A stretch of 64,000 bases of DNA from positions 5,022,001-5,086,000 of the forward strand of contig NZ_CP059165.1 of the NCBI RefSeq assembly GCF_013466425.1. The letters are read 5' to 3'. How positions within the stretch are numbered: the stretch's first letter is position 1; the number at the start of each line of letters is the position of its first letter. Below are positions 1 to 64,000 of the stretch, one piece after another. The notes beneath the pieces were generated by a model. It was not told the DNA's origin. It searched no databases and saw only the letters and a program-made list of their open reading frames with translations. The position numbers and the translations under genes were made by a program. This DNA is from Mycobacterium vicinigordonae (lineage in GTDB: Bacteria; Actinomycetota; Actinomycetes; Mycobacteriales; Mycobacteriaceae).

Positions 1-1012
1 GTCGCTGGGCCACCAGGGCCGGATCTTCGTCGGGGGCGGCCCCTCGGTGCGACAGCTCACCGCGTTCAGCGGCAGCCCGGCCGTCGAGCCGATCCGCGCG
101 TACGCGGGCCTGGATTCGGCCAAGGGCATCGAGGCGACCGCGGAGATGGCCGCCCGCGAACTGGCGCGCAGTGGCGGGTTGCAACGCGCGGTGGTTGCGG
201 TGGCCACCACCACCGGTACCGGCTGGATCAACGAGGCGGAGGCCTCGGCGCTGGAGTACATGTACAACGGCAACACCGCAATCGTGAGCATGCAGTATTC
301 GTTTCTGCCCAGCTGGCTGTCGTTCCTGGTGGACCGTGAACGTGCCCGCCAGGCTGGGCAGGCGTTGTTCGAGGCGGTTGACAAGCTGATCCGGCAGATG
401 CCGGAAGCCAGCCGTCCCAAGCTCGTGGTGTTCGGGGAGAGCCTGGGCTCGTTCGGCGGCGAGGCGCCGTTCATGAGCCTCAACAACATCCTGGCCCGCA
501 CAGACGGCGCCTTGTTCAGCGGACCGACGTTCAACAACACCATCTGGACCCAGCTGACCGCAACGCGTGATCGCGGGTCGCCGGAATGGCTGCCGATCTT
601 CGACGACGGGCACAACGTTCGGTTCGTAGCCCGGCCTGAGGATCTGAACCGCCCATCTCTTGACTGGGGCCGGCCGAGGGTGGTGTATCTGCAGCACGCC
701 TCTGACCCGATCGCCTGGTGGACGCCCGACCTGGCGTTCAGTCAGCCGGACTGGTTGCGCGAGAAGCGGGGCTACGACGTGCTGCCCGAGATGCGCTGGA
801 TCCCGTTGGTGACCTTCCTGCAGGTCTCTGCCGACATGGCGGTGGCGGTTGATGTGCCCGACGGGCACGGTCACCGCTACGTCGCCAACGCCGCCGACGG
901 CTGGGCCGCTGTGCTGTCCCCGCCAGGCTGGACACCGGACAAGACCAAGAAGCTGCGTCCGCTGCTGCATGCCGACTCGATGCCGCTGGGCACCGGCGAG
1001 AACTCCGACTAG
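1..1012 (+). CDS. Alpha/beta-hydrolase family membrane protein, C-terminal part (Rv1069c-like)
   Basis: The gene is open from base 2, so its N-terminus lies outside the window; 336 residues are visible. It carries a serine-hydrolase nucleophile elbow GESLGSFGG near base 438 and the Abhydrolase_9-type core (GGGPS near the start, TTTGTGW, then a long tail ending PLLHADSMPLG). From memory, M. tuberculosis Rv1069c (about 590 aa) has N-terminal membrane segments before this domain, which would be the missing part. The substrate is unknown. It is convergent with the rhodanese gene and overlaps its stop by 4 bases. The family call is fairly secure; the biochemical role is not known. Confidence 0.8.
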   Translation, partial: SLGHQGRIFVGGGPSVRQLTAFSGSPAVEPIRAYAGLDSAKGIEATAEMAARELARSGGLQRAVVAVATTTGTGWINEAEASALEYMYNGNTAIVSMQYSFLPSWLSFLVDRERARQAGQALFEAVDKLIRQMPEASRPKLVVFGESLGSFGGEAPFMSLNNILARTDGALFSGPTFNNTIWTQLTATRDRGSPEWLPIFDDGHNVRFVARPEDLNRPSLDWGRPRVVYLQHASDPIAWWTPDLAFSQPDWLREKRGYDVLPEMRWIPLVTFLQVSADMAVAVDVPDGHGHRYVANAADGWAAVLSPPGWTPDKTKKLRPLLHADSMPLGTGENSD

Positions 1013-1401
1013 GCGAAAGCCAGCCGCAACTCGGCTAGCACCCCGGCGGCGGCCAGCGCGTGATAACCGCCGATCACGTCGGTGGCGCGGTGTAGACCCA
1101 GGTCCAACAGCGCTGCCGCGGCCAGACTCGAGGTGTAGCCCTCCGAACAGACGATCACCCATTCGACGTCGTCACCGACCGCTTCGGGCAGCCGGGCATC
1201 GCTGGTGGGGTCGCAGCGCCATTCCAGGACGTTTCGTTCGATCAGTAGCGCGCCGGAAATCTCCCCCTCACGGGCGCGCTGCGCCTGGGGGCGGATGTCG
1301 ACCAACACCGCCCCGCGTTGCACCGCATCGGGCACCTGTTGGGCGGGCAGCCGCCGATACCGGCTGCGGGCCGCCTCGAGTACGCCATCGATTCGGCTCA
1401 C
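1009..1401 (-). CDS. Rhodanese-like domain protein (Rv1066-like)
   Basis: This is a 130-residue single rhodanese domain. VLVDIRP and a WR-like stretch (EWRCDP) match rhodanese signatures, and the active-site loop is CSEGYTSS, so the catalytic Cys is present. The family transfers sulfane sulfur from a donor to a thiol or cyanide acceptor. I chose the GTG at 1401 because it gives the usual family length and its first base overlaps the stop of the upstream cysteine dioxygenase gene. Translational coupling to a cysteine dioxygenase suggests a shared role in cysteine or sulfur handling, which is inference. Length and position match M. tuberculosis Rv1066. Confidence 0.85.
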   Translation of the reverse strand: MSRIDGVLEAARSRYRRLPAQQVPDAVQRGAVLVDIRPQAQRAREGEISGALLIERNVLEWRCDPTSDARLPEAVGDDVEWVIVCSEGYTSSLAAAALLDLGLHRATDVIGGYHALAAAGVLAELRLAFA

Positions 1402-2009
1402 TACCGACCCTCGGGTTGATCGGTCAACTCGGTGCGCTGCCGCCGCAGCGAGTTGCGCTCGGTCACCTCGTAGTACGACATCGCGGTCAGCGGCGGCGAA
1501 TACGCGTGCACGCTCAGCGTGGGCTCCAACGGCCGGGTGGCCGGCCGCCCCGACACCGGCGTCGGCCCAGAGATCGGCCTGGGCGCCCACACCACGTCGT
1601 GCACCCAGCCCAGCGGAAACCCGGCCTGATCGCCGGCGTCCAGCCGTCGTCGGCGTAGCTTCCGGCCATCCCAACGGAATTCGTTGAGCGATCCGGAAAG
1701 GACAGTCAGCGCCCCGAGGGAACCGCCGTGGTCGTGCAGTTCGGTGGCGTGCCCCGGCACCCAGCTGATCAGCCAGATATCGAGTTCCTCGTCGCCGTGG
1801 ATACGGGTGAACCAGCGTTCGGTCTCCGACACGCCCCCCTCGGGCAGCAGGTGGTCGCAACGTCCGCTGAGCACGTCATCGGCGGCCTGATCGGTGGCGT
1901 GCAGCAGGTCGGGCACCCGCAGCCGGGTGGGGCCGGGATAGGGGACGGTCAGTGCGGCCGACAGCGTCGGATAAGGACGCGACAACGGCTTGGCAAGGGG
2001 CATGGCCAT
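1401..2009 (-). CDS. Cysteine dioxygenase-type cupin (Rv1065-like)
   Basis: This is a 202-residue cupin. The iron-binding motif ELHDHGGS and a distal His in SVHAYSPPL give the His triad expected of cysteine dioxygenases, which oxidise cysteine to cysteine sulfinate. LTVLSGSLNEF is the typical cupin beta-barrel continuation. The start at 2009 (MAMPLAKP) was preferred over an upstream ATG that adds 11 poorly coding residues. The rhodanese gene follows with a 1-base overlap, so the two probably form a sulfur-metabolism unit. Substrate assignment is by family; a related thiol dioxygenase activity is possible. Confidence 0.8.
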   Translation of the reverse strand: MAMPLAKPLSRPYPTLSAALTVPYPGPTRLRVPDLLHATDQAADDVLSGRCDHLLPEGGVSETERWFTRIHGDEELDIWLISWVPGHATELHDHGGSLGALTVLSGSLNEFRWDGRKLRRRRLDAGDQAGFPLGWVHDVVWAPRPISGPTPVSGRPATRPLEPTLSVHAYSPPLTAMSYYEVTERNSLRRQRTELTDQPEGR

Positions 2010-2122
2010 GGCAGAACTCCGGGTTGGGAACGGTTGGGGCAAGCGGCGGCGTCAGAGCCGACAACACTCGCAAAATCCGAACCAGGCCATCACGGGAAGA
2101 AGTTTTGCATAGATTGAGATCC

Positions 2123-2581
2123 GTGCGTCGGTGCCGTCGTTCCCCGCTGCTGTGGGCAGTGCCGTGGAAACCGGCCGTGGTGTGCGTTGCGATCGCCGCG
2201 AATTGGTGGGCGTTGGCGGGCTGCTCGGACGGCGGCAGCGGCGGCAAGTCGACCTCGTCGTCGGCGCCGTCGTCAACCACGACCAGTTCGCTGCCGCCAG
2301 GGGTCATCGGGGTTTCGCCCGCCGGTGTGACGACCCGCGTCGATGCTCCCGCGGAATCCACCGAGGAAGAATATTTCCAGGCCTGTCATGCCGCCAGAGT
2401 GTGGATGGACGGTCACGGCCCCATTGACGACGCCGCGATCGAACCGTATCTGGCGATGGTTCAGGCATCTCCGTCAGGCGTTGCTGGTAGCTGGAACAAG
2501 CGGTGGGCCGATCTGGGCCCCGCGCGGCAGGCGGGAGTGATCGTCGCGGCGCAGGCGGCCGCCCGGGGCGAGTGCGGCTGA
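2123..2581 (+). CDS. lpqV: Lipoprotein, LpqV-like
   Basis: This predicted lipoprotein of about 152 residues has a positively charged N-terminus (VRRCRRS), a hydrophobic stretch and a lipobox ALAGC followed by a Ser/Thr/Gly-rich linker. The mature part contains YFQACHAARVWM, and a C-terminal Cys (RGECG) could form a disulfide with it. Position between the cysteine dioxygenase and patatin genes matches lpqV (Rv1064c). The start is uncertain: GTG 2123 gives a normal signal peptide, but TTG codons at 2105 and 2114 lie nearer a GGGAAGAAG ribosome-binding site. Function is unknown; it should sit on the outer face of the membrane. Confidence 0.75.
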   Translation: MRRCRRSPLLWAVPWKPAVVCVAIAANWWALAGCSDGGSGGKSTSSSAPSSTTTSSLPPGVIGVSPAGVTTRVDAPAESTEEEYFQACHAARVWMDGHGPIDDAAIEPYLAMVQASPSGVAGSWNKRWADLGPARQAGVIVAAQAAARGECG

Positions 2582-2674
2582 GCAGCCCAGCCAGGCGGCT
2601 CGTCGAATTGCGATCAGGGGTACGCGAAAGTATCCGTCGCGACACCGACGATGCCCGCCAAGGACAATGACGGA

Positions 2675-3727
2675 ATGACCGAATCGAGCCGCATCCACCC
2701 CCGGGGATCCCGCGTCGCGCTCGCTCTGGGCAGCGGCGGCGCCCGCGGGTACGCGCATATCGGCGTGATCCAGGTGCTGCAGGAACGTGGCTACGACATC
2801 GCCGGGATCGCCGGCTCGTCAATGGGCGCTTTGGTGGGCGGAGTCCGCGCGGCCGGGCGGCTCGACGAACTCGCCGAGTGGGCTCAGTCCCTGACTCAGC
2901 GCACCATTCTGCGGCTGCTGGACCCGTCACTGACCGCTGCGGGCGTGCTGCGGGCCGAGAAGATCCTGGATGCGGTGCGCGACATCCTCGGCCCCGTGGA
3001 CATCGAGGACCTGGCCATCCCGTATACCGCGGTGGCCACCGACCTGCTGACCGGCAAGTCGGTGTGGTTTCAGCGCGGGCCCATCGATGAGGCCATCCGC
3101 GCGTCGATCGCGATACCGGGGGTCATCGCTCCGCATGAAGTCGACGGGCGCCTGCTGGCCGACGGCGGGATCTTGGATCCGCTGCCGATGGCGCCCATCG
3201 CGGCGGTCAACGCCGACCTGACCATCGCGGTGAGCCTCAACGGCAGTGAGCCGGGCGCGACCCGGGATGGCGAACCGGGCGTGACCGCTGAATGGCTGAA
3301 CCGCATGGTGCGCAGCACGACGGCGCTCTTCGACATCAGCTCAGCCAAGGCCCTGCTGGATCGGCCGACCGCGCGCGCCGTGCTGAGCCGGTTCGGCGCC
3401 ACGGTCCCCGATCTCGCCGACTCGGAGATCGTCCCGGAAAGCGATGCCGGACTACCTCAGACCGGCGACGAGATCGAGATACCGGAGATCCCCAAGCTCG
3501 GCGGCTTCGACGTGATGAATCGGACCATCGACATCGCGCAATCGGCGTTGGCTCGCCACACGCTGGCCGCCTACCCGCCCGACCTGCTGATCGAGGTGCC
3601 GCGCACCACCTGCCGCAGCTTGGAGTTCCACCGCGCGGCCGAGGTGATCAAGACGGGCCGCGAACTTGCCACCCGCGCGCTGGATGCGTTCGAGGAGGGC
3701 GGCGAGGGCCGCCGCGCCGAAGGCTGA
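2675..3727 (+). CDS. Patatin-like phospholipase (Rv1063c-like)
   Basis: The protein has 350 residues with the full patatin catalytic set: the glycine-rich oxyanion loop GSGGARGYAH, nucleophile GSSMG, and the dyad Asp in LLADGGILDP. Patatins hydrolyse acyl esters of lipids in the cytosol or at membranes. I chose ATG 2675 because AAGGA lies about 11 bases upstream; an earlier ATG at 2651 has no visible ribosome-binding site. It is convergent with a second, divergent patatin gene 7 bases downstream. The physiological lipid is unknown. Confidence 0.85.
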   Translation: MTESSRIHPRGSRVALALGSGGARGYAHIGVIQVLQERGYDIAGIAGSSMGALVGGVRAAGRLDELAEWAQSLTQRTILRLLDPSLTAAGVLRAEKILDAVRDILGPVDIEDLAIPYTAVATDLLTGKSVWFQRGPIDEAIRASIAIPGVIAPHEVDGRLLADGGILDPLPMAPIAAVNADLTIAVSLNGSEPGATRDGEPGVTAEWLNRMVRSTTALFDISSAKALLDRPTARAVLSRFGATVPDLADSEIVPESDAGLPQTGDEIEIPEIPKLGGFDVMNRTIDIAQSALARHTLAAYPPDLLIEVPRTTCRSLEFHRAAEVIKTGRELATRALDAFEEGGEGRRAEG

Positions 3728-3734
3728 GGGCCAG

Positions 3735-4601
3735 TTAGACGCCGAGAAACCTTGCGACGGAATGGGCTTCGCGGCGGCCCTGCGCGCGGCCAGCCCTCGC
3801 CGACCCGATCCGGCAGGCCGGGTCCAGGGGGTTGGATCCGAACGCCGTCAGCGACTGCTCGTCGGCGAACACTGTCAGCGCCGCGCCGGGGAACGCCGCG
3901 ATCTCGGCGGCTGGCCCGGCGCCGAACGGCGACGGGGTGTCCGCACCCGCGGGCACCAGCACCACCGCGACATCGCAGTCGTCAACGGCGCCGATGTTGA
4001 CCGAGCTGTTGACGCCGCCGTCCATGTAGCGCCGGCCTGCGATGGTCACCGGCGGCCACGCGCCTGGCACCGCGCAACTGGCGGCTACCGCGTCGACAAG
4101 ATCGACTCCGCAGCCACGGTCGAATATCACTAATTCGCCTGTGGCAGTGTCGATTGCAGTGATCCTCAACTCTCGCTCCGGCCACCGATGCGACGGCAGG
4201 CGGGCGGCGATGATGTCGCGCCGGACGGCTTCGGGCACGGTTTCGGTTGCCAGCGCCACCGAGCCGATCCGCTGCAGCCGTCCCCGCGTCCGGTCATAGC
4301 CGCCGGCGCGCGGCTCGCGCAAAGCGTCGAGGAAGAGCTCGGTGATGGTCTCGATGTCGACGCCGGGATCGATCTCGGCGGACGTCTCGGCAACCTGCCG
4401 TTCGAACAGTGCTTCCAGCGGGCTGCCGCTGCCGATCTGCGCGGAGACTGCCGAGCCGGCCGATGTGCCGAGTAGTACATCGGACGCCAGCAACAGCCGC
4501 GCCGCCTCCGGCGACTCATCGGCTATTCCTTGTAAAATCCCTGTCTCCCAGGCGATTCCGGCAACTCCACCACCGGCCAGGACCAGCGCGCGTCGAGTCA
4601 T
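3735..4601 (-). CDS. Patatin-like phospholipase (Rv1062-like)
   Basis: A 288-residue patatin with oxyanion loop AGGGVAGIAWE, nucleophile GTSAGSAVSA and dyad Asp in YMDGGVNSS. It is distinct from the convergent patatin at 2675-3727. Its ATG follows directly after the TAG stop of the glutamine amidotransferase gene (4602), so the two are probably cotranscribed. The length fits the M. tuberculosis Rv1062 family. Lipid substrate and role are not known. Confidence 0.85.
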   Translation of the reverse strand: MTRRALVLAGGGVAGIAWETGILQGIADESPEAARLLLASDVLLGTSAGSAVSAQIGSGSPLEALFERQVAETSAEIDPGVDIETITELFLDALREPRAGGYDRTRGRLQRIGSVALATETVPEAVRRDIIAARLPSHRWPERELRITAIDTATGELVIFDRGCGVDLVDAVAASCAVPGAWPPVTIAGRRYMDGGVNSSVNIGAVDDCDVAVVLVPAGADTPSPFGAGPAAEIAAFPGAALTVFADEQSLTAFGSNPLDPACRIGSARAGRAQGRREAHSVARFLGV

Positions 4602-5495
4602 CTACTTTTCTCCGCCGGGTGCCGGGTGCCGCATGCCGGGCAGCGCATGTTGCGCACGGAACACCGGCTGAGCCAGATCGTCCCTGCGCAGCAGCTGCCG
4701 GGGCGGGTCGGGCAGCACCAGGGTGCGGGTGACTTCCAGATCGGTATTGACGTGCACCAATTCCCCCGGGTCGAGCAGGCTCCATCGTGGGTCGTCGTCC
4801 ATCGGCTCGGTGGCGAACAGCACCGCCGACCTTTCGGCCAGCGTGTCGCTCTGCGCGTGGATCCGCACCGTGGACATGTCGAAATCGGGTTCGCCGTCCA
4901 CGCGTCGATCCAGCATGAACAGCTGATGCGTGTCCGGGTAGCGCAGCGCCCACATCTGGGTTCCCATGCAGAGCAAGATGTTGACGGCATAGATCGGCAC
5001 GTTGGCGGCAATCCAGCCGATGGCCTCGACGATACCGGTCGAAACATCGCCGTGGGCGCGGATGCTCGCGGTGATTAGCGCGAACACCCGCTCGGAATCG
5101 GTTTCACCCAAAACCAGCTCGTACGTTCCCAATTCGCGCAGGCGTTTGTCGAGGTCCTGGAGACCCTCGATCATTCCGTTGTGGGCGAAGATTCTGCCGT
5201 CCTGCAGGAAGGGGTGGGTGTTGAGCACGTCTTTGGAGCCCGTCGTGGAATACCGGACGTGGGCGATGAATGTGGTGCCGGTCAGCCGGTGCGCCTCGGT
5301 GGCGAACTCGTGGTCACGCCAGGCCGCGATCGGCTCCTTGAACAGTTGGGCGCGGCCGCGTTCGTCGAAGACGCCGATGCCACTGCCGTCCGGGTTCTGG
5401 CGGCTCTGCCGGGCCAGACTGTCTGGCGCGTCCAGCAGCCAAAACGTTGCTGTCACAACCTCTGTCCCGGCATGCAGGCCGAACAGTCGACACAC
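4602..5495 (-). CDS. Class II glutamine amidotransferase domain protein (Rv1061-like)
   Basis: A 297-residue protein beginning MCRLFGLHAG. After removal of Met, Cys2 would be the N-terminal nucleophile of an Ntn-type glutamine amidotransferase. FIAHVRYSTTG and FAHNGMIEG match the glutaminase core, with Asn and Gly for the oxyanion. No synthetase partner domain follows, so it resembles the YafJ/EgtC-type stand-alone class. It is adjacent to the SRPBCC and patatin genes in the same order as M. tuberculosis. The amide acceptor or hydrolytic substrate is unknown. Confidence 0.85.
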   Translation of the reverse strand: MCRLFGLHAGTEVVTATFWLLDAPDSLARQSRQNPDGSGIGVFDERGRAQLFKEPIAAWRDHEFATEAHRLTGTTFIAHVRYSTTGSKDVLNTHPFLQDGRIFAHNGMIEGLQDLDKRLRELGTYELVLGETDSERVFALITASIRAHGDVSTGIVEAIGWIAANVPIYAVNILLCMGTQMWALRYPDTHQLFMLDRRVDGEPDFDMSTVRIHAQSDTLAERSAVLFATEPMDDDPRWSLLDPGELVHVNTDLEVTRTLVLPDPPRQLLRRDDLAQPVFRAQHALPGMRHPAPGGEK

Positions 5496-5507
5496 CTCGA
5501 CAGCCTC

Positions 5508-5981
5508 TCAATCCACCAGCTGCGCGGACAGCTTTTCCAGCGCCACGCGCGCGTAGCCTTGCCACATTCTGGCGAACACCGGCATCACCGCCGAGGCTGC
5601 CGGCGATTTGGGGTGCAGGGTCCACTGCCAGCTCACCCGGGTGCCCGTGCCCGCGGGTGCAAACGACCACCTGCCGTCCACGGAGGTAACCAGGGCTGAG
5701 AGCGGGCCGCTGATGCTAGACAGCTTGTACGCGAACGAGTTTGGCGGTTCGACGCTGGTCAGCGTCTCAGATACGCGGCCACCGCCAACCATCAGCAGCA
5801 CCCGGGTCTGGCCGGCGGCATCCCAAGCACCGGTTTGCTCCCGCACCTCTTTGATCGGCGGGATCACCCCGTACCACTGCGAAAGAATCTGTGGCAGCGA
5901 TATCGGCATCGTGCCGGCGAAGGCATCCTCGACCGAGACCGGGATCGCTCGCGACTGTTCCACTACGACTGGTCTTGCCAT
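5508..5981 (-). CDS. SRPBCC family protein (Rv1060-like)
   Basis: A 157-residue START/SRPBCC-like fold protein: N-terminal IPVSVEDAFAGT, central GGGRVSETL and C-terminal WQWTLHPKS followed by an amphipathic helix. Such proteins bind hydrophobic ligands in a helix-grip pocket. ATG 5981 gives the expected family length; longer reading upstream is out of frame with the next gene's coding sequence. It lies 11 bases after the DapB-like gene and is likely in its operon. The ligand is unknown. Confidence 0.8.
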   Translation of the reverse strand: MARPVVVEQSRAIPVSVEDAFAGTMPISLPQILSQWYGVIPPIKEVREQTGAWDAAGQTRVLLMVGGGRVSETLTSVEPPNSFAYKLSSISGPLSALVTSVDGRWSFAPAGTGTRVSWQWTLHPKSPAASAVMPVFARMWQGYARVALEKLSAQLVD

Positions 5982-5992
5982 GTCCGTCCTTG

Positions 5993-7051
5993 TTATCGCG
6001 AAAACTGCGGTGCCGCACGGCCGGTGATCAACGGCAGGTCGAAGAAGGTCTGGATGCCGGCCGGGGCAGCGCACGTCGCGGGGACAGCGTTGACGCAGTG
6101 CGCCGCGGTCGCGACGACGCCGGGGTTGCTGACCAATCCCGCCGCCACGCTTTCCGGCTGCCAGCCCTTGACGGTTACGAATGTATCCGGGTTGCCCCGC
6201 ACCTCGATCTCGTAGCGTTCCCCAGCTGGCCCGAAAGACCAAGGCGGATCGAGGTTTTCCTCACCCATCAGCCAGTTCACGGTGATCTGGACAACGGGGG
6301 TGTCCCCGACAAGCGCCTCCCAGTGAAAACGGCGGCCGGCCACCTGACCGGGCTCGATCACCCCGATCGGCGAGTCGATCGGCGTACTGGCCACGGCCAC
6401 TTCCTGTGTCGCTCGGATCTCGGGTGCGGCAGCGAAACCGAGCTTGTCGACGATCAGCCGAACCGATTGAAAGAATCCGCCGTTGAGCAGCTTTTGCATT
6501 GGGCCGGTCAGCGCGCTGTCCGGGGTGCCACCGAAACCCATCACGTAGCGCAGTACATCCGGCGCGCCGTAGGTGCGTAGATCGGAAAACTCTTCGGCTC
6601 GAACGAAAGTCACGCCCGTCGACATCACCGACAGCAGCAACGGGAACAGCTCGGTGGCGGCGCCTGGGCCGATGCCCGCGCCGTGCAGCGTGGTGTTGCC
6701 GGCCTGCGCGGCGACTTCGAGTGGGGCGGCCTCTTTTTCGGTCGGATAGAACCACCCAATCGGAGTGATCACGTTCTTGCCAGAGCGCAGCAACGCGGCG
6801 ACCTCGTCGACGCTGGGCAGCAGCGGCGCGTAGATCACTGCGTCGGCGTCGAGCGCAAGGATGTCGTCGATGCTGTTGGTGGCGGTCACGCCCAGCGATG
6901 CGGTGCCGATGATGTCGCCGACGTCCTTGCCGGCCTTGGCTTCCGAATGCACCCAGCAGCCGGCGAGTTCGAGTTCAGGATGTTCGAGCACACCCTTGAT
7001 TGCCGCCACACCGACACCTCCGGTGGCCCACTGCACGACCTTTAGGCTCAT
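5993..7051 (-). CDS. DapB-like NAD(P)-dependent oxidoreductase (Rv1059-like)
   Basis: A 352-residue protein starting with a Rossmann strand, VVQWATGGVGVAAIKG, characteristic of the dihydrodipicolinate-reductase N-terminal family and of 2,4-diaminopentanoate-dehydrogenase-like enzymes. NVITPIGWFYPTE and GAGIGPGAATELFPLLLS are conserved in the mycobacterial paralogues. These paralogues are not lysine-pathway enzymes, and their substrates are mostly unknown. It is in the same orientation as FadD14 upstream (18-base gap) and the SRPBCC protein downstream, suggesting a lipid-related operon. Confidence 0.8.
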   Translation of the reverse strand: MSLKVVQWATGGVGVAAIKGVLEHPELELAGCWVHSEAKAGKDVGDIIGTASLGVTATNSIDDILALDADAVIYAPLLPSVDEVAALLRSGKNVITPIGWFYPTEKEAAPLEVAAQAGNTTLHGAGIGPGAATELFPLLLSVMSTGVTFVRAEEFSDLRTYGAPDVLRYVMGFGGTPDSALTGPMQKLLNGGFFQSVRLIVDKLGFAAAPEIRATQEVAVASTPIDSPIGVIEPGQVAGRRFHWEALVGDTPVVQITVNWLMGEENLDPPWSFGPAGERYEIEVRGNPDTFVTVKGWQPESVAAGLVSNPGVVATAAHCVNAVPATCAAPAGIQTFFDLPLITGRAAPQFSR

Positions 7052-7069
7052 GGTTACCCTTCCTTCCGC

Positions 7070-8701
7070 CTAATCGTGCGCTTCGGTCACATCGTATTCG
7101 CCGTCGGCGTATCGCGCCCGAATGGTCTTCTTGTCGTATTTGCCGACGCTGGTGCGCGGAATTTCGTCGGCAAAGGTCCACCGTTCTGGCAGCCACCACC
7201 GAACAACCTTGTTCGCCAGGAACTTTCGCAGGTCGCTCGCGTCGACGTCGGCACCCTCTCGGGTGACGACGACGGCCAGCGGCCGTTCCTGCCAGCGCTC
7301 GTCGGGAACAGCGACGACGGCGGCCTCCTTCACATCAGGGTGCGCGATCAGGCAGTTCTCCAGCTCGACGGAGGAGATCCATTCCCCGCCGGACTTGATC
7401 ACGTCCTTGGCGCGGTCGGTCAGAGTGATGAAGCCCCGCTCGTCGATGCGACCGACGTCGCCGGTGCGCAGCCACCCGGAGTCGAACTTGGACTCGTCTT
7501 GGCCAAGGTAGTAGGAACCGGTGATCCAGGGCCCACGAACCTCCAATTCACCCACTGCGACGCCATCTTGCGGCAGTACCGCGCCGTCATCGTCGACGAT
7601 GCGGGCTTCCACCCCGCACACCGGCTGACCCTGGGTGACCCGGAAAGCCCAGTGCTGGTCGTCCGGGGTGCCCGGCGGCGGCCACGCCATCGATGCCAGC
7701 GGCGAGGTCTCGGTCATCCCCCACAGCTGCCGGATCTGGACGTTGTGCTTGTCCTCGAAGGTGCGCATCAGCGATTCCGGCACTGCAGAACCGCCGCAGG
7801 CGACCATGCGCAGCGAGGACATGTCGTGGCCGGGGTCTTTTTCCAAGTGGTGCATGACGTCGTTCCAGATGGTCGGCACCGCGCCGGCCAGGGTGGGCCG
7901 CAGCTTCTCCACCATGTCGATCAGAGACGGTGCGTCGAGGTGGCGGTCGGGCAGCACCAGGTCGGCGCCGGCCGCCAGCGCGGCGTACGGCAGCCCCCAC
8001 GCGTTGGCGTGGAACATTGGCACGATCGGCAGCACCCGGTCGCTGGACCCAACCCCGATGCCGTTGGTGGTGCACGCCGCCATGGTGTGCAAGAAGCTCG
8101 AACGATGGCTGTACACAACCCCTTTGGGGTGACCGGTGGTGCCGCTGGTGTAGCACATCGCGGCCGCGGAGTTCTCGTCGACGGCCGGCCAGTCGAATTC
8201 GGTTGACTCGCCGTCGATCACGTCTGCGTAGCGCACCACCGTCTTGCCGGATCCCTCCAGCTCCGCGGTATCGCCGTCACCGACCGCTATCACCGTGTGC
8301 ACGGTGTCGAGCTCGCCCAGCACCGGTGCAAGCAGCTTGGCCAGCGACAGGTCGACCAGCACCACCTGGTCTTCGGCCTCGTTTGCCACGTAGACGAGCT
8401 GCTCGGCGAACAGCCGAATGTTCAGCGTGTGCAGCACCGCGCCCATCGAGGGAACGGCGAGGTAGGTGGTGAGGTGTTCGGCGTTGTTCCACATGAACGT
8501 GGCCACCCGCTGGTCGCCGGTGATGCCGAGGCGGCGCAACGCGTTGGCCAGGCTTGCGGCCTGTTGACCCACTTCGCGATATGTGGTGCTGCGATAGCCG
8601 TCCCCGGTGGCGGTGACGACCTCGCGCAACCCGTGTACGCCGCAGCCGTGCCGCATGATGGCGCCGATGGTGAGCGGGAAGTCCTGCATTGTGCTGTACA
8701 T
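7070..8701 (-). CDS. fadD14: Long-chain fatty-acid CoA ligase FadD14
   Basis: A 543-residue ANL-superfamily adenylating enzyme. The AMP-binding P-loop YTSGTTGHPKGV, the WGMTETSPL motif (A5), the RTGDVG motif (A7) and the C-terminal GGEWISSVELE/GKYDKKTIR (A8/A10) with catalytic Lys are all present. The reaction is acyl-AMP formation from a carboxylic acid and ATP, then thioester transfer to CoA. Length and neighbours match M. tuberculosis fadD14 (Rv1058). Acyl specificity is not readable. Confidence 0.9.
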   Translation of the reverse strand: MYSTMQDFPLTIGAIMRHGCGVHGLREVVTATGDGYRSTTYREVGQQAASLANALRRLGITGDQRVATFMWNNAEHLTTYLAVPSMGAVLHTLNIRLFAEQLVYVANEAEDQVVLVDLSLAKLLAPVLGELDTVHTVIAVGDGDTAELEGSGKTVVRYADVIDGESTEFDWPAVDENSAAAMCYTSGTTGHPKGVVYSHRSSFLHTMAACTTNGIGVGSSDRVLPIVPMFHANAWGLPYAALAAGADLVLPDRHLDAPSLIDMVEKLRPTLAGAVPTIWNDVMHHLEKDPGHDMSSLRMVACGGSAVPESLMRTFEDKHNVQIRQLWGMTETSPLASMAWPPPGTPDDQHWAFRVTQGQPVCGVEARIVDDDGAVLPQDGVAVGELEVRGPWITGSYYLGQDESKFDSGWLRTGDVGRIDERGFITLTDRAKDVIKSGGEWISSVELENCLIAHPDVKEAAVVAVPDERWQERPLAVVVTREGADVDASDLRKFLANKVVRWWLPERWTFADEIPRTSVGKYDKKTIRARYADGEYDVTEAHD

Positions 8702-8782
8702 CGACGTACCGCCTCCCGCGTCTTGCGCACTTTCCGTGGGGCGAATGCTATCGCCGCGAGGTGCGCGCAGGTACGGCGGGCG

Positions 8783-9934
8783 TCAGACGAGTGCGGCGTC
8801 GTATTGCAGCAAGTCGGGCATGAACAGATCCGCTGGCCGCTTGGCTTCCAGCGCTGCCTGTTCGATCCCGGCCACGCCTGCGCCGACCGGCGCGACGGTG
8901 ATCACACCGGAGTGGTCGGCGATGTACAGGTTGTTGCCGTCGGGACTCTCGACGACGCAGGACGGCTGGGTGCCGACGTCGATGGAGTCGACGACGTCCT
9001 GGGTGAGCGTGCACAGCACGGTCACGCTGTCGTCGCTGACCAGGTACGCCCGGTCGCCGTCACCGCTGAGCGTGAGGCGGGTAGGCAGGCCGGTGAGCTC
9101 GGTGATCTTGCGGGTGGCGGTGATCTTGTCGGTGCCGGTGTCGACGACGTCGATGGCCGCGAAATCCGGGCCGCTGCTGGCGACGTACACCAACGCGCCG
9201 TTGGGGCTGACGGCCACGTCGCGCACGGCCTGGCCGATGTCGATGGTGCCGATCACCGCTGGCCCGTTGGTGGCACGCGACTTGGGCCGCGACTGGGTGT
9301 TCTTGCGGCGCCACCGCGAGCGTCCGCCGGATTCTTCCGTTGCGAGGCCGGTGTCGAGGATGACGACTTGGCCCCCGGCCGGGCCGTTTACGCCCACATA
9401 TAGCCGGTCGCCGTCGGGGCTGACGCGGACACACTCTGTGGCGGTGCCGCTGCTGGTGGCGATGTCGATCACCCGCATCTGCCCGGAGTCGGTGTCCAGG
9501 ACGGCGATGTCAGCGTTTCGGGCGCCGTTGCGGGCGATGTAGACGTGCTTTCCGTCGGCGCTCACCGCCAGGTCGCTAACGCTGAGCGCGACCGGATGTG
9601 TTGCGACGACAACGCCGGCGATGCAGTCGACGACCTGGATCGAGTCGTAGGCGGTCGACACGCTGGTTACATACGTGCGGTCGGCGCTGGCCAGGGCAAT
9701 GGCGAAGGGCTCGTCGACTCCGGGGATGGTCTCGACGACCCGGCAGGCCTGGGTATCGATGATGGAGACACTGTCGGCGCCGTAGTTGGTCACCACCAGG
9801 CGGCGGCCGTCGGGGCTGATGGCAATGCCGCCGATAGCGCCCTTGCGCACCGGAATCTGTACCGCCGCCGGAGCGATGTCCAGGACCTCGACATCCCGGA
9901 TTGCCGGGCTGTTCTGGTTCTTGCCGAGGCTCAT
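8783..9934 (-). CDS. Beta-propeller (YncE-like) protein, Rv1057-like
   Basis: A 383-residue protein of repeated YVTN/beta-propeller blades: ISPDGRRLVVTNYGADSVSI, VSADGKHVYIARNG, VSPDGDRLYVGVNG, VSPNGALVYVASSG and ESPDGNNLYIADHSG show one repeat per blade, about seven in all. There is no signal peptide, so it is probably cytoplasmic. ATG 9934 was chosen over an upstream extension because it gives the family length. In M. tuberculosis Rv1057 is controlled by the MprAB and TrcRS two-component systems (established knowledge); a matching direct repeat lies about 200 bases upstream here. Molecular function is unknown. Confidence 0.85.
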   Translation of the reverse strand: MSLGKNQNSPAIRDVEVLDIAPAAVQIPVRKGAIGGIAISPDGRRLVVTNYGADSVSIIDTQACRVVETIPGVDEPFAIALASADRTYVTSVSTAYDSIQVVDCIAGVVVATHPVALSVSDLAVSADGKHVYIARNGARNADIAVLDTDSGQMRVIDIATSSGTATECVRVSPDGDRLYVGVNGPAGGQVVILDTGLATEESGGRSRWRRKNTQSRPKSRATNGPAVIGTIDIGQAVRDVAVSPNGALVYVASSGPDFAAIDVVDTGTDKITATRKITELTGLPTRLTLSGDGDRAYLVSDDSVTVLCTLTQDVVDSIDVGTQPSCVVESPDGNNLYIADHSGVITVAPVGAGVAGIEQAALEAKRPADLFMPDLLQYDAALV

Positions 9935-10359
9935 GCTGGCACCGCCTTCACTTTTCGTCGGACCCTGGGAAGTGGCTGGGGTACGTTGCACGAAGCCGCG
10001 CGACTCCCGGATCCCAGGGCAAGCACGAACCAGCACTCAAAAGGGCTGATTCGATACGTTTGAGTAGCCATTCTAGTCGCATAATTCGCGGTAATTCGTT
10101 GCCAAATCCGCGCTGTTATGCAGATCACGACTGGCGCTCAGCTTAAGCTCAGGTAGCAAATACCATCGGCCACATCCGCATCAGGTCAGCGAATTCTTCT
10201 AACCAGCCGATCTGCTTAGATCCTCGTGTGGCTAACTCGGCGCGCATTTCCACAGCCGCAGCGCTAATTTAAGAATTTCTTAATTTGGAGCATAAAAACG
10301 AGGCGAACATCACAGTACTTAAATAGGCGTGTCAGGTCGATTATTTTCGGAGCGCCTGC
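9935..10359. other. Intergenic region upstream of the beta-propeller gene
   Basis: This 425-base stretch has no credible gene and is clearly more AT-rich than its flanks, especially 10060-10330. It holds the candidate MprA box (10136-10154) and a perfect 7-bp-arm palindrome at 10269-10283 with an AT-rich tail. It is likely the long regulatory region of the Rv1057-like gene, as described for that locus in M. tuberculosis. Confidence 0.5.
10136..10154 (-). promoter_or_regulatory. Candidate MprA box (direct repeats)
   Basis: Two copies of GCTCAG start 11 bases apart (10136 and 10147), giving a 19-base element of two 8-mers with a 3-base spacer. That matches the reported architecture of the MprA box. 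It lies about 200 bases upstream of the Rv1057-like start, where MprA control is known in M. tuberculosis. Confidence 0.45.
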
Positions 10360-11121
10360 TCAGCTGAACTGCGTACTCGGCCGGAGCAGTGCTTCGCCGT
10401 CGACGGTGAGGTCGAGTTTCTCGTTGTAGAAGGCCACCAGCCCGGCGATTGGCGCCACGGCCGGTACCGGGTAGTGGTAGGTCCAGGCCAGGTCGGGATG
10501 CAGCGACTGACCCGTCCGTACCGACCAATAGCCCGACGTCACCCCCTTGTAGGGGCACAGCGTCTGGCTGGGTGACGGCTCCAGGTGCTCGAAGATGACA
10601 TCCGCGGGATCGATGTAGTACCGGGTGGGCAGACCGGTCTCGAACAGCAGCACCGGGCACCGGGTGTCCGCGAGCAGGATGCCGTCCAGTTCGATGCGCA
10701 CGTGGCGATGCGAGCGCAGCGCATCGACCCGCGCGTACGGGTTGCGAGGGTGTCCGTAGATCTGTTCGTCTTCTTCGAACCAGCGCAGCGGCGCCCAGTC
10801 GAAGCGCACCAGGCCCGCGACCGGGCTCTCGCTGCCGGCGTCGAACACCCGCGCCGCCGACGGGTAGCTCTGTCCACCGCCGATCAGCGAGTGCAGTCGC
10901 GACGGGCCCAATTGCACGCGCTGCGGATGGTCCTCGTCGCGCAGGAAATCAGTCCGCACGTCGGCCAGCGGGATGTAGTACTGCGGGTAGTACGGCACCT
11001 CCCACACGTAGCGCGCCGCGGTGGTGTCGAACACCAACTCGTGACCGAGATAGCCGCGCACCCGTCGCGGTGCTGGCTCGATTCGTCCACGCGCAGCAGC
11101 GGTTTCAGGGTAGTCACGCAT
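10360..11121 (-). CDS. DUF427 domain protein (Rv1056-like)
   Basis: A 253-residue protein containing two DUF427 units. The N-terminal one includes GYLGHELVFDTTAARYVWE and YYIPLADV. The C-terminal one has RIELDGILLADT, LFETGLPTRYYI and CPYKGVTSGYWSV, the typical family signature. ATG 11121 has AGAAGG seven bases upstream, which decides the start over an in-frame extension. The family's function is unknown. Position beside the beta-propeller gene matches Rv1056-Rv1057. Confidence 0.85.
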   Translation of the reverse strand: MRDYPETAAARGRIEPAPRRVRGYLGHELVFDTTAARYVWEVPYYPQYYIPLADVRTDFLRDEDHPQRVQLGPSRLHSLIGGGQSYPSAARVFDAGSESPVAGLVRFDWAPLRWFEEDEQIYGHPRNPYARVDALRSHRHVRIELDGILLADTRCPVLLFETGLPTRYYIDPADVIFEHLEPSPSQTLCPYKGVTSGYWSVRTGQSLHPDLAWTYHYPVPAVAPIAGLVAFYNEKLDLTVDGEALLRPSTQFS

Positions 11122-11283
11122 CTGGCACCTTCTCTTATCCCGCTTAGCCAGTCCGACCGGTGCGTGGTTGATCCCGTCGATGTCGACTGTGTGACACCAG
11201 CTCACCGCCGGCCTAGGTTTATTTACCGGTCCAGCTTGCCACTCGTGCGGGGTCCAAGGTTGCGACCCGTCTCGTGACCAGCC

Positions 11284-12885
11284 TCAGCCGACCCTGATCG
11301 AGATCGTCACCTGCTCGGTCTTGGCAGGCAGCTTGGTCGTGTCGACGATCAGAAACTCGCCGCTGTCCTGAGTTCCGTTGGGCAATGTCTTGGGTTTGAG
11401 CCGAAATGGCGGGGCGTCGGAGGCCAACCCCGCCAGCCCAAAGTCGCTGTCGTTGGCGATGATCAGCGTGTCCCCCTCGTCGGGGGTGATCATGCCTTCG
11501 ATTTTGTTATGGCCGAAGAAGTCGCCACTGGGCGACAACGACCGCACTAGCCCACCCAAATCGAGCTTGAGTGTCTTTGCGACAACGGCGATTCCCGCCT
11601 CCTTGAGTTTCTTGACCGCCTCGCCGTCGGTGCTAGTGCCAACGAATGTCTCGATCGGTGCCTGGTTGATCAGCAACCCGCCCGCATCGGCCTTGTACAC
11701 GGCGCCGGGTAGCGTCGAGCGCGGACCCACATCGGTCGCCCTGGCTAGGTCGACCAGGTAGATCTTCTTGTCGGCGTTCGGCGCGAACTTGCTGTCGCTC
11801 TCGTCAACCAGGAACGTGGTGGGGCTGAGCGCGGTGATCTCCGATACCCCGACGTGCGTCTGCTGGGGATTGGCCAACGGGTAAAGATATTCGTGCACGA
11901 CGTTGCGGTCGACGAGGTTGACGGTGACGATGCGGGTCACCGGGACGGACTGGGGTGGGCCCTGCAAGCCCGGCGTCTGGATGGCGGACTGCATGATCGC
12001 CACCAGCGTGTTGCCGTCCGGCGTCATCGTCAGACCCTCTAGGCCCTGATTGGGCGTCCGCAGCGACAGCTCCGGGGGCAGGGTCCCATCGAATGGCGAA
12101 AGCCGTTCCAGCTCTTTGCCATTGGCGTCAAAGTGGATAATGTAGGGACCGTATTCGTCGGACACCCAGAAGGTGCCGTCGCGGGTGACGACCAGGCCCT
12201 CCGGGTCTATCCCGTAATCCGAGGGCGGCAGCGGCGTGGCGTCGAGGTCAACCAGCGACTCGCCGGTGGCCGCATGCGGGTCAACCAGCCCCACCAACGG
12301 GACCCCGTCAGTGGCGTACAACATGACGGTGCGCTGCACCGTCGCTACGCCGTCGCTGAGCTTGAGTTTGGCGATCTGTGGATGGAAGTCAGGCAGCGGC
12401 AGCACCTTCTCGCCCGGAGTTCGGCCATCGACGTTGGGCCCACGATCGGTGAGGCCATAGATTTCGTCGGCGTTGCCCGGGACGGCGGCGATGGCCGACC
12501 CGTGGGCGGCGGCCTTGATCGAAACGCCCGCCATGGTGGCCAGCGGCAACTGATCCTCGGCGTAGAGCTTGACCGCACGGCTCGTGGTGACGCTGAACTC
12601 GTCGGTTCCGACGAATCCGGAATCGGGAGTGTAGATCACGACCCCATTGGCGCCGTAGCTGATCTTGCCGTGGTTGGGCTTGCCGAACGCCACCGGCTCG
12701 ATGTCGCCGGTGGCCGCCAGCAATTGGCGTGGCGAGAGGGTCAGTGGGGTGCCGCCAGCGGCATGGAACTGTGCGTTCCCAGCAGGCCCCGACGTCGACG
12801 GCGCAGCGGCCGACCCGCAGGCCGCCACCGTGATGAGCACGGTGGCCAGGGCTGTCAGAGTTCGTGCAGTGTGTGCCATTCGCAT
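11284..12885 (-). CDS. Phytase-like esterase lipoprotein
   Basis: A 533-residue predicted lipoprotein: short basic N-terminus, hydrophobic core and lipobox VAAC at about residue 23. Residues 45-110 look like a cadherin-like repeat (ANGVVIYTPDSGFVGTDEF). The remainder matches the esterase-like phytase family, with ISDEYGPYI-type blades, GLEGLTMTPDGNTLVAI and LVDESDSKF. Such proteins act outside the cytoplasmic membrane on phosphate or other esters; the substrate here is unproven. Two Mets (12885, 12879) could start it. Confidence 0.75.
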   Translation of the reverse strand: MRMAHTARTLTALATVLITVAACGSAAAPSTSGPAGNAQFHAAGGTPLTLSPRQLLAATGDIEPVAFGKPNHGKISYGANGVVIYTPDSGFVGTDEFSVTTSRAVKLYAEDQLPLATMAGVSIKAAAHGSAIAAVPGNADEIYGLTDRGPNVDGRTPGEKVLPLPDFHPQIAKLKLSDGVATVQRTVMLYATDGVPLVGLVDPHAATGESLVDLDATPLPPSDYGIDPEGLVVTRDGTFWVSDEYGPYIIHFDANGKELERLSPFDGTLPPELSLRTPNQGLEGLTMTPDGNTLVAIMQSAIQTPGLQGPPQSVPVTRIVTVNLVDRNVVHEYLYPLANPQQTHVGVSEITALSPTTFLVDESDSKFAPNADKKIYLVDLARATDVGPRSTLPGAVYKADAGGLLINQAPIETFVGTSTDGEAVKKLKEAGIAVVAKTLKLDLGGLVRSLSPSGDFFGHNKIEGMITPDEGDTLIIANDSDFGLAGLASDAPPFRLKPKTLPNGTQDSGEFLIVDTTKLPAKTEQVTISIRVG

Positions 12886-12923
12886 TGCTTAGCAACCAAA
12901 GTTGACGCGGGGGTGTCGTCCGA

Positions 12924-13706
12924 TTACCGCTTCTTGTCTCGCACCTTGTATGTCGACGGCCACGACTTGCGGGATTCGTCGCCGGTCAGCGGGGTGCCCA
13001 TGCCGCCGACCTTGACGTTGTAGGCCTCCTTGCCGGGGCCGACTTCGCGGTTGGCGTGTTCCTGGGCCAGGTAGTAGAGCTCGTCGATGGTTGCCTCGTC
13101 GTAAGCCACGAAGGACGTTTCGCGGGCCACGTCGTCGATGCCGGCCAGCATCCGCTCCGGCAGATAGCGCGTTACCAGCGCGGCCACGCCCAGCAGGGCG
13201 AACGGGATCACCCAGTAGAAGACGAACGAGGTTGGGGTCTTGGCGTCCAGCAGCGTCGCGTCGCTCTGCAGAATCGGCGGAATCGCCGAGGCGACCGTCA
13301 TGCCGGCGAAGGCGCCAACCCACACCCAGGTCAGGATGGTGGTGGTCCGGCGGAAAGGCTCGGTTTTGACCACATCGGCGGCTTGCTCGGCGGCGGCATA
13401 CTCCCGCACGAACGGTTTGCCGATCAGCACGCTGATCAGGGTGACCAGGAAAATCCCTGCGTTGCTGAGCGGTTCGAGCCAGCGCGCCAGGAAGGCGTCG
13501 CTGGCCACCAACGCCAGCACGGTCAGCACCGCAAACGTCGCGACTCCGCCGATCTCGAGCGATTGCGCGGACTTGCCGCTTTCGCGGCCGACCGCGAATA
13601 CGGCGACGGCCATCAGCAGCGCGATCGACACCGCGGTGGCGAATGGGACGTTACCGACGAGCACCCAATAGACAATCCACGGCGCAAAGCCAAACAGCAT
13701 GCCCAC
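12924..13706 (-). CDS. Multi-pass membrane protein
   Basis: A 260-residue protein with about six hydrophobic segments (FAPWIVYWVLVG, AVSIALLMAVAVFAV, FAVLTVLALVA, IFLVTLISVLIG, ILTWVWVGAFAGMTV, VFYWVIPFALLGVAALV). The soluble C-terminal region contains YLAQEHANREVGPGKEAYNV and ends in a basic RDKKR. I do not recognise a named family beyond conserved mycobacterial membrane protein. It is divergent from fadD at 13796, with a short shared promoter region. Function is unknown. Confidence 0.7.
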   Translation of the reverse strand: MGMLFGFAPWIVYWVLVGNVPFATAVSIALLMAVAVFAVGRESGKSAQSLEIGGVATFAVLTVLALVASDAFLARWLEPLSNAGIFLVTLISVLIGKPFVREYAAAEQAADVVKTEPFRRTTTILTWVWVGAFAGMTVASAIPPILQSDATLLDAKTPTSFVFYWVIPFALLGVAALVTRYLPERMLAGIDDVARETSFVAYDEATIDELYYLAQEHANREVGPGKEAYNVKVGGMGTPLTGDESRKSWPSTYKVRDKKR

Positions 13707-13795
13707 GAAGGTCAGTGTATGGGCGCACCAGATGCTCTCTTGGCGCGGGCGGCGCTGCTACCGTTCTCAGCGCAACGCGTAGCCGAGGAGTTCCC

Positions 13796-15454
13796 ATGGC
13801 CAATGCACTGACCAGCATCCAGCAGAAGCTGCAACAAGTTAGCGAGGCGGGACGTGCGGTCAAACGGCTCGCCGATACCGGCATCATCGACCTGCGAGAC
13901 CTGAATTCGACGGTGCAAGCCGGCAAACTCTCCCGTATCTACGGGCCACAGGCCACGATGACGATCCTGGGCGGGCGCCGCTATGCGGATCTGCCGGCGA
14001 TCGTCGACGAGCGCGGGACGTTGACGTACAAGCAGGTCGACGAGCAATCGTGGGCGTTGGCGCACGGCCTGCAGTCGTTCGGTGTCTCCGCGGGTTCGGT
14101 CGTCGGGTTGCTGTGTCGCGACCACCGCGGCTTGGTCGTCGCGATGGCTGCCTGCGGGAAGATCGGTGCCCGCCTGGTGTTGATGAACACCGGCTTCGCC
14201 AAGCCGCAGTTTGCTCAGGTCTGCGAGCGCGAACACGTCAAGGTGGTGCTGCACGACAGCGAATTCCTAGGCCTGCTCGACGCGCTGCCCGCCGATTTGC
14301 CCCGGGTGCTGATCTGGGTGGACGACGACGCCGACGTGCCCGCCGACGCGCACACCCTCGACAGCATCGTCGCGGCGCATCCCAGCGAGCCGCTCCCCCC
14401 GCCGAGCAGATCGGGTGGGTCGGTCATCCTCACCAGCGGCACCACCGGCCTGCCCAAAGGGGCGCCGCGCGACACGGTATCGCCGTTGGCGACCGCCCAG
14501 ATCATCGACCGAATTCCGTTTCCCCGCAAGGGAACCATGGTGATCGTCTCGCCGATCTTCCACAGCACCGGGTGGGCCACGTACACCGTCGGCGCCGCGT
14601 TGGGCAACAAGGTGGTGACCGCCCGGCGATTCAAGGCGGAGGGCACGCTGGCGCTCATCGCCGAGCACCGGGCCGACATGCTGGTCGCGGTGCCGACGAT
14701 GCTGCACCGGATGGTCGAGCTCGGGCCGGACGTGATCGCCAAGTACGACACGTCGTCGCTGAAGGTGATCCTGATCGCCGGGTCGGCGCTGAGCCCCGAG
14801 CTGTCCAATCGAGTGCAGGACACCTTCGGCGATGTCCTCTACAACATGTACGGCTCCACCGAGTGCGCAATCGCCAGCGTGGCCACCCCCGCCGAACTGC
14901 GCGCCGCGCCGGGCACCGCTGGACGCGCCCCCCTGACGTGCGAAGTGGTGCTCTACGACGAGCAGGGTCAACGCATCAAGGGCGCGAACCGTCGCGGCCG
15001 GATCTTCGTCCGCAATGGGGCGCCGTTCTCCGGGTACACCGACGGCCGCAACAAGCAGATCATCGACGGCTACATGTCCAGCGGCGACATGGGCCACTTC
15101 GACGAGAGCGGGCTGCTGTTCGTTGACGGCCGCGACGACGACATGATCGTCTCCGGCGGTGAGAACGTCTTCCCGCAGGAAGTGGAAAACCTGCTCGAGG
15201 AGCGGCCCGACATCGCCGAAGTGGCGGTGGTGGGCGTCGACGATGTTGAGTTCGGAAAACGGTTGCGCGCCTTCGTCGTTTCCGAACCAGGCGCCTCCTT
15301 GGACGGCGCCGAAATCAAGCAGTACGTGAAGGACAACTTGGCTCGTCACAAGGTGCCGCGCGATGTGGTGTTCGTCGACGAGCTGCCGCGGAATGCGACT
15401 GGGAAGCTGTTGCGGCGGGTGCTGGTCGAGATGGACGTCGAGCAACCGGAGTGA
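13796..15454 (+). CDS. Acyl-CoA ligase, FadD2/FadD12-like
   Basis: A 552-residue ANL enzyme. Motifs are LTSGTTGLPKGAP (P-loop), NMYGSTECA (A5), SSGDMGHFDE (A7), DGRDDDMIVSGGENVFP (A8) and ATGKLLRR with the catalytic Lys (A10). It activates a carboxylic acid to its CoA thioester. The start at 13796 has GAGGAG about six bases upstream; an in-frame extension to 13643 antisense to the membrane gene is not credible. By sequence feel it is closest to mycobacterial FadD12/FadD2; the exact orthologue is unproven. Confidence 0.85.
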   Translation: MANALTSIQQKLQQVSEAGRAVKRLADTGIIDLRDLNSTVQAGKLSRIYGPQATMTILGGRRYADLPAIVDERGTLTYKQVDEQSWALAHGLQSFGVSAGSVVGLLCRDHRGLVVAMAACGKIGARLVLMNTGFAKPQFAQVCEREHVKVVLHDSEFLGLLDALPADLPRVLIWVDDDADVPADAHTLDSIVAAHPSEPLPPPSRSGGSVILTSGTTGLPKGAPRDTVSPLATAQIIDRIPFPRKGTMVIVSPIFHSTGWATYTVGAALGNKVVTARRFKAEGTLALIAEHRADMLVAVPTMLHRMVELGPDVIAKYDTSSLKVILIAGSALSPELSNRVQDTFGDVLYNMYGSTECAIASVATPAELRAAPGTAGRAPLTCEVVLYDEQGQRIKGANRRGRIFVRNGAPFSGYTDGRNKQIIDGYMSSGDMGHFDESGLLFVDGRDDDMIVSGGENVFPQEVENLLEERPDIAEVAVVGVDDVEFGKRLRAFVVSEPGASLDGAEIKQYVKDNLARHKVPRDVVFVDELPRNATGKLLRRVLVEMDVEQPE

Positions 15455-15561
15455 TGCTCGGCGGAGTCGTAGGACGGATCCCTGCACGATTCGGCTTGCG
15501 ACGGATTCAGCACGGCCGACTCGGGTATGCGCGAGGACATGACCATCTCCACACATGACGC

Positions 15562-16866
15562 ATGCCAATAGCACCGGCTCGTCAAGCCCTGACAGCCGTC
15601 CTGGCCAGCATCTTGGTACTCACCGGGTGCTCTCCCGGGTCACCGCGATCGAGCCCCAGGTCGGTCTCCCCCGGACCTGCCGCGCCGGCACCGGCATCGG
15701 GCAAGCTAGTGCCGGCCACCCTCAGCGTGGCCCCCGACCTGGCGCAGGCACCGTTCGACCAGCCGCGGCAGGTGCTGATTCCCGACGGCTGGACGATGTC
15801 GGTGTGGGCACGAATCCCCAAGGCGCGCTTAGCGGTATCGACCCCCGATGGCGCCCTGCTGGTATCGACACCGGCCAGCGGGCAAATCGTCAAGCTGATG
15901 CCGAAACCTGCTGCGGCGCCGCAACAGTCGACGCTGCTCGACCGGCTTGATCAACCGCACGGCATGGCATTCGCGGGCTCGACGCTCTACGTCGCCGAAA
16001 GCGACCAGATCGATGCCTACGATTACGTCAACGGCGACGCCGTCAACCGGCGGACCGTTGCTGCCGGCCTACCCGACGCGCGCAGCCCTGATCTGCACGG
16101 CGCCTACGCCCATGCGCTCAAGAGTGTGGCCGTTGGACGCGACGGGGCCGTCTACTTCTCGATCGGTTCGACGGCCAACATCTCACCGCAGGACCGGACG
16201 GCGATGCCGCCCCGCGCGACGATCATGCGAATTCCGCCCGGTGGCGGCCCGGCGGCGCCCTTCGCCACGGGCGTGCGCAACGGGACCGGCCTGGCCGTGG
16301 CTCCCGACGGCTCGCTGTGGACAGCGGTCAACAACCGCGACAACGCACCCGACCCGGACGGCAACATCCGCACCGAGTACGTCAACGATCATCCGCCCGA
16401 ATCACTGGCACGCCTGACACCTGGCCGCGAATTGGGCTGGCCCTTCTGCAATCCGGATGGCGGGCCCGCGAATCTCCCGTTCATCCGCGACATGACGACC
16501 AATAAAGACGGATCGGCGCTGGACTGCCGAACCCTGCCACCGGTAGAGCAGAGCATGGGCGCCCATTCCGCGCCGTTGGGGCTGGCCTTCACCACTGGGT
16601 CGCTGCCGCCACCGTATGCCGACGGCGCATTGGTCGGCATCCACGGTTCATGGAACCGGCAGCCGCCGCGCGCACCTGAGGTGTCGTTCTTCCCTTGGCG
16701 CAGCGGCACTCTCGGCGATCATCAAACCCTCGTCGGTGGCTTCCAGCTCGACGACGGAAGTAGATGGGGCCGCCCGGTTGCCGCCGTCGTCGGACCGGAC
16801 GCGGCCGTCTACGTCACCGACGACGACGCGGGCGCCGTCTACCGTTTAGCGCCGCCGACGCGGTAG
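15562..16866 (+). CDS. PQQ-type sorbosone/glucose dehydrogenase-like lipoprotein
   Basis: A 434-residue predicted lipoprotein: signal segment, lipobox LTGC near residue 23, then a Pro/Ser-rich linker. The body is a six-bladed beta-propeller of the GSDH/sorbosone dehydrogenase family. Signatures are DRLDQPHGMAFAGSTLYVAES, ATGVRNGTGLAVAPDG, ELGWPFCNPDGG, GAHSAPLGLAF and HGSWNRQPP. It should face the periplasm-like space and oxidise a sugar or other alcohol with a quinone cofactor, but the substrate is unknown and cofactor use is inferred only from family. Confidence 0.8.
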   Translation: MPIAPARQALTAVLASILVLTGCSPGSPRSSPRSVSPGPAAPAPASGKLVPATLSVAPDLAQAPFDQPRQVLIPDGWTMSVWARIPKARLAVSTPDGALLVSTPASGQIVKLMPKPAAAPQQSTLLDRLDQPHGMAFAGSTLYVAESDQIDAYDYVNGDAVNRRTVAAGLPDARSPDLHGAYAHALKSVAVGRDGAVYFSIGSTANISPQDRTAMPPRATIMRIPPGGGPAAPFATGVRNGTGLAVAPDGSLWTAVNNRDNAPDPDGNIRTEYVNDHPPESLARLTPGRELGWPFCNPDGGPANLPFIRDMTTNKDGSALDCRTLPPVEQSMGAHSAPLGLAFTTGSLPPPYADGALVGIHGSWNRQPPRAPEVSFFPWRSGTLGDHQTLVGGFQLDDGSRWGRPVAAVVGPDAAVYVTDDDAGAVYRLAPPTR

Positions 16867-17014
16867 CGCGGTCGCCGGGGTGGACCTAGATGCGGGCCCC
16901 CTCCGGCCGAGAGACCGGGTGTTCGACAACGATGACGCCCCTGCGGTAACTCGGTGCCGCTCGACGCCTCGTGTATCTCGAAGTCGATCTGCAGTTCGCC
17001 TGGCGGCGTGTCGC

Positions 17015-17581
17015 TCAGTCGCGTTTGGCCTCGTAACGCAGCAGCACCGTGCCGCCTGGGAAAGTGCGGTTCTCCAACAGTCGCAGCGAGATCCACGACG
17101 GCAGTGCCGGGAAGTACGGCGTGCCGCCACCCACGGCGGTGGGCGCGACCACAATCCGGTACTCATCCACCAGTCCGGCCTGCACGATCGGTGCCGCCAG
17201 CGTCGCGCCGGCCACCTCCAGCCTGCCGTCAGTTTCGGCTTTCAGCTTCCTAACCACCTCGACCGGGTCGCCGCGTTCCAGGCGGGAGTTCCAGTCGACG
17301 GACTCCAGGGTGCGCGAGAACACAACCTTGGGCATGTCGCGCCAGATGTGCGCGAAGTCGACGATCAGAGGCTGGGCGTCCGGGGTCTTGTCAGCGGTAG
17401 GCCAGTACGCCGACATCAGTTCGTAGAGCCGCCGCCCGTAGAACGATAGGGCGGTCTCCCGCTCGAAGTCGTTCCAGTACTGGTGCAGTTCTTCGCTCGG
17501 TTCGGACCAGTCGATGCTGCCTTGCGCGTCGGCAATGTAGCCATCCACGGACACAGTGAAGCCATAAATGAGTTTGCCCAT
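17015..17581 (-). CDS. RibD/dihydrofolate-reductase-like protein
   Basis: A 188-residue protein of the RibD C-terminal/YwjB-like reductase family: N-terminal IYGFTVSVDGYIAD, GRRLYELMSAYWP, KVVFSRTLESVDWN and EVAGATLAAPIVQAGLVDEYRIVVAP with the NADPH-binding Gly-rich turn. ATG 17581 gives the usual family length; the frame extends further upstream without coding character and would run across the tRNA remnant. It is the last backbone-type gene before the putative island. The substrate is unknown. Confidence 0.8.
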   Translation of the reverse strand: MGKLIYGFTVSVDGYIADAQGSIDWSEPSEELHQYWNDFERETALSFYGRRLYELMSAYWPTADKTPDAQPLIVDFAHIWRDMPKVVFSRTLESVDWNSRLERGDPVEVVRKLKAETDGRLEVAGATLAAPIVQAGLVDEYRIVVAPTAVGGGTPYFPALPSWISLRLLENRTFPGGTVLLRYEAKRD

Positions 17582-17793
17582 ACAGATCAGACTGCACCGA
17601 AGGGCAAAGCTCATCGCGCCGTCGTGCGTTGAGAGAACGTGCGGATCCCGGCTTCGCCAACACCCGCGTCTCCAGAGTCTTGCAATCGGGCGCGGCGATT
17701 CGCAGCCGCAAACCTGCCGACAGCTGACGTTGACGAGTGTCTTAAGGCGCCACGCGCAGCAAGCGGAATACCACTTGTCGCTGCAATAACGGC

Positions 17794-17840
17794 GGTGCCC
17801 CCAGTCGGACTCGAACCGACACTGGGCGGATTTTAAGTCC
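17794..17840 (-). other. 3' remnant of tRNA-Leu(UAA), putative attachment site
   Basis: Read on the minus strand, these 47 bases give an anticodon arm with loop CTTAAAA (anticodon TAA), a short variable region, a T-arm GTCGG-TTCGAGT-CCGAC and the 3' acceptor strand GGGGGCACC. The 5' half should follow at 17841-17880, but no D-arm or GCCCCC acceptor partner can be found there. A tRNA truncated at the anticodon stem is the classic signature of the tRNA-remnant end of an integrated element. The IS1081-like element and accessory genes begin on that side. Confidence 0.7.
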
Positions 17841-17914
17841 CGCAACATGCGTCAGTGTCAGTTCCCCTATTCGTCCTGCACGACCGGAACGCTCTTCGAT
17901 TTTGCCGCTGGTCA

Positions 17915-19229
17915 TCGCGTGATTCTTCGAGAGACCGCCAAAGTCACTCGAGCAAAGGAATCAACGTGATGACCGCTGCCCACGATATCGACTTGCCAGC
18001 ACTGCTGGCTGAACGACTCACTACCACCCACCCCGACGTGCTGCGCGAGCTGATCTCGACGTTCATCCATACCCTGATGGGCGCGGAAGCCGACGCCGTA
18101 TGCGGCGCCGGATACGGCCTGCGCAGCAGCGACCGAACCAACCAGCGCAACGGGTACAGACACCGCCAATTCGATACCCGCACAGGGACATTGGATCTGG
18201 CGATCCCCAAGCTGCGGCACGGCTCGTATTGCCCGGACTGGCTGCTGGACCGGCGCAAACGCGCGGAGCGGGCACTGACCACGATGGTAGCCACCTGCTA
18301 TCTGCTCGGGGTGTCGACCCGGCGGATGGACAAGCTCGTCGAAACCCTCGGGATCACCGGTTTGTCGAAGTCGCAGGTGTCGGTGATGGCCAAGGAACTC
18401 GACACCGCCATCGAGGCATTCCGGACCCGGCCGCTCGATGCCGGCCCGTACACGTTCATGGCCGCCGACGCCCTGGTGCTCAAGGTCCGTGAAGCCGGCC
18501 GCGTGGTCAACGTGCACGCCCTGATCGCCGTCGGGGTCAACGCCGAGGGCTACCGCGAAATCCTGGGCATCGACGTCACCACCGCCGAAGACGGGGCCGG
18601 CTGGTTGACGTTTCTGCGGTCGCTGACCGCCCGAGGGCTGTCCGGGGTTGCGCTGGACACCAGCGATGCCCACGCAGGGCTACTGGCCGCGATCGGGGCC
18701 ACCCTGCCCGGAGCCTGCTGGCAGCGCTGCCGTACTCACTACGCCACCAACCTGATGGCCGTGACCCCGAAGGCGTCCTGGCCGTGGGTACGCACCCTGC
18801 TGCACTCGGTCTACGACCAACCTGACGCTGATTCCGTTGCCGCCCAATATGATCGGATCATCGACGCGCTGACCGACAAGCTACCCAAGGTCGCCGATCA
18901 TCTGGCGAACGCCCGCCCGGACCTGCTGGCATCCACCGCCTTCCCCAAACAAATCTGGCGCCAAATCTGGTCCAACAACCCACAAGAACGACTCAACAAA
19001 GAAATCCGCCGCCGCACCGACGTCGTCGGCATCTTCCCCGACCGCGACGCCCTGATCCGCCTCGTCGGCGCCGTACTCGCCGAACAACACGACGAATGGG
19101 CCGAATCACGGCGCTACCTCGGCCTCGACGTCCTCAGCAAATCCCGCCTCACTACCAACACCACCACAGAACAGGAGGCCACCCCAGCGGCACTGACCGC
19201 CTAAATCACCAAGTCGAAGAATCACGGCG
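17915..19229 (+). mobile_element. IS1081-like insertion sequence (IS256/mutator family)
   Basis: A single transposase gene is bounded by imperfect inverted repeats: TCGCGTGATTCTTCGA at 17915-17930 and its near-complement at 19214-19229 (13 of 16 bases match). The total of about 1315 bases is close to IS1081 (about 1.32 kb). I could not see a convincing 8-9 base target duplication at the flanks. The element appears intact and sits 75 bases from the tRNA remnant. Confidence 0.85.
17969..19204 (+). CDS. Mutator-family transposase, IS1081-like
   Basis: A 411-residue DDE transposase. Residues ALMGAEADAVCGAGYG, TNQRNGYRHRQFDTR and LLGVSTRRMDKLVETLG closely match what I recall of the IS1081 transposase. 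Catalytic residues are visible as the Asp in TFMAADALVLKV, the Asp in SGVALDTSDAHAGL and the Glu in WSNNPQERLNKE. ATG 17969 has AAAGGAA just upstream. No frameshift or stop interrupts it, so it is probably active. Confidence 0.93.
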   Translation: MTAAHDIDLPALLAERLTTTHPDVLRELISTFIHTLMGAEADAVCGAGYGLRSSDRTNQRNGYRHRQFDTRTGTLDLAIPKLRHGSYCPDWLLDRRKRAERALTTMVATCYLLGVSTRRMDKLVETLGITGLSKSQVSVMAKELDTAIEAFRTRPLDAGPYTFMAADALVLKVREAGRVVNVHALIAVGVNAEGYREILGIDVTTAEDGAGWLTFLRSLTARGLSGVALDTSDAHAGLLAAIGATLPGACWQRCRTHYATNLMAVTPKASWPWVRTLLHSVYDQPDADSVAAQYDRIIDALTDKLPKVADHLANARPDLLASTAFPKQIWRQIWSNNPQERLNKEIRRRTDVVGIFPDRDALIRLVGAVLAEQHDEWAESRRYLGLDVLSKSRLTTNTTTEQEATPAALTA

Positions 19230-19324
19230 GGGGCCACCGAAACACTGGAATACGACTACCCAGCACCGCGCTTGCAGATGGTGTCATAGCGCGTAACCGC
19301 CCACCCCGAGGTGACCGACGACGG

Positions 19325-20170
19325 TTAAGTGGGCTCTGGCCGGTCACGTACTGCAGGATCTGAGACGGCGCGGCTGATGGCGCCCAGACCGGATAACGCC
19401 AGTCCCCCGTCCACCGCGATTCGCGCACCCGTGACGTAGGAGGCTAGCGGGGAGCAGAGCACGACTGCCATCGCAGCCACCTCGGCGACGTCGCCGAAAC
19501 GTTGCAGCGCGACGGCGTCAATCCACATCGTTGCCCCCACCGGGCCAGCAAGCCGTTTCATGCCCTCGGTACCCGCGATGGGTCCAGGGACAAGGGAATT
19601 GGACCTGATGCCGAACCGACCCCATTCCAAGGCGAGGTTCGCCATCAGGTTGTCGATACCCGCCTTGGCCGCCCCGACATGGCATTGGTTGGCGAAGGGC
19701 AAATAGGCCTGTCCGGCGGAGACGAACAAGATACTCCCCTGGGTCTGTTTCAAGTACGCGAACGCTGCACGCGCTGTGTGGAAGCTGCCCACTAGGTCGA
19801 TATCGATCACAGCACGGAAACCGTTGGGGCTGATGTCTTGTGCCGGGGCGAAGAAATTGCCAGCTGCGCCGGCTACCACGGCGTCCAGCCGACCGAAGGT
19901 GCGTGCCGCGGTATCGACTGCGCCGGCGAGCCTGGCAGCATCGCGCACGTCGGCACTGAGCGCAAGAATCTTTCTGCCGTGCACCTGCAGTTGCGTTGCG
20001 GCCTCGTCCAACCGCTCTTGGGATCGTCCGCAGATGGCGACATCGGCGCCAACGGAGGCCAGACCGTGAGCGATGGCTAGATTGACACCACTGCCGCCAC
20101 CGGTGACGAACGCGGCCTTGCCCCTGAGCAGCGCAGGAGAAAGCAAATCCGGGATGCTCAGTTCTGCCAC
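19325..20170 (-). CDS. SDR oxidoreductase, 2,4-dienoyl-CoA reductase-like
   Basis: A 281-residue short-chain dehydrogenase with cofactor loop TGGGSGV (residues 23-29), GRSQERL (NADP-type Arg after the second strand), Ser151 and Lys169. The usual Tyr four residues before the Lys is absent (Val165). With GPIAGTEGMKRL this is the pattern of 2,4-dienoyl-CoA reductases rather than alcohol dehydrogenases. The enzyme would reduce dienoyl-CoA intermediates during beta-oxidation of unsaturated chains. It overlaps the upstream fadD gene by 13 bases and ends the P450 operon. Confidence 0.75.
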   Translation of the reverse strand: MAELSIPDLLSPALLRGKAAFVTGGGSGVNLAIAHGLASVGADVAICGRSQERLDEAATQLQVHGRKILALSADVRDAARLAGAVDTAARTFGRLDAVVAGAAGNFFAPAQDISPNGFRAVIDIDLVGSFHTARAAFAYLKQTQGSILFVSAGQAYLPFANQCHVGAAKAGIDNLMANLALEWGRFGIRSNSLVPGPIAGTEGMKRLAGPVGATMWIDAVALQRFGDVAEVAAMAVVLCSPLASYVTGARIAVDGGLALSGLGAISRAVSDPAVRDRPEPT

Positions 20171-21717
20171 GACGCCGTCTCTGAATACTGTTGACGCAGT
20201 CCCTCTTTGACTATTTTTCCGGTCGGCGTGCGCGGTAGCCTTTCGATGAACTCAATGGAGCGTGGCGCCTTGTAATGCGCGATCTGCGCGCGCGTGTGGT
20301 CGATCAGTTCCCGGGCGAGTGCCTGCGAGGGTTGCACCGACGTGGCGAGTTCCACGATCGCTTTCACCTGCTCGCCCATTTCCGGGTCGGGTATGCCGAT
20401 CACCGCGACGTCGAGAACCGCGGGGTGCAGGACTAGCGCGTTCTCGACTTCCTGTGGGTAGATGTTGACCCCGCCTGAGATGATCATGAACGCTTTGCGG
20501 TCGGCCAGGTAGAGGTAGCCGTGCTCATCCACCGATCCGAGATCACCGACGCTGGTCCACAGTGGGTGATCAGGATGTGTTGCCGCAGCGGTCTTTTCCG
20601 GGTCATTGTGGTACTCGAAGGGCAGGCTGTCGCGCTCGAAGAATACCGTTCCCACCGCCCCCGGTAGAACTTCGCGGCCGTCGTCGTCGCATATGTGGAT
20701 CACGCCGAGAACACTTTGCCCCACCGATCCGGGATGAGCCAACCAATCAGCGCTGTCAATGAAGGTCATGCCATTGACCTCGGTCGAACTGTAGTACTCG
20801 TAAAGGATCGGTCCCAGCCAATCGATCATGGCGCGTTTGGTGGGCACCGGGCAGGGTGCAGCCGAGTGAATGACTGCCCGCAGACTTGATAGGTCGTAGT
20901 GGGCGCGCACTGATTCGTCGAGTTTGAGCAACCGCACGAACATCGTCGGCACCATCTGGGTCACCGTGACGCGGTATCGCTCGATGTATTGCAGTGTCTT
21001 TTCAGCGTCGAACTTTTTGGTCAGCACGAGGGTCGCGCCCAACGCTTGGGCCATAGCGCACCACCGCAGCGGCGCGGCATGATAGAGCGGCGCGGGCGAG
21101 AAATAGACATCGTCAGCACCGATACCGTATAGCCGCTTGGCAATCGCCACCGCCGCGTCACCCGGTTCATCAATTGAGCGGTCGGGCAGCGGGGGTCGAA
21201 CGCCTTTGGGAAATCCCGTTGTTCCCGACGAATACAGCATCACTGCGCCAGCGGGCTGGTCGATCAGTCCGGGGCCCGCGCCCGCCAGTGCGGCGTCGAA
21301 GGATTCGAAACCATCCAGGACCCCGCCGAAGGCCAAGCACACGCCCAGGCCGTCGGTTGTGGCACGTGCCGATTGCGCCAGGTCTTCCAGCGATGCGGAG
21401 ACGATCAGGGCCTTCGCGCCGCAATCTGTGATGATGTAGTTCACTTCGCCCGGAGTCAGATGGTGATTGATGGGGGTCAGATAGAGGCCCGCCCGCTGCG
21501 TCGCCCACAGAGTGACCAATGCCTCGGGCGCATTGTCCGAGAGCAGCGCAACGACGTCGCCGCGCTCGAGGCCCCCATCGGTAAGGACCCGCGCCAGCGC
21601 GGCCGAGCTCTCGTCGAGTTGGCGGTAACTCAGGCACTGCCCGGTCTCGGCGACGATGACCGCCGGCCGATCGGGAGCCTGCCGAGCGTGGGCACCTGGG
21701 TACATCGGGGCTGTCAC
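20158..21717 (-). CDS. Acyl-CoA synthetase (FadD family)
   Basis: A 519-residue ANL enzyme with P-loop [23 protein letters not shown] (A5), TSVGDLGSVDE (A7), DRKAFMIISGGVNIYPQEVE (A8) and TGKIVKEG (A10 Lys). It converts an organic acid to its CoA ester. Its start overlaps the aldehyde dehydrogenase stop by 4 bases and its end overlaps the SDR gene, so the genes are translationally coupled. In context it would activate the acid produced by the aldehyde dehydrogenase. Substrate is unknown. Confidence 0.87.
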   Translation of the reverse strand: MTAPMYPGAHARQAPDRPAVIVAETGQCLSYRQLDESSAALARVLTDGGLERGDVVALLSDNAPEALVTLWATQRAGLYLTPINHHLTPGEVNYIITDCGAKALIVSASLEDLAQSARATTDGLGVCLAFGGVLDGFESFDAALAGAGPGLIDQPAGAVMLYSSGTTGFPKGVRPPLPDRSIDEPGDAAVAIAKRLYGIGADDVYFSPAPLYHAAPLRWCAMAQALGATLVLTKKFDAEKTLQYIERYRVTVTQMVPTMFVRLLKLDESVRAHYDLSSLRAVIHSAAPCPVPTKRAMIDWLGPILYEYYSSTEVNGMTFIDSADWLAHPGSVGQSVLGVIHICDDDGREVLPGAVGTVFFERDSLPFEYHNDPEKTAAATHPDHPLWTSVGDLGSVDEHGYLYLADRKAFMIISGGVNIYPQEVENALVLHPAVLDVAVIGIPDPEMGEQVKAIVELATSVQPSQALARELIDHTRAQIAHYKAPRSIEFIERLPRTPTGKIVKEGLRQQYSETASWQN

Positions 21718-23234
21718 GCCGGCTGAGCGTTAGCGGATACCACGACCCCGTAGATACGCTTGCGCGAGTCGTTGGTCAGATCCATGTGAATGAATTTGGG
21801 CTCGGTGTACTCATCGAGTGCATCGGGGCCCAGTTCCCGGCCCAGTCCGCTCTGTTTGACGCCACCGAAGGGATACCTGGCGTTGATCATGTGCCAGTCG
21901 TTGATCCAGACAGTGCCTGACTCCAATCGGCGCGCAATACCCAGCGCCCGTGCGGGATTCGTGCTCCACACTCCCGCCGACAGCCCGTAGTCGCTGTCGT
22001 TGGCGATGGCCACCGCTTCGTCGTCGTCGGAATAGGTGAGCACCACCAGAACAGGCCCGAAGATCTCCTCTCGGGCGATACGCATGTCATTGGTGGCGCC
22101 GGTCAGGATCGTGGGGGCGACCCAGTGGCCTTGGGCCAGTGCGGGATCCGACGGCACGGCGCCCTGGAACGCCAGCTTACAACCTTCTTCTTGGCCGAGC
22201 GTGATGTACTTCTCGACACGAGACTTTTGTCTGGCTGAGATCAGGGGCCCCAGATCGGTAGCGGGATCCATCGGATCCCCGACGGTCAGCGACGCGGCTC
22301 GGGCCACGAGTTGGCGCACGAATTCGTCGTGGATGGATTTGTGAACGAGCAGCCGGGTCCCGGACTCGCATGCCTGTCCGCTCATGAGCAGGAAGGCGAA
22401 CAAGGATCCGTCAACCGCGAGATCCAGCTCGGCATCGTCGAGAACGATGTTGGCCCCTTTGCCGCCCAATTCCAGCGTTAGCTTCTTCACGGTATTGGCA
22501 GCGGCGCGCATGACACCTTTGCCGACCTCGCTCGAGCCGGTGAAAGCGACCTTGCCGACATCGGGGTGCTCAGCCAGCCGCGCTCCCACGACCGGGCCTT
22601 CCCCTGTGACCACATTGAGTACCCCGGCAGGCACGCCCACTTCGTGGGCAGCCCTGGCCAGCTCCAGGAGGGTCAGGGGTGTCTGATCGTCGGGCTTGAG
22701 TACGACGGTGTTACCCGCGGCCAGCGCGGGGCCCAGTTTCCAGACCGCCAGCAGCAGCGGAAAATTCCATGGCACGATGCCGGCGCAAACGCCCACGGGT
22801 TCCTTGACGATCAATCCTGTCGCCAACGTGGGCCCTTCGGCCAGTGGGCCGCTGCACTGGAATGGGTAGGTACGGGCAAGGCCGGCGAAATACTTCAGGT
22901 GGTCAACGGCGTAGCCGATCAGGAAGGCTCCCGCACCGCGGATGGTCGCGCCGTTCTCACCGACTTGCAACGCAGCCAATTCGTGTGCGCGGGCGCCAAG
23001 TTGGTCAGCAATCGCCTCGAGGTAGTTGGCGCGTTGATGGGCCGGTAGGTTTCGCCATACCCCAGCATCGTGAGCGGATTTGGCGGCGGCAATCGCCTCG
23101 TCGGTGGTATGCAGATCACCGTGGGCGACTGTCGCGATGGTCGCCCCTGTGGCGGGCGACGACACCTCCATGAAGGCATCGGAGTCGCGCCATTGGCCGT
23201 TGATGTACATCCGGTAGTGCGGAATCTCGTTCAT
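21714..23234 (-). CDS. NAD(P)-dependent aldehyde dehydrogenase
   Basis: A 506-residue ALDH-superfamily enzyme. Key residues are all present: Asn157 in VPWNFPL, Lys180 (VVLKPDDQTP), the FTGSSEVGK cofactor loop (232-239), general base Glu255 in LELGGKG and nucleophile Cys289 in SGQACESG, with EEIFGPV later. It oxidises an aldehyde to a carboxylic acid. Located between the alcohol dehydrogenase and acyl-CoA synthetase genes, it fits the middle step of alcohol-aldehyde-acid-CoA conversion. The aldehyde is unknown. Confidence 0.9.
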   Translation of the reverse strand: MNEIPHYRMYINGQWRDSDAFMEVSSPATGATIATVAHGDLHTTDEAIAAAKSAHDAGVWRNLPAHQRANYLEAIADQLGARAHELAALQVGENGATIRGAGAFLIGYAVDHLKYFAGLARTYPFQCSGPLAEGPTLATGLIVKEPVGVCAGIVPWNFPLLLAVWKLGPALAAGNTVVLKPDDQTPLTLLELARAAHEVGVPAGVLNVVTGEGPVVGARLAEHPDVGKVAFTGSSEVGKGVMRAAANTVKKLTLELGGKGANIVLDDAELDLAVDGSLFAFLLMSGQACESGTRLLVHKSIHDEFVRQLVARAASLTVGDPMDPATDLGPLISARQKSRVEKYITLGQEEGCKLAFQGAVPSDPALAQGHWVAPTILTGATNDMRIAREEIFGPVLVVLTYSDDDEAVAIANDSDYGLSAGVWSTNPARALGIARRLESGTVWINDWHMINARYPFGGVKQSGLGRELGPDALDEYTEPKFIHMDLTNDSRKRIYGVVVSANAQPA

Positions 23235-23361
23235 GCGGTCTCACTTTCGTTGTGCTCGTGGCGCGGTAGGTATGTCCGCCCTCCGCGGATTCGGGATCAG
23301 GGGCCCCTCGGAAGATTCCATTCCGCTCGGTGGCCGTGCCGGCTGGATCCGGCCTTCGAGA

Positions 23362-24468
23362 TCAGTAGCGGATCAGACCACGCAGATTCAGGCCATTGCG
23401 GAGGTCCTCGTAGCCCTGATTGACGTCCTCGATGCTGTACTCGCGTGTGATCAGCTCGTCGAGTTTGAGTCGCCCCGCTTGGTATAGCTCTAGGAGCCGG
23501 AAGATGTCGGAGCGCGGATTCGACGATCCGAAAAGGCATCCTCGGAGCTGCTTTTCGTAGAGGGTTAGATCGAACAACGACAGGGCAACATGGGAGTCAG
23601 TGGGGTGAGGTATGGAGGTCATCACCACGCGCCCCCGCTTGCCGACCAAGCTGAGTGCCTGTGCCACGTAAACACCTTCGGCGCTGTCGGTGGTAACGAC
23701 ACAGACATCGGCCAACGTCCCTCGGGTCAATTCTGTGACGATCTGGTATGCCTCAGCGACGTCGGCGGCGACGTGCGTAGCACCAAACTCCAGTGAACGC
23801 TCCCTCTTATAGGCCATCGGATCCAGGGCGATCACATACCGCGCTCCGGCGATCTTTGCCCCCTGCACGGCGTTGATTCCCAGTCCGCCGACGCCCATGA
23901 CCACGACGGTATCGCCGTCGCCGGTCGCCCCCGTGCGTACTGCCGACCCATAACCGGTCGTGACACCACATCCGACCAAGGCCGCCTTGTCCAATGGAAT
24001 GTCTTTATCGACCTTGACCACCGACGAGATCGGCACGACGGTGTACTCGGAAAATGTTCCCAGAACACACATCTGACCGATGTCGTATCCGCGGCCGTGA
24101 AACCGGAATGTGCCGTCGAGCTGGGGTCCGGCCATGATCGCCGCTCCGTACTCGCAGAGATTGCTCATACCCCTGGCGCAAGGCCGGCAGCGACCGCAGG
24201 CGGGAATGAAGCTCAGCACTACGTGATCGCCGACCTGGACCTCAGTGACCCCCGGACCCACTTCAGCCACGATGCCGGCACCCTCGTGGCCTCCGACGAC
24301 CGGCAAATTCATTGGCATGTCACCGGTGACGAGGTGCTCATCGGAATGGCACAAACCGCTTGCTGTCAGCTTCACCAGCACCTCGCGTTCGCGAGGACCG
24401 TCGAGTTGGAGTTCTTCGACTTCCCATTTCTGGTGCAGTCCCCAGAGCACGGCAGCGGTGGTCTTCAT
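23362..24468 (-). CDS. Zinc-dependent alcohol dehydrogenase, AdhD/NDMA-dependent type
   Basis: A 368-residue medium-chain dehydrogenase. Catalytic zinc ligands are Cys40/His41 and the GGHEGAG loop (His61, Glu62). Structural zinc Cys residues are C91, C94, C97 and C105. The cofactor loop is GVGGLG. Length and the N-terminus MKTTAAVLWG match M. tuberculosis AdhD and the NDMA-dependent alcohol dehydrogenases, in which NAD is held tightly and reoxidised by an external carrier such as the mycofactocin system. AAAGGAG lies 10 bases before the ATG. It should oxidise the alcohol made by the adjacent P450. Confidence 0.87.
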   Translation of the reverse strand: MKTTAAVLWGLHQKWEVEELQLDGPREREVLVKLTASGLCHSDEHLVTGDMPMNLPVVGGHEGAGIVAEVGPGVTEVQVGDHVVLSFIPACGRCRPCARGMSNLCEYGAAIMAGPQLDGTFRFHGRGYDIGQMCVLGTFSEYTVVPISSVVKVDKDIPLDKAALVGCGVTTGYGSAVRTGATGDGDTVVVMGVGGLGINAVQGAKIAGARYVIALDPMAYKRERSLEFGATHVAADVAEAYQIVTELTRGTLADVCVVTTDSAEGVYVAQALSLVGKRGRVVMTSIPHPTDSHVALSLFDLTLYEKQLRGCLFGSSNPRSDIFRLLELYQAGRLKLDELITREYSIEDVNQGYEDLRNGLNLRGLIRY

Positions 24469-24514
24469 TGTTCGTCGGCTCCTTTCTGATAGGTGGTAGG
24501 GGAAATGGTTGAAC

Positions 24515-25783
24515 TCACCGACATTCCGGGGTCCAGGTGGCGGGCAGGCTGTTGATGCCGTTGATGAAGTTCGCCACCTGGAAATGCGGCTCAGGTGCGG
24601 TGATATCCGGGATACGTGTGTACACCTCGGTCAGAAGTGAGCGCAGCATGGTTCGCGCGAGTGCCGCCCCCAGGCAGAAGTGCGGCCCGCCGCCACCAAA
24701 AGCGATGTGGGGGTTGGGATTACGCAGGATGTCGAATTCGAACGGCCGGTCGAAGATGTCCTCGTCACGGTTACCCGAGACGTACCAGAGCACCACCTTG
24801 TCACCTGCCTTGATGTCCGCTCCCCTCAGCGAGAAGTCCCGGATGGCGGTGCGTCGCATGTGCAGCAGCGGTGAGGCCCAGCGCAGGACCTCCTCGACCG
24901 CGGTGTCGACTCGCCCCGCCACATCGGCGGCCAGCAGTTCGCGTTGCCGCGGAAACTGCGAGAACGCGTGAATCGCGTGCGCCGAGGCGTGGCGCGTGGT
25001 GTCGTTGGCTGCAACGGCCAGAAGGACGAAAAAACCCATGAGTTCTTCGTCGGTCATCTTCTCGCCGTCGAACTCGGCTTGCACCATCCAGGTCAGCAGG
25101 TCGTCGCCGGGGTGTGCACGGCGCTCAGGAATCAGTATGGAGGCCGTCTCATTCAGATCCATCACCGCGCCGAGGAACAGCTCCAGCGCGGAGCTTTCCC
25201 CACACACCTCAGGGTCGGTCCATCCGAGGAGACGTTGAGCCGCGTGGATAGTCTTCTCGTGGATTTCACCGGGCGGCAGTCCGAAGAAGCTGCCGAAGAT
25301 GCGCGCAGGAAGCTTGACCGACACCAGCTCGACGAAATCGCCTTCTCCCAGCTGAGCTATCTCAGAAATGAGGTCGTGGGCGTGTCCCTGTATCCATGCC
25401 TGAAGCCTGCGCATGTTGCGAGGTTTGAAGGCCTCCATGGTAATTCCCCGCAGCTGCGTGTGCCGCGGCGCGTCCATGGCGATGAAAGACTGCGCGATGT
25501 GGATCATCTCGGGCGGAAAATCTTCCATTGTGATGCCTTGCGCCGAAGAGAACGTTTCGGTGTGGCGGCTAGCCATGCGAATGTCTTCGTGTTTTGTCAG
25601 CGACCAGAAGCCCTTGGTGTTTTGCTCGGGAGGCAATAGATCGGAGTCCGCTGGACGGCTCCATGCGACCGGATTCTCCTGACGCAGTATGGCAAATGCC
25701 GCATCGCGTTCCTCATGCGGTTTCGCCCAGAACTCGCGCGCGCTGAGGTCGATATCACGGAAGGTGGAAGTGGCGGTGGGCAT
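24515..25783 (-). CDS. Cytochrome P450
   Basis: A 422-residue soluble bacterial P450. The oxygen-binding I-helix AANDTT (259-263 region), ExxR at Glu298-Arg301 and heme loop FGGGGPHFCLG with ligand Cys370 are intact. ATG 25783 has GGAAAGG seven bases upstream, so I rejected a 9-residue N-terminal extension. It resembles the mycobacterial CYP124/125/142-type clan that hydroxylates lipid or sterol side chains; the family number is not assigned. It heads the operon with the alcohol and aldehyde dehydrogenases, and a ferredoxin gene lies nearby. Electrons would come from that ferredoxin. Confidence 0.9.
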   Translation of the reverse strand: MPTATSTFRDIDLSAREFWAKPHEERDAAFAILRQENPVAWSRPADSDLLPPEQNTKGFWSLTKHEDIRMASRHTETFSSAQGITMEDFPPEMIHIAQSFIAMDAPRHTQLRGITMEAFKPRNMRRLQAWIQGHAHDLISEIAQLGEGDFVELVSVKLPARIFGSFFGLPPGEIHEKTIHAAQRLLGWTDPEVCGESSALELFLGAVMDLNETASILIPERRAHPGDDLLTWMVQAEFDGEKMTDEELMGFFVLLAVAANDTTRHASAHAIHAFSQFPRQRELLAADVAGRVDTAVEEVLRWASPLLHMRRTAIRDFSLRGADIKAGDKVVLWYVSGNRDEDIFDRPFEFDILRNPNPHIAFGGGGPHFCLGAALARTMLRSLLTEVYTRIPDITAPEPHFQVANFINGINSLPATWTPECR

Positions 25784-25931
25784 CGTTGTCCTTTCCGGCT
25801 GGCCCGCCACTTGTGGTACAGCTCACGTGGCGGAATGCAGTCAGTTTCGGACACTAGTTGCGGGAAATCTGGTGCCGCGCGGGCCAACTCGGGGTCCATG
25901 CGGGCCAGTTGTGCCAGACGCGCGGGCCGGC

Positions 25932-27230
25932 TTATTCGACCGGGACCGAAAACGAAGCCGTGAATCCGCCTTCGTCTCGGGAGGTGAATGTCAGCGATCC
26001 GCCAAGCGCGTCGATAATTTGGGCCACGATCCATAAGCCCAAACCAGCTGTGCCGTGCCGATCCGACAAACGTACGAATTTACTGGTCAGTTCCTGCATT
26101 TGTGAAGCGGGCACCCCCGGACCACGGTCGAGCACAGCCACATGCAGCTGGTTTCTATCTCTCGAACAGATCACATCGATGGGTCGGCCGCGACCGTGAC
26201 GGGTGGCATTTTCCAGCAAATTGGTTAGTACTCGGCGCAATCCTTGTGCGTCGATATGGATTGTCTCGACGTCGGCGTGAACGGACACGCGCAATCGTGG
26301 CGGAATCACCCCCGCCGCATCACCAGCCTCAGCAACCAGCTCGGTGAGGCTGACGCGGCGCACCCGGCCGGAAGAGAACGTGGGCTGACGACTCAGATTC
26401 ACATCCGACAGAGCGTCGAGCATGTCAGACAGGTGCCGGGCGTGGCGTCCGGCCAGAGTTAGTGCGGCCTGGGCCGCTGCGCCCGTCATCGGCGTCCCGT
26501 CGGTCAAAGCGCAGGCCAAGGCGTCCAATGAGGTGACGGGAGTGCGGAACTCATGTAGCAGAACTTGCAAACCTTCCTGCTGGGCTTCGTACGAGCGCAG
26601 GAGCCGGCTACGAAGGTCACGCTCTTCCTCGGCAGCGGCGTGTTCGACTTCGGCTTCGACGAGTGCTTTGACGCGCGAGCGATGTTCGAGTTCGATCAAT
26701 ACGGACAGCCCGCCGCTTAGTACGGCGATAAAGACCAAGTAAAGCGCCCACCACACCCCCTGCACAGCACCGGGCAACGCTGCGCCGCTTGGCCCTGGCG
26801 AATAAGCGATGACGCCGACGTAGCCCACCCCTACAAGGACTGCGAGGGTAATGCTTTCGGGGAATGTCAGCCGTGCTGCAGATGAGATGACCACTAAGGC
26901 CAGCACTAGCACCACGGGGCTGGCTGGGCCCCCCGTGAGCCCGACCAATATCAGCGTCAAGATCGCGTCGGCGGCCGCAAGCAGCCAGGCAAACGAAGTG
27001 TGGCGCACCTCGAAGCGTGGAAACGCCATCAGGGCAGACGCATAGCCGAGGGATACGGCGAGCACGACAATCAATGCTGCGGTGTATCCGCGCATCCACG
27101 GCGGGCCAGCCGACACCAGGATTCCGATGGAAACGACGACCGCGAAACGGATTGCGACGACCACCCGCGCCAGTCCGTAGCCGTCACCCGCGGGCAGAAC
27201 CAGCGCCCCGAGCCGGCGCACGGTGCTCAC
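25932..27230 (-). CDS. Membrane sensor histidine kinase
   Basis: A kinase of about 432 residues with roughly six N-terminal membrane segments and no obvious extracellular domain, a short coiled coil (EAEVEHAAAEEERDLRSRL), a HisKA-type phosphoacceptor LLHEFRTPVTS, and an ATPase domain with N-box NLLENATRHG, DRGPGVP and GTAGLGLWIV. GTG 27230 was chosen because the frame upstream runs over the divergent regulator promoter. It lies 148 bases before the P450 gene on the same strand, so cotranscription is possible. It probably senses a membrane-soluble or intracellular cue for this catabolic cluster. Confidence 0.82.
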   Translation of the reverse strand: MSTVRRLGALVLPAGDGYGLARVVVAIRFAVVVSIGILVSAGPPWMRGYTAALIVVLAVSLGYASALMAFPRFEVRHTSFAWLLAAADAILTLILVGLTGGPASPVVLVLALVVISSAARLTFPESITLAVLVGVGYVGVIAYSPGPSGAALPGAVQGVWWALYLVFIAVLSGGLSVLIELEHRSRVKALVEAEVEHAAAEEERDLRSRLLRSYEAQQEGLQVLLHEFRTPVTSLDALACALTDGTPMTGAAAQAALTLAGRHARHLSDMLDALSDVNLSRQPTFSSGRVRRVSLTELVAEAGDAAGVIPPRLRVSVHADVETIHIDAQGLRRVLTNLLENATRHGRGRPIDVICSRDRNQLHVAVLDRGPGVPASQMQELTSKFVRLSDRHGTAGLGLWIVAQIIDALGGSLTFTSRDEGGFTASFSVPVE

Positions 27231-27305
27231 TGCTCTGACCTTAGATATGGTTGTTGCGCGACCGAAGCGGCAATATCGAAGACCATAAGGGCTAGCATCC
27301 CGCAA

Positions 27306-27980
27306 GTGAGCCTCCGTCCCGGCCAGAATCCTCTCGTTGTGGTGATCATCGACGACCACGAGCTCTTCGCTGAGGGCCTGGAGCTTCTGTTGACGCGAGA
27401 TTGGGGAGATCAGTTCGTAATCGGCGGCCGCACAACATTTGTTGAGGAGGCCGCTCAGCTGGTGACCACTTGCGATGCGGACTTAGCGATCGTCGATCTC
27501 TCGATGCCTCCCTTGGGAGGCGTCGCGGCCGTCCGCCACATCCGTGCGCGGCGTCCCCGGACCCGTATCCTCGCACTGTCGGGTTCAGGCGATCCTCAGC
27601 TAGCCGAGGATTCGTTGCGTGCTGGCGCGGACGGTTTCCTATCCAAGACGCTCCATCCAGATGCGCTCGCGGGACCGCTATGTGCGATCGCGGCGGGTCT
27701 GCGTGTCGTAGATCCTGGGATTCTGGATCGGTTGTTGTCGCGCACCCGACAACCCGCAGCGCAGATCCTGGAAGTGTTGACGCCCGCCGAGGTGAAGCTC
27801 TGGCGCCTGCTGGCAACGGGCGCTGAGACCGCAGACATCGCCGAGCGACTCGTCGTATCAGAACGTACCGCCAAGCGCATGTTGGCTTCACTTCTGAACA
27901 AACTTGGTGCCAGCAACAGGATTTCAGCGGCCGCACTGGCCGGTCAGTCTGGATTGCTCGATGATCGCACTGATTTCTAG
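27306..27980 (+). CDS. NarL/LuxR-type response regulator
   Basis: A 224-residue regulator: receiver domain with acidic pair IIDDHE (Asp16, Asp17), phosphoacceptor Asp64 in AIVDLSMP, and Lys in FLSKTLHPD. A LuxR HTH follows at the C-terminus (LTPAEVKLWRLLATGAET, ERLVVSERTAKRML). GTG 27306 gives a typical length. The gene is divergent from the sensor kinase with about 75 bases between starts, likely holding both promoters and an autoregulatory site. Targets are probably the P450 operon and itself, by inference. Confidence 0.83.
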   Translation: MSLRPGQNPLVVVIIDDHELFAEGLELLLTRDWGDQFVIGGRTTFVEEAAQLVTTCDADLAIVDLSMPPLGGVAAVRHIRARRPRTRILALSGSGDPQLAEDSLRAGADGFLSKTLHPDALAGPLCAIAAGLRVVDPGILDRLLSRTRQPAAQILEVLTPAEVKLWRLLATGAETADIAERLVVSERTAKRMLASLLNKLGASNRISAAALAGQSGLLDDRTDF

Positions 27981-27989
27981 CTGCCCGGG

Positions 27990-28181
27990 TCAGAGCACTC
28001 GAATAGCTTGCGCCGGGCACATTGCAGCCGCGCGGACGACAGTCTCGTAGTCGGCGACAGGCGGGTCCTCGTCCAGGACGACAACCTGATCGAATCCATC
28101 TGGCAGGTCGAACACGTCCGGTGCGGCCAGCAAGCATTGCCCGTGTCCGTCGCACAATCCGTAATCGACGATGATGTTCAT
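27990..28181 (-). CDS. 3Fe-4S-type ferredoxin (P450 partner)
   Basis: A 63-residue ferredoxin with motif CxxHxxC (Cys10, His13, Cys16) and CP at 55-56. His replaces the second Cys, a variant known in mycobacterial P450-associated ferredoxins, which carry a 3Fe-4S cluster. The strong GAGGAGG ribosome-binding site sits upstream of ATG 28181. It is likely the electron donor of the P450 at 24515-25783, although two other genes separate them. No ferredoxin reductase is visible in the window, so a reductase encoded elsewhere must serve it. Confidence 0.88.
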   Translation of the reverse strand: MNIIVDYGLCDGHGQCLLAAPDVFDLPDGFDQVVVLDEDPPVADYETVVRAAAMCPAQAIRVL

Positions 28182-28662
28182 CGCTTCCTCCTCGTCTGGG
28201 ATGCAGAACGAGTATGGGAGTCACGGAGACGCCCGGATCCAGCTGCGCGCGCCATTTATGGCCCTCGGGGGCCACAACGACGAGTATCCGGGTGGGACGG
28301 CAAAGTGGCTGATGCGCGGCGGTCCCGAATTGACGTCACCAGGTTGTGCTGGGTCACCGCTTTTTCCGAGATCGGGGCGCAAGTGTGATTCGCTGACGCT
28401 GGCATCCGCGCTAACTGTCCCGGCGACTAGGAAAGAACCCGCGGCCGCCATCCCGATCCGGGAAAATACGTTGTACGACAGGGCATTCCGCTAAACTGCC
28501 CGATGCCTGCTGGGCGAGTCGGCCCATGATGACGATGCCCGCAGAACGGGAGCCGCGAGTGCCGGCGCCTCGGTCTCGAGATGCTCAGACAGGCTGGCGG
28601 TCAGCGAATGGGTTGCAGTCCCCGACACCGGGCCGACCGGTTCTGGGGCCGATCAGCCACAT
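28182..28662. other. Intergenic stretch with no convincing gene
   Basis: This 480-base gap separates the ferredoxin start from the LysR gene's end. A minus-strand frame at 28221-28451 (76 codons) begins with a signal-like MAAAGSFLVAGTVSADA but has no recognisable domain and no clear ribosome-binding site. It may be a remnant or spurious. It should contain the ferredoxin promoter. Nothing else could be identified. Confidence 0.4.
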
Positions 28663-29622
28663 TCACGAAAGGTGAGCCAGATCGTCTCGGTCTACCTCGG
28701 CGAGATCGCTCTCGGGTACCAGAGCGATCATCGCTCGACAGACGTCGACAGCGATGCGGGCGAATGCCTGCACTTCCCTACGATTGTCATGCCGTCGGTG
28801 GCCGACGCCGGCAACGTTCCGCGGTCCGTCTTGTGCTCGAACTCCCCGAAACAATAGTTCGGTGAGTCCACCAAGGCGCCAGGCGCTCAGCGCCATGGGA
28901 CTAACAGTCGAATTGATGGCGAGATCCATGGAGAACTGAAGAATGTCGACTGCGTCCGTTTCGACTGTGCGTGATCGGCCCTCCCGCCACTCGGATAGAT
29001 TCCAGAAGTCTCGCCACTGCGGTGGTGTACGCACCTGTTCTAATAAGGGTTCGTCGAGAATCAATTCGATCGGCGCCTCGTCCAGCCTGGCAATCGGATG
29101 CTCGCAGCTCGCGAGTAGGATTGTGGGTTCACTAAACAGGGGGACCAGCACGAGGTCGTCGTGCTCGTATGGCGAACGCACCAGTCCCACATCGACAGAG
29201 CCATCTAGCACGGCATCGACCTGATCCACGAAGTTCAATCGTCGGATCTGAATTCGCAGGTCGGGATGGCTCCGTTGAAAGGCCGCCAAGATCGGCCCTG
29301 TGAGTTCGGCCGCCGCGGCATAACCTTCGACGAGCCCGATCGTGAAGGTGCGCTGCCTACGCTTCGCCCCAGCCTGGACCACATTCTTGGTGTCGTCCAT
29401 CGCCTGAACGAGTTGTCGAGCATGCACCAGCAGAGCTGATCCCGCCGGGGTCAGCTCAACTCCGCGGTGGGATCGCTCGAATAGTGTGGCGCCAAGCTCC
29501 TTCTCAAGGTTCCGGAGAGTGGTCGACAGCGCTGGTTGAGAGATCAGCGCGGCGCGCGCCCCGGCATGGATGCTGCCTTCCTCGGCCACGATCAGAAAGT
29601 AGCGAAGCGTTCGCACATCCAC
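28663..29622 (-). CDS. LysR-type transcriptional regulator
   Basis: A 319-residue LTTR. The N-terminal winged HTH is VDVRTLRYFLIVAEEGSIHAG through SQPALSTTLRNLEKELGATLFERSHRGVELT. The effector domain follows, with TIGLVEGYAAAAEL and VDVGLVRSPYEHDDLVLVPL. GTG 29622 was chosen for the AGGGA upstream; ATG 29649 is an alternative with no good ribosome-binding site. It would bind an aromatic or acid-like coinducer and control neighbouring operons, but targets are not evident because no divergent partner gene is adjacent. Confidence 0.85.
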   Translation of the reverse strand: MDVRTLRYFLIVAEEGSIHAGARAALISQPALSTTLRNLEKELGATLFERSHRGVELTPAGSALLVHARQLVQAMDDTKNVVQAGAKRRQRTFTIGLVEGYAAAAELTGPILAAFQRSHPDLRIQIRRLNFVDQVDAVLDGSVDVGLVRSPYEHDDLVLVPLFSEPTILLASCEHPIARLDEAPIELILDEPLLEQVRTPPQWRDFWNLSEWREGRSRTVETDAVDILQFSMDLAINSTVSPMALSAWRLGGLTELLFRGVRAQDGPRNVAGVGHRRHDNRREVQAFARIAVDVCRAMIALVPESDLAEVDRDDLAHLS

Positions 29623-29864
29623 GTGCAGTCCCTTAGTCGCCTGGACCAACTATCCGTTTACACGGCTGTGACGAGCCGCGGTCGAGAATGCGCAGGCCTG
29701 CCGCCCCCTATTGGCGCATACCCGCCAGCGGTTCATTCCGTGTTGGTTGCAAGAGTTGCGTCAAATTTCAAATCCTCGTCCCACGCTCGGTTGCGTCAGG
29801 TTTCGCGGTTGTGCGCAGAACTCAAACTGCACCTGTAAGCCACGTACGCGATGGGTCGGCCGGG

Positions 29865-30398
29865 TTAGGTTCGGGCCAGTTGGTGGTCGGCTTCGAGGTG
29901 ATTTTTGATGTTTTGCAGGGTGATACGAAGGTTGCGGCGTTGCATCTCTGGGACGTTGAGACCGTCGGCGGTCATCCGCTGAAACAGCATGATTAACACG
30001 GCAGGCCACGGACCGACGGTCCACGTCTCAGTGAGCCGGGTGGACTGTTCGTCAACAGCCTCAAAGCGGTAGCTCCACGTCGTGGGAATGAAGAACGGTA
30101 TACGCGGGGGACGGCGACGATACCGCCCGAATCCGGCAGCCCGCACCGCGAACGCGAAGCTGACATTGGGCTCGGCAGCAATCACCTCACAGCGCGTGGT
30201 CCACACCAACCGGCCACGCTTGTTATGGCCATCGAACATGGTGCCCACACGGGCAATCTCGTGCGACCCCACCACCGACCCACCGGTGTTCTCCGGGCTC
30301 CATTGCCCCATCGCGGTCACATCACTGACACGCGAATACACAATGTCCACCGGAACATCAATAACAATCTGATCAGACAACGACAGCGTACGAGGCAT
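29865..30398 (-). CDS. SRPBCC family protein (intact copy of a duplicated cassette)
   Basis: A 177-residue polyketide-cyclase-like SRPBCC protein: IVIDVPVDIVYSRVSDVTAMGQWSP, an internal GRLVWTTRCEVI, and TRLTETWTVGPWP near the C-terminus. The hydrophobic ligand pocket fold is inferred. ATG 30398 was chosen for GGAAAGG ten bases upstream. A truncated second copy lies at 33740-33950 in the same orientation. Upstream sits a broken small membrane protein gene duplicated with it. The function is unknown; it may bind a lipid or sterol-like ligand. Confidence 0.78.
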   Translation of the reverse strand: MPRTLSLSDQIVIDVPVDIVYSRVSDVTAMGQWSPENTGGSVVGSHEIARVGTMFDGHNKRGRLVWTTRCEVIAAEPNVSFAFAVRAAGFGRYRRRPPRIPFFIPTTWSYRFEAVDEQSTRLTETWTVGPWPAVLIMLFQRMTADGLNVPEMQRRNLRITLQNIKNHLEADHQLART

Positions 30399-30445
30399 AC
30401 CACCAGAACCTTTCCTCAATCACCGGCTCGCTTCCCAAGCCGTAC

Positions 30446-30738
30446 TCACCCACCCACACCCCGAAGCCGGTTGCGCGAAAAACCCACCAGGCACACCCCC
30501 AGGACAACCAGCGCCGTACCCACCGTGGCCATCGATCGATAAATCATCTTCTCCGCAGCCCCCTCGGCCTCGCCCCAACTCTGACCGTCCCACGGGGCTC
30601 CAGCCCGAGGCGGCGATTCCACAAACTCCACCGCGACAACCACACCTTTCCCACCCGGGCACGCACTGGCCGGCACACCGCATCAATACACGGTCGGACC
30701 TCGTCAGCATAGGCACGCATCACACCCAAAGGCAACAC
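30446..30738 (-). pseudogene. Small membrane protein gene, frameshifted (copy A)
   Basis: From ATG 30738 the frame reads MLPLGVMRAYADEVRPCIDAV; it then shifts into a second frame giving CPGGKGVVVAVEFVESPP, AEGAAEKMIYRSM and one membrane helix, TALVVLGVCLVGF. A related copy at 34025-34293 is broken at a different place. Comparing the two lets the ancestral protein be inferred at about 95 residues, with one C-terminal membrane segment. It precedes the SRPBCC gene in both copies, so they probably formed an operon. Function is unknown. Confidence 0.6.
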
Positions 30739-30761
30739 CCTGTCTAGTCAAACATCACTAT

Positions 30762-30776
30762 GTCGCGTAACGCGAC
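30762..30776. promoter_or_regulatory. Palindromic operator-like site
   Basis: GTCGCGT-A-ACGCGAC is a perfect 15-base palindrome (7-base arms, 1-base centre), 24 bases upstream of the start at 30738. It is placed like a repressor operator for the small-membrane-protein/SRPBCC cassette. No regulator is assigned. Confidence 0.4.
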
Positions 30777-30879
30777 GTTCAGGTGCGTCCAACCTCAATT
30801 TTGAAGAGGTTCCGGGACTGTGGATCTGACGAACTTTCGGCCTGGGCCGCTAGGCGATGCGTGGTGCGAAGGTGCCGTG

Positions 30880-31490
30880 ATGAGGCCACTGGACGATGTG
30901 GCGAAAAAGAAATCGGCTGGGCCGCAGGCGGCGGCCAAGTTGGTAGCGCTGGCCCAGGAGTAAGGCTTGTCGTTGACCGGGCCCGACGGGTTGCTCAAGC
31001 AGCGGACCAAAACGGTGCTCGGAGACCGCGCTCAATGAGGAGATGACCGAGCATCTGGTTAGGAGAAACATGATCCACCGGATGTATGCCAAAGGCTGGA
31101 CGCCGGGCGCGATCTCGTTGCATTATCCATTTGATCTGCAATACGTTTCGGCTTACCTCGCGCAAGTACTGGGACGAAGTCAAACGTGATATGAAACCGA
31201 TCTACACCGCAGTCACCGCCGCTGCAGCCCGGGCGGGGCCTCGTTGAGCTGAATGAGAAATGGTGGCGGGGCTACCCGGCGGTATCCGCCTGTGGGACAA
31301 CGCCTGGGCGGTGTCCATCCCGTTTCTGAACAACGACGTCGAGATCCGCCGGGTCATCTGCTCAACCAAATTCCGTTGAGTCACTCAACTCCTGCTACCG
31401 GCGATCGAGGCCCGCGGGCATTTCCCGTAAAAACAGGCCACGATGAAATCGTCTCTACATGGTGACCCGATCCCTAGATACCGCTTCACC
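30880..31490 (+). pseudogene. IS256-family transposase relic
   Basis: Scattered frames reproduce a mutator transposase. An N-terminal piece reads DDVAKKKSAGPQAAAKLVALAQE, then GLSLTGPDGLLKQRTKTVLGD and NEEMTEHL. After an internal deletion, a C-terminal piece gives KPIYTAVTAAAARAG, ELNEKWW, DVEIRRVICSTKF and EARGHFP. Several stops and frameshifts separate them, and the catalytic middle is missing. It is unrelated in detail to the intact IS1081-like copy at 17.9 kb. The remnant lies between the two copies of the SRPBCC cassette. Confidence 0.75.
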
Positions 31491-31580
31491 GTGATCTTCG
31501 AATTTTTCTGGCATGCGTCTGCGACCTGCTCCCAGCCTTTCGCGACACTCCCTTGGACAGGCGTCCGTCATAGCTTCCTC

Positions 31581-33449
31581 CTACCCAACGCTGTCGTAGC
31601 GGAGACCAAGGCCGTCGAGGCCGCCCGCCGCCCGCCACTCCTTCAAAATGCGGAGGTATTCCTCGCGGCCCTGACCAAAGGATTCAAGGCGTACGTCGCG
31701 CCGATCGCTGGCCGATCTGCCCTCTTGGTTGTAGTAGCCGGGCGTGCAGGTCTCTGGGGCCCCACCCAATAGAGCGCTGAGCGGCACGGTACTGGGAGTC
31801 ATCTGCGCAGCGATCCACGCTTCCTCCCCCTGGGCTGTCGGCTCTGCGCTCTTGACGCCTCGCTTGTTGAGCTCGGAGATGATGTATGCGGCGTGCTGCG
31901 CTTGATCGTCGACAACGGAGCAGTAATTCACGCCGAGGGTGAACGCGAACAACCCGCCGACAAGTAACAGATTGGGGAATCCACGCACTGTGAATCCGTG
32001 CATGGTGCGCATGCCGTCAGCCCAGAAATCGTAAAGTGATTGGCCGTTCTCGCCAGCGATCTCAATGCCGATGCGTCGGTGGAAGTCGCTCGTGATTTCG
32101 AATCCGCTAGCGAAGATGATGCAGTCGACGTCGTACTCCACGCCGTTGGCGACAATGCCCTTCTGGGTGATTCGCTCAACGCCCTTGTTGTCGCTGACAT
32201 CGACCAGAGTCACGTTGGGACTGTTGAACGCCTCCAGGTATTCGTCGTTGAATGTCGGCCGCTTGCATAGGAAGTTGTAGAACGGCTTGAGTTTCTCAGC
32301 GACGTCTTCGGCGCACACTGTATCGGCGACACGCTGACGAATCTGCTCCATCGTCTGAAGGTCGGCGAGCTGGAACAGGTCAGGAAAGCCTTGCGGCGTC
32401 AGCTCACTCGGGTCGACCTTTGCCGCAATATCCTGCATATTGATTGCCAATCGGAACCACTCATCGTCGTCGGGGAGATCTGCGACTTCGCCGGCGAGAC
32501 TCGCGACGATGTTGTCGAACTGACGCATTCGGTCTTTCTGCCAGCCTGGTTGCAAGCTGTTAGCCCATTCCGGATCCGTGGGCCGGTTGTTCCGCGCGCC
32601 CACACACGAAGGTGTGCGCTGAAAAACATATAGATGGGCAGCACTCTGAGCGACCCGGGGTACGCACTGAACAGCGGTTGCACCGGTTCCGATGACCGCT
32701 ACGCGCTTGTCGCCGAGCTCGTCCAAGCCGCCCTCGATGCCTCCGCCCGTATAGGTGTAGTCCCACCGGCTTGTGTGAAACGCATGTCCCTCGAATGCAT
32801 CCAAACCGGGGATACCAGGCAATCGCGGACGGTTCGCAGCTCCTGTTGCCAACACCACGTAACGAGACCGCATTTGGTCACCACGGTCAGTTGAGATGAG
32901 CCACCGCCCTTCCTTAGCGTCCCATCTCATGTCTTTCACGAGTGTCTGAAAGACGGCGTGATCGTAGAGGCCAAAGTGCTTCCCGATCCGCTGTGCGTGC
33001 TCGTAGATTTCGTCAGAGTACGAATAGCGCTGCTTGGGAACGTAACCCGTTTCCTCCAGCAACGGCAGGTAGATATAGGACTCGATGTCGCACTGTGCAC
33101 CCGGGTAGCGGTTCCAGTACCAGGTGCCGCCGAAGTCGGCTCCTGATTCGATGATGCGCACATCCGTTACACCGGCCTCGACCAGCCGGGCTGCCGTGAT
33201 CAACCCCACCCAGCCGCCGCCGACAATCGCGACCTCGACCTCGTCCTGCAGCGGATCCCGTGCGGCGGCTGGTGGTGCGAATGGATCGTCCCGGACGTGC
33301 TTCGAGAACCGTCCCTCGTTGGTGACCTCAATGAATTGCGCTGCGGTGTCGGTGCGCAGCCGCTTGGCGCGCTCGGCCGCATAACGTTGCAGTACCTCAG
33401 CCGGATCGAACGCCACACCAGCCCGCTGCGCCAGATCGAACAACGTCAT
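31581..33449 (-). CDS. Baeyer-Villiger-type flavin monooxygenase
   Basis: A 622-residue class B flavoprotein monooxygenase. The FAD-binding motif GGGWVG (77-82), signature FEGHAFHTSRWD (219-230, matching FxGxxxHxxxWD), NADPH motif GTGATA and ATG-containing segment ASGFEI are present. The N-terminal 70 residues before the Rossmann fold are typical of the longer BVMO subgroup that includes phenylacetone/steroid-type enzymes. It inserts oxygen next to a ketone to give an ester or lactone, using NADPH and O2. It stands alone among decayed genes. Substrate is unknown. Confidence 0.85.
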   Translation of the reverse strand: MTLFDLAQRAGVAFDPAEVLQRYAAERAKRLRTDTAAQFIEVTNEGRFSKHVRDDPFAPPAAARDPLQDEVEVAIVGGGWVGLITAARLVEAGVTDVRIIESGADFGGTWYWNRYPGAQCDIESYIYLPLLEETGYVPKQRYSYSDEIYEHAQRIGKHFGLYDHAVFQTLVKDMRWDAKEGRWLISTDRGDQMRSRYVVLATGAANRPRLPGIPGLDAFEGHAFHTSRWDYTYTGGGIEGGLDELGDKRVAVIGTGATAVQCVPRVAQSAAHLYVFQRTPSCVGARNNRPTDPEWANSLQPGWQKDRMRQFDNIVASLAGEVADLPDDDEWFRLAINMQDIAAKVDPSELTPQGFPDLFQLADLQTMEQIRQRVADTVCAEDVAEKLKPFYNFLCKRPTFNDEYLEAFNSPNVTLVDVSDNKGVERITQKGIVANGVEYDVDCIIFASGFEITSDFHRRIGIEIAGENGQSLYDFWADGMRTMHGFTVRGFPNLLLVGGLFAFTLGVNYCSVVDDQAQHAAYIISELNKRGVKSAEPTAQGEEAWIAAQMTPSTVPLSALLGGAPETCTPGYYNQEGRSASDRRDVRLESFGQGREEYLRILKEWRAAGGLDGLGLRYDSVG

Positions 33450-33739
33450 GGCAGTCCTTTCGTTCGTTTGTGCAGTTACATCGCGTCGTTATGTTGTGTG
33501 GCAACCCGGATGGGTCGAGTGAGGCGTTTGTTGCCGGCCTTTGGGTGCGGCTTGAAAGGACTGGCCGCCCGGGCTGTCTGGACTTTCTTGGGCCGCCGAT
33601 TGAGATCTGCGATGTGCTCGCTTGCTAAAGGAAATGCCGGCGGGGCTGTCCGTGGGGATTAAGTTGGGAGACAAAATGCGGCCCTGTTGCTCACCGTGCT
33701 CGCCGATCCGGTCGCCGACGGCACTCACACGATCAACCG

Positions 33740-33950
33740 CTTGCACTACGGCCGGCCACGGACCGATAGTCCACGTCTCGGTGAGCCGGGTGGACTGTTC
33801 GCCAACAGCTGCTTCAAGGCGGTAACTCCACCTCGTGGGAATGAAAAACGGGACCAGCGGACGCCGATGCCTCCCGAATCCGGCAGCCCGAGCAACGTCC
33901 ACCGGGACATCAATGACAATCTGATCAGACAACGACAGCGTGCGAGGCAT
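33740..33950 (-). pseudogene. Truncated SRPBCC gene (copy B)
   Basis: The N-terminal 18 residues (MPRTLSLSDQIVIDVPVD) are identical to the gene at 29865-30398. The next roughly 70 residues are deleted, and the text resumes at ARAAGFGRHRR and FFIPTRWSYRLEA to TETWTIGPWPAV before diverging. The frame continues to 33489 in unrelated sequence. It is therefore a deletion-damaged direct copy, separated from copy A by the BVMO gene and the IS relic. Confidence 0.75.
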
Positions 33951-34024
33951 ACCAACAGAACCTTGGATCATTCACCGGCTCGCGTCCCAAGCCGTCATCG
34001 CACACCCGCACCCCGAGGCCGGCT

Positions 34025-34293
34025 ACGCGAATAGCCCAACTGGCACCCCCCAAGGACAACCGGCGCCGTACCTACCATGGCCATAGATCGACAAATCATG
34101 TTCTCCGCAGCCCCTCGGCCTCACTCCAACTGTGACCGTCCCAGTCGGCTACGACCCGAGATGGCGATTCCGGATACTCCAACGCGACAACCACACTTCC
34201 AGGCAACATCGACCACTCACCCCTGGGCAAAACCGCATCGATACACGGTCGAGCCTCGACAGCATAGGCACGCATCACACCCAAAGGCAACAT
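34025..34293 (-). pseudogene. Small membrane protein gene, frameshifted (copy B)
   Basis: From ATG 34293 the protein MLPLGVMRAYAVEARPCIDAV continues to DWDGHSWSEAEG; it then needs a frame change to reach AEKMICRSMAMVGTAPVVLGG. Copy A at 30446-30738 is broken earlier, so the two lesions are independent. The upstream DNA (34296-34332) has an inverted repeat, TGTCTA...TAGACA, enclosing GACA-TAG-TGTC. Confidence 0.6.
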
Positions 34294-34332
34294 TATGTCT
34301 AGTTACACGACATAGTGTCGGCTAATTAGACA

Positions 34333-34966
34333 TGGCGTTGCACGCATATCGGTTCTGTGCAGTTCGACGTGACCACCGCTGGACGATCGGCCAGGATCGT
34401 GTCGATCATCAACGAACAAACCCGTGAATGCCTCGGCGGCATGGTCGAAACGCGGCATCAGCGTTAAGAACCCGGTCGGCGCGCTGGACCGCGTGGCCGC
34501 CCAGCGCGTGCCTATCCCGTAGCGTTTGCGTTGTGACAACGGACCCGAATTAGCCTGCAGCGCAATGGCTGATGGGCCTGGGGCCAGGTTAGGTTGCACT
34601 GCCGATCCCGGTTGGGAGATCGAACGCCTCCGTCTGGAGGATGGCGTTCGAGCATCTGTCGGGGCCTTAGCAGCACCTCGAGTATGTCGTCGTAGCGGCT
34701 CACACACCACCAGTCTGAAGCGGTGTGGAATACCGGCGCCTGCACCCGCATCTGGTCGTACAGCTCGAACTGCTGGAGCCGGGACTCGGCCTCATATGGT
34801 TCGTAGGGAAGCCGTGGGAGCGTACGCAGATTCTGCTCCCGGTTGCGCTCCCACCGATCAGTGCCTGAACGCCACATCCTCGGCATAGACCCCGCGAAGT
34901 GCATCGATATCGCGGACCGCACGGCATCCATGAATTGAATAGCTAGCGAACGGATTTGATCTAGAG
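34333..34966 (-). pseudogene. Decayed region with P450 and SnoaL-like gene fragments
   Basis: At 34650-34814 one frame reads like a P450 N-terminal region (PYEAESRLQQFELYDQMRVQ, APVFHTASDWWCVSRYDDIL) with no downstream I-helix or heme loop. At 34858-34923 another frame reads AVRDIDALRGVYAEDVAFRH, resembling an NTF2/SnoaL domain start. Neither has a complete gene. The rest of this interval (34333-34649) shows nothing I can identify. Confidence 0.5.
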
Positions 34967-35395
34967 TTACTTCCCCACCAACGCGGCCACTGCGCCGGGG
35001 TCCTTATAGTAGACGTCGATGTCGACGATCTTGCCGTCACGCACCTGGTAGATGTCCACGCCCGTGGTGGCGAGCTTGTCGCCGCTGGTCTTAGCCACGA
35101 AAGTCAGCGCGATCCGCCCCACCACCGAATCGCCGGAATCGAGAACCTCGATCTTGTCGACACTCGCGTCGAGATCGGCCGACATCGCGCCCAGCAGACT
35201 AAGGAAACCTTCCTGTCCCACGTAGGTCCCCGAGAAGGGCAATCCGTGGGCCTCGTTCACCAGGCACTTGGAGTCCAGGCAGTTCACCGCGGCCTCGATA
35301 TCGCCGGCAGCGAATGCGCTTAGGAACATGTTCACAACATCGGCGCCGTTGCTCGTGGGGCGAGTCTGGGTGCCTTTAGGGGAGGTGTTGTCCAT
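34967..35395 (-). CDS. SnoaL/NTF2-like protein
   Basis: A 142-residue cone-fold protein: helix ADVVNMFLSAFAAGDIEAAVNCL, strands FSGTYVGQEGF and VVGRIALTFVAKT, then DIYQVRDGKIVDIDVYYKDP, the standard SnoaL C-terminal motif. Members act as small isomerases, hydrolases or ligand-binding proteins. It is divergent from the BVMO gene at 35555 with a 159-base shared promoter region, so it may serve the same pathway. The catalytic role is not determined. Confidence 0.8.
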   Translation of the reverse strand: MDNTSPKGTQTRPTSNGADVVNMFLSAFAAGDIEAAVNCLDSKCLVNEAHGLPFSGTYVGQEGFLSLLGAMSADLDASVDKIEVLDSGDSVVGRIALTFVAKTSGDKLATTGVDIYQVRDGKIVDIDVYYKDPGAVAALVGK

Positions 35396-35554
35396 GTTTT
35401 TTAGCGTATAGGGCTATCTCTGCTTAAGGCAATATTCAATTCCCTATAGTGCCGCCGGTGAATCACCAGGTCGCGGCGATAGTTTTTATGTATTACCGTC
35501 CCGTCCCCTCTGCAAGTACTGTGAAATTGCTTCTGCAAAGGGTGGTAGCAACCT

Positions 35555-37222
35555 ATGGATCGAGGGGTTTCATTGGGCATTTCGCTCGGTACGAACCAGA
35601 CAGAGTGCGATCTCGATGTCGCTGTCATAGGAGCGGGATTCGCCGGCCTTTATGCCGTGCACAGGGCACGCGATCGTGAGGGATTGCGCGTGCTTGCGTT
35701 TGACACGGCTTCCGACGTGGGAGGCACTTGGTACTGGAATCGGTATCCCGGCTGTAGGTGCGATATCGAGAGCATCCATTACTCCTACTCCTTCTCCAAT
35801 GAATTGCAACAAGAGTGGAAATGGAGCGAGCGATATGCCGCCCAGCCGGAGATTCTTGCGTACTTAAATTATGTTGCCGATAAATTTGATCTGCGGCGCA
35901 ACATTCAGTTCAATACTCGAGTGGAATCGATCGTATGGGATGACGATAATTCGTTTTGGAAATTGACCACCAACGATGCCGTCACCCGTACCGCACGCTT
36001 TATCATCTCTGGCGGTGGCAATGTCTCGGTTCCGAAGGATCCCGAGTTTAGCGGGCTGGAAACCTTCGCTGGAGAGGTGTATTACACACACCGATGGCCA
36101 CACGAGGGAGTAGACCTTGCGGGCAAGCGTGTGGGAGTGATAGGTACAGGCGCGTCCGGTATCCAGATCATTCCTGCCATCGCCGATCAGGTATCCCGCC
36201 TGACAGTCTTTCAGCGAACTCCCAACTATGCGACGCCACTTCGCAACTCGCCATCAGACCCGGTCGAGCAAGCAGAAGTGCTCTCGCGGTATCCGGCGAT
36301 CCGCGTGGCCGCGCGCAACCACTTCATGGGGATCACCGCCGAGCCAGCTGATCCTTCAGCCAAGGAAGCCGATCCGGTCGAGCGCCGTAGAAAATTTGAT
36401 CGGCTGTACGAGCAAGGTGGATTCCATTTCCTGATGTCAGGATATTCGGACGTGCTATTCGACGAGGAGTCCAACGAGATCACTGCCCAGTACGTTCGAG
36501 ACAAAATCGCCGAGCGAGTGACGGATCCTAAAGTGGCTGAACTCCTGAGCCCCCGGGACCATCCGTACGGAACAAAGCGCCCACCGATGGAGACGAACTA
36601 CTACGAAACGTTCAATCGGGACAATGTGACGCTGGTCGATGTCAAGACACATCCCATCACACAGGTTACTCCATCAGGGGTTGTCACCGACAACGAAACA
36701 TACGAGCTAGATGTTCTCATCATTGCGATGGGATTCGATGCTTTCACCGGAGCTTTGCTGAAGATGGGCATCGTTGGACGTAATGGTCAGCCGTTAACTG
36801 AGAAGTGGGCTAGCGGGCCACGCACCTATTTAGGGATAGCTTCGGAAGGATTTCCGAACTTCTTTATGATAACCGGACCTCAGAGTGCCGTGGCTCTATA
36901 CAATAATCCGCTGGCCATCGAGGACCATGTGGAATTCGCGACAGATGCGATTAAGTATGCGCTCGACAACGGCATATCCGAGATCGAGCCCACCCGGGAT
37001 GCTGAAGATGAGTGGGTCGAGCTGGTCGAGACCATGGCCGCCGAGTCTTTATTCCCCCGGGCAAACTCGTGGTACATGGGCGCGAATATCCCCGGCAAGC
37101 CGCGCACTCCGATGCTTTATCTCGGTGGCGCGCCGGAATATCGAAAAATCTGCGCAAAGATCGTGGACGACGGATACGACGGCTTCACACTCACGCGGCG
37201 ACGTGACAAAGCGACGTTGTGA
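35555..37222 (+). CDS. Cyclohexanone-monooxygenase-like flavoprotein with altered BVMO signature
   Basis: A 555-residue class B monooxygenase with FAD motif GAGFAG (26-31), GGTWYWNRYPGCRCD and NADPH motif GTGASG (198-202). The BVMO fingerprint at 171-182 reads FAGEVYYTHRWP: the conserved His at position 7 is Tyr177 (codon TAC at 36083-36085, one transition from CAC). In well-studied BVMOs changing this His strongly lowers activity, so this enzyme may be impaired or altered. The frame is otherwise intact. The esterase and fadD genes follow on the same strand. Confidence 0.85.
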   Translation: MDRGVSLGISLGTNQTECDLDVAVIGAGFAGLYAVHRARDREGLRVLAFDTASDVGGTWYWNRYPGCRCDIESIHYSYSFSNELQQEWKWSERYAAQPEILAYLNYVADKFDLRRNIQFNTRVESIVWDDDNSFWKLTTNDAVTRTARFIISGGGNVSVPKDPEFSGLETFAGEVYYTHRWPHEGVDLAGKRVGVIGTGASGIQIIPAIADQVSRLTVFQRTPNYATPLRNSPSDPVEQAEVLSRYPAIRVAARNHFMGITAEPADPSAKEADPVERRRKFDRLYEQGGFHFLMSGYSDVLFDEESNEITAQYVRDKIAERVTDPKVAELLSPRDHPYGTKRPPMETNYYETFNRDNVTLVDVKTHPITQVTPSGVVTDNETYELDVLIIAMGFDAFTGALLKMGIVGRNGQPLTEKWASGPRTYLGIASEGFPNFFMITGPQSAVALYNNPLAIEDHVEFATDAIKYALDNGISEIEPTRDAEDEWVELVETMAAESLFPRANSWYMGANIPGKPRTPMLYLGGAPEYRKICAKIVDDGYDGFTLTRRRDKATL

Positions 37223-37319
37223 CGCGACGCAAGGGTTCATTTCAATCGAAAGTCGGTGCCGAGCGCACACCCAGCAACTACCTTTTCGAAACCTGCATCA
37301 ATTATCAAGAGAGCCGCAC

Positions 37320-38273
37320 ATGAGTTTGGATCCTGACGCCCAGGCAATTGCGGATATGCTAGCCGCGCAAATGCCAGGCAGTCTTAGCGAGCTGGGCGTC
37401 GAGGGTGGTCGCGCCTTTTTCGAAGCCCTCAGTGAACAGGCCCCTCCCGGAGCCTCGCTACACGCAGTAACCGAGCGATTGATTCCAGGTCCTGCTGGCG
37501 ACATCAAGGTGCGGACGTATCGTCCGTCGGCGCAGGAGGACTTACCGGCCTTGCTGTACTTCCATGGCGGGGGGTGGGTGATGGGATCCCTCGACTTTGT
37601 CGATCCCGTATGCCGGGAACTTGCCAACCGCGCACAGTGCGCGGTCGTGTCGGTCGACTACCGGCTCGCTCCGGAAGCTCCGTTCCCCGCGGCTGTCGAT
37701 GATGGGTACAGCGCTCTATTGTGGGTGGCTGTTCACGGTGCAGACATCGGCGTCGACCCGAGTCGGATCGCGGTGGGCGGTGACAGTGCCGGCGCGAACA
37801 TCGCCGCGGCCGTCAGCCTTGTGGCGAGGGATGACAACGGTCCGTCCATCGCACTGCAACTGCTCGCGTACCCGGCCACCGAGTACTGCGTCGCACGGCA
37901 ATCATGGGTAGAGCATGCCAACGCCCCGCTCCTGACGTCGGATGACGTTCGCTGGTTCTGGCGGCAGTATCTCGTTGATGTAGAACGATTTTGCGACGAT
38001 CCGCGTGCAACTCCAATGAACGCGCCGAGTCTCGAGCAGTTGCCGCCAGCGCTCGTATTGACCGCAGAGTATGACCCGATGCGAGACGACGGTGAGGCAT
38101 ATGCGGCACGGCTGGCATCTGAAGGCGTGGATGTGACCGCTGAGCGTTATAGTGGCGTCTTCCACGGGTTTTTCACGATGGTTGGCATGCTCGGTCAGAC
38201 CGAGGCAGCGATCGGGGATGCCGCCGAGCACCTGAAGAAGGCATTCGCACAGCGCGCATCCCGCACTGTGTAG
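37320..38273 (+). CDS. HSL-family alpha/beta-hydrolase (esterase)
   Basis: A 317-residue hormone-sensitive-lipase-type esterase. The oxyanion motif HGGGW (from His82), nucleophile GDSAGAN (Ser156), acid Asp in TAEYDPMRDD and catalytic His in VFHGFF complete the triad. It hydrolyses short or medium acyl esters. Placed 97 bases after the monooxygenase and ahead of a fadD gene, it is well suited to hydrolyse esters made by Baeyer-Villiger oxidation. ATG 37320 follows a modest AAGAGAG ribosome-binding site. Confidence 0.87.
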   Translation: MSLDPDAQAIADMLAAQMPGSLSELGVEGGRAFFEALSEQAPPGASLHAVTERLIPGPAGDIKVRTYRPSAQEDLPALLYFHGGGWVMGSLDFVDPVCRELANRAQCAVVSVDYRLAPEAPFPAAVDDGYSALLWVAVHGADIGVDPSRIAVGGDSAGANIAAAVSLVARDDNGPSIALQLLAYPATEYCVARQSWVEHANAPLLTSDDVRWFWRQYLVDVERFCDDPRATPMNAPSLEQLPPALVLTAEYDPMRDDGEAYAARLASEGVDVTAERYSGVFHGFFTMVGMLGQTEAAIGDAAEHLKKAFAQRASRTV

Positions 38274-38455
38274 CGAGTGCGTAGCGGCGTCAGTCGCAGT
38301 CCGGAGCGGAGTTCCGCTGACCTCATCGGACGTTAAGTGTCCACTGCCTCCGGCCACGACGCGAACCGCAAGTTGTGCCGCGACGAGACAGGCTCCAACG
38401 CCAAGCGTCAGCCCGATGGCTGCGTCGCGTGGTTGTCCGGCACGGGAAGGGACGG

Positions 38456-40120
38456 ATGGGAATCGCGATGAAATCATACGACGCAGGCCCCACCGACAAA
38501 TCTCTGCTCGACAAGACCATTGGGGCTAATTTCGAGCGCATTGCCGCTACATATCCCGATATCGAGGCGCTGGTCGACGTCGCGCAAGGTCGGCGCTGGA
38601 CCTACTCCGAACTCAACGCGGAGATCGACATCGTAGCCCGTGGGCTGATGGCACTTGCCATCGAAAAGGGCGATAGGGTCGGCATCTGGTCGCCCAACTG
38701 CGCCGAGTGGGTCATTCTTCAATACGCGACAGCCAAAGTCGGCGCAATCCTGGTTAACATCAACCCGGCCTACCGAACCCACGAATTGACATACGTACTC
38801 AACCAGTCTGGTGTTCGCATGCTGATCTCAGCAACTGCCTTCAAGACATCTGATTACGTACAGATGGTCGACGAGGTGCGGGCACAGGTACCGACGTTGA
38901 CCGAGGTCGCCTTCCTCGGCACCGATGACTGGACCGGCCTTCGCGACGGTGCGCGCCAGGTTTCCGCCGACGCCCTCGCCCACCGGATGTGTGGGCTGCG
39001 GAACGATGAGGCGATCAATATCCAATACACCTCGGGCACTACAGGTTTCCCCAAAGGGGCGACCCTGTCGCACCGCAATATCCTCAACAACGGCTACTTC
39101 GTGGCCGACCTCATTAATCTCGGACCCGTTGACCGCCTGTGCATCCCGGTACCGTTCTATCACTGCTTCGGAATGGTGATGGGCAGCTTGGGCTGCACCA
39201 CCCATGGGGCAACCATTGTCGTCCCGGCGCCTGCATTCGATCCCGGCGTGACACTGCGCACGATTGAGCAGGAACGCTGTACAGGGGTTTACGGCGTGCC
39301 GACGATGTTCATCGCCATGCAGAACCACCCCACCATCGGTGAACGCGATCTATCCTCGCTACGCACCGGCGTCATGGCCGGATCCGTCTGTCCTGTCGAA
39401 GTCATGAAGTGCTGCGTCAGCGACATGAACATGACCGAGGTCGCCATTGCCTACGGGATGACCGAAACGTCGCCGGTCTCTTGTCAGACGCTCATCGACG
39501 ATGATCTGGAACGGCGCACGAGTTCGATCGGGCGGGCTCATCCGCATGTGGAGATAAAAATTGTGGACCCAGAAACCGGCGAGATCGTCGACCGCGGCCA
39601 GACCGGCGAATTCTGCACTCGCGGTTACTCCGTGATGCTCGGCTATTGGGGGGACGACAACAGCACAGCAGAAACCATTGATTCCGACGGGTGGCTGCAC
39701 ACCGGGGATCTCGCCATCATGCGGGACGACGGCTACTGCAACATCGTCGGACGGATCAAGGACATGGTGATCCGCGGCGGCGAGAACATCTACCCGCGCG
39801 AGATCGAGGAATTCCTGCACACCCATCCCGATATCGAGGACGCACAGGTGATCGGGGTTCCTGATGCCAAATACGGCGAAGAAGTCTGCGCCTGGATCCG
39901 AATGAAGCCTGGACGAACCCCCTTAGACGAGTCAACATTGCGCGCCCACTGCAAAGGGCGACTGGCGCACTACAAGATCCCGCGCTACGTGCACCTGGTC
40001 GAGGAGTTCCCTATGACGGTTACCGGGAAGGTTCGCAAGATCGAGATGCGCGAACGCAGCGTTGAAGCCCTCGGTCTCGGTGAACAGCCGCCACGCAATC
40101 CGCCCCATGCCACGAGATAG
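38456..40120 (+). CDS. Acyl-CoA ligase (FadD family)
   Basis: A 554-residue ANL enzyme: P-loop [21 protein letters not shown] (A5), [12 protein letters not shown] (A7), [16 protein letters not shown] (A8) and TGKVRKIEM (A10 Lys). It resembles the FadD35/medium-chain AMP-ligase group. GGGAAGGG lies five bases before ATG 38456. It follows the esterase gene (182-base gap) and would activate the acid released by it. It is convergent with the end of the mce operon. Confidence 0.85.
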
Positions 40121-40286
40121 TCCTGGGTGTGGAGGTGGGACCGCGCCAGGGCACAAATCCGCAGACCCTCTTTGCGCCAAAGTCGTTAGATCTCCTTGTG
40201 ACTTGACCGACGGTGTCACCGCACGCTCAGTTACTAACCCCAAGGTTCTTCTGATGCACTTCTGCCCGCACCGCTGCCTTTGCCCT

Positions 40287-41096
40287 TTACGTGCCCGCGT
40301 ATTCGGTCCGTAGTGACGATGCCAGCGATGACAGAGGCACGTTGATGGTTATCGTTCCACCGTCCATAGACCACACAAATCTTTCGGGCGGACTCGGGGC
40401 TTCACGGGCGAGCGGCTGATCGGGCATATAAAGCATCAAGTGATCGGAGCACAGCGCAAATGCACGATAACTGCCCGTGTACCCTGGACCATCCGGGCCG
40501 GGCACCCACTCACGGATCGTGAACGGGTAGGTATTGGGTTCGTGTGGGGGCGGAGCCGCGTCGAGGACTTCCGGCAAAGACGCCGCTGTTGCAGATGCTA
40601 TCGCTTTCTGTGGATCGACACCCGGCTTGAACAGGTCCGCGAGGGTAAGCCGGCGACCTTTGGCCATATCGAACACGAATGATCGATAGGCGTTATTGGC
40701 TTGTATCCCGAACGGTTCGAAGTTTTCGTGGATTATCAGTGACTGGACCGCGCCCGGCCCGGGATAAAGCTGGTAGTCCGTGGATGCGCTGCTGTCCCGC
40801 GGCGTCTCGGAACCGGTTTTTCGCCACCCGTCCAAGAGTCGCTGATAATAGTCGCGTAGAACGGGCCCCGACGTGGGGTTGTCGAGCAGTGGTTGCGGCA
40901 AACCGAGCGAGATGAACATTTCCGCTTTGCGTAACGAGGTGACCGACGTTGTGCAGCTCGTTCCGTCCCAAGTCGCGCCAAGCTGTGCGCAGAACTGCTC
41001 GGCAGATGCCGATGCCCTCGGGGCGGTGACCACCGGCGTGGTCACCACCAGCGCCACCCCTGCACCTAGCGACGCCAGTCGTCCCACAAGCTTCAT
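40287..41096 (-). CDS. Secreted MPT64/TB22.2-like protein (DUF3298-type)
   Basis: A 269-residue exported protein: signal peptide with core AGVALVVTTPVVTAP and cleavage site ASA before SAEQF; Cys at 36 and 48 positions could form a disulfide. The mature part has the MPT64-like order QSLIIHENFEPF, FDMAKGRRLTLADLFKPG, FALCSDHLMLYM. Function of this family is unknown. It is the last gene of the mce operon, 5 bases after the Mce-associated gene, which suggests a link with lipid import. Confidence 0.75.
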   Translation of the reverse strand: MKLVGRLASLGAGVALVVTTPVVTAPRASASAEQFCAQLGATWDGTSCTTSVTSLRKAEMFISLGLPQPLLDNPTSGPVLRDYYQRLLDGWRKTGSETPRDSSASTDYQLYPGPGAVQSLIIHENFEPFGIQANNAYRSFVFDMAKGRRLTLADLFKPGVDPQKAIASATAASLPEVLDAAPPPHEPNTYPFTIREWVPGPDGPGYTGSYRAFALCSDHLMLYMPDQPLAREAPSPPERFVWSMDGGTITINVPLSSLASSLRTEYAGT

Positions 41097-41101
41097 GACG
41101 A

Positions 41102-41917
41102 CTACCGCTCGTCTTCAGGCAACGCGACCCCGCTCACCAGCCACCTATCACCTGTCTTCTCCATGGTCATCGTGACCGCGGTGATATCAGCTCGAGGATC
41201 GGGGTGGGCCTCGTTGGTCAGGGACTGACGGACGACTAGCAAAACCTCGACTTTATTCTTGCTGGCCGTTTTGACGGCAGAGGCGACGACGCTGCCCTGC
41301 GCAGCAACCTTGTTGTCGACCAGCATCTTTCGAAGCTGCGCACCAGCTTTGGCGTACCGCTGCTTAAACTCGCCTGTCGCGCCGCTGAGGACGTCGGCGA
41401 TGTTCTTGTCGACGCTACCGGCGTCGGCGCTCGTCAGAATTACCGCGTATCGCTCTGCCGTTTCCAGCGCTTGTCTGGCGGCGACGTCCGTCTCGTGCTG
41501 CCGGAAGAGTAGCCAGCCCTCGTAGCCAGCCCCGGCTACGACGGCAACTAACACTGCAACCGCTGCAGAGCGGATCACGGATCGAACCCTGCGACGCAAC
41601 CGGCTTCCGTCGGCACCTTCGTGATTGGATGCGGACCTGGCGTTGCGCCTCCACCACGGTGCTCCCTTGGCTTTATCACAGCCAGTATCTGCAGACTTTG
41701 CCGAGTCTTCCTCCGGTTCGTCGTCTATGCGCGATCCAACAGATTCGTCGTTCGGATTGGGTACGTCCCCGTCGGCAGAGGCAGTAGTCGGCGCGTCCAA
41801 CGCAGTTACCTCGGCGCCGGTTGACGCTTTATCAACCGATCCGTCATCAACCGACCCGTCGTCGGCAGATTCACGACTGCCCGCCACGGCGGTGTCCTCC
41901 GAAGATTTTATAGCCAT
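41102..41917 (-). CDS. Mce-associated membrane protein (first)
   Basis: A 271-residue protein: an acidic Ser/Asp-rich disordered N-terminus of about 130 residues, a membrane helix VLVAVVAGAGYEGWLLF, then the Mas-type extracellular domain (LSGATGEFKQRYAKAGAQL, VEVLLVVRQSLTNEAHPDPR, TMEKTGDRWLVSGV). Orphaned Mce-associated membrane proteins stabilise Mce complexes in mycobacteria. ATG 41917 was chosen for the AGGGGA upstream. It is separated by 10 bases from the second Mas gene. Confidence 0.87.
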   Translation of the reverse strand: MAIKSSEDTAVAGSRESADDGSVDDGSVDKASTGAEVTALDAPTTASADGDVPNPNDESVGSRIDDEPEEDSAKSADTGCDKAKGAPWWRRNARSASNHEGADGSRLRRRVRSVIRSAAVAVLVAVVAGAGYEGWLLFRQHETDVAARQALETAERYAVILTSADAGSVDKNIADVLSGATGEFKQRYAKAGAQLRKMLVDNKVAAQGSVVASAVKTASKNKVEVLLVVRQSLTNEAHPDPRADITAVTMTMEKTGDRWLVSGVALPEDER

Positions 41918-41927
41918 GAGCGATCCC

Positions 41928-42614
41928 CTAAATGATGTCGACTTTGCTTGCCAGCCAACGATTGTCAACGAGCTCCATCGTCATCTGGACCCTGTTGCGG
42001 TCGATTCGCGGAGTAGGGTTGACGGCGTTGGTGATGGACTGGTCGACAAACAGCAGAACCTCAACTTTGGCCTCTGTTGCCGACTTCACCGCCGCATCGA
42101 TTACGGTGCCCTTGCCCGACGCGTTGCTGTCGATGAGGATCTGACGCAATTGCGTAGCGCCTTGACTATATTCGTCTTTGAACTGACCGGTGGCGCCGTC
42201 GAGTGCGTGTTTGTAATCCTGGTCGATAGTTTTTGCATCCAGAGTGGTCAATGTAATCACGTAATTTCGCGCCGCCCCAAGGGCCGCCTGGGCGGCTGCA
42301 GTGATGTCGTGACGCTGCTTCAGTTGCCAGCCTAGAAATGCAGATAAACTCAGGGTGGCGAGGATTAAAAAGGCACCTACTACAACTAGCGGGCGCCGGT
42401 ACACCCGCCCGCGGTCCCGACGACCAGAAGTTTGGCTATCTTCGCATGTGATAGCACACGGCTGGCCGCTGGATTCGTTGTTTTCCGCGACGGGCTCATC
42501 TTCTGAAGCGCTAATCTCCGCGTCGACTGTCGGGTGGATCGCGTCTTGCTCCATCGATTCGCTGAGCTGGGCGAGCCTTTTGAAGACGTTTGCGGTTTGT
42601 ATGCCTTTAGGCAC
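41928..42614 (-). CDS. Mce-associated membrane protein (second)
   Basis: A 228-residue paralogue of the neighbouring Mas protein: cytoplasmic acidic N-terminus, helix PLVVVGAFLILATLSLSAFLG, then LDGATGQFKDEYSQGATQL, VEVLLFVDQSITNAVNPTPR and MTMELVDNRWLASKV. Eighteen bases separate it from mceF upstream, so it is in the mce operon. The two Mas proteins probably arose by duplication and may form a heteromeric accessory to the Mce hexamer. Confidence 0.88.
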   Translation of the reverse strand: MPKGIQTANVFKRLAQLSESMEQDAIHPTVDAEISASEDEPVAENNESSGQPCAITCEDSQTSGRRDRGRVYRRPLVVVGAFLILATLSLSAFLGWQLKQRHDITAAAQAALGAARNYVITLTTLDAKTIDQDYKHALDGATGQFKDEYSQGATQLRQILIDSNASGKGTVIDAAVKSATEAKVEVLLFVDQSITNAVNPTPRIDRNRVQMTMELVDNRWLASKVDII

Positions 42615-42632
42615 TGCGCCTCCCCAGGTTAC

Positions 42633-43904
42633 TTAGTTGGGTACCCACGCCGGTAACGGAGGTCCGGCATAGGTGGTGGGCAATGTGTACGGCGGATACA
42701 CCGGTGTAGGGTCCGTTGTCGCAAATGGGTCGTATCCTGCTGGTGGGCCGGCAGTGTCGTCTCCGGGAGGTCGCGGCGCATTGCGCGCGCCACGTATGAG
42801 CACCGAGGGATCTGGGTTTTTGCAGTAGGTGTACCGATACGGCTCGGGAAAGTCCGCCTGCGTGGGCGGTCGCCGTGGAAGATCGTAGTCGCAGCGGTAT
42901 CGCGGGTATATTTCGCCGACTCCCCATAGGCCGCCGTCGTGGAAAGTAGACGCAAGACGATCGATGAGCGCTTCGTGGTCGGGGCGCCAGAGGTCTTGCA
43001 ACGCAGGTATTCGCAAGTAGAGCAGCTGCGATATTGTTGTTAGATTGCCCAGCAATTGCGTGATGTTCTCATGGTTATCGGCGATTAAGTTATCGATATC
43101 GGCTAACTGGCCGCTCCCTCGGTCAATCAGGGTCCGAAATCCCCCGTCCATCTTGTTCACACCCTCTAATACCCCTTGCACTTCTGCCGACGTTCTGTGG
43201 AGGCCTGGGGTGAGATCGTGAAATGTGGTCAACACAGTTCGCGTGTTGCGTAGCAATTTGACAGTTTGTGGGAGCACGCCATCGAGCGTGGAGGCCAAGA
43301 AGATTGAGCCATCGAAGATCGCCGCTAATTTCTCAGGTCCTTCTCGCCCGACCCGCAATTCAGCCATTAGAGCTTTGACTTCGTTGGGGTCCAGCTGCGC
43401 TAAGGAGCCGTGACTGTCATCGATAATCTGTGATAGCGACAGTGGGATAGTGGTTTGCTGCTGGCCGATTACCACGCCATCTGTTAGATATGGTCCGCCG
43501 CCGCGCTGTGGGCGGAAGTCTAGGTATTGCTCACCGGCCGCCGATAAGCCGGAGACACGCACCGGACTGTCGCGCGGGATTCTCACGTCGGCGTTGACAA
43601 CGGCAACCGCCTCAACTCCGGTGCGCGTAAGGTTGAGCGATGTGATACGGCCGATTGGTATACCGCGTAAGGTGACGTCCTGGTTGGCTAATAGCCCGCC
43701 CGATTCGGACAATTGGATCCGCAACGAAATCGTTTTTCGCGCCGGGTTAATCCTTAATCCGCCGATCGCAATGTAGGCCAAGGCAAGGCTCAGGGTGAGG
43801 ACCAGGCCGACGACCGACACCATTGTCCGGCGCACCGCGACCATTCGAACTCCGTCGACAACCAGTCGAGCAGACCGTTCCCATAATTGGCGTTCTGCGA
43901 TCAT
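42633..43904 (-). CDS. mceF: Mce family protein MceF
   Basis: A 423-residue MCE protein: one N-terminal membrane helix, MCE domain (ISLRIQLSESGGLLANQDVTLRGIPIGRI), long helical region, and a Pro/Tyr-rich C-terminus. ATG 43904 overlaps the mceE stop as ATGA, a hallmark of this operon. As the last of six MCE subunits it should join the periplasmic lipid-conducting tube. The transported lipid is not predictable from sequence. Confidence 0.9.
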   Translation of the reverse strand: MIAERQLWERSARLVVDGVRMVAVRRTMVSVVGLVLTLSLALAYIAIGGLRINPARKTISLRIQLSESGGLLANQDVTLRGIPIGRITSLNLTRTGVEAVAVVNADVRIPRDSPVRVSGLSAAGEQYLDFRPQRGGGPYLTDGVVIGQQQTTIPLSLSQIIDDSHGSLAQLDPNEVKALMAELRVGREGPEKLAAIFDGSIFLASTLDGVLPQTVKLLRNTRTVLTTFHDLTPGLHRTSAEVQGVLEGVNKMDGGFRTLIDRGSGQLADIDNLIADNHENITQLLGNLTTISQLLYLRIPALQDLWRPDHEALIDRLASTFHDGGLWGVGEIYPRYRCDYDLPRRPPTQADFPEPYRYTYCKNPDPSVLIRGARNAPRPPGDDTAGPPAGYDPFATTDPTPVYPPYTLPTTYAGPPLPAWVPN

Positions 43905-45019
43905 CGCTGTGCCCCATAAATCTTGTCCAGCAACAGATTCCATTCGTATCGGAGACTGCCCACCATTAGATGCCAGTCAGTTCCGTCTGGCCCGTGGAAT
44001 CCAGGATCGCCAGGATAGTTTTTGTCCGGCCATGGGACCAGCGCAATCTTCGAAATGATGGCTGCCGTATGCGCCGCGGTCGCGTTGGACGTATGCATAA
44101 AAATTCCGATCAGCCGGTTAAACGGCATTAACGACAGGTCGGGATCGATGGAGATGTCGTTGAACACTTCCGCCAGATGGTTGAAGTCGGCAGTTACGCT
44201 GCGGGTATCGGTTCCCGCGATGGAGGGTAACCGGGAGAGCTGATGGGTGATACGTGCGACCTTGTCCGTGAGATCGGCCAGTCGGGTGGCGTTGTCCGCA
44301 AGCACCCCCATCGCGGGGGCACTAGAGGACAGCGCTGCGGTAAGGGTGTCTCGTCGCGCCGACATTGTCGCCGCGAGCTCAGAAGTACGACGCAGCGCGG
44401 AATCCAATTGCCCCGATCGTGCTGTCATCCTTGCTAGCAACGACCTACTTTGCTGCAGCAGCAGCCGGACGTTCTCGCCCCGCCCACCCATTGCCTGGCC
44501 TGCTCCGTTGAGGATTCCGACCAGATAACGAACCGTCCCGCCGTTGATGAGCATCGCCATTGAGCCCATCAGGTCTTCCACGGTCGGAGCGGCTGTGGAA
44601 GAGTTCAGCGGGATCGTGTCACCATCGTGCAACATGGCGGCGCCCGAGGGCTGGTGCGGATCGGGCTTGATCTGAACGAAGACGTCGCCGAGCAAGGTAG
44701 CGGACCGCAATTCCGCGGTGCAGCCGACGTACAGTGGAACATCCCTTCGAACGCGAAGGGTCACGTGCGCCGTGAAGTCTTGCGCGCTGATCGATGAAAC
44801 TTCGCCGATATCGGCGCCGTATAACTTCACTTTCGCCTTCGCTGGAAGATTCAGCGCGTTAGAGAAAACCGCTGTCACCGAATAATTACCTTGCCCAGCC
44901 GCCTCGGGGGCTGGCAGCGGCAGGCTGTCCAGGTCGGTGGCGCAGCCAGCTAACGTCAGCACGGCGGCGAGAGCCAGGCTGCGGCGTGCGCAGAAGGCCA
45001 ATGCGGCCGAGAACCTCAT
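43901..45019 (-). CDS. mceE: Mce family lipoprotein MceE
   Basis: A 372-residue MCE protein with a lipobox LAGC near residue 25, marking it as the lipoprotein member usually found at the E position. The MCE domain reads YSVTAVFSNALNLPAKAKVKLYGADIGEV. ATG 45019 overlaps the mceD stop as ATGA. The downstream mceF start also overlaps. It should be anchored in the outer leaflet and participate in the Mce complex. Confidence 0.9.
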   Translation of the reverse strand: MRFSAALAFCARRSLALAAVLTLAGCATDLDSLPLPAPEAAGQGNYSVTAVFSNALNLPAKAKVKLYGADIGEVSSISAQDFTAHVTLRVRRDVPLYVGCTAELRSATLLGDVFVQIKPDPHQPSGAAMLHDGDTIPLNSSTAAPTVEDLMGSMAMLINGGTVRYLVGILNGAGQAMGGRGENVRLLLQQSRSLLARMTARSGQLDSALRRTSELAATMSARRDTLTAALSSSAPAMGVLADNATRLADLTDKVARITHQLSRLPSIAGTDTRSVTADFNHLAEVFNDISIDPDLSLMPFNRLIGIFMHTSNATAAHTAAIISKIALVPWPDKNYPGDPGFHGPDGTDWHLMVGSLRYEWNLLLDKIYGAQR

Positions 45020-46140
45020 GGTCGACCGCCTACCCCGTTGCCCATTAGATCGAGCATCTGAGTAAGCCCGAAGTCTGGGCCGTAGTCCCTCAGCGTCCCG
45101 GTGGCACAACCGAGTTGTTTTAGTCCCATGAGGTTGCAGATTTCCTTGCCGAACTGACTATTGAGCAGAGCCTTGTCGGTCACCAGGTGCATGCGGAAGC
45201 TTCCGGCGATCGGGTCTATGGAGTCGTAGATGTTATCGACTGCCAGCGGCGCCACATCGAGGACTTCCTCGAGCTCCCGGCGGTAATCAGTCATGGTTTG
45301 GGTGATAGTCCGGCTATCAGCGAACAAGTTCTTCAACCGCTCGCGGTTGCCCTCGAGCAGCCTGGCAGTTTCGGCAAGAATCAGGTTCGCCTTGGCGCCG
45401 GTGCTGCCCGATCCGAGATCCTCGGCGGCGAGGATGTCGCTGGTCTGGCGGAGGTTGGACGCGAATTGACGGATGGCAGTGTCATTGTCGGCGGCCGCCT
45501 GGGTGAGCTCGCTGAGGCTGTTGACGATCTCTTGAATGTCTTTCTTGCTGTGAGCGCCCTTATCTGGACCCACCCGCAGGGCCTGGGACAGCCTGTCGAG
45601 CGTCTCTCTGATCTTGGGACCGTTGGCGGAGGTGATTTGCGAGCCGAGGCTAATCAGGTCGCCGAGCGGCCCATGACCTTGGGAGTCGCCGCGAAGCGCC
45701 TTACCTAGCTTGTCGACCATAGACAGCGTCCGGTCGAATTCCACTGGTGTTCTGGTGCGTCCGAGGCCAAGGACATCACCATTTCTGAGCTTCGCGCCGC
45801 CACGGTAGGGAGGAGTGAGTTCGACGTGGCGGTCAGTCAGAATTGAATTCGATACAGTCACGGCTTTGACGTCCGCTGGTATATCGACCTCGTCATCGAC
45901 TGCGAGCTTTACCTCCACGTATGTGTCCTTGGAAATGACGCTAGTCACCCTCCCGACCTGCATTCCTAGAACCGCAACCGAGTTGCCTTCATAAAGCCCG
46001 ACAGCATCCTCGAATTGCGCGATGATGCTGATCTGTCCGTGATGTAGGCGGTGGGGAAGCCCGGCGCTTATACCGATGCCGATCAAGATTGCTGCGGTAG
46101 CGGTGAATGTTGCGACACTCACCTTGAGGGTCCGGCTCAT
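45016..46140 (-). CDS. mceD: Mce family protein MceD
   Basis: A 374-residue MCE protein: N-terminal helix VATFTATAAILIGIGI, MCE domain ISIIAQFEDAVGLYEGNSV with GMQVGRVTSV, a long helical needle region and a Gly-rich C-terminus. It overlaps mceC upstream and mceE downstream by 4 bases each (ATGA). This strict coupling suggests equal subunit synthesis. Confidence 0.9.
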   Translation of the reverse strand: MSRTLKVSVATFTATAAILIGIGISAGLPHRLHHGQISIIAQFEDAVGLYEGNSVAVLGMQVGRVTSVISKDTYVEVKLAVDDEVDIPADVKAVTVSNSILTDRHVELTPPYRGGAKLRNGDVLGLGRTRTPVEFDRTLSMVDKLGKALRGDSQGHGPLGDLISLGSQITSANGPKIRETLDRLSQALRVGPDKGAHSKKDIQEIVNSLSELTQAAADNDTAIRQFASNLRQTSDILAAEDLGSGSTGAKANLILAETARLLEGNRERLKNLFADSRTITQTMTDYRRELEEVLDVAPLAVDNIYDSIDPIAGSFRMHLVTDKALLNSQFGKEICNLMGLKQLGCATGTLRDYGPDFGLTQMLDLMGNGVGGRP

Positions 46141-47162
46141 TCGCAGTCCTTGAAGTATTCAACCAGGTTGAGCTGTTTGGCGCGCCCACTCAGCGCGCAC
46201 ATCCACGAGTCGACAAACGGACCGGCGGCGGCGTTGACATCGATGGCGTTACCGCTGCCGCTGATGTTGGCGAAATTGCGAACCGCGAGGGGCATTGATT
46301 GCATGACGTTTCGCAGTAGTGCGTCGTGGTCGACCATCATCCGGCTGAACTCTTGCGTATTGGCCATCAGCTGGTTGATTGCTGGCTCGTCACCCAAGAT
46401 CGTTCTAGCCCGATCGACGAGCTGGCTGGCGCTGGCGAACAAGCGTTGGACAGCCGCTCGTCGGGTCGCGATCTCGGCCAGTAGGTCGCGGCCTTGCAGG
46501 ACCAGTGCCCCAAGATCGGCCTTTTGATCACGCAGCATTCGGGTCAGCACATCGGCGTTAGCCAGCAAGGTACTGAGTTGACCGCGGCGATCCGAGATGA
46601 CGGTTGCCAGGCTGTGGAGGTTCTCGAGCGCTTGTGGCACGACGCCCGGTAGGTCCCGCAGATCGCGGTTCAGCGTCTTCACGGACTCGACCACGCGCTC
46701 TGCATCGATCGAATCGAAGGTGCTCGTTGCACCTGCGAGAGTCGCCTGCAGATCGTACGGAACTTCGGTGTTCGCTAAGGGGATCGTCGCGTTCTCGAGA
46801 GCATTGTTGCCAGCGGGCCTCAACTCGAAGTAGCGGGAACCCAGGATCGTGGTGAGTTTGATGGCCGCCGCCGTGTCCTTACCGAGGTGCACATCGCTGC
46901 GGACGCTGAAGTCAACAACTACGTGGTCACCTGCGAGTTTCACACCGTCGACAGTGCCAACCTGTATTCCGGCGATGGTGACTTGGTTGCCCTTTTTTAA
47001 CGCAGCGGCCTGCGCGAATTCGGCGTGATAGCGAGTCTTGCCCACCTTGAGGTTGCCGAACAAGACGACGCCCGCCAATACAGTTCCGATGACCGCCAAC
47101 GCGATCGACCCGAGCCATATCTTGTTGTAGGACTCGATTGGCCGCGTGAATCGCTCAAACAT
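46137..47162 (-). CDS. mceC: Mce family protein MceC
   Basis: A 341-residue MCE protein: helix LGSIALAVIGTVLAGVVLFG, MCE domain YHAEFAQAAALKKGNQVTIAG with GTVDGVKLAG, and a C-terminal CALSGRAKQLNLVEYFKDCE. ATG 47162 was chosen because AGGTAGG, which contains the mceB stop, lies just upstream. It is part of the eight-gene yrbE/mce core. Confidence 0.9.
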   Translation of the reverse strand: MFERFTRPIESYNKIWLGSIALAVIGTVLAGVVLFGNLKVGKTRYHAEFAQAAALKKGNQVTIAGIQVGTVDGVKLAGDHVVVDFSVRSDVHLGKDTAAAIKLTTILGSRYFELRPAGNNALENATIPLANTEVPYDLQATLAGATSTFDSIDAERVVESVKTLNRDLRDLPGVVPQALENLHSLATVISDRRGQLSTLLANADVLTRMLRDQKADLGALVLQGRDLLAEIATRRAAVQRLFASASQLVDRARTILGDEPAINQLMANTQEFSRMMVDHDALLRNVMQSMPLAVRNFANISGSGNAIDVNAAAGPFVDSWMCALSGRAKQLNLVEYFKDCE

Positions 47163-47167
47163 GTTGC

Positions 47168-48211
47168 CTACCTGCATATCGCGCTGTGTTTGGTCTGGTT
47201 GCCTGGCGTAGTCCAGGCAATGAAGGCCCGGAACCAGTTGTAAAGCCCGCGCCACAGGCCGAAGTCGAGGTCGCATGCGTACGCGTTGGCGTACGTTCCG
47301 TCTTGCATAATGCGGGCCATCCCCTTAAGCAGCAATGGCAAATTTGCGGCCATATAGGCAAATCGCTGGCGCCCCTCGTGCACGCTGTAGCTGAGAAATC
47401 CGGGTTGTCGGCCAATGAACTCTTGCGCATCGGGAGCAATGTTCTCAACGATTGTCGACAACCGTCCGACCGTCGAATTGATCGAACCTACCGATGCGAC
47501 CAACGTCTGCCGGCGCTGCGCCAGTTCTGCCATCACTGAGCGTGTTTCGCGGATCACGGTCTGGAGGTTCGTGTCCTGCGACGCCAAGCTTTCCATTAGC
47601 CCATTGAGATTGCCGATGAGATCGCCGAGCACCTGGTCTGGTCCGGCTAGCGTTTCTGCCAAGGCCGACGCCTGGGTGGTGAGCTCGAGGATCGAACCTG
47701 AATCCCCCTCTAACGCTTCGATGACAGCGCTCGTCAAGTTGTCCACCTGTTTGGGGTCCAATTGGGTGAATAGCGGCTCGAATCCATTGAGCAAGTACGA
47801 AATGTCAAATGATGGATTGGTCCGTTCTTTGGGAATTTGATCATGGTCCCGCAACGGTAGGCGCTGGTCAGACGGCCCTTGTGACAATCCAAGATAGCGC
47901 TGACCTATCGCGTTCTGGTAAGTCACCGAAGCGATGGTGTTCGTGTAGAGGACCTGTCCGCGTTGCACTCGGAACGTAACCTTGGCGAGGTTGCCAACCA
48001 ACTCAACTTTGTCCACCCGGCCGACCCGAACGCCCGCAACCCGAACATCATCGCCGGGTTTCATGCCGGAGACATCGGTGAAAATCGCGGTATAGGTGCT
48101 CGTTGACCCCGCGACGTCGCGCTGCAAGGTGGCGAGCACCATCCAACTCGCGCTAATCGCGAAGGCCATGAAAACAGCCAAGCCGATCACTGGCTTGCGA
48201 TATTTCTTCAC
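47168..48211 (-). CDS. mceB: Mce family protein MceB
   Basis: A 347-residue MCE protein: helix VIGLAVFMAFAISASWMVL, MCE domain YTAIFTDVSGMKPGDDVRVAG with GRVDKVELVG, and GLYNWFRAFIAW near the C-terminus. Its start overlaps the mceA stop by 4 bases. It is part of the same operon as the permease genes. Confidence 0.9.
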   Translation of the reverse strand: MKKYRKPVIGLAVFMAFAISASWMVLATLQRDVAGSTSTYTAIFTDVSGMKPGDDVRVAGVRVGRVDKVELVGNLAKVTFRVQRGQVLYTNTIASVTYQNAIGQRYLGLSQGPSDQRLPLRDHDQIPKERTNPSFDISYLLNGFEPLFTQLDPKQVDNLTSAVIEALEGDSGSILELTTQASALAETLAGPDQVLGDLIGNLNGLMESLASQDTNLQTVIRETRSVMAELAQRRQTLVASVGSINSTVGRLSTIVENIAPDAQEFIGRQPGFLSYSVHEGRQRFAYMAANLPLLLKGMARIMQDGTYANAYACDLDFGLWRGLYNWFRAFIAWTTPGNQTKHSAICR

Positions 48212-49707
48212 GGCTTATCCTTCGGTTCAGGCACGATGCTTACGTTGGCGCCGCGCGCCAAGGGCCCTAGTAGCAGTTCGATGGCGGGATCGATCCGCCC
48301 TCCAGCGATGAACGCAAGCTGCTGTTTCTCTTGACGACTACCGACCGGGCCGACGTTGCCGCCGATGACGCTCGGCTGGGGTGGCGCGCCAGGCGGTGCA
48401 GGGACTGCCGACGATTCGGGTGGCTGCGACTGGGGCGCCGGCGCGTTCGGCGCCGACGGCGGAGTCTCCTGGGGTGGACCGGGCAGTGGCGGTTCGTCGG
48501 GCGCCCCACGAGTGGAACGGCTCGGCGGTGCTAAGTTCGGTCGGTTTTCAGTCAGCCCCGGCGAGGGAGGATAACCCATCGACCCCAGTGCTGGTATCAG
48601 ATCTGGAGCTGTGGGCACTTCGGGTGCCGTCAGGCAACTTGGACCTATTAGCGCTCCATAGCGGGGGCAGTCGGCACGAATGTAGGTCCGGCTGGGAGTT
48701 AATCCGAGGACGATGTGGGCGATGGGGACTTTCCTCACGGGATCCCATGCCTCGTCGTAGTATTTGTTCGCGAGTAATTGCATCCGGGTGGAGACACCAT
48801 GAAATTCTCCAGCGTGATCGGCAATCACACCCAACGCCGGTGTCATTTCCGTACTGATAGTGATTAATCGATCCATCTGATGATCAAAGCCGTCAGCGAG
48901 CGTCCCGGCCGTGCCAAGCCCGCCGGATAGGAAGTTTGTTAACTGCCAACGCTTCTCGGCGAGGGTTCGCATGGGACGGATCGAGCTGTCTAGTGCGTCG
49001 AAGAGTTCCGGAGATACTTGGCGGAGGCCATCGGCCGCCGCTGTCAATGCAGACAGGGTGGACGGGCTCGAATCATCAAGGCCAATAACAGAATTCAGCT
49101 GCGCAAGGATCTCGTTTAACTCGTGGCCAGCGGTGGTCAATTGCCGGCCACGGCCGTGGGTTGCCTTACCCAACGCTGTTAACATCCCGATACTGTTATC
49201 GTCGGGCTGGCGCGCTACGTTGACGAGCAGTTGTCGCAGTCTCGTCAATACGTCCTGGAAGAGCACCGTCGGCCGGCTTCGGTCTTCGTAAACCACTGAA
49301 CCCGAGCGCAAAGAGCCCGAACCGCTTCCGTTGTCGACCAGCTGCACTGCCGACACCGCGAAAAGGTTGGCTGGCACCACACGCGCAGTCACGTTGTTGG
49401 GAATCCCAGACGCGTATCGGGGATTGAGCATCACATGTACACGGTTGGGCCCACCGTGCTGGGAGGGGGTGACCTCCGACACGGAACCCACTAGGGCGCC
49501 ACGAAATTTCACGTCAGAACTCGCCGGCAGACCGTCTCCGATGTTAACCAGGTCGATCTCGATCGCGACCAGGTCGTCGAATTTGCCTCTGGATTTGGCG
49601 ATCATCAGCCCCGCGACGATGACACAAACCACCACAAAACACGCACCCAGGGCCAAAAGCCGGGGGTTGGACGGGCTTCGTGGATTGAGGTCGAACGAGT
49701 TCGGCAT
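48208..49707 (-). CDS. mceA: Mce family protein MceA with proline-rich tail
   Basis: A 499-residue MCE protein: helix LLALGACFVVVCVIVAGLMI, MCE domain IEIDLVNIGDGLPASSDV with GALVGSVSEV, helical region, and an unusually Pro/Ala/Ser-rich segment (about residues 365-455) before a hydrophobic end. ATG 49707 starts 3 bases after the yrbEB stop, which rejects the 99-residue extension over that gene. The Pro-rich region may span the cell wall; this is inference. Confidence 0.9.
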   Translation of the reverse strand: MPNSFDLNPRSPSNPRLLALGACFVVVCVIVAGLMIAKSRGKFDDLVAIEIDLVNIGDGLPASSDVKFRGALVGSVSEVTPSQHGGPNRVHVMLNPRYASGIPNNVTARVVPANLFAVSAVQLVDNGSGSGSLRSGSVVYEDRSRPTVLFQDVLTRLRQLLVNVARQPDDNSIGMLTALGKATHGRGRQLTTAGHELNEILAQLNSVIGLDDSSPSTLSALTAAADGLRQVSPELFDALDSSIRPMRTLAEKRWQLTNFLSGGLGTAGTLADGFDHQMDRLITISTEMTPALGVIADHAGEFHGVSTRMQLLANKYYDEAWDPVRKVPIAHIVLGLTPSRTYIRADCPRYGALIGPSCLTAPEVPTAPDLIPALGSMGYPPSPGLTENRPNLAPPSRSTRGAPDEPPLPGPPQETPPSAPNAPAPQSQPPESSAVPAPPGAPPQPSVIGGNVGPVGSRQEKQQLAFIAGGRIDPAIELLLGPLARGANVSIVPEPKDKP

Positions 49708-49709
49708 CG

Positions 49710-50567
49710 CTACCCACCGAACCTCGCGCCGCCCTCGACGCCCCACAGCGCCAGCGTCAGCAACATGTTGACGATGATGACGGCGGTGAGACTTGCGCGC
49801 ATAGCTCGCCCCGCGGCAACCCCCACTCCGGCCGGCCCCCCGGTCGCGAAGAATCCGTAATAGCTTTGGATTGTCGACGAGATGAAGACGAATACAACGG
49901 CTTTGATGGTCGCGTACGACACATCCCGAGCGCTGATGAATAGCGAGAAATAGTGGAGATACGACCCGACTGACTGACCCGCAATTGTGCTGACGACCTG
50001 ACAAGCCAAGAAAGCCAACGCTAAAGCTGTCAGGAACAATGGAGCGGCGGCAATAACCGATGCTAATACGCGGACCGTCACCAGATACGGGATGGGGCGC
50101 AGCGCCATCGCCTCGATGGCATCGATTTCCTCGTTAATCCGCATCGCGCCCAATTGTGCAGTGAAGCGGCATCCCGCCTGGGCAATGAAGGCCGTGGCAA
50201 CCATGATTGGCGCCAGTTCACGGGTGGTCGCGAACGAGGAGACCATACCAGTGGCCGGGCCCATCCCCAGCAAATTCAGGGCGTTGTATCCCTCGACTGC
50301 TACCAATCCTCCGGCACTCATTCCCATCACGATTGCGACGTTGACCGTGCCGCCGCCAACGACGATCGATCCGTTCCCCCATGAGATGTCTGCTAACAGC
50401 CGCAGCATTTCTCGCCGATAGTTACGGCGCAATTTCGGGACCCCGGCAACGACCTGACCGAAGAAATAGAGTAAATGTCCGGCTTTTGCCACTGTCTGGC
50501 CCACGGTGGCCGCGCTCTGAATGACCGGGCGAGCGCCCGGGAGCTGAAAGGTTGCTGGATTGGCCAT
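49710..50567 (-). CDS. yrbEB: YrbE-family permease B (MlaE-like)
   Basis: A 285-residue MlaE-family membrane protein with about five helices. The family motif is visible as EEIDAIEAMALRPIPYLVTVR, the coupling-helix region thought to contact the MceG ATPase. With YrbEA it forms the inner-membrane permease of an Mce lipid importer. The ATG follows the yrbEA stop by 3 bases. No MceG ATPase gene is in the window. Confidence 0.92.
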   Translation of the reverse strand: MANPATFQLPGARPVIQSAATVGQTVAKAGHLLYFFGQVVAGVPKLRRNYRREMLRLLADISWGNGSIVVGGGTVNVAIVMGMSAGGLVAVEGYNALNLLGMGPATGMVSSFATTRELAPIMVATAFIAQAGCRFTAQLGAMRINEEIDAIEAMALRPIPYLVTVRVLASVIAAAPLFLTALALAFLACQVVSTIAGQSVGSYLHYFSLFISARDVSYATIKAVVFVFISSTIQSYYGFFATGGPAGVGVAAGRAMRASLTAVIIVNMLLTLALWGVEGGARFGG

Positions 50568-50570
50568 GGT

Positions 50571-51437
50571 CTAGAGCGTCTGCCGAGGAAAGACGATGAC
50601 GTAGTACTCGCTCAAGACCAAGTTGACGATCATCAACAGCAGTACGGATTCGACTACGGCGGAGTTAACGGAATTGGCTACGCCCGCCGGGCCGCCTCGG
50701 GTGTCCAGTCCCTTATGACAACCAATCACTGCAACGATCGTGCCGAAGACCACCGCTTTCACCATGGCAAGCATCAGGTCCCCGACGGTGGCGAACGACG
50801 AGAACGTTGCCACGAACGAACCCGGCGTGCCGTTCTGGAAGTACACGTTGAACAGGTAGCTGCCGACGTAACCGACAAAGGCGGTCACCCCGGTGAGTAG
50901 CATCCCGATCAAAATCAGCGCGGCAAGCCGGGGAACCACTAGCCGTCGAACCGGCGAAACTCCCATTACCTCCATCGCTTGAATTTCTTCTCGCATCGTC
51001 CGTGAACCCAGGTCTGCACAGACTGCTGAACCCACCGCGGAGGCGAGCAGCAGCGCCGCAACCAGCGGAGCGCCCTGCCGGATCACCGCAAGTCCAGTCG
51101 CCGCGCCCGCCAACGAGGTCGCGCCAACTTGGCCGGCCAAGAAGCCGAACTGGACGCACAATGTGACGCTGATCGGGATGGTGATGAGAACCGTTGGGGT
51201 AAAAGCGGTTGAGGCCATGAACGCCGCCTGCTCGATGAACTCCCCGATCATGAAGCGGCCGGTGAATAGGTCGAAGAACAGATACTGAATAGCCCGGGCA
51301 CCCAACATCACCTGGCCGCCCACCGTGCCCAGCGACATCAAAGGATGATTTTGCAGATAGCGCTGAATCCAGCTGATGATCTCGCTAGGAGCCGAGCCCC
51401 GCGTTAACGACTGGGCCGGGTCTGTGGACGTAGTCAA
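50571..51437 (-). CDS. yrbEA: YrbE-family permease A (MlaE-like)
   Basis: A 288-residue MlaE-family permease: MREEIQAMEVMGVSPVRRLVVPR is the EExxAxxxMG-type motif, and GPAGVANSV precedes the last helix. It starts the 11-gene mce operon. I chose TTG 51437 because GAGGGGG lies five bases upstream and the length fits. The ribosome-binding site and start are tandemly duplicated (51434-51473), leaving a 7-codon leader frame whose TGA stop overlaps this TTG. An in-frame extension to 51548 is unlikely. Confidence 0.88.
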   Translation of the reverse strand: MTTSTDPAQSLTRGSAPSEIISWIQRYLQNHPLMSLGTVGGQVMLGARAIQYLFFDLFTGRFMIGEFIEQAAFMASTAFTPTVLITIPISVTLCVQFGFLAGQVGATSLAGAATGLAVIRQGAPLVAALLLASAVGSAVCADLGSRTMREEIQAMEVMGVSPVRRLVVPRLAALILIGMLLTGVTAFVGYVGSYLFNVYFQNGTPGSFVATFSSFATVGDLMLAMVKAVVFGTIVAVIGCHKGLDTRGGPAGVANSVNSAVVESVLLLMIVNLVLSEYYVIVFPRQTL

Positions 51438-51473
51438 CGAATCCCCCTCGTTGTCAACGAATCCCCCTCGTTT
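51434..51473 (-). repeat. Tandem 20-base duplication of ribosome-binding site plus TTG start
   Basis: Two adjacent 20-base units (51434-51453 and 51454-51473) match at 19 of 20 positions; on the minus strand each holds GAGGGGGATTCGTTGAC. The upstream copy starts a leader frame at TTG 51457 that stops at TGA 51436-51434, overlapping the yrbEA TTG at 51437. Confidence 0.8.
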
Positions 51474-52100
51474 TTTCGGTATCTGAGAACTTCTTGTGCG
51501 GTGCCGTCGAGCGGATCGAAGGTCAAGCGAGGCTGAATACGCTTTCATGCCATCGATTTACCGCTCGGCCCGGCGCCTGCATCGTGGAACGCAACTGTGG
51601 TCTGTCGAGTGGTCACGCCTCGTTCGACTCTGATTGCTTCTCCTTAGCGTGGGGCTCGACGCCGCGATCATTGCCACGAGGCTAGCGACCCCACGCACCC
51701 GCTGGATGTGCAAATATTGCGCACCGCAGGGCGTCACCCGCCGAACACAACAATCGCGAAACACACATAGACGTCGGCCGGTCTCAGGCGGGTGTCACGG
51801 CTCGGGTAACCGGGATTCGGCTCAGCTAGTCAGTGATGCTGGCGAGAAAGCGGTGCAGGTTCATCACTGTGTTCTTGACGCTCATCCGTTGAGTCGCTTT
51901 TCGTTTGGCCCGCGTCGATACAGGTGTTAGGTCGCAGACACGCCGCGCTTCGATGGTCCGGCGGTTGGTCGTTCCGTCCGGCACAGCGGATGGGGTGCCC
52001 GCAGTGATCGCAGTCGCCACGACCACACCCGACTCGACCATGACGCGACTAACACCACCGCGATGCACCGAGACTGACGACCAGTGCGGATCAGTAGCCC
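51474..52100. other. Intergenic region upstream of the mce operon
   Basis: About 630 bases separate the yrbEA leader from the SDR gene end. No credible gene is present; an 80-codon minus-strand frame at 51826-52068 has no recognisable domain or ribosome-binding site. The mce promoter must lie here. I saw no KstR-type AAC-GTT palindrome. Confidence 0.4.
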
Positions 52101-52922
52101 TTATTTGACAACGAAACCGGCGTCGACCGGAAGCGTCACCCCGGTGACGTAGCGCGCCTGGTCTGAGACCAGCCAGGCGATGGCGTTGCTGATGTCAATG
52201 GCCTCGACGGCCTCGACCGGCAACAGGTTAGTGAGCGCGCCGGCGATATCGGGGCTCAGAGCCAGAAAACCCGCCATGGCGTCGTTGAGAATCATTGGCG
52301 TCGACACCCCCGTCGGGTGCACCGTGTTGACCCGGATCCGGTGCGGTGCAAGCCAGTTCGCCCACGACCGCATGAGACCGACGACGGCGTGCTTGCTCGC
52401 CACGTACCCGTCGCCCGCTCCGGTCCCGGTGCCGCCACGACCGGTGAGGCCTTGGGTCGAACTAGTGATGACAATCGAGCCACCTTCGCCCCCGGCGATG
52501 ATCGCCGGTACGGCGGCGTGCACAGTGTGCCGCACGCCCGTCAGGTTGATCGCCACGGTGTCATGGAACACGGCCAGAGCGTCCTTTTCATCTGCGCTGT
52601 GCGGTGAGATGCCCGCGTTGGCCAAGACGATGTCGAGCCTGCCCAACTCAGCGACACCGGCGTCTACCACAGCCGCCACGGCCGCAGGGTCGCGAACGTC
52701 GGCCTGCCGGGCGAAGATCCGCCGGTCGAGCTTCTCGACCAGTACCACCGTCTCGTCGAGATCCTCGACAGTCGCCATCGGGTAGGGGACCGTCTCGAGT
52801 TGTCTACAGATATCGAGGGCAATGATGTCCGCGCCCTCTTGGGCCAGCCGCAGCGCGTGGCTGCGGCCCTGGCCGCGGGCAGCACCGGTAATTAGGGCGA
52901 CCTTGCCCGACAGGCTTCCCAT
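52101..52922 (-). CDS. Mycofactocin-coupled-type SDR oxidoreductase
   Basis: A 273-residue SDR: cofactor loop TGAARGQGRSHA, NAG motif LANAGISP, catalytic Ser in VITSSTQG, and YVASKHAVVG with the YxxxK pair. The insertion after the second beta strand (DICRQLETVPYPMATVEDLDETV) is typical of the mycofactocin-associated SDR subfamily, where NAD is bound tightly. GGAGGAG lies five bases before ATG 52922. It follows the SnoaL-FMO fusion gene by 41 bases and is likely cotranscribed. Confidence 0.87.
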   Translation of the reverse strand: MGSLSGKVALITGAARGQGRSHALRLAQEGADIIALDICRQLETVPYPMATVEDLDETVVLVEKLDRRIFARQADVRDPAAVAAVVDAGVAELGRLDIVLANAGISPHSADEKDALAVFHDTVAINLTGVRHTVHAAVPAIIAGGEGGSIVITSSTQGLTGRGGTGTGAGDGYVASKHAVVGLMRSWANWLAPHRIRVNTVHPTGVSTPMILNDAMAGFLALSPDIAGALTNLLPVEAVEAIDISNAIAWLVSDQARYVTGVTLPVDAGFVVK

Positions 52923-52963
52923 AGCACTCCTCCATTTGTCCCTCTGGCGTCGGTCTGGCTTCC

Positions 52964-54796
52964 TCAAGCGGTGTGGTGCACGGTCTGCAACCCATAGACA
53001 GGTGTCGGGATGCCCTCGTGACGAGCCTTGAGCTGCAGCGCGAGAAATAACGAGTAGTAGCGGGAGAAGTGCAGGTTGCCGCCGTGAAACCAGAGGCCTG
53101 GCTGGCGAGTGGGCTTCCACATGTTGCGCTGCTCGCCTTCCCAGGGCCCGGGGTCCTTCGCGGTGTCCGAGCCAAGGCCCCACACCCGGCCAACCTTGTC
53201 GGCGACCTCCTGGTTGATCAGGTCGGACACCCGACTGTTCATAGGCTCGAAACCAGTCGCGTAGACGATCAGGTCGGCTGGCAGATTAGTGCCGTCCTCG
53301 AGAACCACTGATCGCTCGGTAATCTCGCGCACACCCTTCCCCGACTGCAGTGCGATGCTGCCGTTGGCGACCAGCTCCGAAGCCCCGACGTCGATGTAGT
53401 AGCCCGAGCCGCGCCGTAGGTATTTGAGGAAGAGGCCCGAGTCGTCCTCCCCGAAATCGAGCAGGAAGCCGACCTTCTCTAGCCGCGCGTAAAACTCGGC
53501 ATCGCGTTCACGGATCGCGTCGCTGATCGGCTTCTGGAGCAGGTGCATGATCCGGTAAGGCTGGGAGGCGAAGATCGTGTCCGCCCGGTGGGTCGTCATA
53601 CCGGCCGCCAGGGCCCGCTCGGAGTAGAGGTCACCCAGGCCGATCTCAACGATCGACTCGGATTTCACAACCAGGCTGCTACTGCGCTGCACCATCGTGA
53701 CGTCGGCCCCGTACTCCCATAACGCCGCGCAGATGTCGTGAGCGGAGTTGTTTGAACCGATCACGACGGCCTTCTTGCCGCGGTAACCGTCTGGCCCTGG
53801 GTGCCGGGAGGAATGGTGCTGCTCGCCGACGAACCGGTCGGCTCCAGGGAAAGCGGGAATGGCAGGCTTGCCGGACACGCCCGTGGCCAACACCAACTGC
53901 TTGGGACGCAAGCTGACCGGTGTTCCGTCACGGACGACCTCGACGGTCCATTCGCGTCCTGCTTGGTCATAGGCGGCGCCCACGCATTCAGAGGAACCCC
54001 AGTAGTTCAGTTCCATTGTGGTGGCGTAGAACTCAAGCCAGTCACCGAGCTTGTCCTTTGGGGTGAACACCGGCCAAGTCTTGGGGAACTCGAGATACGG
54101 CAGGTGGTCGTACCACACGGGGTCGTGCAGGCAGAGGGACTTGTAGCGGTTGCGCCAGGAGTCCCCCGGCCTTGCATTGCGTTCCAGGATGATCGTCGGG
54201 ACCCCAAGCTGGCGCAGCCTCGCTCCGAGGATGATCCCGCCCTGGCCCCCGCCGATGATGACCACCTCGGGCTGAGTGCCGTAACCAAGTTCGCGAGCTT
54301 CCTTTTGCCGACGCTCCAACCAGCTCACCCGATTGGTGGCGACGCCGTGCTCCGTACCCTTGGGACGGCGTTCCCCCTGGGGCTCCTCGAATCCCTTGAG
54401 CTCATGCAGGGCAGTGAGGAGCGTCCACGCTCTCCCGTCACGCAGCCGTAGCAGCCCGTGCCCACGACCGACCGCAGTCTCGAACAGGAACCGAGCGCTG
54501 ATGATGCCGTCGGCCTCGTCCGCGCCCCCTTCAGCGACATCGAGGGCGAAGCGCGCGGGTCGGACGTTTGCCAGGACGCTGTCCAGCATCGCTGTGATCT
54601 CGGCACGCCCGTCGAGGCTCTTAATGTTCCAGGTGAAGGCGACCAGATCCCGCCAATGGCTTTCTTCGTGAAACAGCCCGGCCGCGGCCGCGGTGTCGCC
54701 AGCGGCGAGGGTTCGCTCAAGGTCGGCGAGCCAGCGAGTTGCGGTGCTCTCGGCAGGCTTCACGGCTCGCGAGTTGCGGTCGATCGTCTGGGTCAT
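52964..54796 (-). CDS. SnoaL-like domain fused to flavin monooxygenase
   Basis: A 610-residue two-domain protein. Residues 15-140 are a SnoaL/NTF2-like domain (LERTLAAGDTAAAAGLFHEESHWRDLVAFTW). The C-terminal 450 residues are a YUCCA-like FAD monooxygenase with GGGQGG and the NADPH motif region VVIGSNNSAHDI, then VYATGFEP. It lacks the FxGxxxHxxxW BVMO fingerprint, so it is more likely an N- or C-hydroxylating enzyme. ATG 54796 has GAAGGGGAG eight bases upstream. The divergent PucR-type gene probably controls it. Confidence 0.85.
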   Translation of the reverse strand: MTQTIDRNSRAVKPAESTATRWLADLERTLAAGDTAAAAGLFHEESHWRDLVAFTWNIKSLDGRAEITAMLDSVLANVRPARFALDVAEGGADEADGIISARFLFETAVGRGHGLLRLRDGRAWTLLTALHELKGFEEPQGERRPKGTEHGVATNRVSWLERRQKEARELGYGTQPEVVIIGGGQGGIILGARLRQLGVPTIILERNARPGDSWRNRYKSLCLHDPVWYDHLPYLEFPKTWPVFTPKDKLGDWLEFYATTMELNYWGSSECVGAAYDQAGREWTVEVVRDGTPVSLRPKQLVLATGVSGKPAIPAFPGADRFVGEQHHSSRHPGPDGYRGKKAVVIGSNNSAHDICAALWEYGADVTMVQRSSSLVVKSESIVEIGLGDLYSERALAAGMTTHRADTIFASQPYRIMHLLQKPISDAIRERDAEFYARLEKVGFLLDFGEDDSGLFLKYLRRGSGYYIDVGASELVANGSIALQSGKGVREITERSVVLEDGTNLPADLIVYATGFEPMNSRVSDLINQEVADKVGRVWGLGSDTAKDPGPWEGEQRNMWKPTRQPGLWFHGGNLHFSRYYSLFLALQLKARHEGIPTPVYGLQTVHHTA

Positions 54797-54962
54797 AGGT
54801 GGGCTCCCCTTCGAGGTGGCGATCGGCACCTCTTAATGCTGCGGGCGCCCCGCCTGCCGGACAATGTCGCAGGCTGCCCAGGACGCGCGAAAGATTTGGC
54901 ACCGCCGCACAATCCGGTCGGCGGCGCTGGTTCCGCCTGCATCCGCGAACTATCCTCGCGAC

Positions 54963-56669
54963 ATGCCACCGACATCTCTACAACAGGATCTCGTCGCCGA
55001 CGTCGCTGACCATGAGATGGCTCCGGCCGCTGCGCCCGTGCAGGGGCTGCTCCGCAGGCTGCTCGTTGCACCCTCGGTGACCGCCGCAACCCAGGCCTTG
55101 GTAGACACCGTGCACGAGTGCTTCCATTGCGACGTGAGCTGGTCCGGCATCGTATCGGAGGGCTTCCTCATGATGGCCGCCTACAACGGCATCCGTACCC
55201 CCGAGATGATGGCGCTGTGGCGCCTCGAGGTTGGGCAGGGCGTAGGCGGCCGGGTCGCGAAGCAGGGGCGGACCATATCCGCCCGGGACTACCGTCGTGA
55301 TCCACGGCGGGTACCGGTCATGAAGTCGGTGATCGACGCGGAGGGCGTTCGCAGCGCGATCTGCGCTCCGTTACTCAGCGGCGCCGAGGTCCTCGGCGTT
55401 GTCTACGCGGCCTGCCGACGGGTCCGCGACTGGACCGAAGACGAGGTTGCGTTGCTGACCATGATGGGTCGCGACACCGGTGTCGCACTGGCGAGAATCG
55501 CGCAACACCATAGTGAACAGGAGCGCGCGGAGCAGGCCCGTCGCGCGACAACAGCCGCCCACGACGCACTGCAGGCGCTGCGATCCATCGCCGAGGCCGT
55601 GGCCTGCTCGGATGACCTCGGCGCCGGCGTGGACGTGCTGGCCCACCACCTTGGGATGCGCGTAGAACTGCTCGACCAGGCAGGCGTACAGCTACTCGCC
55701 TCGCCCGCGAACGTAGGCACCGAAGCGCCGATCCAGTGGGAGGACGACCTAGGTGGGGCTGATCTTGGGACCCTGCGCGTGCGATGGTCACGTGGACTTC
55801 GCCCGAGCGAGATCGAGCTGGCCGCCGTGGGCGCGCAGATCATAGGGCTACAGATCCTTCGCGCTCGTGCGGGTTTGCGCGCGGAGATCCGACTGCACAG
55901 CGAACTGCTGAACGATTTGCTCGACGGACACGTGGCCGATCTGCGTGCGATCAGGGATCGGGCGAGCCTACTCGGGTTCGACCTTGCCCAGCCACGCCAT
56001 GTGGCTTGCATCGGCGCCCACCGTGGACCAAATCCGCGGGAACAGCACGAGCTAGGGCACGGCTTGGCCGCCGCCGAATCAGTGATCAGCTCTTGGTTCC
56101 CGAATGCCTTCATCGTGCCGCGCACCGACGAGCTCGTCGCGCTGATCGACTCTGACTCCGCACCGTCGCACGAGATCCATGCGGTTCTGCAGCAGGCTGT
56201 CTGCGACCACCGCCTAGCCGCGCCCGGCCTTGCCGCGGGAGTTGGACGGATGTGCATGGGCCCGTCAGACTACGCCGACTCTTATGCCGACGCGGCGCTC
56301 GGTCTCGACGTCGCGCGGCGACGAGCACGCCCAGGGGAGGTGCTGTCGTCAGCCGACCTGGGTCTCTACGGGTTGTTCGGTCACGGCGGCAGCCGCAAGT
56401 CGCTCGAATCGATGGTCGAGCGGGCGCTAGGGCCCCTCATCGAGGCGGACGCGGACGGTGGTTCGGCGTACGTGAAGTCGTTGCACGCCTACCTGATCTG
56501 TGACCGACACCTTGAGCGGGCGGCGGCCATGCTGCACATCCATCCCAACACCGTGCGCTACCGCCTTACCAAGATCCGCGAGATCCTAGGCGTGGATCTG
56601 CACGACGTAGAGAAGCGCTTCCTGCTCGAGCTCGCGCTGCGCGTCCAGTCGGTGCTCGGCGAAGACTGA
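54963..56669 (+). CDS. GAF-domain PucR-type transcriptional regulator
   Basis: A 568-residue regulator: N-terminal GAF domain (VDTVHECFHCDVSW to GVVYAACRRVRDW), a coiled segment (HSEQERAEQARRAT), a middle CdaR/GGDEF-like region, and a C-terminal PucR helix-turn-helix (HLERAAAMLHIHPNTVRYRLTKIREIL). ATG 54963 was chosen for the length. It is divergent from the FMO operon (166-base gap) and its 3' end overlaps the cofD-like gene by 104 bases on the opposite strand. It would respond to a small ligand bound by the GAF domain. Confidence 0.83.
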   Translation: MPPTSLQQDLVADVADHEMAPAAAPVQGLLRRLLVAPSVTAATQALVDTVHECFHCDVSWSGIVSEGFLMMAAYNGIRTPEMMALWRLEVGQGVGGRVAKQGRTISARDYRRDPRRVPVMKSVIDAEGVRSAICAPLLSGAEVLGVVYAACRRVRDWTEDEVALLTMMGRDTGVALARIAQHHSEQERAEQARRATTAAHDALQALRSIAEAVACSDDLGAGVDVLAHHLGMRVELLDQAGVQLLASPANVGTEAPIQWEDDLGGADLGTLRVRWSRGLRPSEIELAAVGAQIIGLQILRARAGLRAEIRLHSELLNDLLDGHVADLRAIRDRASLLGFDLAQPRHVACIGAHRGPNPREQHELGHGLAAAESVISSWFPNAFIVPRTDELVALIDSDSAPSHEIHAVLQQAVCDHRLAAPGLAAGVGRMCMGPSDYADSYADAALGLDVARRRARPGEVLSSADLGLYGLFGHGGSRKSLESMVERALGPLIEADADGGSAYVKSLHAYLICDRHLERAAAMLHIHPNTVRYRLTKIREILGVDLHDVEKRFLLELALRVQSVLGED

Positions 56670-57627
56670 GGGCGGCGAGCAGTTCCTCCGGCGCCACGCC
56701 TGTGTGCAGAAGGGTCCGGGCCAGCACGACTTCCAATCCCAGCGCCCGGATCGCCGGCGCGAAACTAGCGTCCGCGGTGTCCAGCACGAAACGGTGGCAA
56801 ATGTCGGCGTACCTGCTGGCGACGCCCAGCGGATCAGCGCTCCCGCCGACCGCACGCAACAACGCGGCTCGACTGGCCGCCCGCCTCGCCTCGCCCGCAT
56901 CAGCGATCGGCACACCCAGCACGATGGGTGACACACCGACTACATGTGCAAGGGAATCTCTGACTGCCGCGCGGACTCCATGAACGCCGAGGATCGGGTC
57001 CAGGCTGGCCACGGGATTGCTCGGTGCGAGTACGACGAGGTCGGCCCGGGCGATCGCCTCCAACACACCGGGCGCGGGAACGGCGTGCTCGAGCCCTTCG
57101 TAGTGCACCGTGACGACCTGCGGCACGGCCGCAAGCCGCACGAGGAACTCGACGTAGCTCACGTGGCCGTGCTCGGCCGTGGTCAGCCGTGTGGTGACCA
57201 CGTGGTCGCTCATCGGCAGGACGGTCGACTGGACCCCCATCGCCGTTGCCAACCGGCGTGTTACTTCTGACAGCGCGGATCCCCCACGCAAAAGGTCGGT
57301 GCGTAGCAGATGCGTGGCGAGGTCGACGTCGCCCAGGTTGAACCAGACCTCCTCGCCGAGGCCCCGCAGCGCATGCATCGTTCGCCACGACTCGTCGCGA
57401 ACGCCCCAGCCTCGCTGGAGATCGTGTCGATCCGACAGCGAGTAGAGCGTGGTGTCGATGTCGGGGCTCACGCGCAGGCCGTAGGCCCACAGGTCATCGG
57501 CGGTGTTGACCACCACAGTCAGCGCTAGTGACGGCTCAGCCTCGACTAACGCGCGCCACAACCGCGATGCGCCGATTCCACCGCCCAGCCCGACGACCCG
57601 AGCCGGACGTACCTCGCGGTGAGGCAT
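56566..57627 (-). CDS. CofD/FbiA-like 2-phospho-L-lactate transferase paralogue
   Basis: A 353-residue protein with FbiA/CofD motifs: GLGGGIGASRLW at the N-terminus, NTADDLWAYGLRVSPDIDT, and WFNLGDVDLATHLLRTDLL. CofD-family enzymes transfer a phospholactate or phosphoenolpyruvate group to the deazaflavin Fo in F420 synthesis. Mycobacterial housekeeping fbiA normally sits with fbiB; here it is last in an acyl-CoA-ligase/thiolase/nitroreductase operon, so it is a second copy. ATG 57627 lies 7 bases after the unknown gene. Confidence 0.8.
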   Translation of the reverse strand: MPHREVRPARVVGLGGGIGASRLWRALVEAEPSLALTVVVNTADDLWAYGLRVSPDIDTTLYSLSDRHDLQRGWGVRDESWRTMHALRGLGEEVWFNLGDVDLATHLLRTDLLRGGSALSEVTRRLATAMGVQSTVLPMSDHVVTTRLTTAEHGHVSYVEFLVRLAAVPQVVTVHYEGLEHAVPAPGVLEAIARADLVVLAPSNPVASLDPILGVHGVRAAVRDSLAHVVGVSPIVLGVPIADAGEARRAASRAALLRAVGGSADPLGVASRYADICHRFVLDTADASFAPAIRALGLEVVLARTLLHTGVAPEELLAALSLRRAPTGRAARARAGSASLRRADPRLGSRGSW

Positions 57628-57634
57628 CAGCTCT

Positions 57635-57997
57635 CTAGCCTCGCGTCCACACCCCGCCCTGAATGAGAACGCCGTTGTGGATGAGGAAGCTGCGTACGAC
57701 ATTTGCGTTGACGACGGCCTCTTTGCCCGACCAGCCCTGCCGATCAACATACGAGGCGATCAACTCATTGACGGCGACTCGCCGCTTCGTGCTGAGGAAT
57801 CGCTCTCCTGTCTCCCTCTTCCTGAGGAAGCAAAACTCGACCAGCGCATCGGGGCTCAACTCCGCGTGCGACAAAAATCCCCAGAGGACCTGCAGGAACC
57901 GGCCTCGCACTTCGGCATCAGCCCTATCATGCCCGGTCGCCTCCAGCCAACGCCGCACGCGCGGGTGGTCGGCCAGGCCGGTTGGGCCATCGTTCAC
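57635..57997 (-). CDS. Conserved-looking hypothetical protein
   Basis: I do not recognise this 120-residue protein. The start is GTG 57997, overlapping the nitroreductase stop as GTGA. The sequence is charged and helical with DAEVRGRFLQVLWGFLSHAE, CFLRKRETGERFLSTKRR and VRSFLIHNGVLIQGGVW. There is no signal peptide or membrane segment. Its tight placement between the nitroreductase and CofD-like genes suggests work with them, possibly on a cofactor-related step. Confidence 0.7.
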   Translation of the reverse strand: MNDGPTGLADHPRVRRWLEATGHDRADAEVRGRFLQVLWGFLSHAELSPDALVEFCFLRKRETGERFLSTKRRVAVNELIASYVDRQGWSGKEAVVNANVVRSFLIHNGVLIQGGVWTRG

Positions 57998-58782
57998 AGC
58001 GGCAGCCCAAAGCGGTCCGCCAGCGCCCGGATCTCCGTCTGGCGGGCGGCGATGTCGCCCTCCATCGATGGTTGGATCATCCCCTCCTGACGCAGTCGCG
58101 CGGTGACCGCCGGGTCCTCCTCCCACGGCACTCCGTACCTACCACGGAAAAAGTGCTCACTCAACGGTCGACGCGGCCGTTGGCCACCGGCAAGCCGGTC
58201 CTCGGCGGGGTAGCCCACCAGCAGCGCCCACATCGGGATCCACGTATCCGGGACCTTCAGCACCTCGCGCGCCACGTCGACGTTGAACGCCGAAAGCCCG
58301 ACACCGAGACCTTCGTCAACGGCGGCCAACATCGCCTGGTTGATCGCCAAGCCGCATTCGACGGAGACCATCCATGCGTTGACAGCAGGGTCCGCGGCGA
58401 CCGCCTTCACCACCTGACCGTATGCAACTTCGTCGACGTAGGCATGCGACCACCCGTGAGTGGGCGCCAGTGCTCCCAAATCCACCAGTTCCTTGAGCCG
58501 CTCCCGCCCGCCGATGTGGTACTCGGTGTCGCCCCACCAGAAGATCACGACCGGAGCGAGCTCCAGCTGTACCGTGCTTGTGGGAGTCTTGAGTTGCTCT
58601 CGCACCTCATCGGGCAACTCGTCCCGATAGCAGACGACCGCTTTGACGAAGTCTCCGTTCACCGACCGCGACGACCGATTGGCCGCCTCGAGCATGACCT
58701 GGATCTTCGCCTCCTCGACCGGCTCCTCCGGTTCAAAGAACCGGATAGTCCGACGGTCACCGACTACCTGCTTGAACTCCAT
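57994..58782 (-). CDS. Nitroreductase-family FMN oxidoreductase
   Basis: A 262-residue protein with the nitroreductase start DRRTIRFFEPEEPV (FMN phosphate-binding Arg residues), AANRSSRSVNG, and GLGVGLSAFN and LLVGYP in the C-terminal half. The extension after GYP (YGVPWEEDPAVTARLRQEG) is longer than usual. ATG 58782 follows GGGACGG. The nitroreductase fold is also the C-terminal domain of FbiB, which reduces dehydro-F420; its operon partner here is a CofD-like gene. Its substrate may therefore be a deazaflavin or a pathway intermediate. Confidence 0.78.
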   Translation of the reverse strand: MEFKQVVGDRRTIRFFEPEEPVEEAKIQVMLEAANRSSRSVNGDFVKAVVCYRDELPDEVREQLKTPTSTVQLELAPVVIFWWGDTEYHIGGRERLKELVDLGALAPTHGWSHAYVDEVAYGQVVKAVAADPAVNAWMVSVECGLAINQAMLAAVDEGLGVGLSAFNVDVAREVLKVPDTWIPMWALLVGYPAEDRLAGGQRPRRPLSEHFFRGRYGVPWEEDPAVTARLRQEGMIQPSMEGDIAARQTEIRALADRFGLPL

Positions 58783-58822
58783 TGTCCGTCCCTTCGTGTT
58801 GGGTACCCGGGCCGACGCCGAC

Positions 58823-60031
58823 TCAGGTCGACAGAATGGTGATGACCGCGGCCGCGCCGTCTGCGCCGAGGTAGCCTCCGGCGTTTTGGGCCAGCGCGAC
58901 GCGGGCCCCTTCAACCTGGCGTGCGCCACACCGCCCCCGGAGCTGGTCGGCGAGTTCAACGATCTGCGCGCAACCGGTGGCGCCGATCGGGTGGCCTTTC
59001 GATAACAGTCCGCCGCTGGGGTTGACGACCGTCGATCCGCCAAGTCGGGTCCGCCCAGAACGCAGCAGCCCCGGTCCGCCGCCGGGCGCGCACAATCCGA
59101 GTTCCTCGTAGGCGACGAGCTCAGCAGGAGCTGCGGCGTCATGCAACTCGATTACATCCAAATCGTAAGGGCCGATCCCGGCCGCCTCGTACGCCTGAAC
59201 TGCGGCGCGCTCAACTGATCCCGGCTGGTCGCGATCGCGCTCGGTTCCGGAGGTGAGCACGGTGCTGCGGACGCGAACCGACGGCCCGGCGCGCCGCGCC
59301 GCGCGCGCGGGCGAACACACCACGACTGCGGCGGCACCGTCGCCAATCGGCGAGCACATCAACAATGTGAGCGGATCGGTCACGACCCGGCTCGACAGCA
59401 CTTCGCCCGCTGTCACCCGGCGACGGTACTGTGCCTTCGGATTGAGCGCCCCGTGGTAGTGGCTCTTCACCACCACTTCGGCGAAGTCTGCTGCGGTGGC
59501 TCCCGAGGCCCGCATATAATCCCGAGCGATCGAGGCATAAACATCCATGAAGAAGGATCGCTTGCCCTCGTCGACCGGTGTGTCACCTGCGACACGACGT
59601 CGGATCATATCGAGCTCGAACAAATCGACGGCTGAACCGATGGCGTCGAACGCGCGAGTTTTGTCCGGGTCTGTGAGCTTTTCCGCCCCGACAGCGATCG
59701 CGACGTCGTACGCGCCGGACGCCACCGAGGAGACAGCGAGGTTCAGAGCCGTCGACGCCGATGCGCAGGCGTTCTCCACATTGACGATGGGAAGACCGAG
59801 CAGTCCAGTGCGTCGCAGCGCAGCCTGACCGCGGATCATCTCCTGCCCGCTCATCAAACCGGCGACAGCGTTGCCGAAAAACACGATGCCGACTTCGTCG
59901 GGGCTCATCGCAGCGTCTCCCAACGCCTCCGCGACCGCGGCCTCGGCCAACTCCCGGATCGTGCTCTGCGGCCATTTGCCGAATGCAGTCATGCCTGTGC
60001 CTACAATCCGGACCGTTCCGGCTTCGTTCAT
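58823..60031 (-). CDS. Thiolase-family / lipid-transfer-like protein
   Basis: A 402-residue thiolase-fold protein: nucleophile Cys89 in VENACASAS, HDAAAPAELVAYEELG (the SCP2-thiolase-type HD region) and GHPIGATGCAQI with the catalytic His. The last Cys motif of classical thiolases (CxG) is replaced by AQNAGG. This pattern resembles SCP2-thiolases and aldolase-like mycobacterial thiolases acting on large acyl-CoAs such as sterol side chains. ATG 60031 overlaps the ligase gene stop as ATGA. Confidence 0.83.
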   Translation of the reverse strand: MNEAGTVRIVGTGMTAFGKWPQSTIRELAEAAVAEALGDAAMSPDEVGIVFFGNAVAGLMSGQEMIRGQAALRRTGLLGLPIVNVENACASASTALNLAVSSVASGAYDVAIAVGAEKLTDPDKTRAFDAIGSAVDLFELDMIRRRVAGDTPVDEGKRSFFMDVYASIARDYMRASGATAADFAEVVVKSHYHGALNPKAQYRRRVTAGEVLSSRVVTDPLTLLMCSPIGDGAAAVVVCSPARAARRAGPSVRVRSTVLTSGTERDRDQPGSVERAAVQAYEAAGIGPYDLDVIELHDAAAPAELVAYEELGLCAPGGGPGLLRSGRTRLGGSTVVNPSGGLLSKGHPIGATGCAQIVELADQLRGRCGARQVEGARVALAQNAGGYLGADGAAAVITILST

Positions 60032-61608
60032 CGCCTCGCCCTTCTTTGTGCATCCATCCGGTAGCCCGCCGCCTCTCGGTCCCACGTTCCTGACGTGAGG
60101 CCGCGCCCTCTGAGGACTCCGTACTGGTTGCGTTCCGTCGCGGTCTTGGGCAGCGCGTCAACGATCTCGACGTAGCGCGGCACGGCGTAGTGGGCCATCC
60201 GCCCAATGCAGAAGTCGATCACTTCCTCAGGCGTGAATCGCGCGCCGACCTTCGGAACGATGCAGACTTTCACTTCGTCCTCGCCGTTCGGAGATTCCAC
60301 CGCATGCGCGGCACAATCGAGAACGCCTGGATGGGCGTCAAGAGCGGACTCAATCTCCCATGCTGAGATGTTCTCGCCGAGCCTTCGAATTGACTCTTTG
60401 CGCCGCCCGCGGTAGTAGAAATGCCCTTCCGAGTCAACCTCGGCCAGATCGCCGGAATGGAACCAGCCGCCTCGGTATGCGCGCTCGGTCAGCGCCGGAA
60501 GTTTGTGGTAGCTGGTCAGCCTGCCCCGCGGATGACGGAACACCAACTCCCCGACCCGACCGGCCGGCAGCGGCCGGTCGCGATCGTCGACCACAGCGAA
60601 CTCGACGTCTGCGATGCCCGAACGGCCCATGGAGCCGACACGGCCTTCGGAATTTAGCAGAATCCCCGGTGCATCGACCATGCCGAACCACTCGACGATC
60701 CGTACCCCGAAACGCTTCTCGAACTCCCGCCAGCGGCCAGGAGGGCATCCTGCGGAGAGGACGGTTTTCACTCGATGGTCGCGATCGCGCGGGCTAGGTG
60801 GCTGCTTGAGCAGTATGGAGATCATCCCACCGAGCGAGTTGAACTCGACGGCGTCGTAGCGTCGACAGTCGTCCCACAGACCAGAGGCGGTGAACTTCGG
60901 CGCCAGCGCCAGCTTCGCGTCCAGCATGATCGAGCCGAGCATAGAAACCAACAACGCGTTGCCGTGGAATAGCGGCAAGCCGGTGTACATCGTCTCGCCA
61001 GGCTGCACCCGCGATGCGTCGAGCAGTCGACGGATCGGTGTGAGGTCGTAGTGGTGCGCGACAACACCCTTGGGCGGTCCTGTCGTGCCCGAGGTGTACA
61101 TCATGCCGATCCCCCCACCGGGATCGGTGATCTCGACGTCGGGCTCGGCGTCCGACCCGGCCAGCAGGCGGGGTACATCTGCATCGACGTCTGGCCCCAG
61201 CGGTCCATCTACTACTACCAGTCGGCGCAGGGCAGTTAGGTGGCGCGAGACGCTGTGCACCACATCGCGCAGGTTGTTTTCGAAAACGATCGCCACCGCG
61301 TCGCAGTCATGAAGGATGTGAGCCAATGCCGCTCCACGCTGCGAAATGTTGATCGGAACCGATCGTGCGCCGATGAAGGCGACACCCAGGTACAGCCAGA
61401 TGAACTCAGGTCGATTGGACATCATGAGCGCGACACGTTCACCTGGCTTTACGCCAAGCTCCAGCAGTCCGTTCGCGGCGCGCCGCGCGTAGGACAGCAC
61501 CTCGCGCCATGAGATCTCTTCGTCGCGCCACTTCAGCCACACGGCATCGGGGTGTTCGGCCACCCGCACGCGCACGAGATCCTCCACGACACCGCGTGCT
61601 CGACCCAT
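60028..61608 (-). CDS. Acyl-CoA synthetase (AMP-forming)
   Basis: A 526-residue ANL enzyme: P-loop YTSGTTGPPKGV, GMVDAPG (A5), SGDLAEVDSEG (A7), GRRKESIRRLGENISAWEIE (A8) and a divergent A10 region ALPKTATERNQYG, where the usual TGK motif reads TER. The catalytic Lys is not clear there, so activity needs verification. I chose ATG 61608, with GGGAG upstream; a 59-residue extension is not credible. It is the first gene of the operon ending in cofD. Confidence 0.8.
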   Translation of the reverse strand: MGRARGVVEDLVRVRVAEHPDAVWLKWRDEEISWREVLSYARRAANGLLELGVKPGERVALMMSNRPEFIWLYLGVAFIGARSVPINISQRGAALAHILHDCDAVAIVFENNLRDVVHSVSRHLTALRRLVVVDGPLGPDVDADVPRLLAGSDAEPDVEITDPGGGIGMMYTSGTTGPPKGVVAHHYDLTPIRRLLDASRVQPGETMYTGLPLFHGNALLVSMLGSIMLDAKLALAPKFTASGLWDDCRRYDAVEFNSLGGMISILLKQPPSPRDRDHRVKTVLSAGCPPGRWREFEKRFGVRIVEWFGMVDAPGILLNSEGRVGSMGRSGIADVEFAVVDDRDRPLPAGRVGELVFRHPRGRLTSYHKLPALTERAYRGGWFHSGDLAEVDSEGHFYYRGRRKESIRRLGENISAWEIESALDAHPGVLDCAAHAVESPNGEDEVKVCIVPKVGARFTPEEVIDFCIGRMAHYAVPRYVEIVDALPKTATERNQYGVLRGRGLTSGTWDREAAGYRMDAQRRARR

Positions 61609-62436
61609 GCTGCGCACTCCCATCAAGTTCGTCTGGATCCGTCGTCGGGCCGTCTGCGCGCGGGCAAGAAACACCGCGGCAGACCGAGCGTCCAGGGACC
61701 GCCACTCATCATGGAAAGCGAAACCTCCCGGGATCAATGTCGGCACCTGCCCAACTCCTGGCCCGCGATTGGCGCAATCGCACAATGGCTCAGGCGCTAC
61801 TCATCAGGCGATTCACGAGGGCGCCGGGCGCCGATCACTGCGGTTCGAGGATTTTCGAGACGACCCCGCAAACGACTCATCGCTGGCGCGCCGCGGCATC
61901 CAAACCGCGCGCTGGTGTGTGCCCCCCTCGCTGAATCTCGACATTGATGTTGCGAGACTTTGATGTTGCGAGCTGGGTGTCAATCCAGGAGTGGAGCCGC
62001 CCGACTGAACCTCCACTCGCGGCGATCGCGTTCCTTTGTGCCAGTAGTATTGGCAGGCGGCATCGAAAAAGTGAATGCTGTTGTCCGCGTGCATGTTCAG
62101 CGATCGTCGCGGTTCCAGCGATGGAGGCCGAAGGCGTGAAGCGCCCTCCGGGGACCTGTCGGTTCAACTCCGCGAGTCATGCCAGGCCAGGCGTATCGGC
62201 GGCGACGAGCTGCACGTCTGCCGGGAATGTTCTGTGGCGCGGGGCGGCAATTCGGGTGTCGTGAAAAACCTCGGCTCGTCGAGCACCTTAACTTCTCCTG
62301 CCTTGACCGGTCCGGCACGTCAGAAGGACAGGCACTCTTCCCTAAACTTGCAGGCCAGCTGCGCCGCTCGAACGCCCAAGAGCCGTGCGCATACCGTGAG
62401 ACACCAGAGCAATCAGAACACCCCAATAGGTACACT
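61609..62436. other. Long divergent intergenic region between fadD and tetR
   Basis: An 828-base divergent spacer with no credible gene. Two 13-base direct repeats, TTGATGTTGCGAG, lie at 61944-61956 and 61960-61972 (16-base period). Promoters of the fadD-cofD operon and of tetR are expected here. Nothing else could be identified. Confidence 0.5.
61944..61972. repeat. Two direct repeats TTGATGTTGCGAG
   Basis: Two perfect 13-base copies with 3-base spacer, phased at 16 bases. They lie in the divergent region and could be a tandem binding site for an activator or a slippage duplication. No regulator is assigned. Confidence 0.5.
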
Positions 62437-63129
62437 ATGAGAATGGCGCCAGTCGACAAAAGCGATGCGTCGACGTCACCACATGGTCGCCGCGGTCCTG
62501 TTCGTGCTGAGCAGAAGCGACTCACCCGCAACCGTCTGGTCGACGCGGCACGGACCGCTTTCGAATCGGCCGGGTATAGCGCGACATCGATTAGCGACAT
62601 CACAACCGAAGCCGAAATCAATCGCGTCACTTTCTATGCACATTTCGCAGGCAAAGCGGAATGCTTCCTCTCAGTTCTCGACGCGATGTTCAGCGAGACA
62701 GCCCAGTACTGGCAGCAGCTCGACCAAGCGCTACTGACCGACTCGCCCGCGGCCATCCGTGAATGGCTGGAGGGCGCACTGCACTGGTGGGAACAAAATG
62801 CGGCTATCCTCCCCGCAGTACAGGAGGCCACGGCGGTTGATCACCAGGTCGCGAACCTGTGGAAATCTTATCTCGATGCGCTGTCCAACGAATTGCGCGG
62901 CTATCTCGCACAATTCACCACCGACAGGCAGCGGACGGAAGCCCAGCTGAGAGTTCAACTTCTTGTGAGTCAACTTGATCAGTTCTGTTTTCGATGGATT
63001 GTTCAGCGCGTTGTCGACTGCGACCGTGACTGGGTTCTTGATCTGCTCGCGGATATGTGGTGCGGTACGTTGCATATCGGTGCCGCACCCAGTAACTCGT
63101 CATCGCCGAGTTGGCGCCGCATTGGCTAA
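62437..63129 (+). CDS. TetR-family transcriptional regulator
   Basis: A 230-residue TetR protein: HTH at about 35-75 (AARTAFESAGYSATSISDITTEAEINRVTFYAHFAGK), then an all-helical ligand domain with aromatic residues (WLEGALHWWEQN, CFRWIVQRVVDCDRDWV). ATG 62437 has TAGG eight bases upstream; ATG 62443 is an alternative. It is divergent from the fadD-thiolase-nitroreductase-cofD operon and is the most likely repressor of it, perhaps sensing an acyl-CoA. Confidence 0.85.
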   Translation: MRMAPVDKSDASTSPHGRRGPVRAEQKRLTRNRLVDAARTAFESAGYSATSISDITTEAEINRVTFYAHFAGKAECFLSVLDAMFSETAQYWQQLDQALLTDSPAAIREWLEGALHWWEQNAAILPAVQEATAVDHQVANLWKSYLDALSNELRGYLAQFTTDRQRTEAQLRVQLLVSQLDQFCFRWIVQRVVDCDRDWVLDLLADMWCGTLHIGAAPSNSSSPSWRRIG

Positions 63130-63258
63130 AAACCCCATATACCAGCAACTCCCACGGCGCGCTCCACAGCCGCGACTCGCCCCTGTTCGTTGACCAAGCC
63201 GCCATTTTCGCCTTTTCACAGCAGCTTTACGCATGAGCCCGTGCCGCGACATGCCTTT

Positions 63259-64000
63259 TTATGTGGTGGTACGGACGCTGGCTGGATTGGTGTCTATGCG
63301 CAATGCGCGCAGTTTGTTGTACAGGCTGCGACGGCTGACGCCTAGATCTTGCGCAGCCTTCGTCTTGTTGAGATTCGATCGCCGCAGTGCTTGAACGATA
63401 GCGTCGCGTTCCAGCTGTTCGAGTCGGGTCAGGTTCGACTTAGCACCAGTCCTCAATCGCAGGGGTAGATCCGTGAGAACGATCCCGCCGGTAGGGCGTC
63501 GCGAAATTGCTTCGTTGACGACGGTGCGGAGCTCCTCAAGATTTCCGGGCCACGGATACTGCAGCATCTTCTCCATGGCAGACATCGTGAAATGCACCGT
63601 GGGCGCACCCCGGTCCGCGATCATCTCCGCGACGATCGCCGGCAGCTCATCCATCCGATCACGAAGCGGCTTCAGGTAGATCGTGCGCGTGCACTGAGCT
63701 GTCAAGATCGCCTGACGGGCAGAGAGCGCGATGTCATCGGCGCATGTCATGGCGAGTAGCGCAGGCCCCCGCCCGCTTCTTAACCAATCCGCCAAGGCTG
63801 CGGCGACAGAGTCAGGAAGTAGATCGACATTCTTGATCACCGTTGGAGTACTCCGTGATGCCGCGGTCAACTCCGACCGAATCCACGCCGCCTGACCAAT
63901 CCGATCAATGTCGGCAGGGTTCAGGTAGCGCATCGCAGCGGATCCGAGGGCCTTCACTGCGGCGGTAGTTCGACCCGAGCCCGGCTCTCCGACGATCATC
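63259..64000 (-). CDS. NtrC-like AAA+/Fis regulator lacking the GAFTGA loop, C-terminal part
   Basis: The N-terminus lies beyond the window edge; 246 residues are visible. Walker A GEPGSGRTT, a Walker B-like VIKNVDLLP, the sensor region YPWPGNLEELRTVV (PWPGN-type) and a C-terminal Fis-type HTH (KTKAAQDLGVSRRSLYNKL) define an NtrC-family architecture. The segment between Walker A and B is shortened and the sigma-54-contacting GAFTGA loop is absent. Mycobacteria have no sigma-54, so it must act on the main polymerase. An N-terminal GAF sensor is likely off the edge. Confidence 0.8.
   Translation of the reverse strand, partial: MIVGEPGSGRTTAAVKALGSAAMRYLNPADIDRIGQAAWIRSELTAASRSTPTVIKNVDLLPDSVAAALADWLRSGRGPALLAMTCADDIALSARQAILTAQCTRTIYLKPLRDRMDELPAIVAEMIADRGAPTVHFTMSAMEKMLQYPWPGNLEELRTVVNEAISRRPTGGIVLTDLPLRLRTGAKSNLTRLEQLERDAIVQALRRSNLNKTKAAQDLGVSRRSLYNKLRALRIDTNPASVRTTT

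Follow-up and report, generated by a model that had tools for sequence, protein, structure and literature searches.

A CoA-ester operon of Mycobacterium vicinigordonae with a second CofD paralogue and a conserved nitroreductase-small protein pair: a candidate F420-linked flavoenzyme

Why would an operon for acting on CoA esters carry an additional copy of a gene for F420 biosynthesis? The question is raised by five minus-strand genes in a stretch of 64,000 nucleotides from M. vicinigordonae (the window), which spans 5.022 to 5.086 Mb of a single-contig genome of 6.27 Mb with Mce-like genes, in keeping with a mycobacterium. In order, they encode an acyl-CoA ligase of 526 residues (60028..61608; AMP-binding and AMP-binding_C domains, 209.6 bits for Pfam PF00501); an SCP2/BbsB-type thiolase of 402 residues (58823..60031; 126.7 bits for Thiolase_C_1); a nitroreductase-fold protein of 262 residues with a predicted FMN site (NTR; 57994..58782; 46.1 bits for the Pfam nitroreductase family, cut-off 23.5); an unannotated protein of 120 residues with a GTG start (57635..57994); and CofD2, a second CofD/FbiA paralogue of 353 residues (56566..57627; 150.2 bits for PF01933, cut-off 30). 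The ligase and thiolase genes overlap at ATGA, 40 bases separate the thiolase from NTR, NTR overlaps the 120-residue open reading frame at GTGA, and another 7 bases lead to cofD; a previous reading of this DNA from its sequence alone (the sequence-only reading) had described this close packing, and every junction was confirmed. Four of the five genes match Pfam families (AMP-binding, thiolase, nitroreductase, and CofD), and the 120-residue protein is as unrecognised as that reading had held, with zero Pfam matches.

Convergent with cofD, and overlapping its 3' end by 104 bases, is a plus-strand gene for a GAF/PucR-type regulator (54864..56669; PF13556 and GAF). Relatives of the regulator (50-53% identical) adjoin the operon, and they are divergent before the ligase gene at the loci L004, L005, and L062. 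The order ligase-thiolase-NTR-120-residue gene was found again at these three loci and at L011 and L053. We propose that the operon is a regulated module for CoA-ester catabolism.

The 120-residue open reading frame is a real gene, since 122 database proteins (its own product included) are related to it at E <= 1e-3. Genome contigs were scanned with the alignment of this family, blind to NTR, and 39 loci were identified; their titles include Actinobacteria, Deltaproteobacteria, Gammaproteobacteria, Chloroflexi, Acidobacteria, Tectomicrobia, and other groups. With eight more from genome searches (L053-L058, L062, and L063), the set comprises 48 hits at 47 loci. At 44 of the 48 hits, an NTR match lies 11-282 bases upstream of the small gene on the same strand. 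The exceptions are L021, which is near a contig end; L023, whose nearest NTR is 3.3 kb off on the opposite strand; L041; and L063. Outside this count, L131 (in genome G1257) also has an upstream NTR, and none was found in the short stretch of L132 or by the weak hit in L059. The partner NTRs belong to one subfamily. The sequence-only reading had suggested a search for co-occurrence of the small gene with both NTR and CofD genes: the association holds for NTR and mostly fails for CofD, which is within reach of the pair at 5 of the 47 loci. It is NTR together with the 120-residue protein that forms the conserved core of the system.

The 120-residue protein has a predicted fold that may be akin to that of the core-binding domain in tyrosine recombinases (XerA, IntI, and Cre). 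Only this core-binding-like part is present, and the catalytic domain of those recombinases is not. At the level of sequence, profiles compared with solved structures and Pfam scans gave no significant link between the family and recombinases; a match to Phage_int_SAM_4 (E = 0.053) came up for one member per alignment, alongside further rows at chance level. The role of the NTR-small protein pair as a conserved core had been overlooked in the earlier reading.

NTR belongs to the nitroreductase superfamily: it scores above the PF00881 cut-off, and its fold has arginines that, by analogy to AlbA, would bind the FMN phosphate. Its C-terminal tail (residues 217-262; 57997..58134, minus strand) lies outside most of the fold matches. 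The ending of the tail is conserved in NTRs that are beside the small protein, and the tail is missing from both NTRs without a small partner (the 208-residue protein of L130 and the 222-residue protein of L129). We propose that the tail may dock the small protein. This arrangement is reminiscent of the cyclodipeptide oxidase AlbAB (CDOA plus CDOB), which also joins an NTR-fold subunit to a small partner encoded by an adjacent gene. As described in a portion of PMC11055893, the small helical partner of AlbAB comes from an adjacent and often overlapping gene. Foldseek matches NTR to AlbA, among others (E = 3e-9); AlbB is missing from the structural matches listed for the model of the 120-residue protein, which is no evidence against a likeness. 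However, CDOB is family PF19585, which had no match at E <= 1 among 31 and 26 members of the 120-residue family, and the loci read here hold CoA-ester genes.

The genome contains three CofD-family genes, as placed by Pfam CofD matches with other gene names assigned by eye: yvcK, between genes read as rapZ and whiA; fbiA, adjoining fbiB; and the copy in the window. The window's cofD is therefore not the sole fbiA, and the sequence-only reading was right to call it a second copy. It is not a dead copy either. An alignment with 35 other FbiA and CofD2-type proteins defined 36 invariant residues without the use of the window protein, and CofD2 keeps all 36. A loss of Fo/GTP-site residues, which would have counted against the sequence-only reading, was not found. 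It also carries aspartates aligned to D45 and D57 of FbiA, which bind the metal (PMC7253369, in part). CofD2 thus shares with CofD/FbiA its Pfam family, length, metal aspartates, and invariant residues, but it lies outside the FbiA clade, and its genetic linkage is to FbiC and CoA-ester genes instead of FbiB. Its score of 247 bits against the NCBI equivalog TIGR01819 falls about 10 bits short of the cut-off (257.45), which the CofD2 copy of L004 exceeds at 274 bits; it is far below the cut-off of the YvcK model TIGR01826 (40.6 vs. 196 bits). We propose that CofD2 functions in the F420 pathway as a second transferase.

A tree of 49 proteins groups the nine FbiA copies as a fully supported clade. 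The remaining copies of CofD, including the window's, fall into several groups that are joined by weak forks, with a long-branch warning, so we do not claim CofD2 as one clade; the window protein does belong to a supported set of four with the database proteins P0123, P0130, and P0172. In G713 (L055), the pair has a CofD on a long branch nearby that retains 31 of the 36 invariant residues. We rejected it as a CofD2, and it may be another recruitment.

Several relatives place more of the F420 pathway beside these genes. In Pseudonocardia asaccharolytica (L004) and a metagenome-assembled genome (MAG) of Actinophytocola (L005), FbiC and CofD2 come after the ligase-thiolase-NTR-120-residue genes, and both genomes have FbiA and another FbiC elsewhere. 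The L005 cluster encodes a bifunctional CofGH (FbiC; 1022 bits, cut-off 1018), a GTP cyclohydrolase II (207.2 bits, cut-off 205.85), an intact F420-dependent glucose-6-phosphate dehydrogenase (FGD; 555.1 bits for TIGR03554, cut-off 420), and a periplasmic-binding-type protein; the FGD of L004 is internally deleted, with about 163 residues gone. In G411 and G433, CofD2-FbiC is about 3.5 kb from the thiolase of an NTR-120-residue-ligase-thiolase set. In G450 and G480 (loci L129 and L130), an NTR-CofD2-FbiC operon contains the sole FbiC of each genome, and the NTRs belong to the same subfamily (36% and 41% identical). There are also genomes without such additions: G965 has the operon and G1024 has the 120-residue gene, and both have YvcK and FbiA only, with no CofD2. 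The window's genome has one strong FbiC match, outside the operon, which rules out a second FbiC elsewhere. Across the 47 loci, FbiC is near the pair at five, as is CofD (the FbiC of L019 is partial and over 7 kb off). Seven contigs of at least 5 kb, the window's and that of L005 among them, appear to be common to the 42 contigs listed for 120-residue hits and the 48 listed for CofD hits, judging by equal sizes; shifted sizes gave 0.03 on average.

These relatives strengthen the case for a dedicated F420 supply. In particular, the suggestion that CofD2 boosts F420 locally gained ground, as the same operon in L004 and L005 carries an extra Fo synthase. The broader suggestion, that of a pathway-dedicated F420 system, survives in part: it agrees with the extra FbiC, GTP cyclohydrolase II, and FGD in the relatives' clusters, but CofD is seldom near the pair, which is itself the core.

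F420 is common in actinobacteria. Parts of a FEMS review state that it is also common in Chloroflexi and that mycobacteria make it widely (PMC8498797). Even so, the 120-residue gene occurs in 1 of 401 genomes of the window's family. CofH, a marker of F420, scored above its cut-off in 30 of the 36 genomes with the 120-residue family (L006-L042), compared to 8 of 168 genomes of the phylum of L006's genome (that genome counted, and one positive by just 0.5 bits); the 36 are mostly MAGs from mixed phyla, and the background is from one phylum and includes no Chloroflexi. A 31st genome, G1088, has a CofH match of 350 bits that starts at the contig end. There was no match in G1080, G1083, G1085, or G1106 and a trace in G1100. 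For the six loci L006-L010 and L012 (four titled Deltaproteobacteria, one Polyangiaceae, and one "uncultured bacterium," with L006 alone known to be in the phylum), Fisher's exact test of 6/6 against 7/167 gave P = 5e-8, which is indicative only; the reverse test gave P = 0.09. When 80 background genomes were tested for the family, it was found in one of the seven with CofH, counting the borderline genome (G1257 was the positive), and in none of the other 73. Thus, the pair implies F420 but F420 does not imply the pair, which is the pattern of a consumer.

Among taxonomic relatives of the window's genome, the 120-residue gene is rare. It was found in just 1 of 401 genomes of the family (this one), 3 of 397 of the order, and 7 of 394 of the class, with the window's genome counted each time. 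Along the window, the GC fraction climbs from 0.57-0.61 at 40-51 kb to 0.66-0.67 at 54-60 kb. This pattern fits horizontal gain.

The neighbors of the pair would fit a role with CoA esters. Near the 47 loci, the window itself excluded, relatives of the thiolase were found at 20, of the ligase at 16, and of an acyl-CoA dehydrogenase at 12. The best solved structure for the thiolase is benzoylsuccinyl-CoA thiolase (7pxp, E = 5e-62); for the ligase, the nearest are FadD5 and others, with no specificity assigned. L007, L008, L012, L030, and L032 contain pairs of CoA_trans genes (PF01144, assigned by scanning one A-type and one B-type representative), which may resemble IpdA/IpdB of steroid ring degradation. 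Another, unannotated family of 471 residues is near 7 of the 47 loci.

From the gene content, conservation, pairing, predicted folds, paralogy, and co-occurrence, we infer a two-component, F420-linked flavoenzyme that acts on CoA esters, with F420 supplied via extra genes in some actinobacteria; we hold this tentatively, at just short of even chances. NTR, binding FMN, and the 120-residue subunit would form a complex held by the NTR tail. The ligase would form a CoA ester, the NTR pair would reduce (or oxidise) it with F420 as the electron carrier, and the thiolase would cleave a product. CofD2 would raise the supply of F420 while the operon is on; Fo synthase, GTP cyclohydrolase II, and FGD are further additions in relatives.

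We also considered whether NTR might act in F420 biosynthesis, as the sequence-only reading implied by likening it to the domain of FbiB that reduces dehydro-F420. NTR could be a stand-alone, FbiE-like reductase that serves the CofD2 route and has the 120-residue protein for an accessory, and the NTR-CofD2-FbiC genes would then be a compact F420 operon. However, NTR is only distantly related to the C-terminal domain of FbiB (29.5% identity over 105 residues), scores far below the FbiB model TIGR03553 (33.4 vs. 249.55 bits), and differs in its tail and small partner. A full-length FbiB already adjoins FbiA in all eight genomes checked, including G450 and G480, and NTR pairs with the 120-residue protein far more regularly than with CofD. 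Furthermore, the pair is absent from five or six of the seven CofH-positive background genomes (one is borderline) and from 400 of the 401 genomes of the window's family, so it is not a general step of biosynthesis, and its neighbors are CoA-ester genes. We consider this explanation quite unlikely, and a plain FbiB-like reductase is not supported.

FMN and NAD(P)H are the usual cofactors of nitroreductase-fold enzymes, and we know of none with F420H2 as its donor. The pair might be an ordinary NAD(P)H/FMN enzyme, with CofD2 and the F420 genes hitchhiking or serving other enzymes and the co-occurrence reflecting shared lineages or lifestyles. The lack of CofD near most pairs and the six genomes below the CofH cut-off agree with this, as do CofD2-type proteins for which the protein rows show no small partner, for example those named Streptomyces. 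The enrichment of CofH and the repeated linkage to CofD2 or FbiC (L004, L005, L057/L065, L058/L064, L129, and L130) argue against it, and on balance it seems unlikely. Alternatively, the NTR pair might use a different deazaflavin, made by CofD2 and bearing some other group in its side chain. According to a portion of PMC8764529, CofD homologues select among pathway intermediates. The FbiA copies are well separated from the CofD2-type proteins, nine positions distinguish FbiA from the other 27 proteins and the window's CofD follows this division at eight of them, and it is slightly closer to archaeal CofD (182.6 bits) than to mycobacterial FbiA (174.4 bits) among solved structures. But its metal and invariant residues are standard, and reading the clusters by eye revealed no additional CofC/FbiD or CofE. 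A different deazaflavin strikes us as improbable.

Returning to the F420-linked flavoenzyme, a bolder version is that NTR and the 120-residue protein represent a new class of F420H2-dependent flavoenzyme that recruited a recombinase-type fold as a subunit; that its substrates are CoA esters, both in actinobacteria and in bacteria under labels such as Deltaproteobacteria and Chloroflexi; that it partly explains why these little-studied F420 producers retain the cofactor; and that some actinobacterial operons captured a private F420 supply (GTP cyclohydrolase II, FbiC, CofD2, and FGD). We regard all of this together as possible though doubtful. Why Proteobacteria and Chloroflexi make F420 is described as an open question in part of the FEMS review (PMC8498797), and the pair is a concrete and testable candidate for an F420 consumer in such genomes. 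If correct, a DNA-recombinase-type fold would serve as an enzyme subunit, and a catabolic operon would carry its own cofactor supply. Among the papers listed by term searches of the open-access literature, a scope that leaves out subscription journals and preprints, none describes this gene set in its title or displayed abstract. As for variations on the theme, a mycofactocin maturase gene (scanned in G433 only, 652.7 bits) is next in line at the G411 and G433 clusters, and in the database proteins P0213 and P0217, GTP cyclohydrolase II is fused to CofD.

Genes that recur near the nitroreductase-fold gene and its 120-residue partner (the NTR pair) include an unannotated 471-residue family, found in 7 of the 47 loci examined around matches to the small gene, where it stands next to this pair or to the PucR-type regulator. 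Members lie at L005:136-1668 (from an Actinophytocola MAG), L062:4102-5520, and L011:4721-6136, with further members in L007, L012, L029, and L030. Scans of this family against Pfam and NCBIfam gave no match, and comparison with solved structures returned two nitroreductases at chance level only (E = 1.2 and 1.7). It is possibly a remote nitroreductase-fold protein.

The small gene is preceded by a tandem of two nitroreductase-fold genes in L034, L037, L040:8235-10222, and L032:2157-4156, an arrangement suggestive of heteromeric NTRs. Paired genes of the CoA-transferase family, two scanned representatives of which match PF01144, are also found near the NTR pair (L007:7604-9408, L008:10371-12187, L012:14120-15936, L030:1476-3352, and L032:287-2079). 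We take these pairs to be reminiscent of the ring hydrolase IpdAB.

In genome G713, a divergent, long-branch CofD (L055:6319-7293) lies about 2.3 kb behind the NTR pair; it retains 31 of the 36 residues that are invariant among FbiA/CofD2-type relatives. Directly beyond the CofD2-FbiC genes of G433 and G411 are mycofactocin maturation genes, including a maturase at L065:14135-15370 in G433 (TIGR03962, 652.7 bits) and another, identified by eye, at L064:6670-7905 in G411. In database proteins P0213 and P0217, a CofD2-type domain is fused to GTP cyclohydrolase II. The operon of Pseudonocardia asaccharolytica contains a gene for F420-dependent glucose-6-phosphate dehydrogenase (L004:7944-8444) from which an internal in-frame stretch of about 163 residues is missing, reflecting either a true deletion or an assembly fault.

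In the window itself, a short-chain dehydrogenase-like open reading frame (52101-53183, minus strand) and a flavin monooxygenase-like gene (52964-54829, minus strand), whose start is weakly SnoaL-like by domain scan, lie beyond the regulator and within the same GC-rich block. That block is flanked by genes resembling parts of Mce/YrbE transporters, as judged by eye (46137-51548, minus strand).
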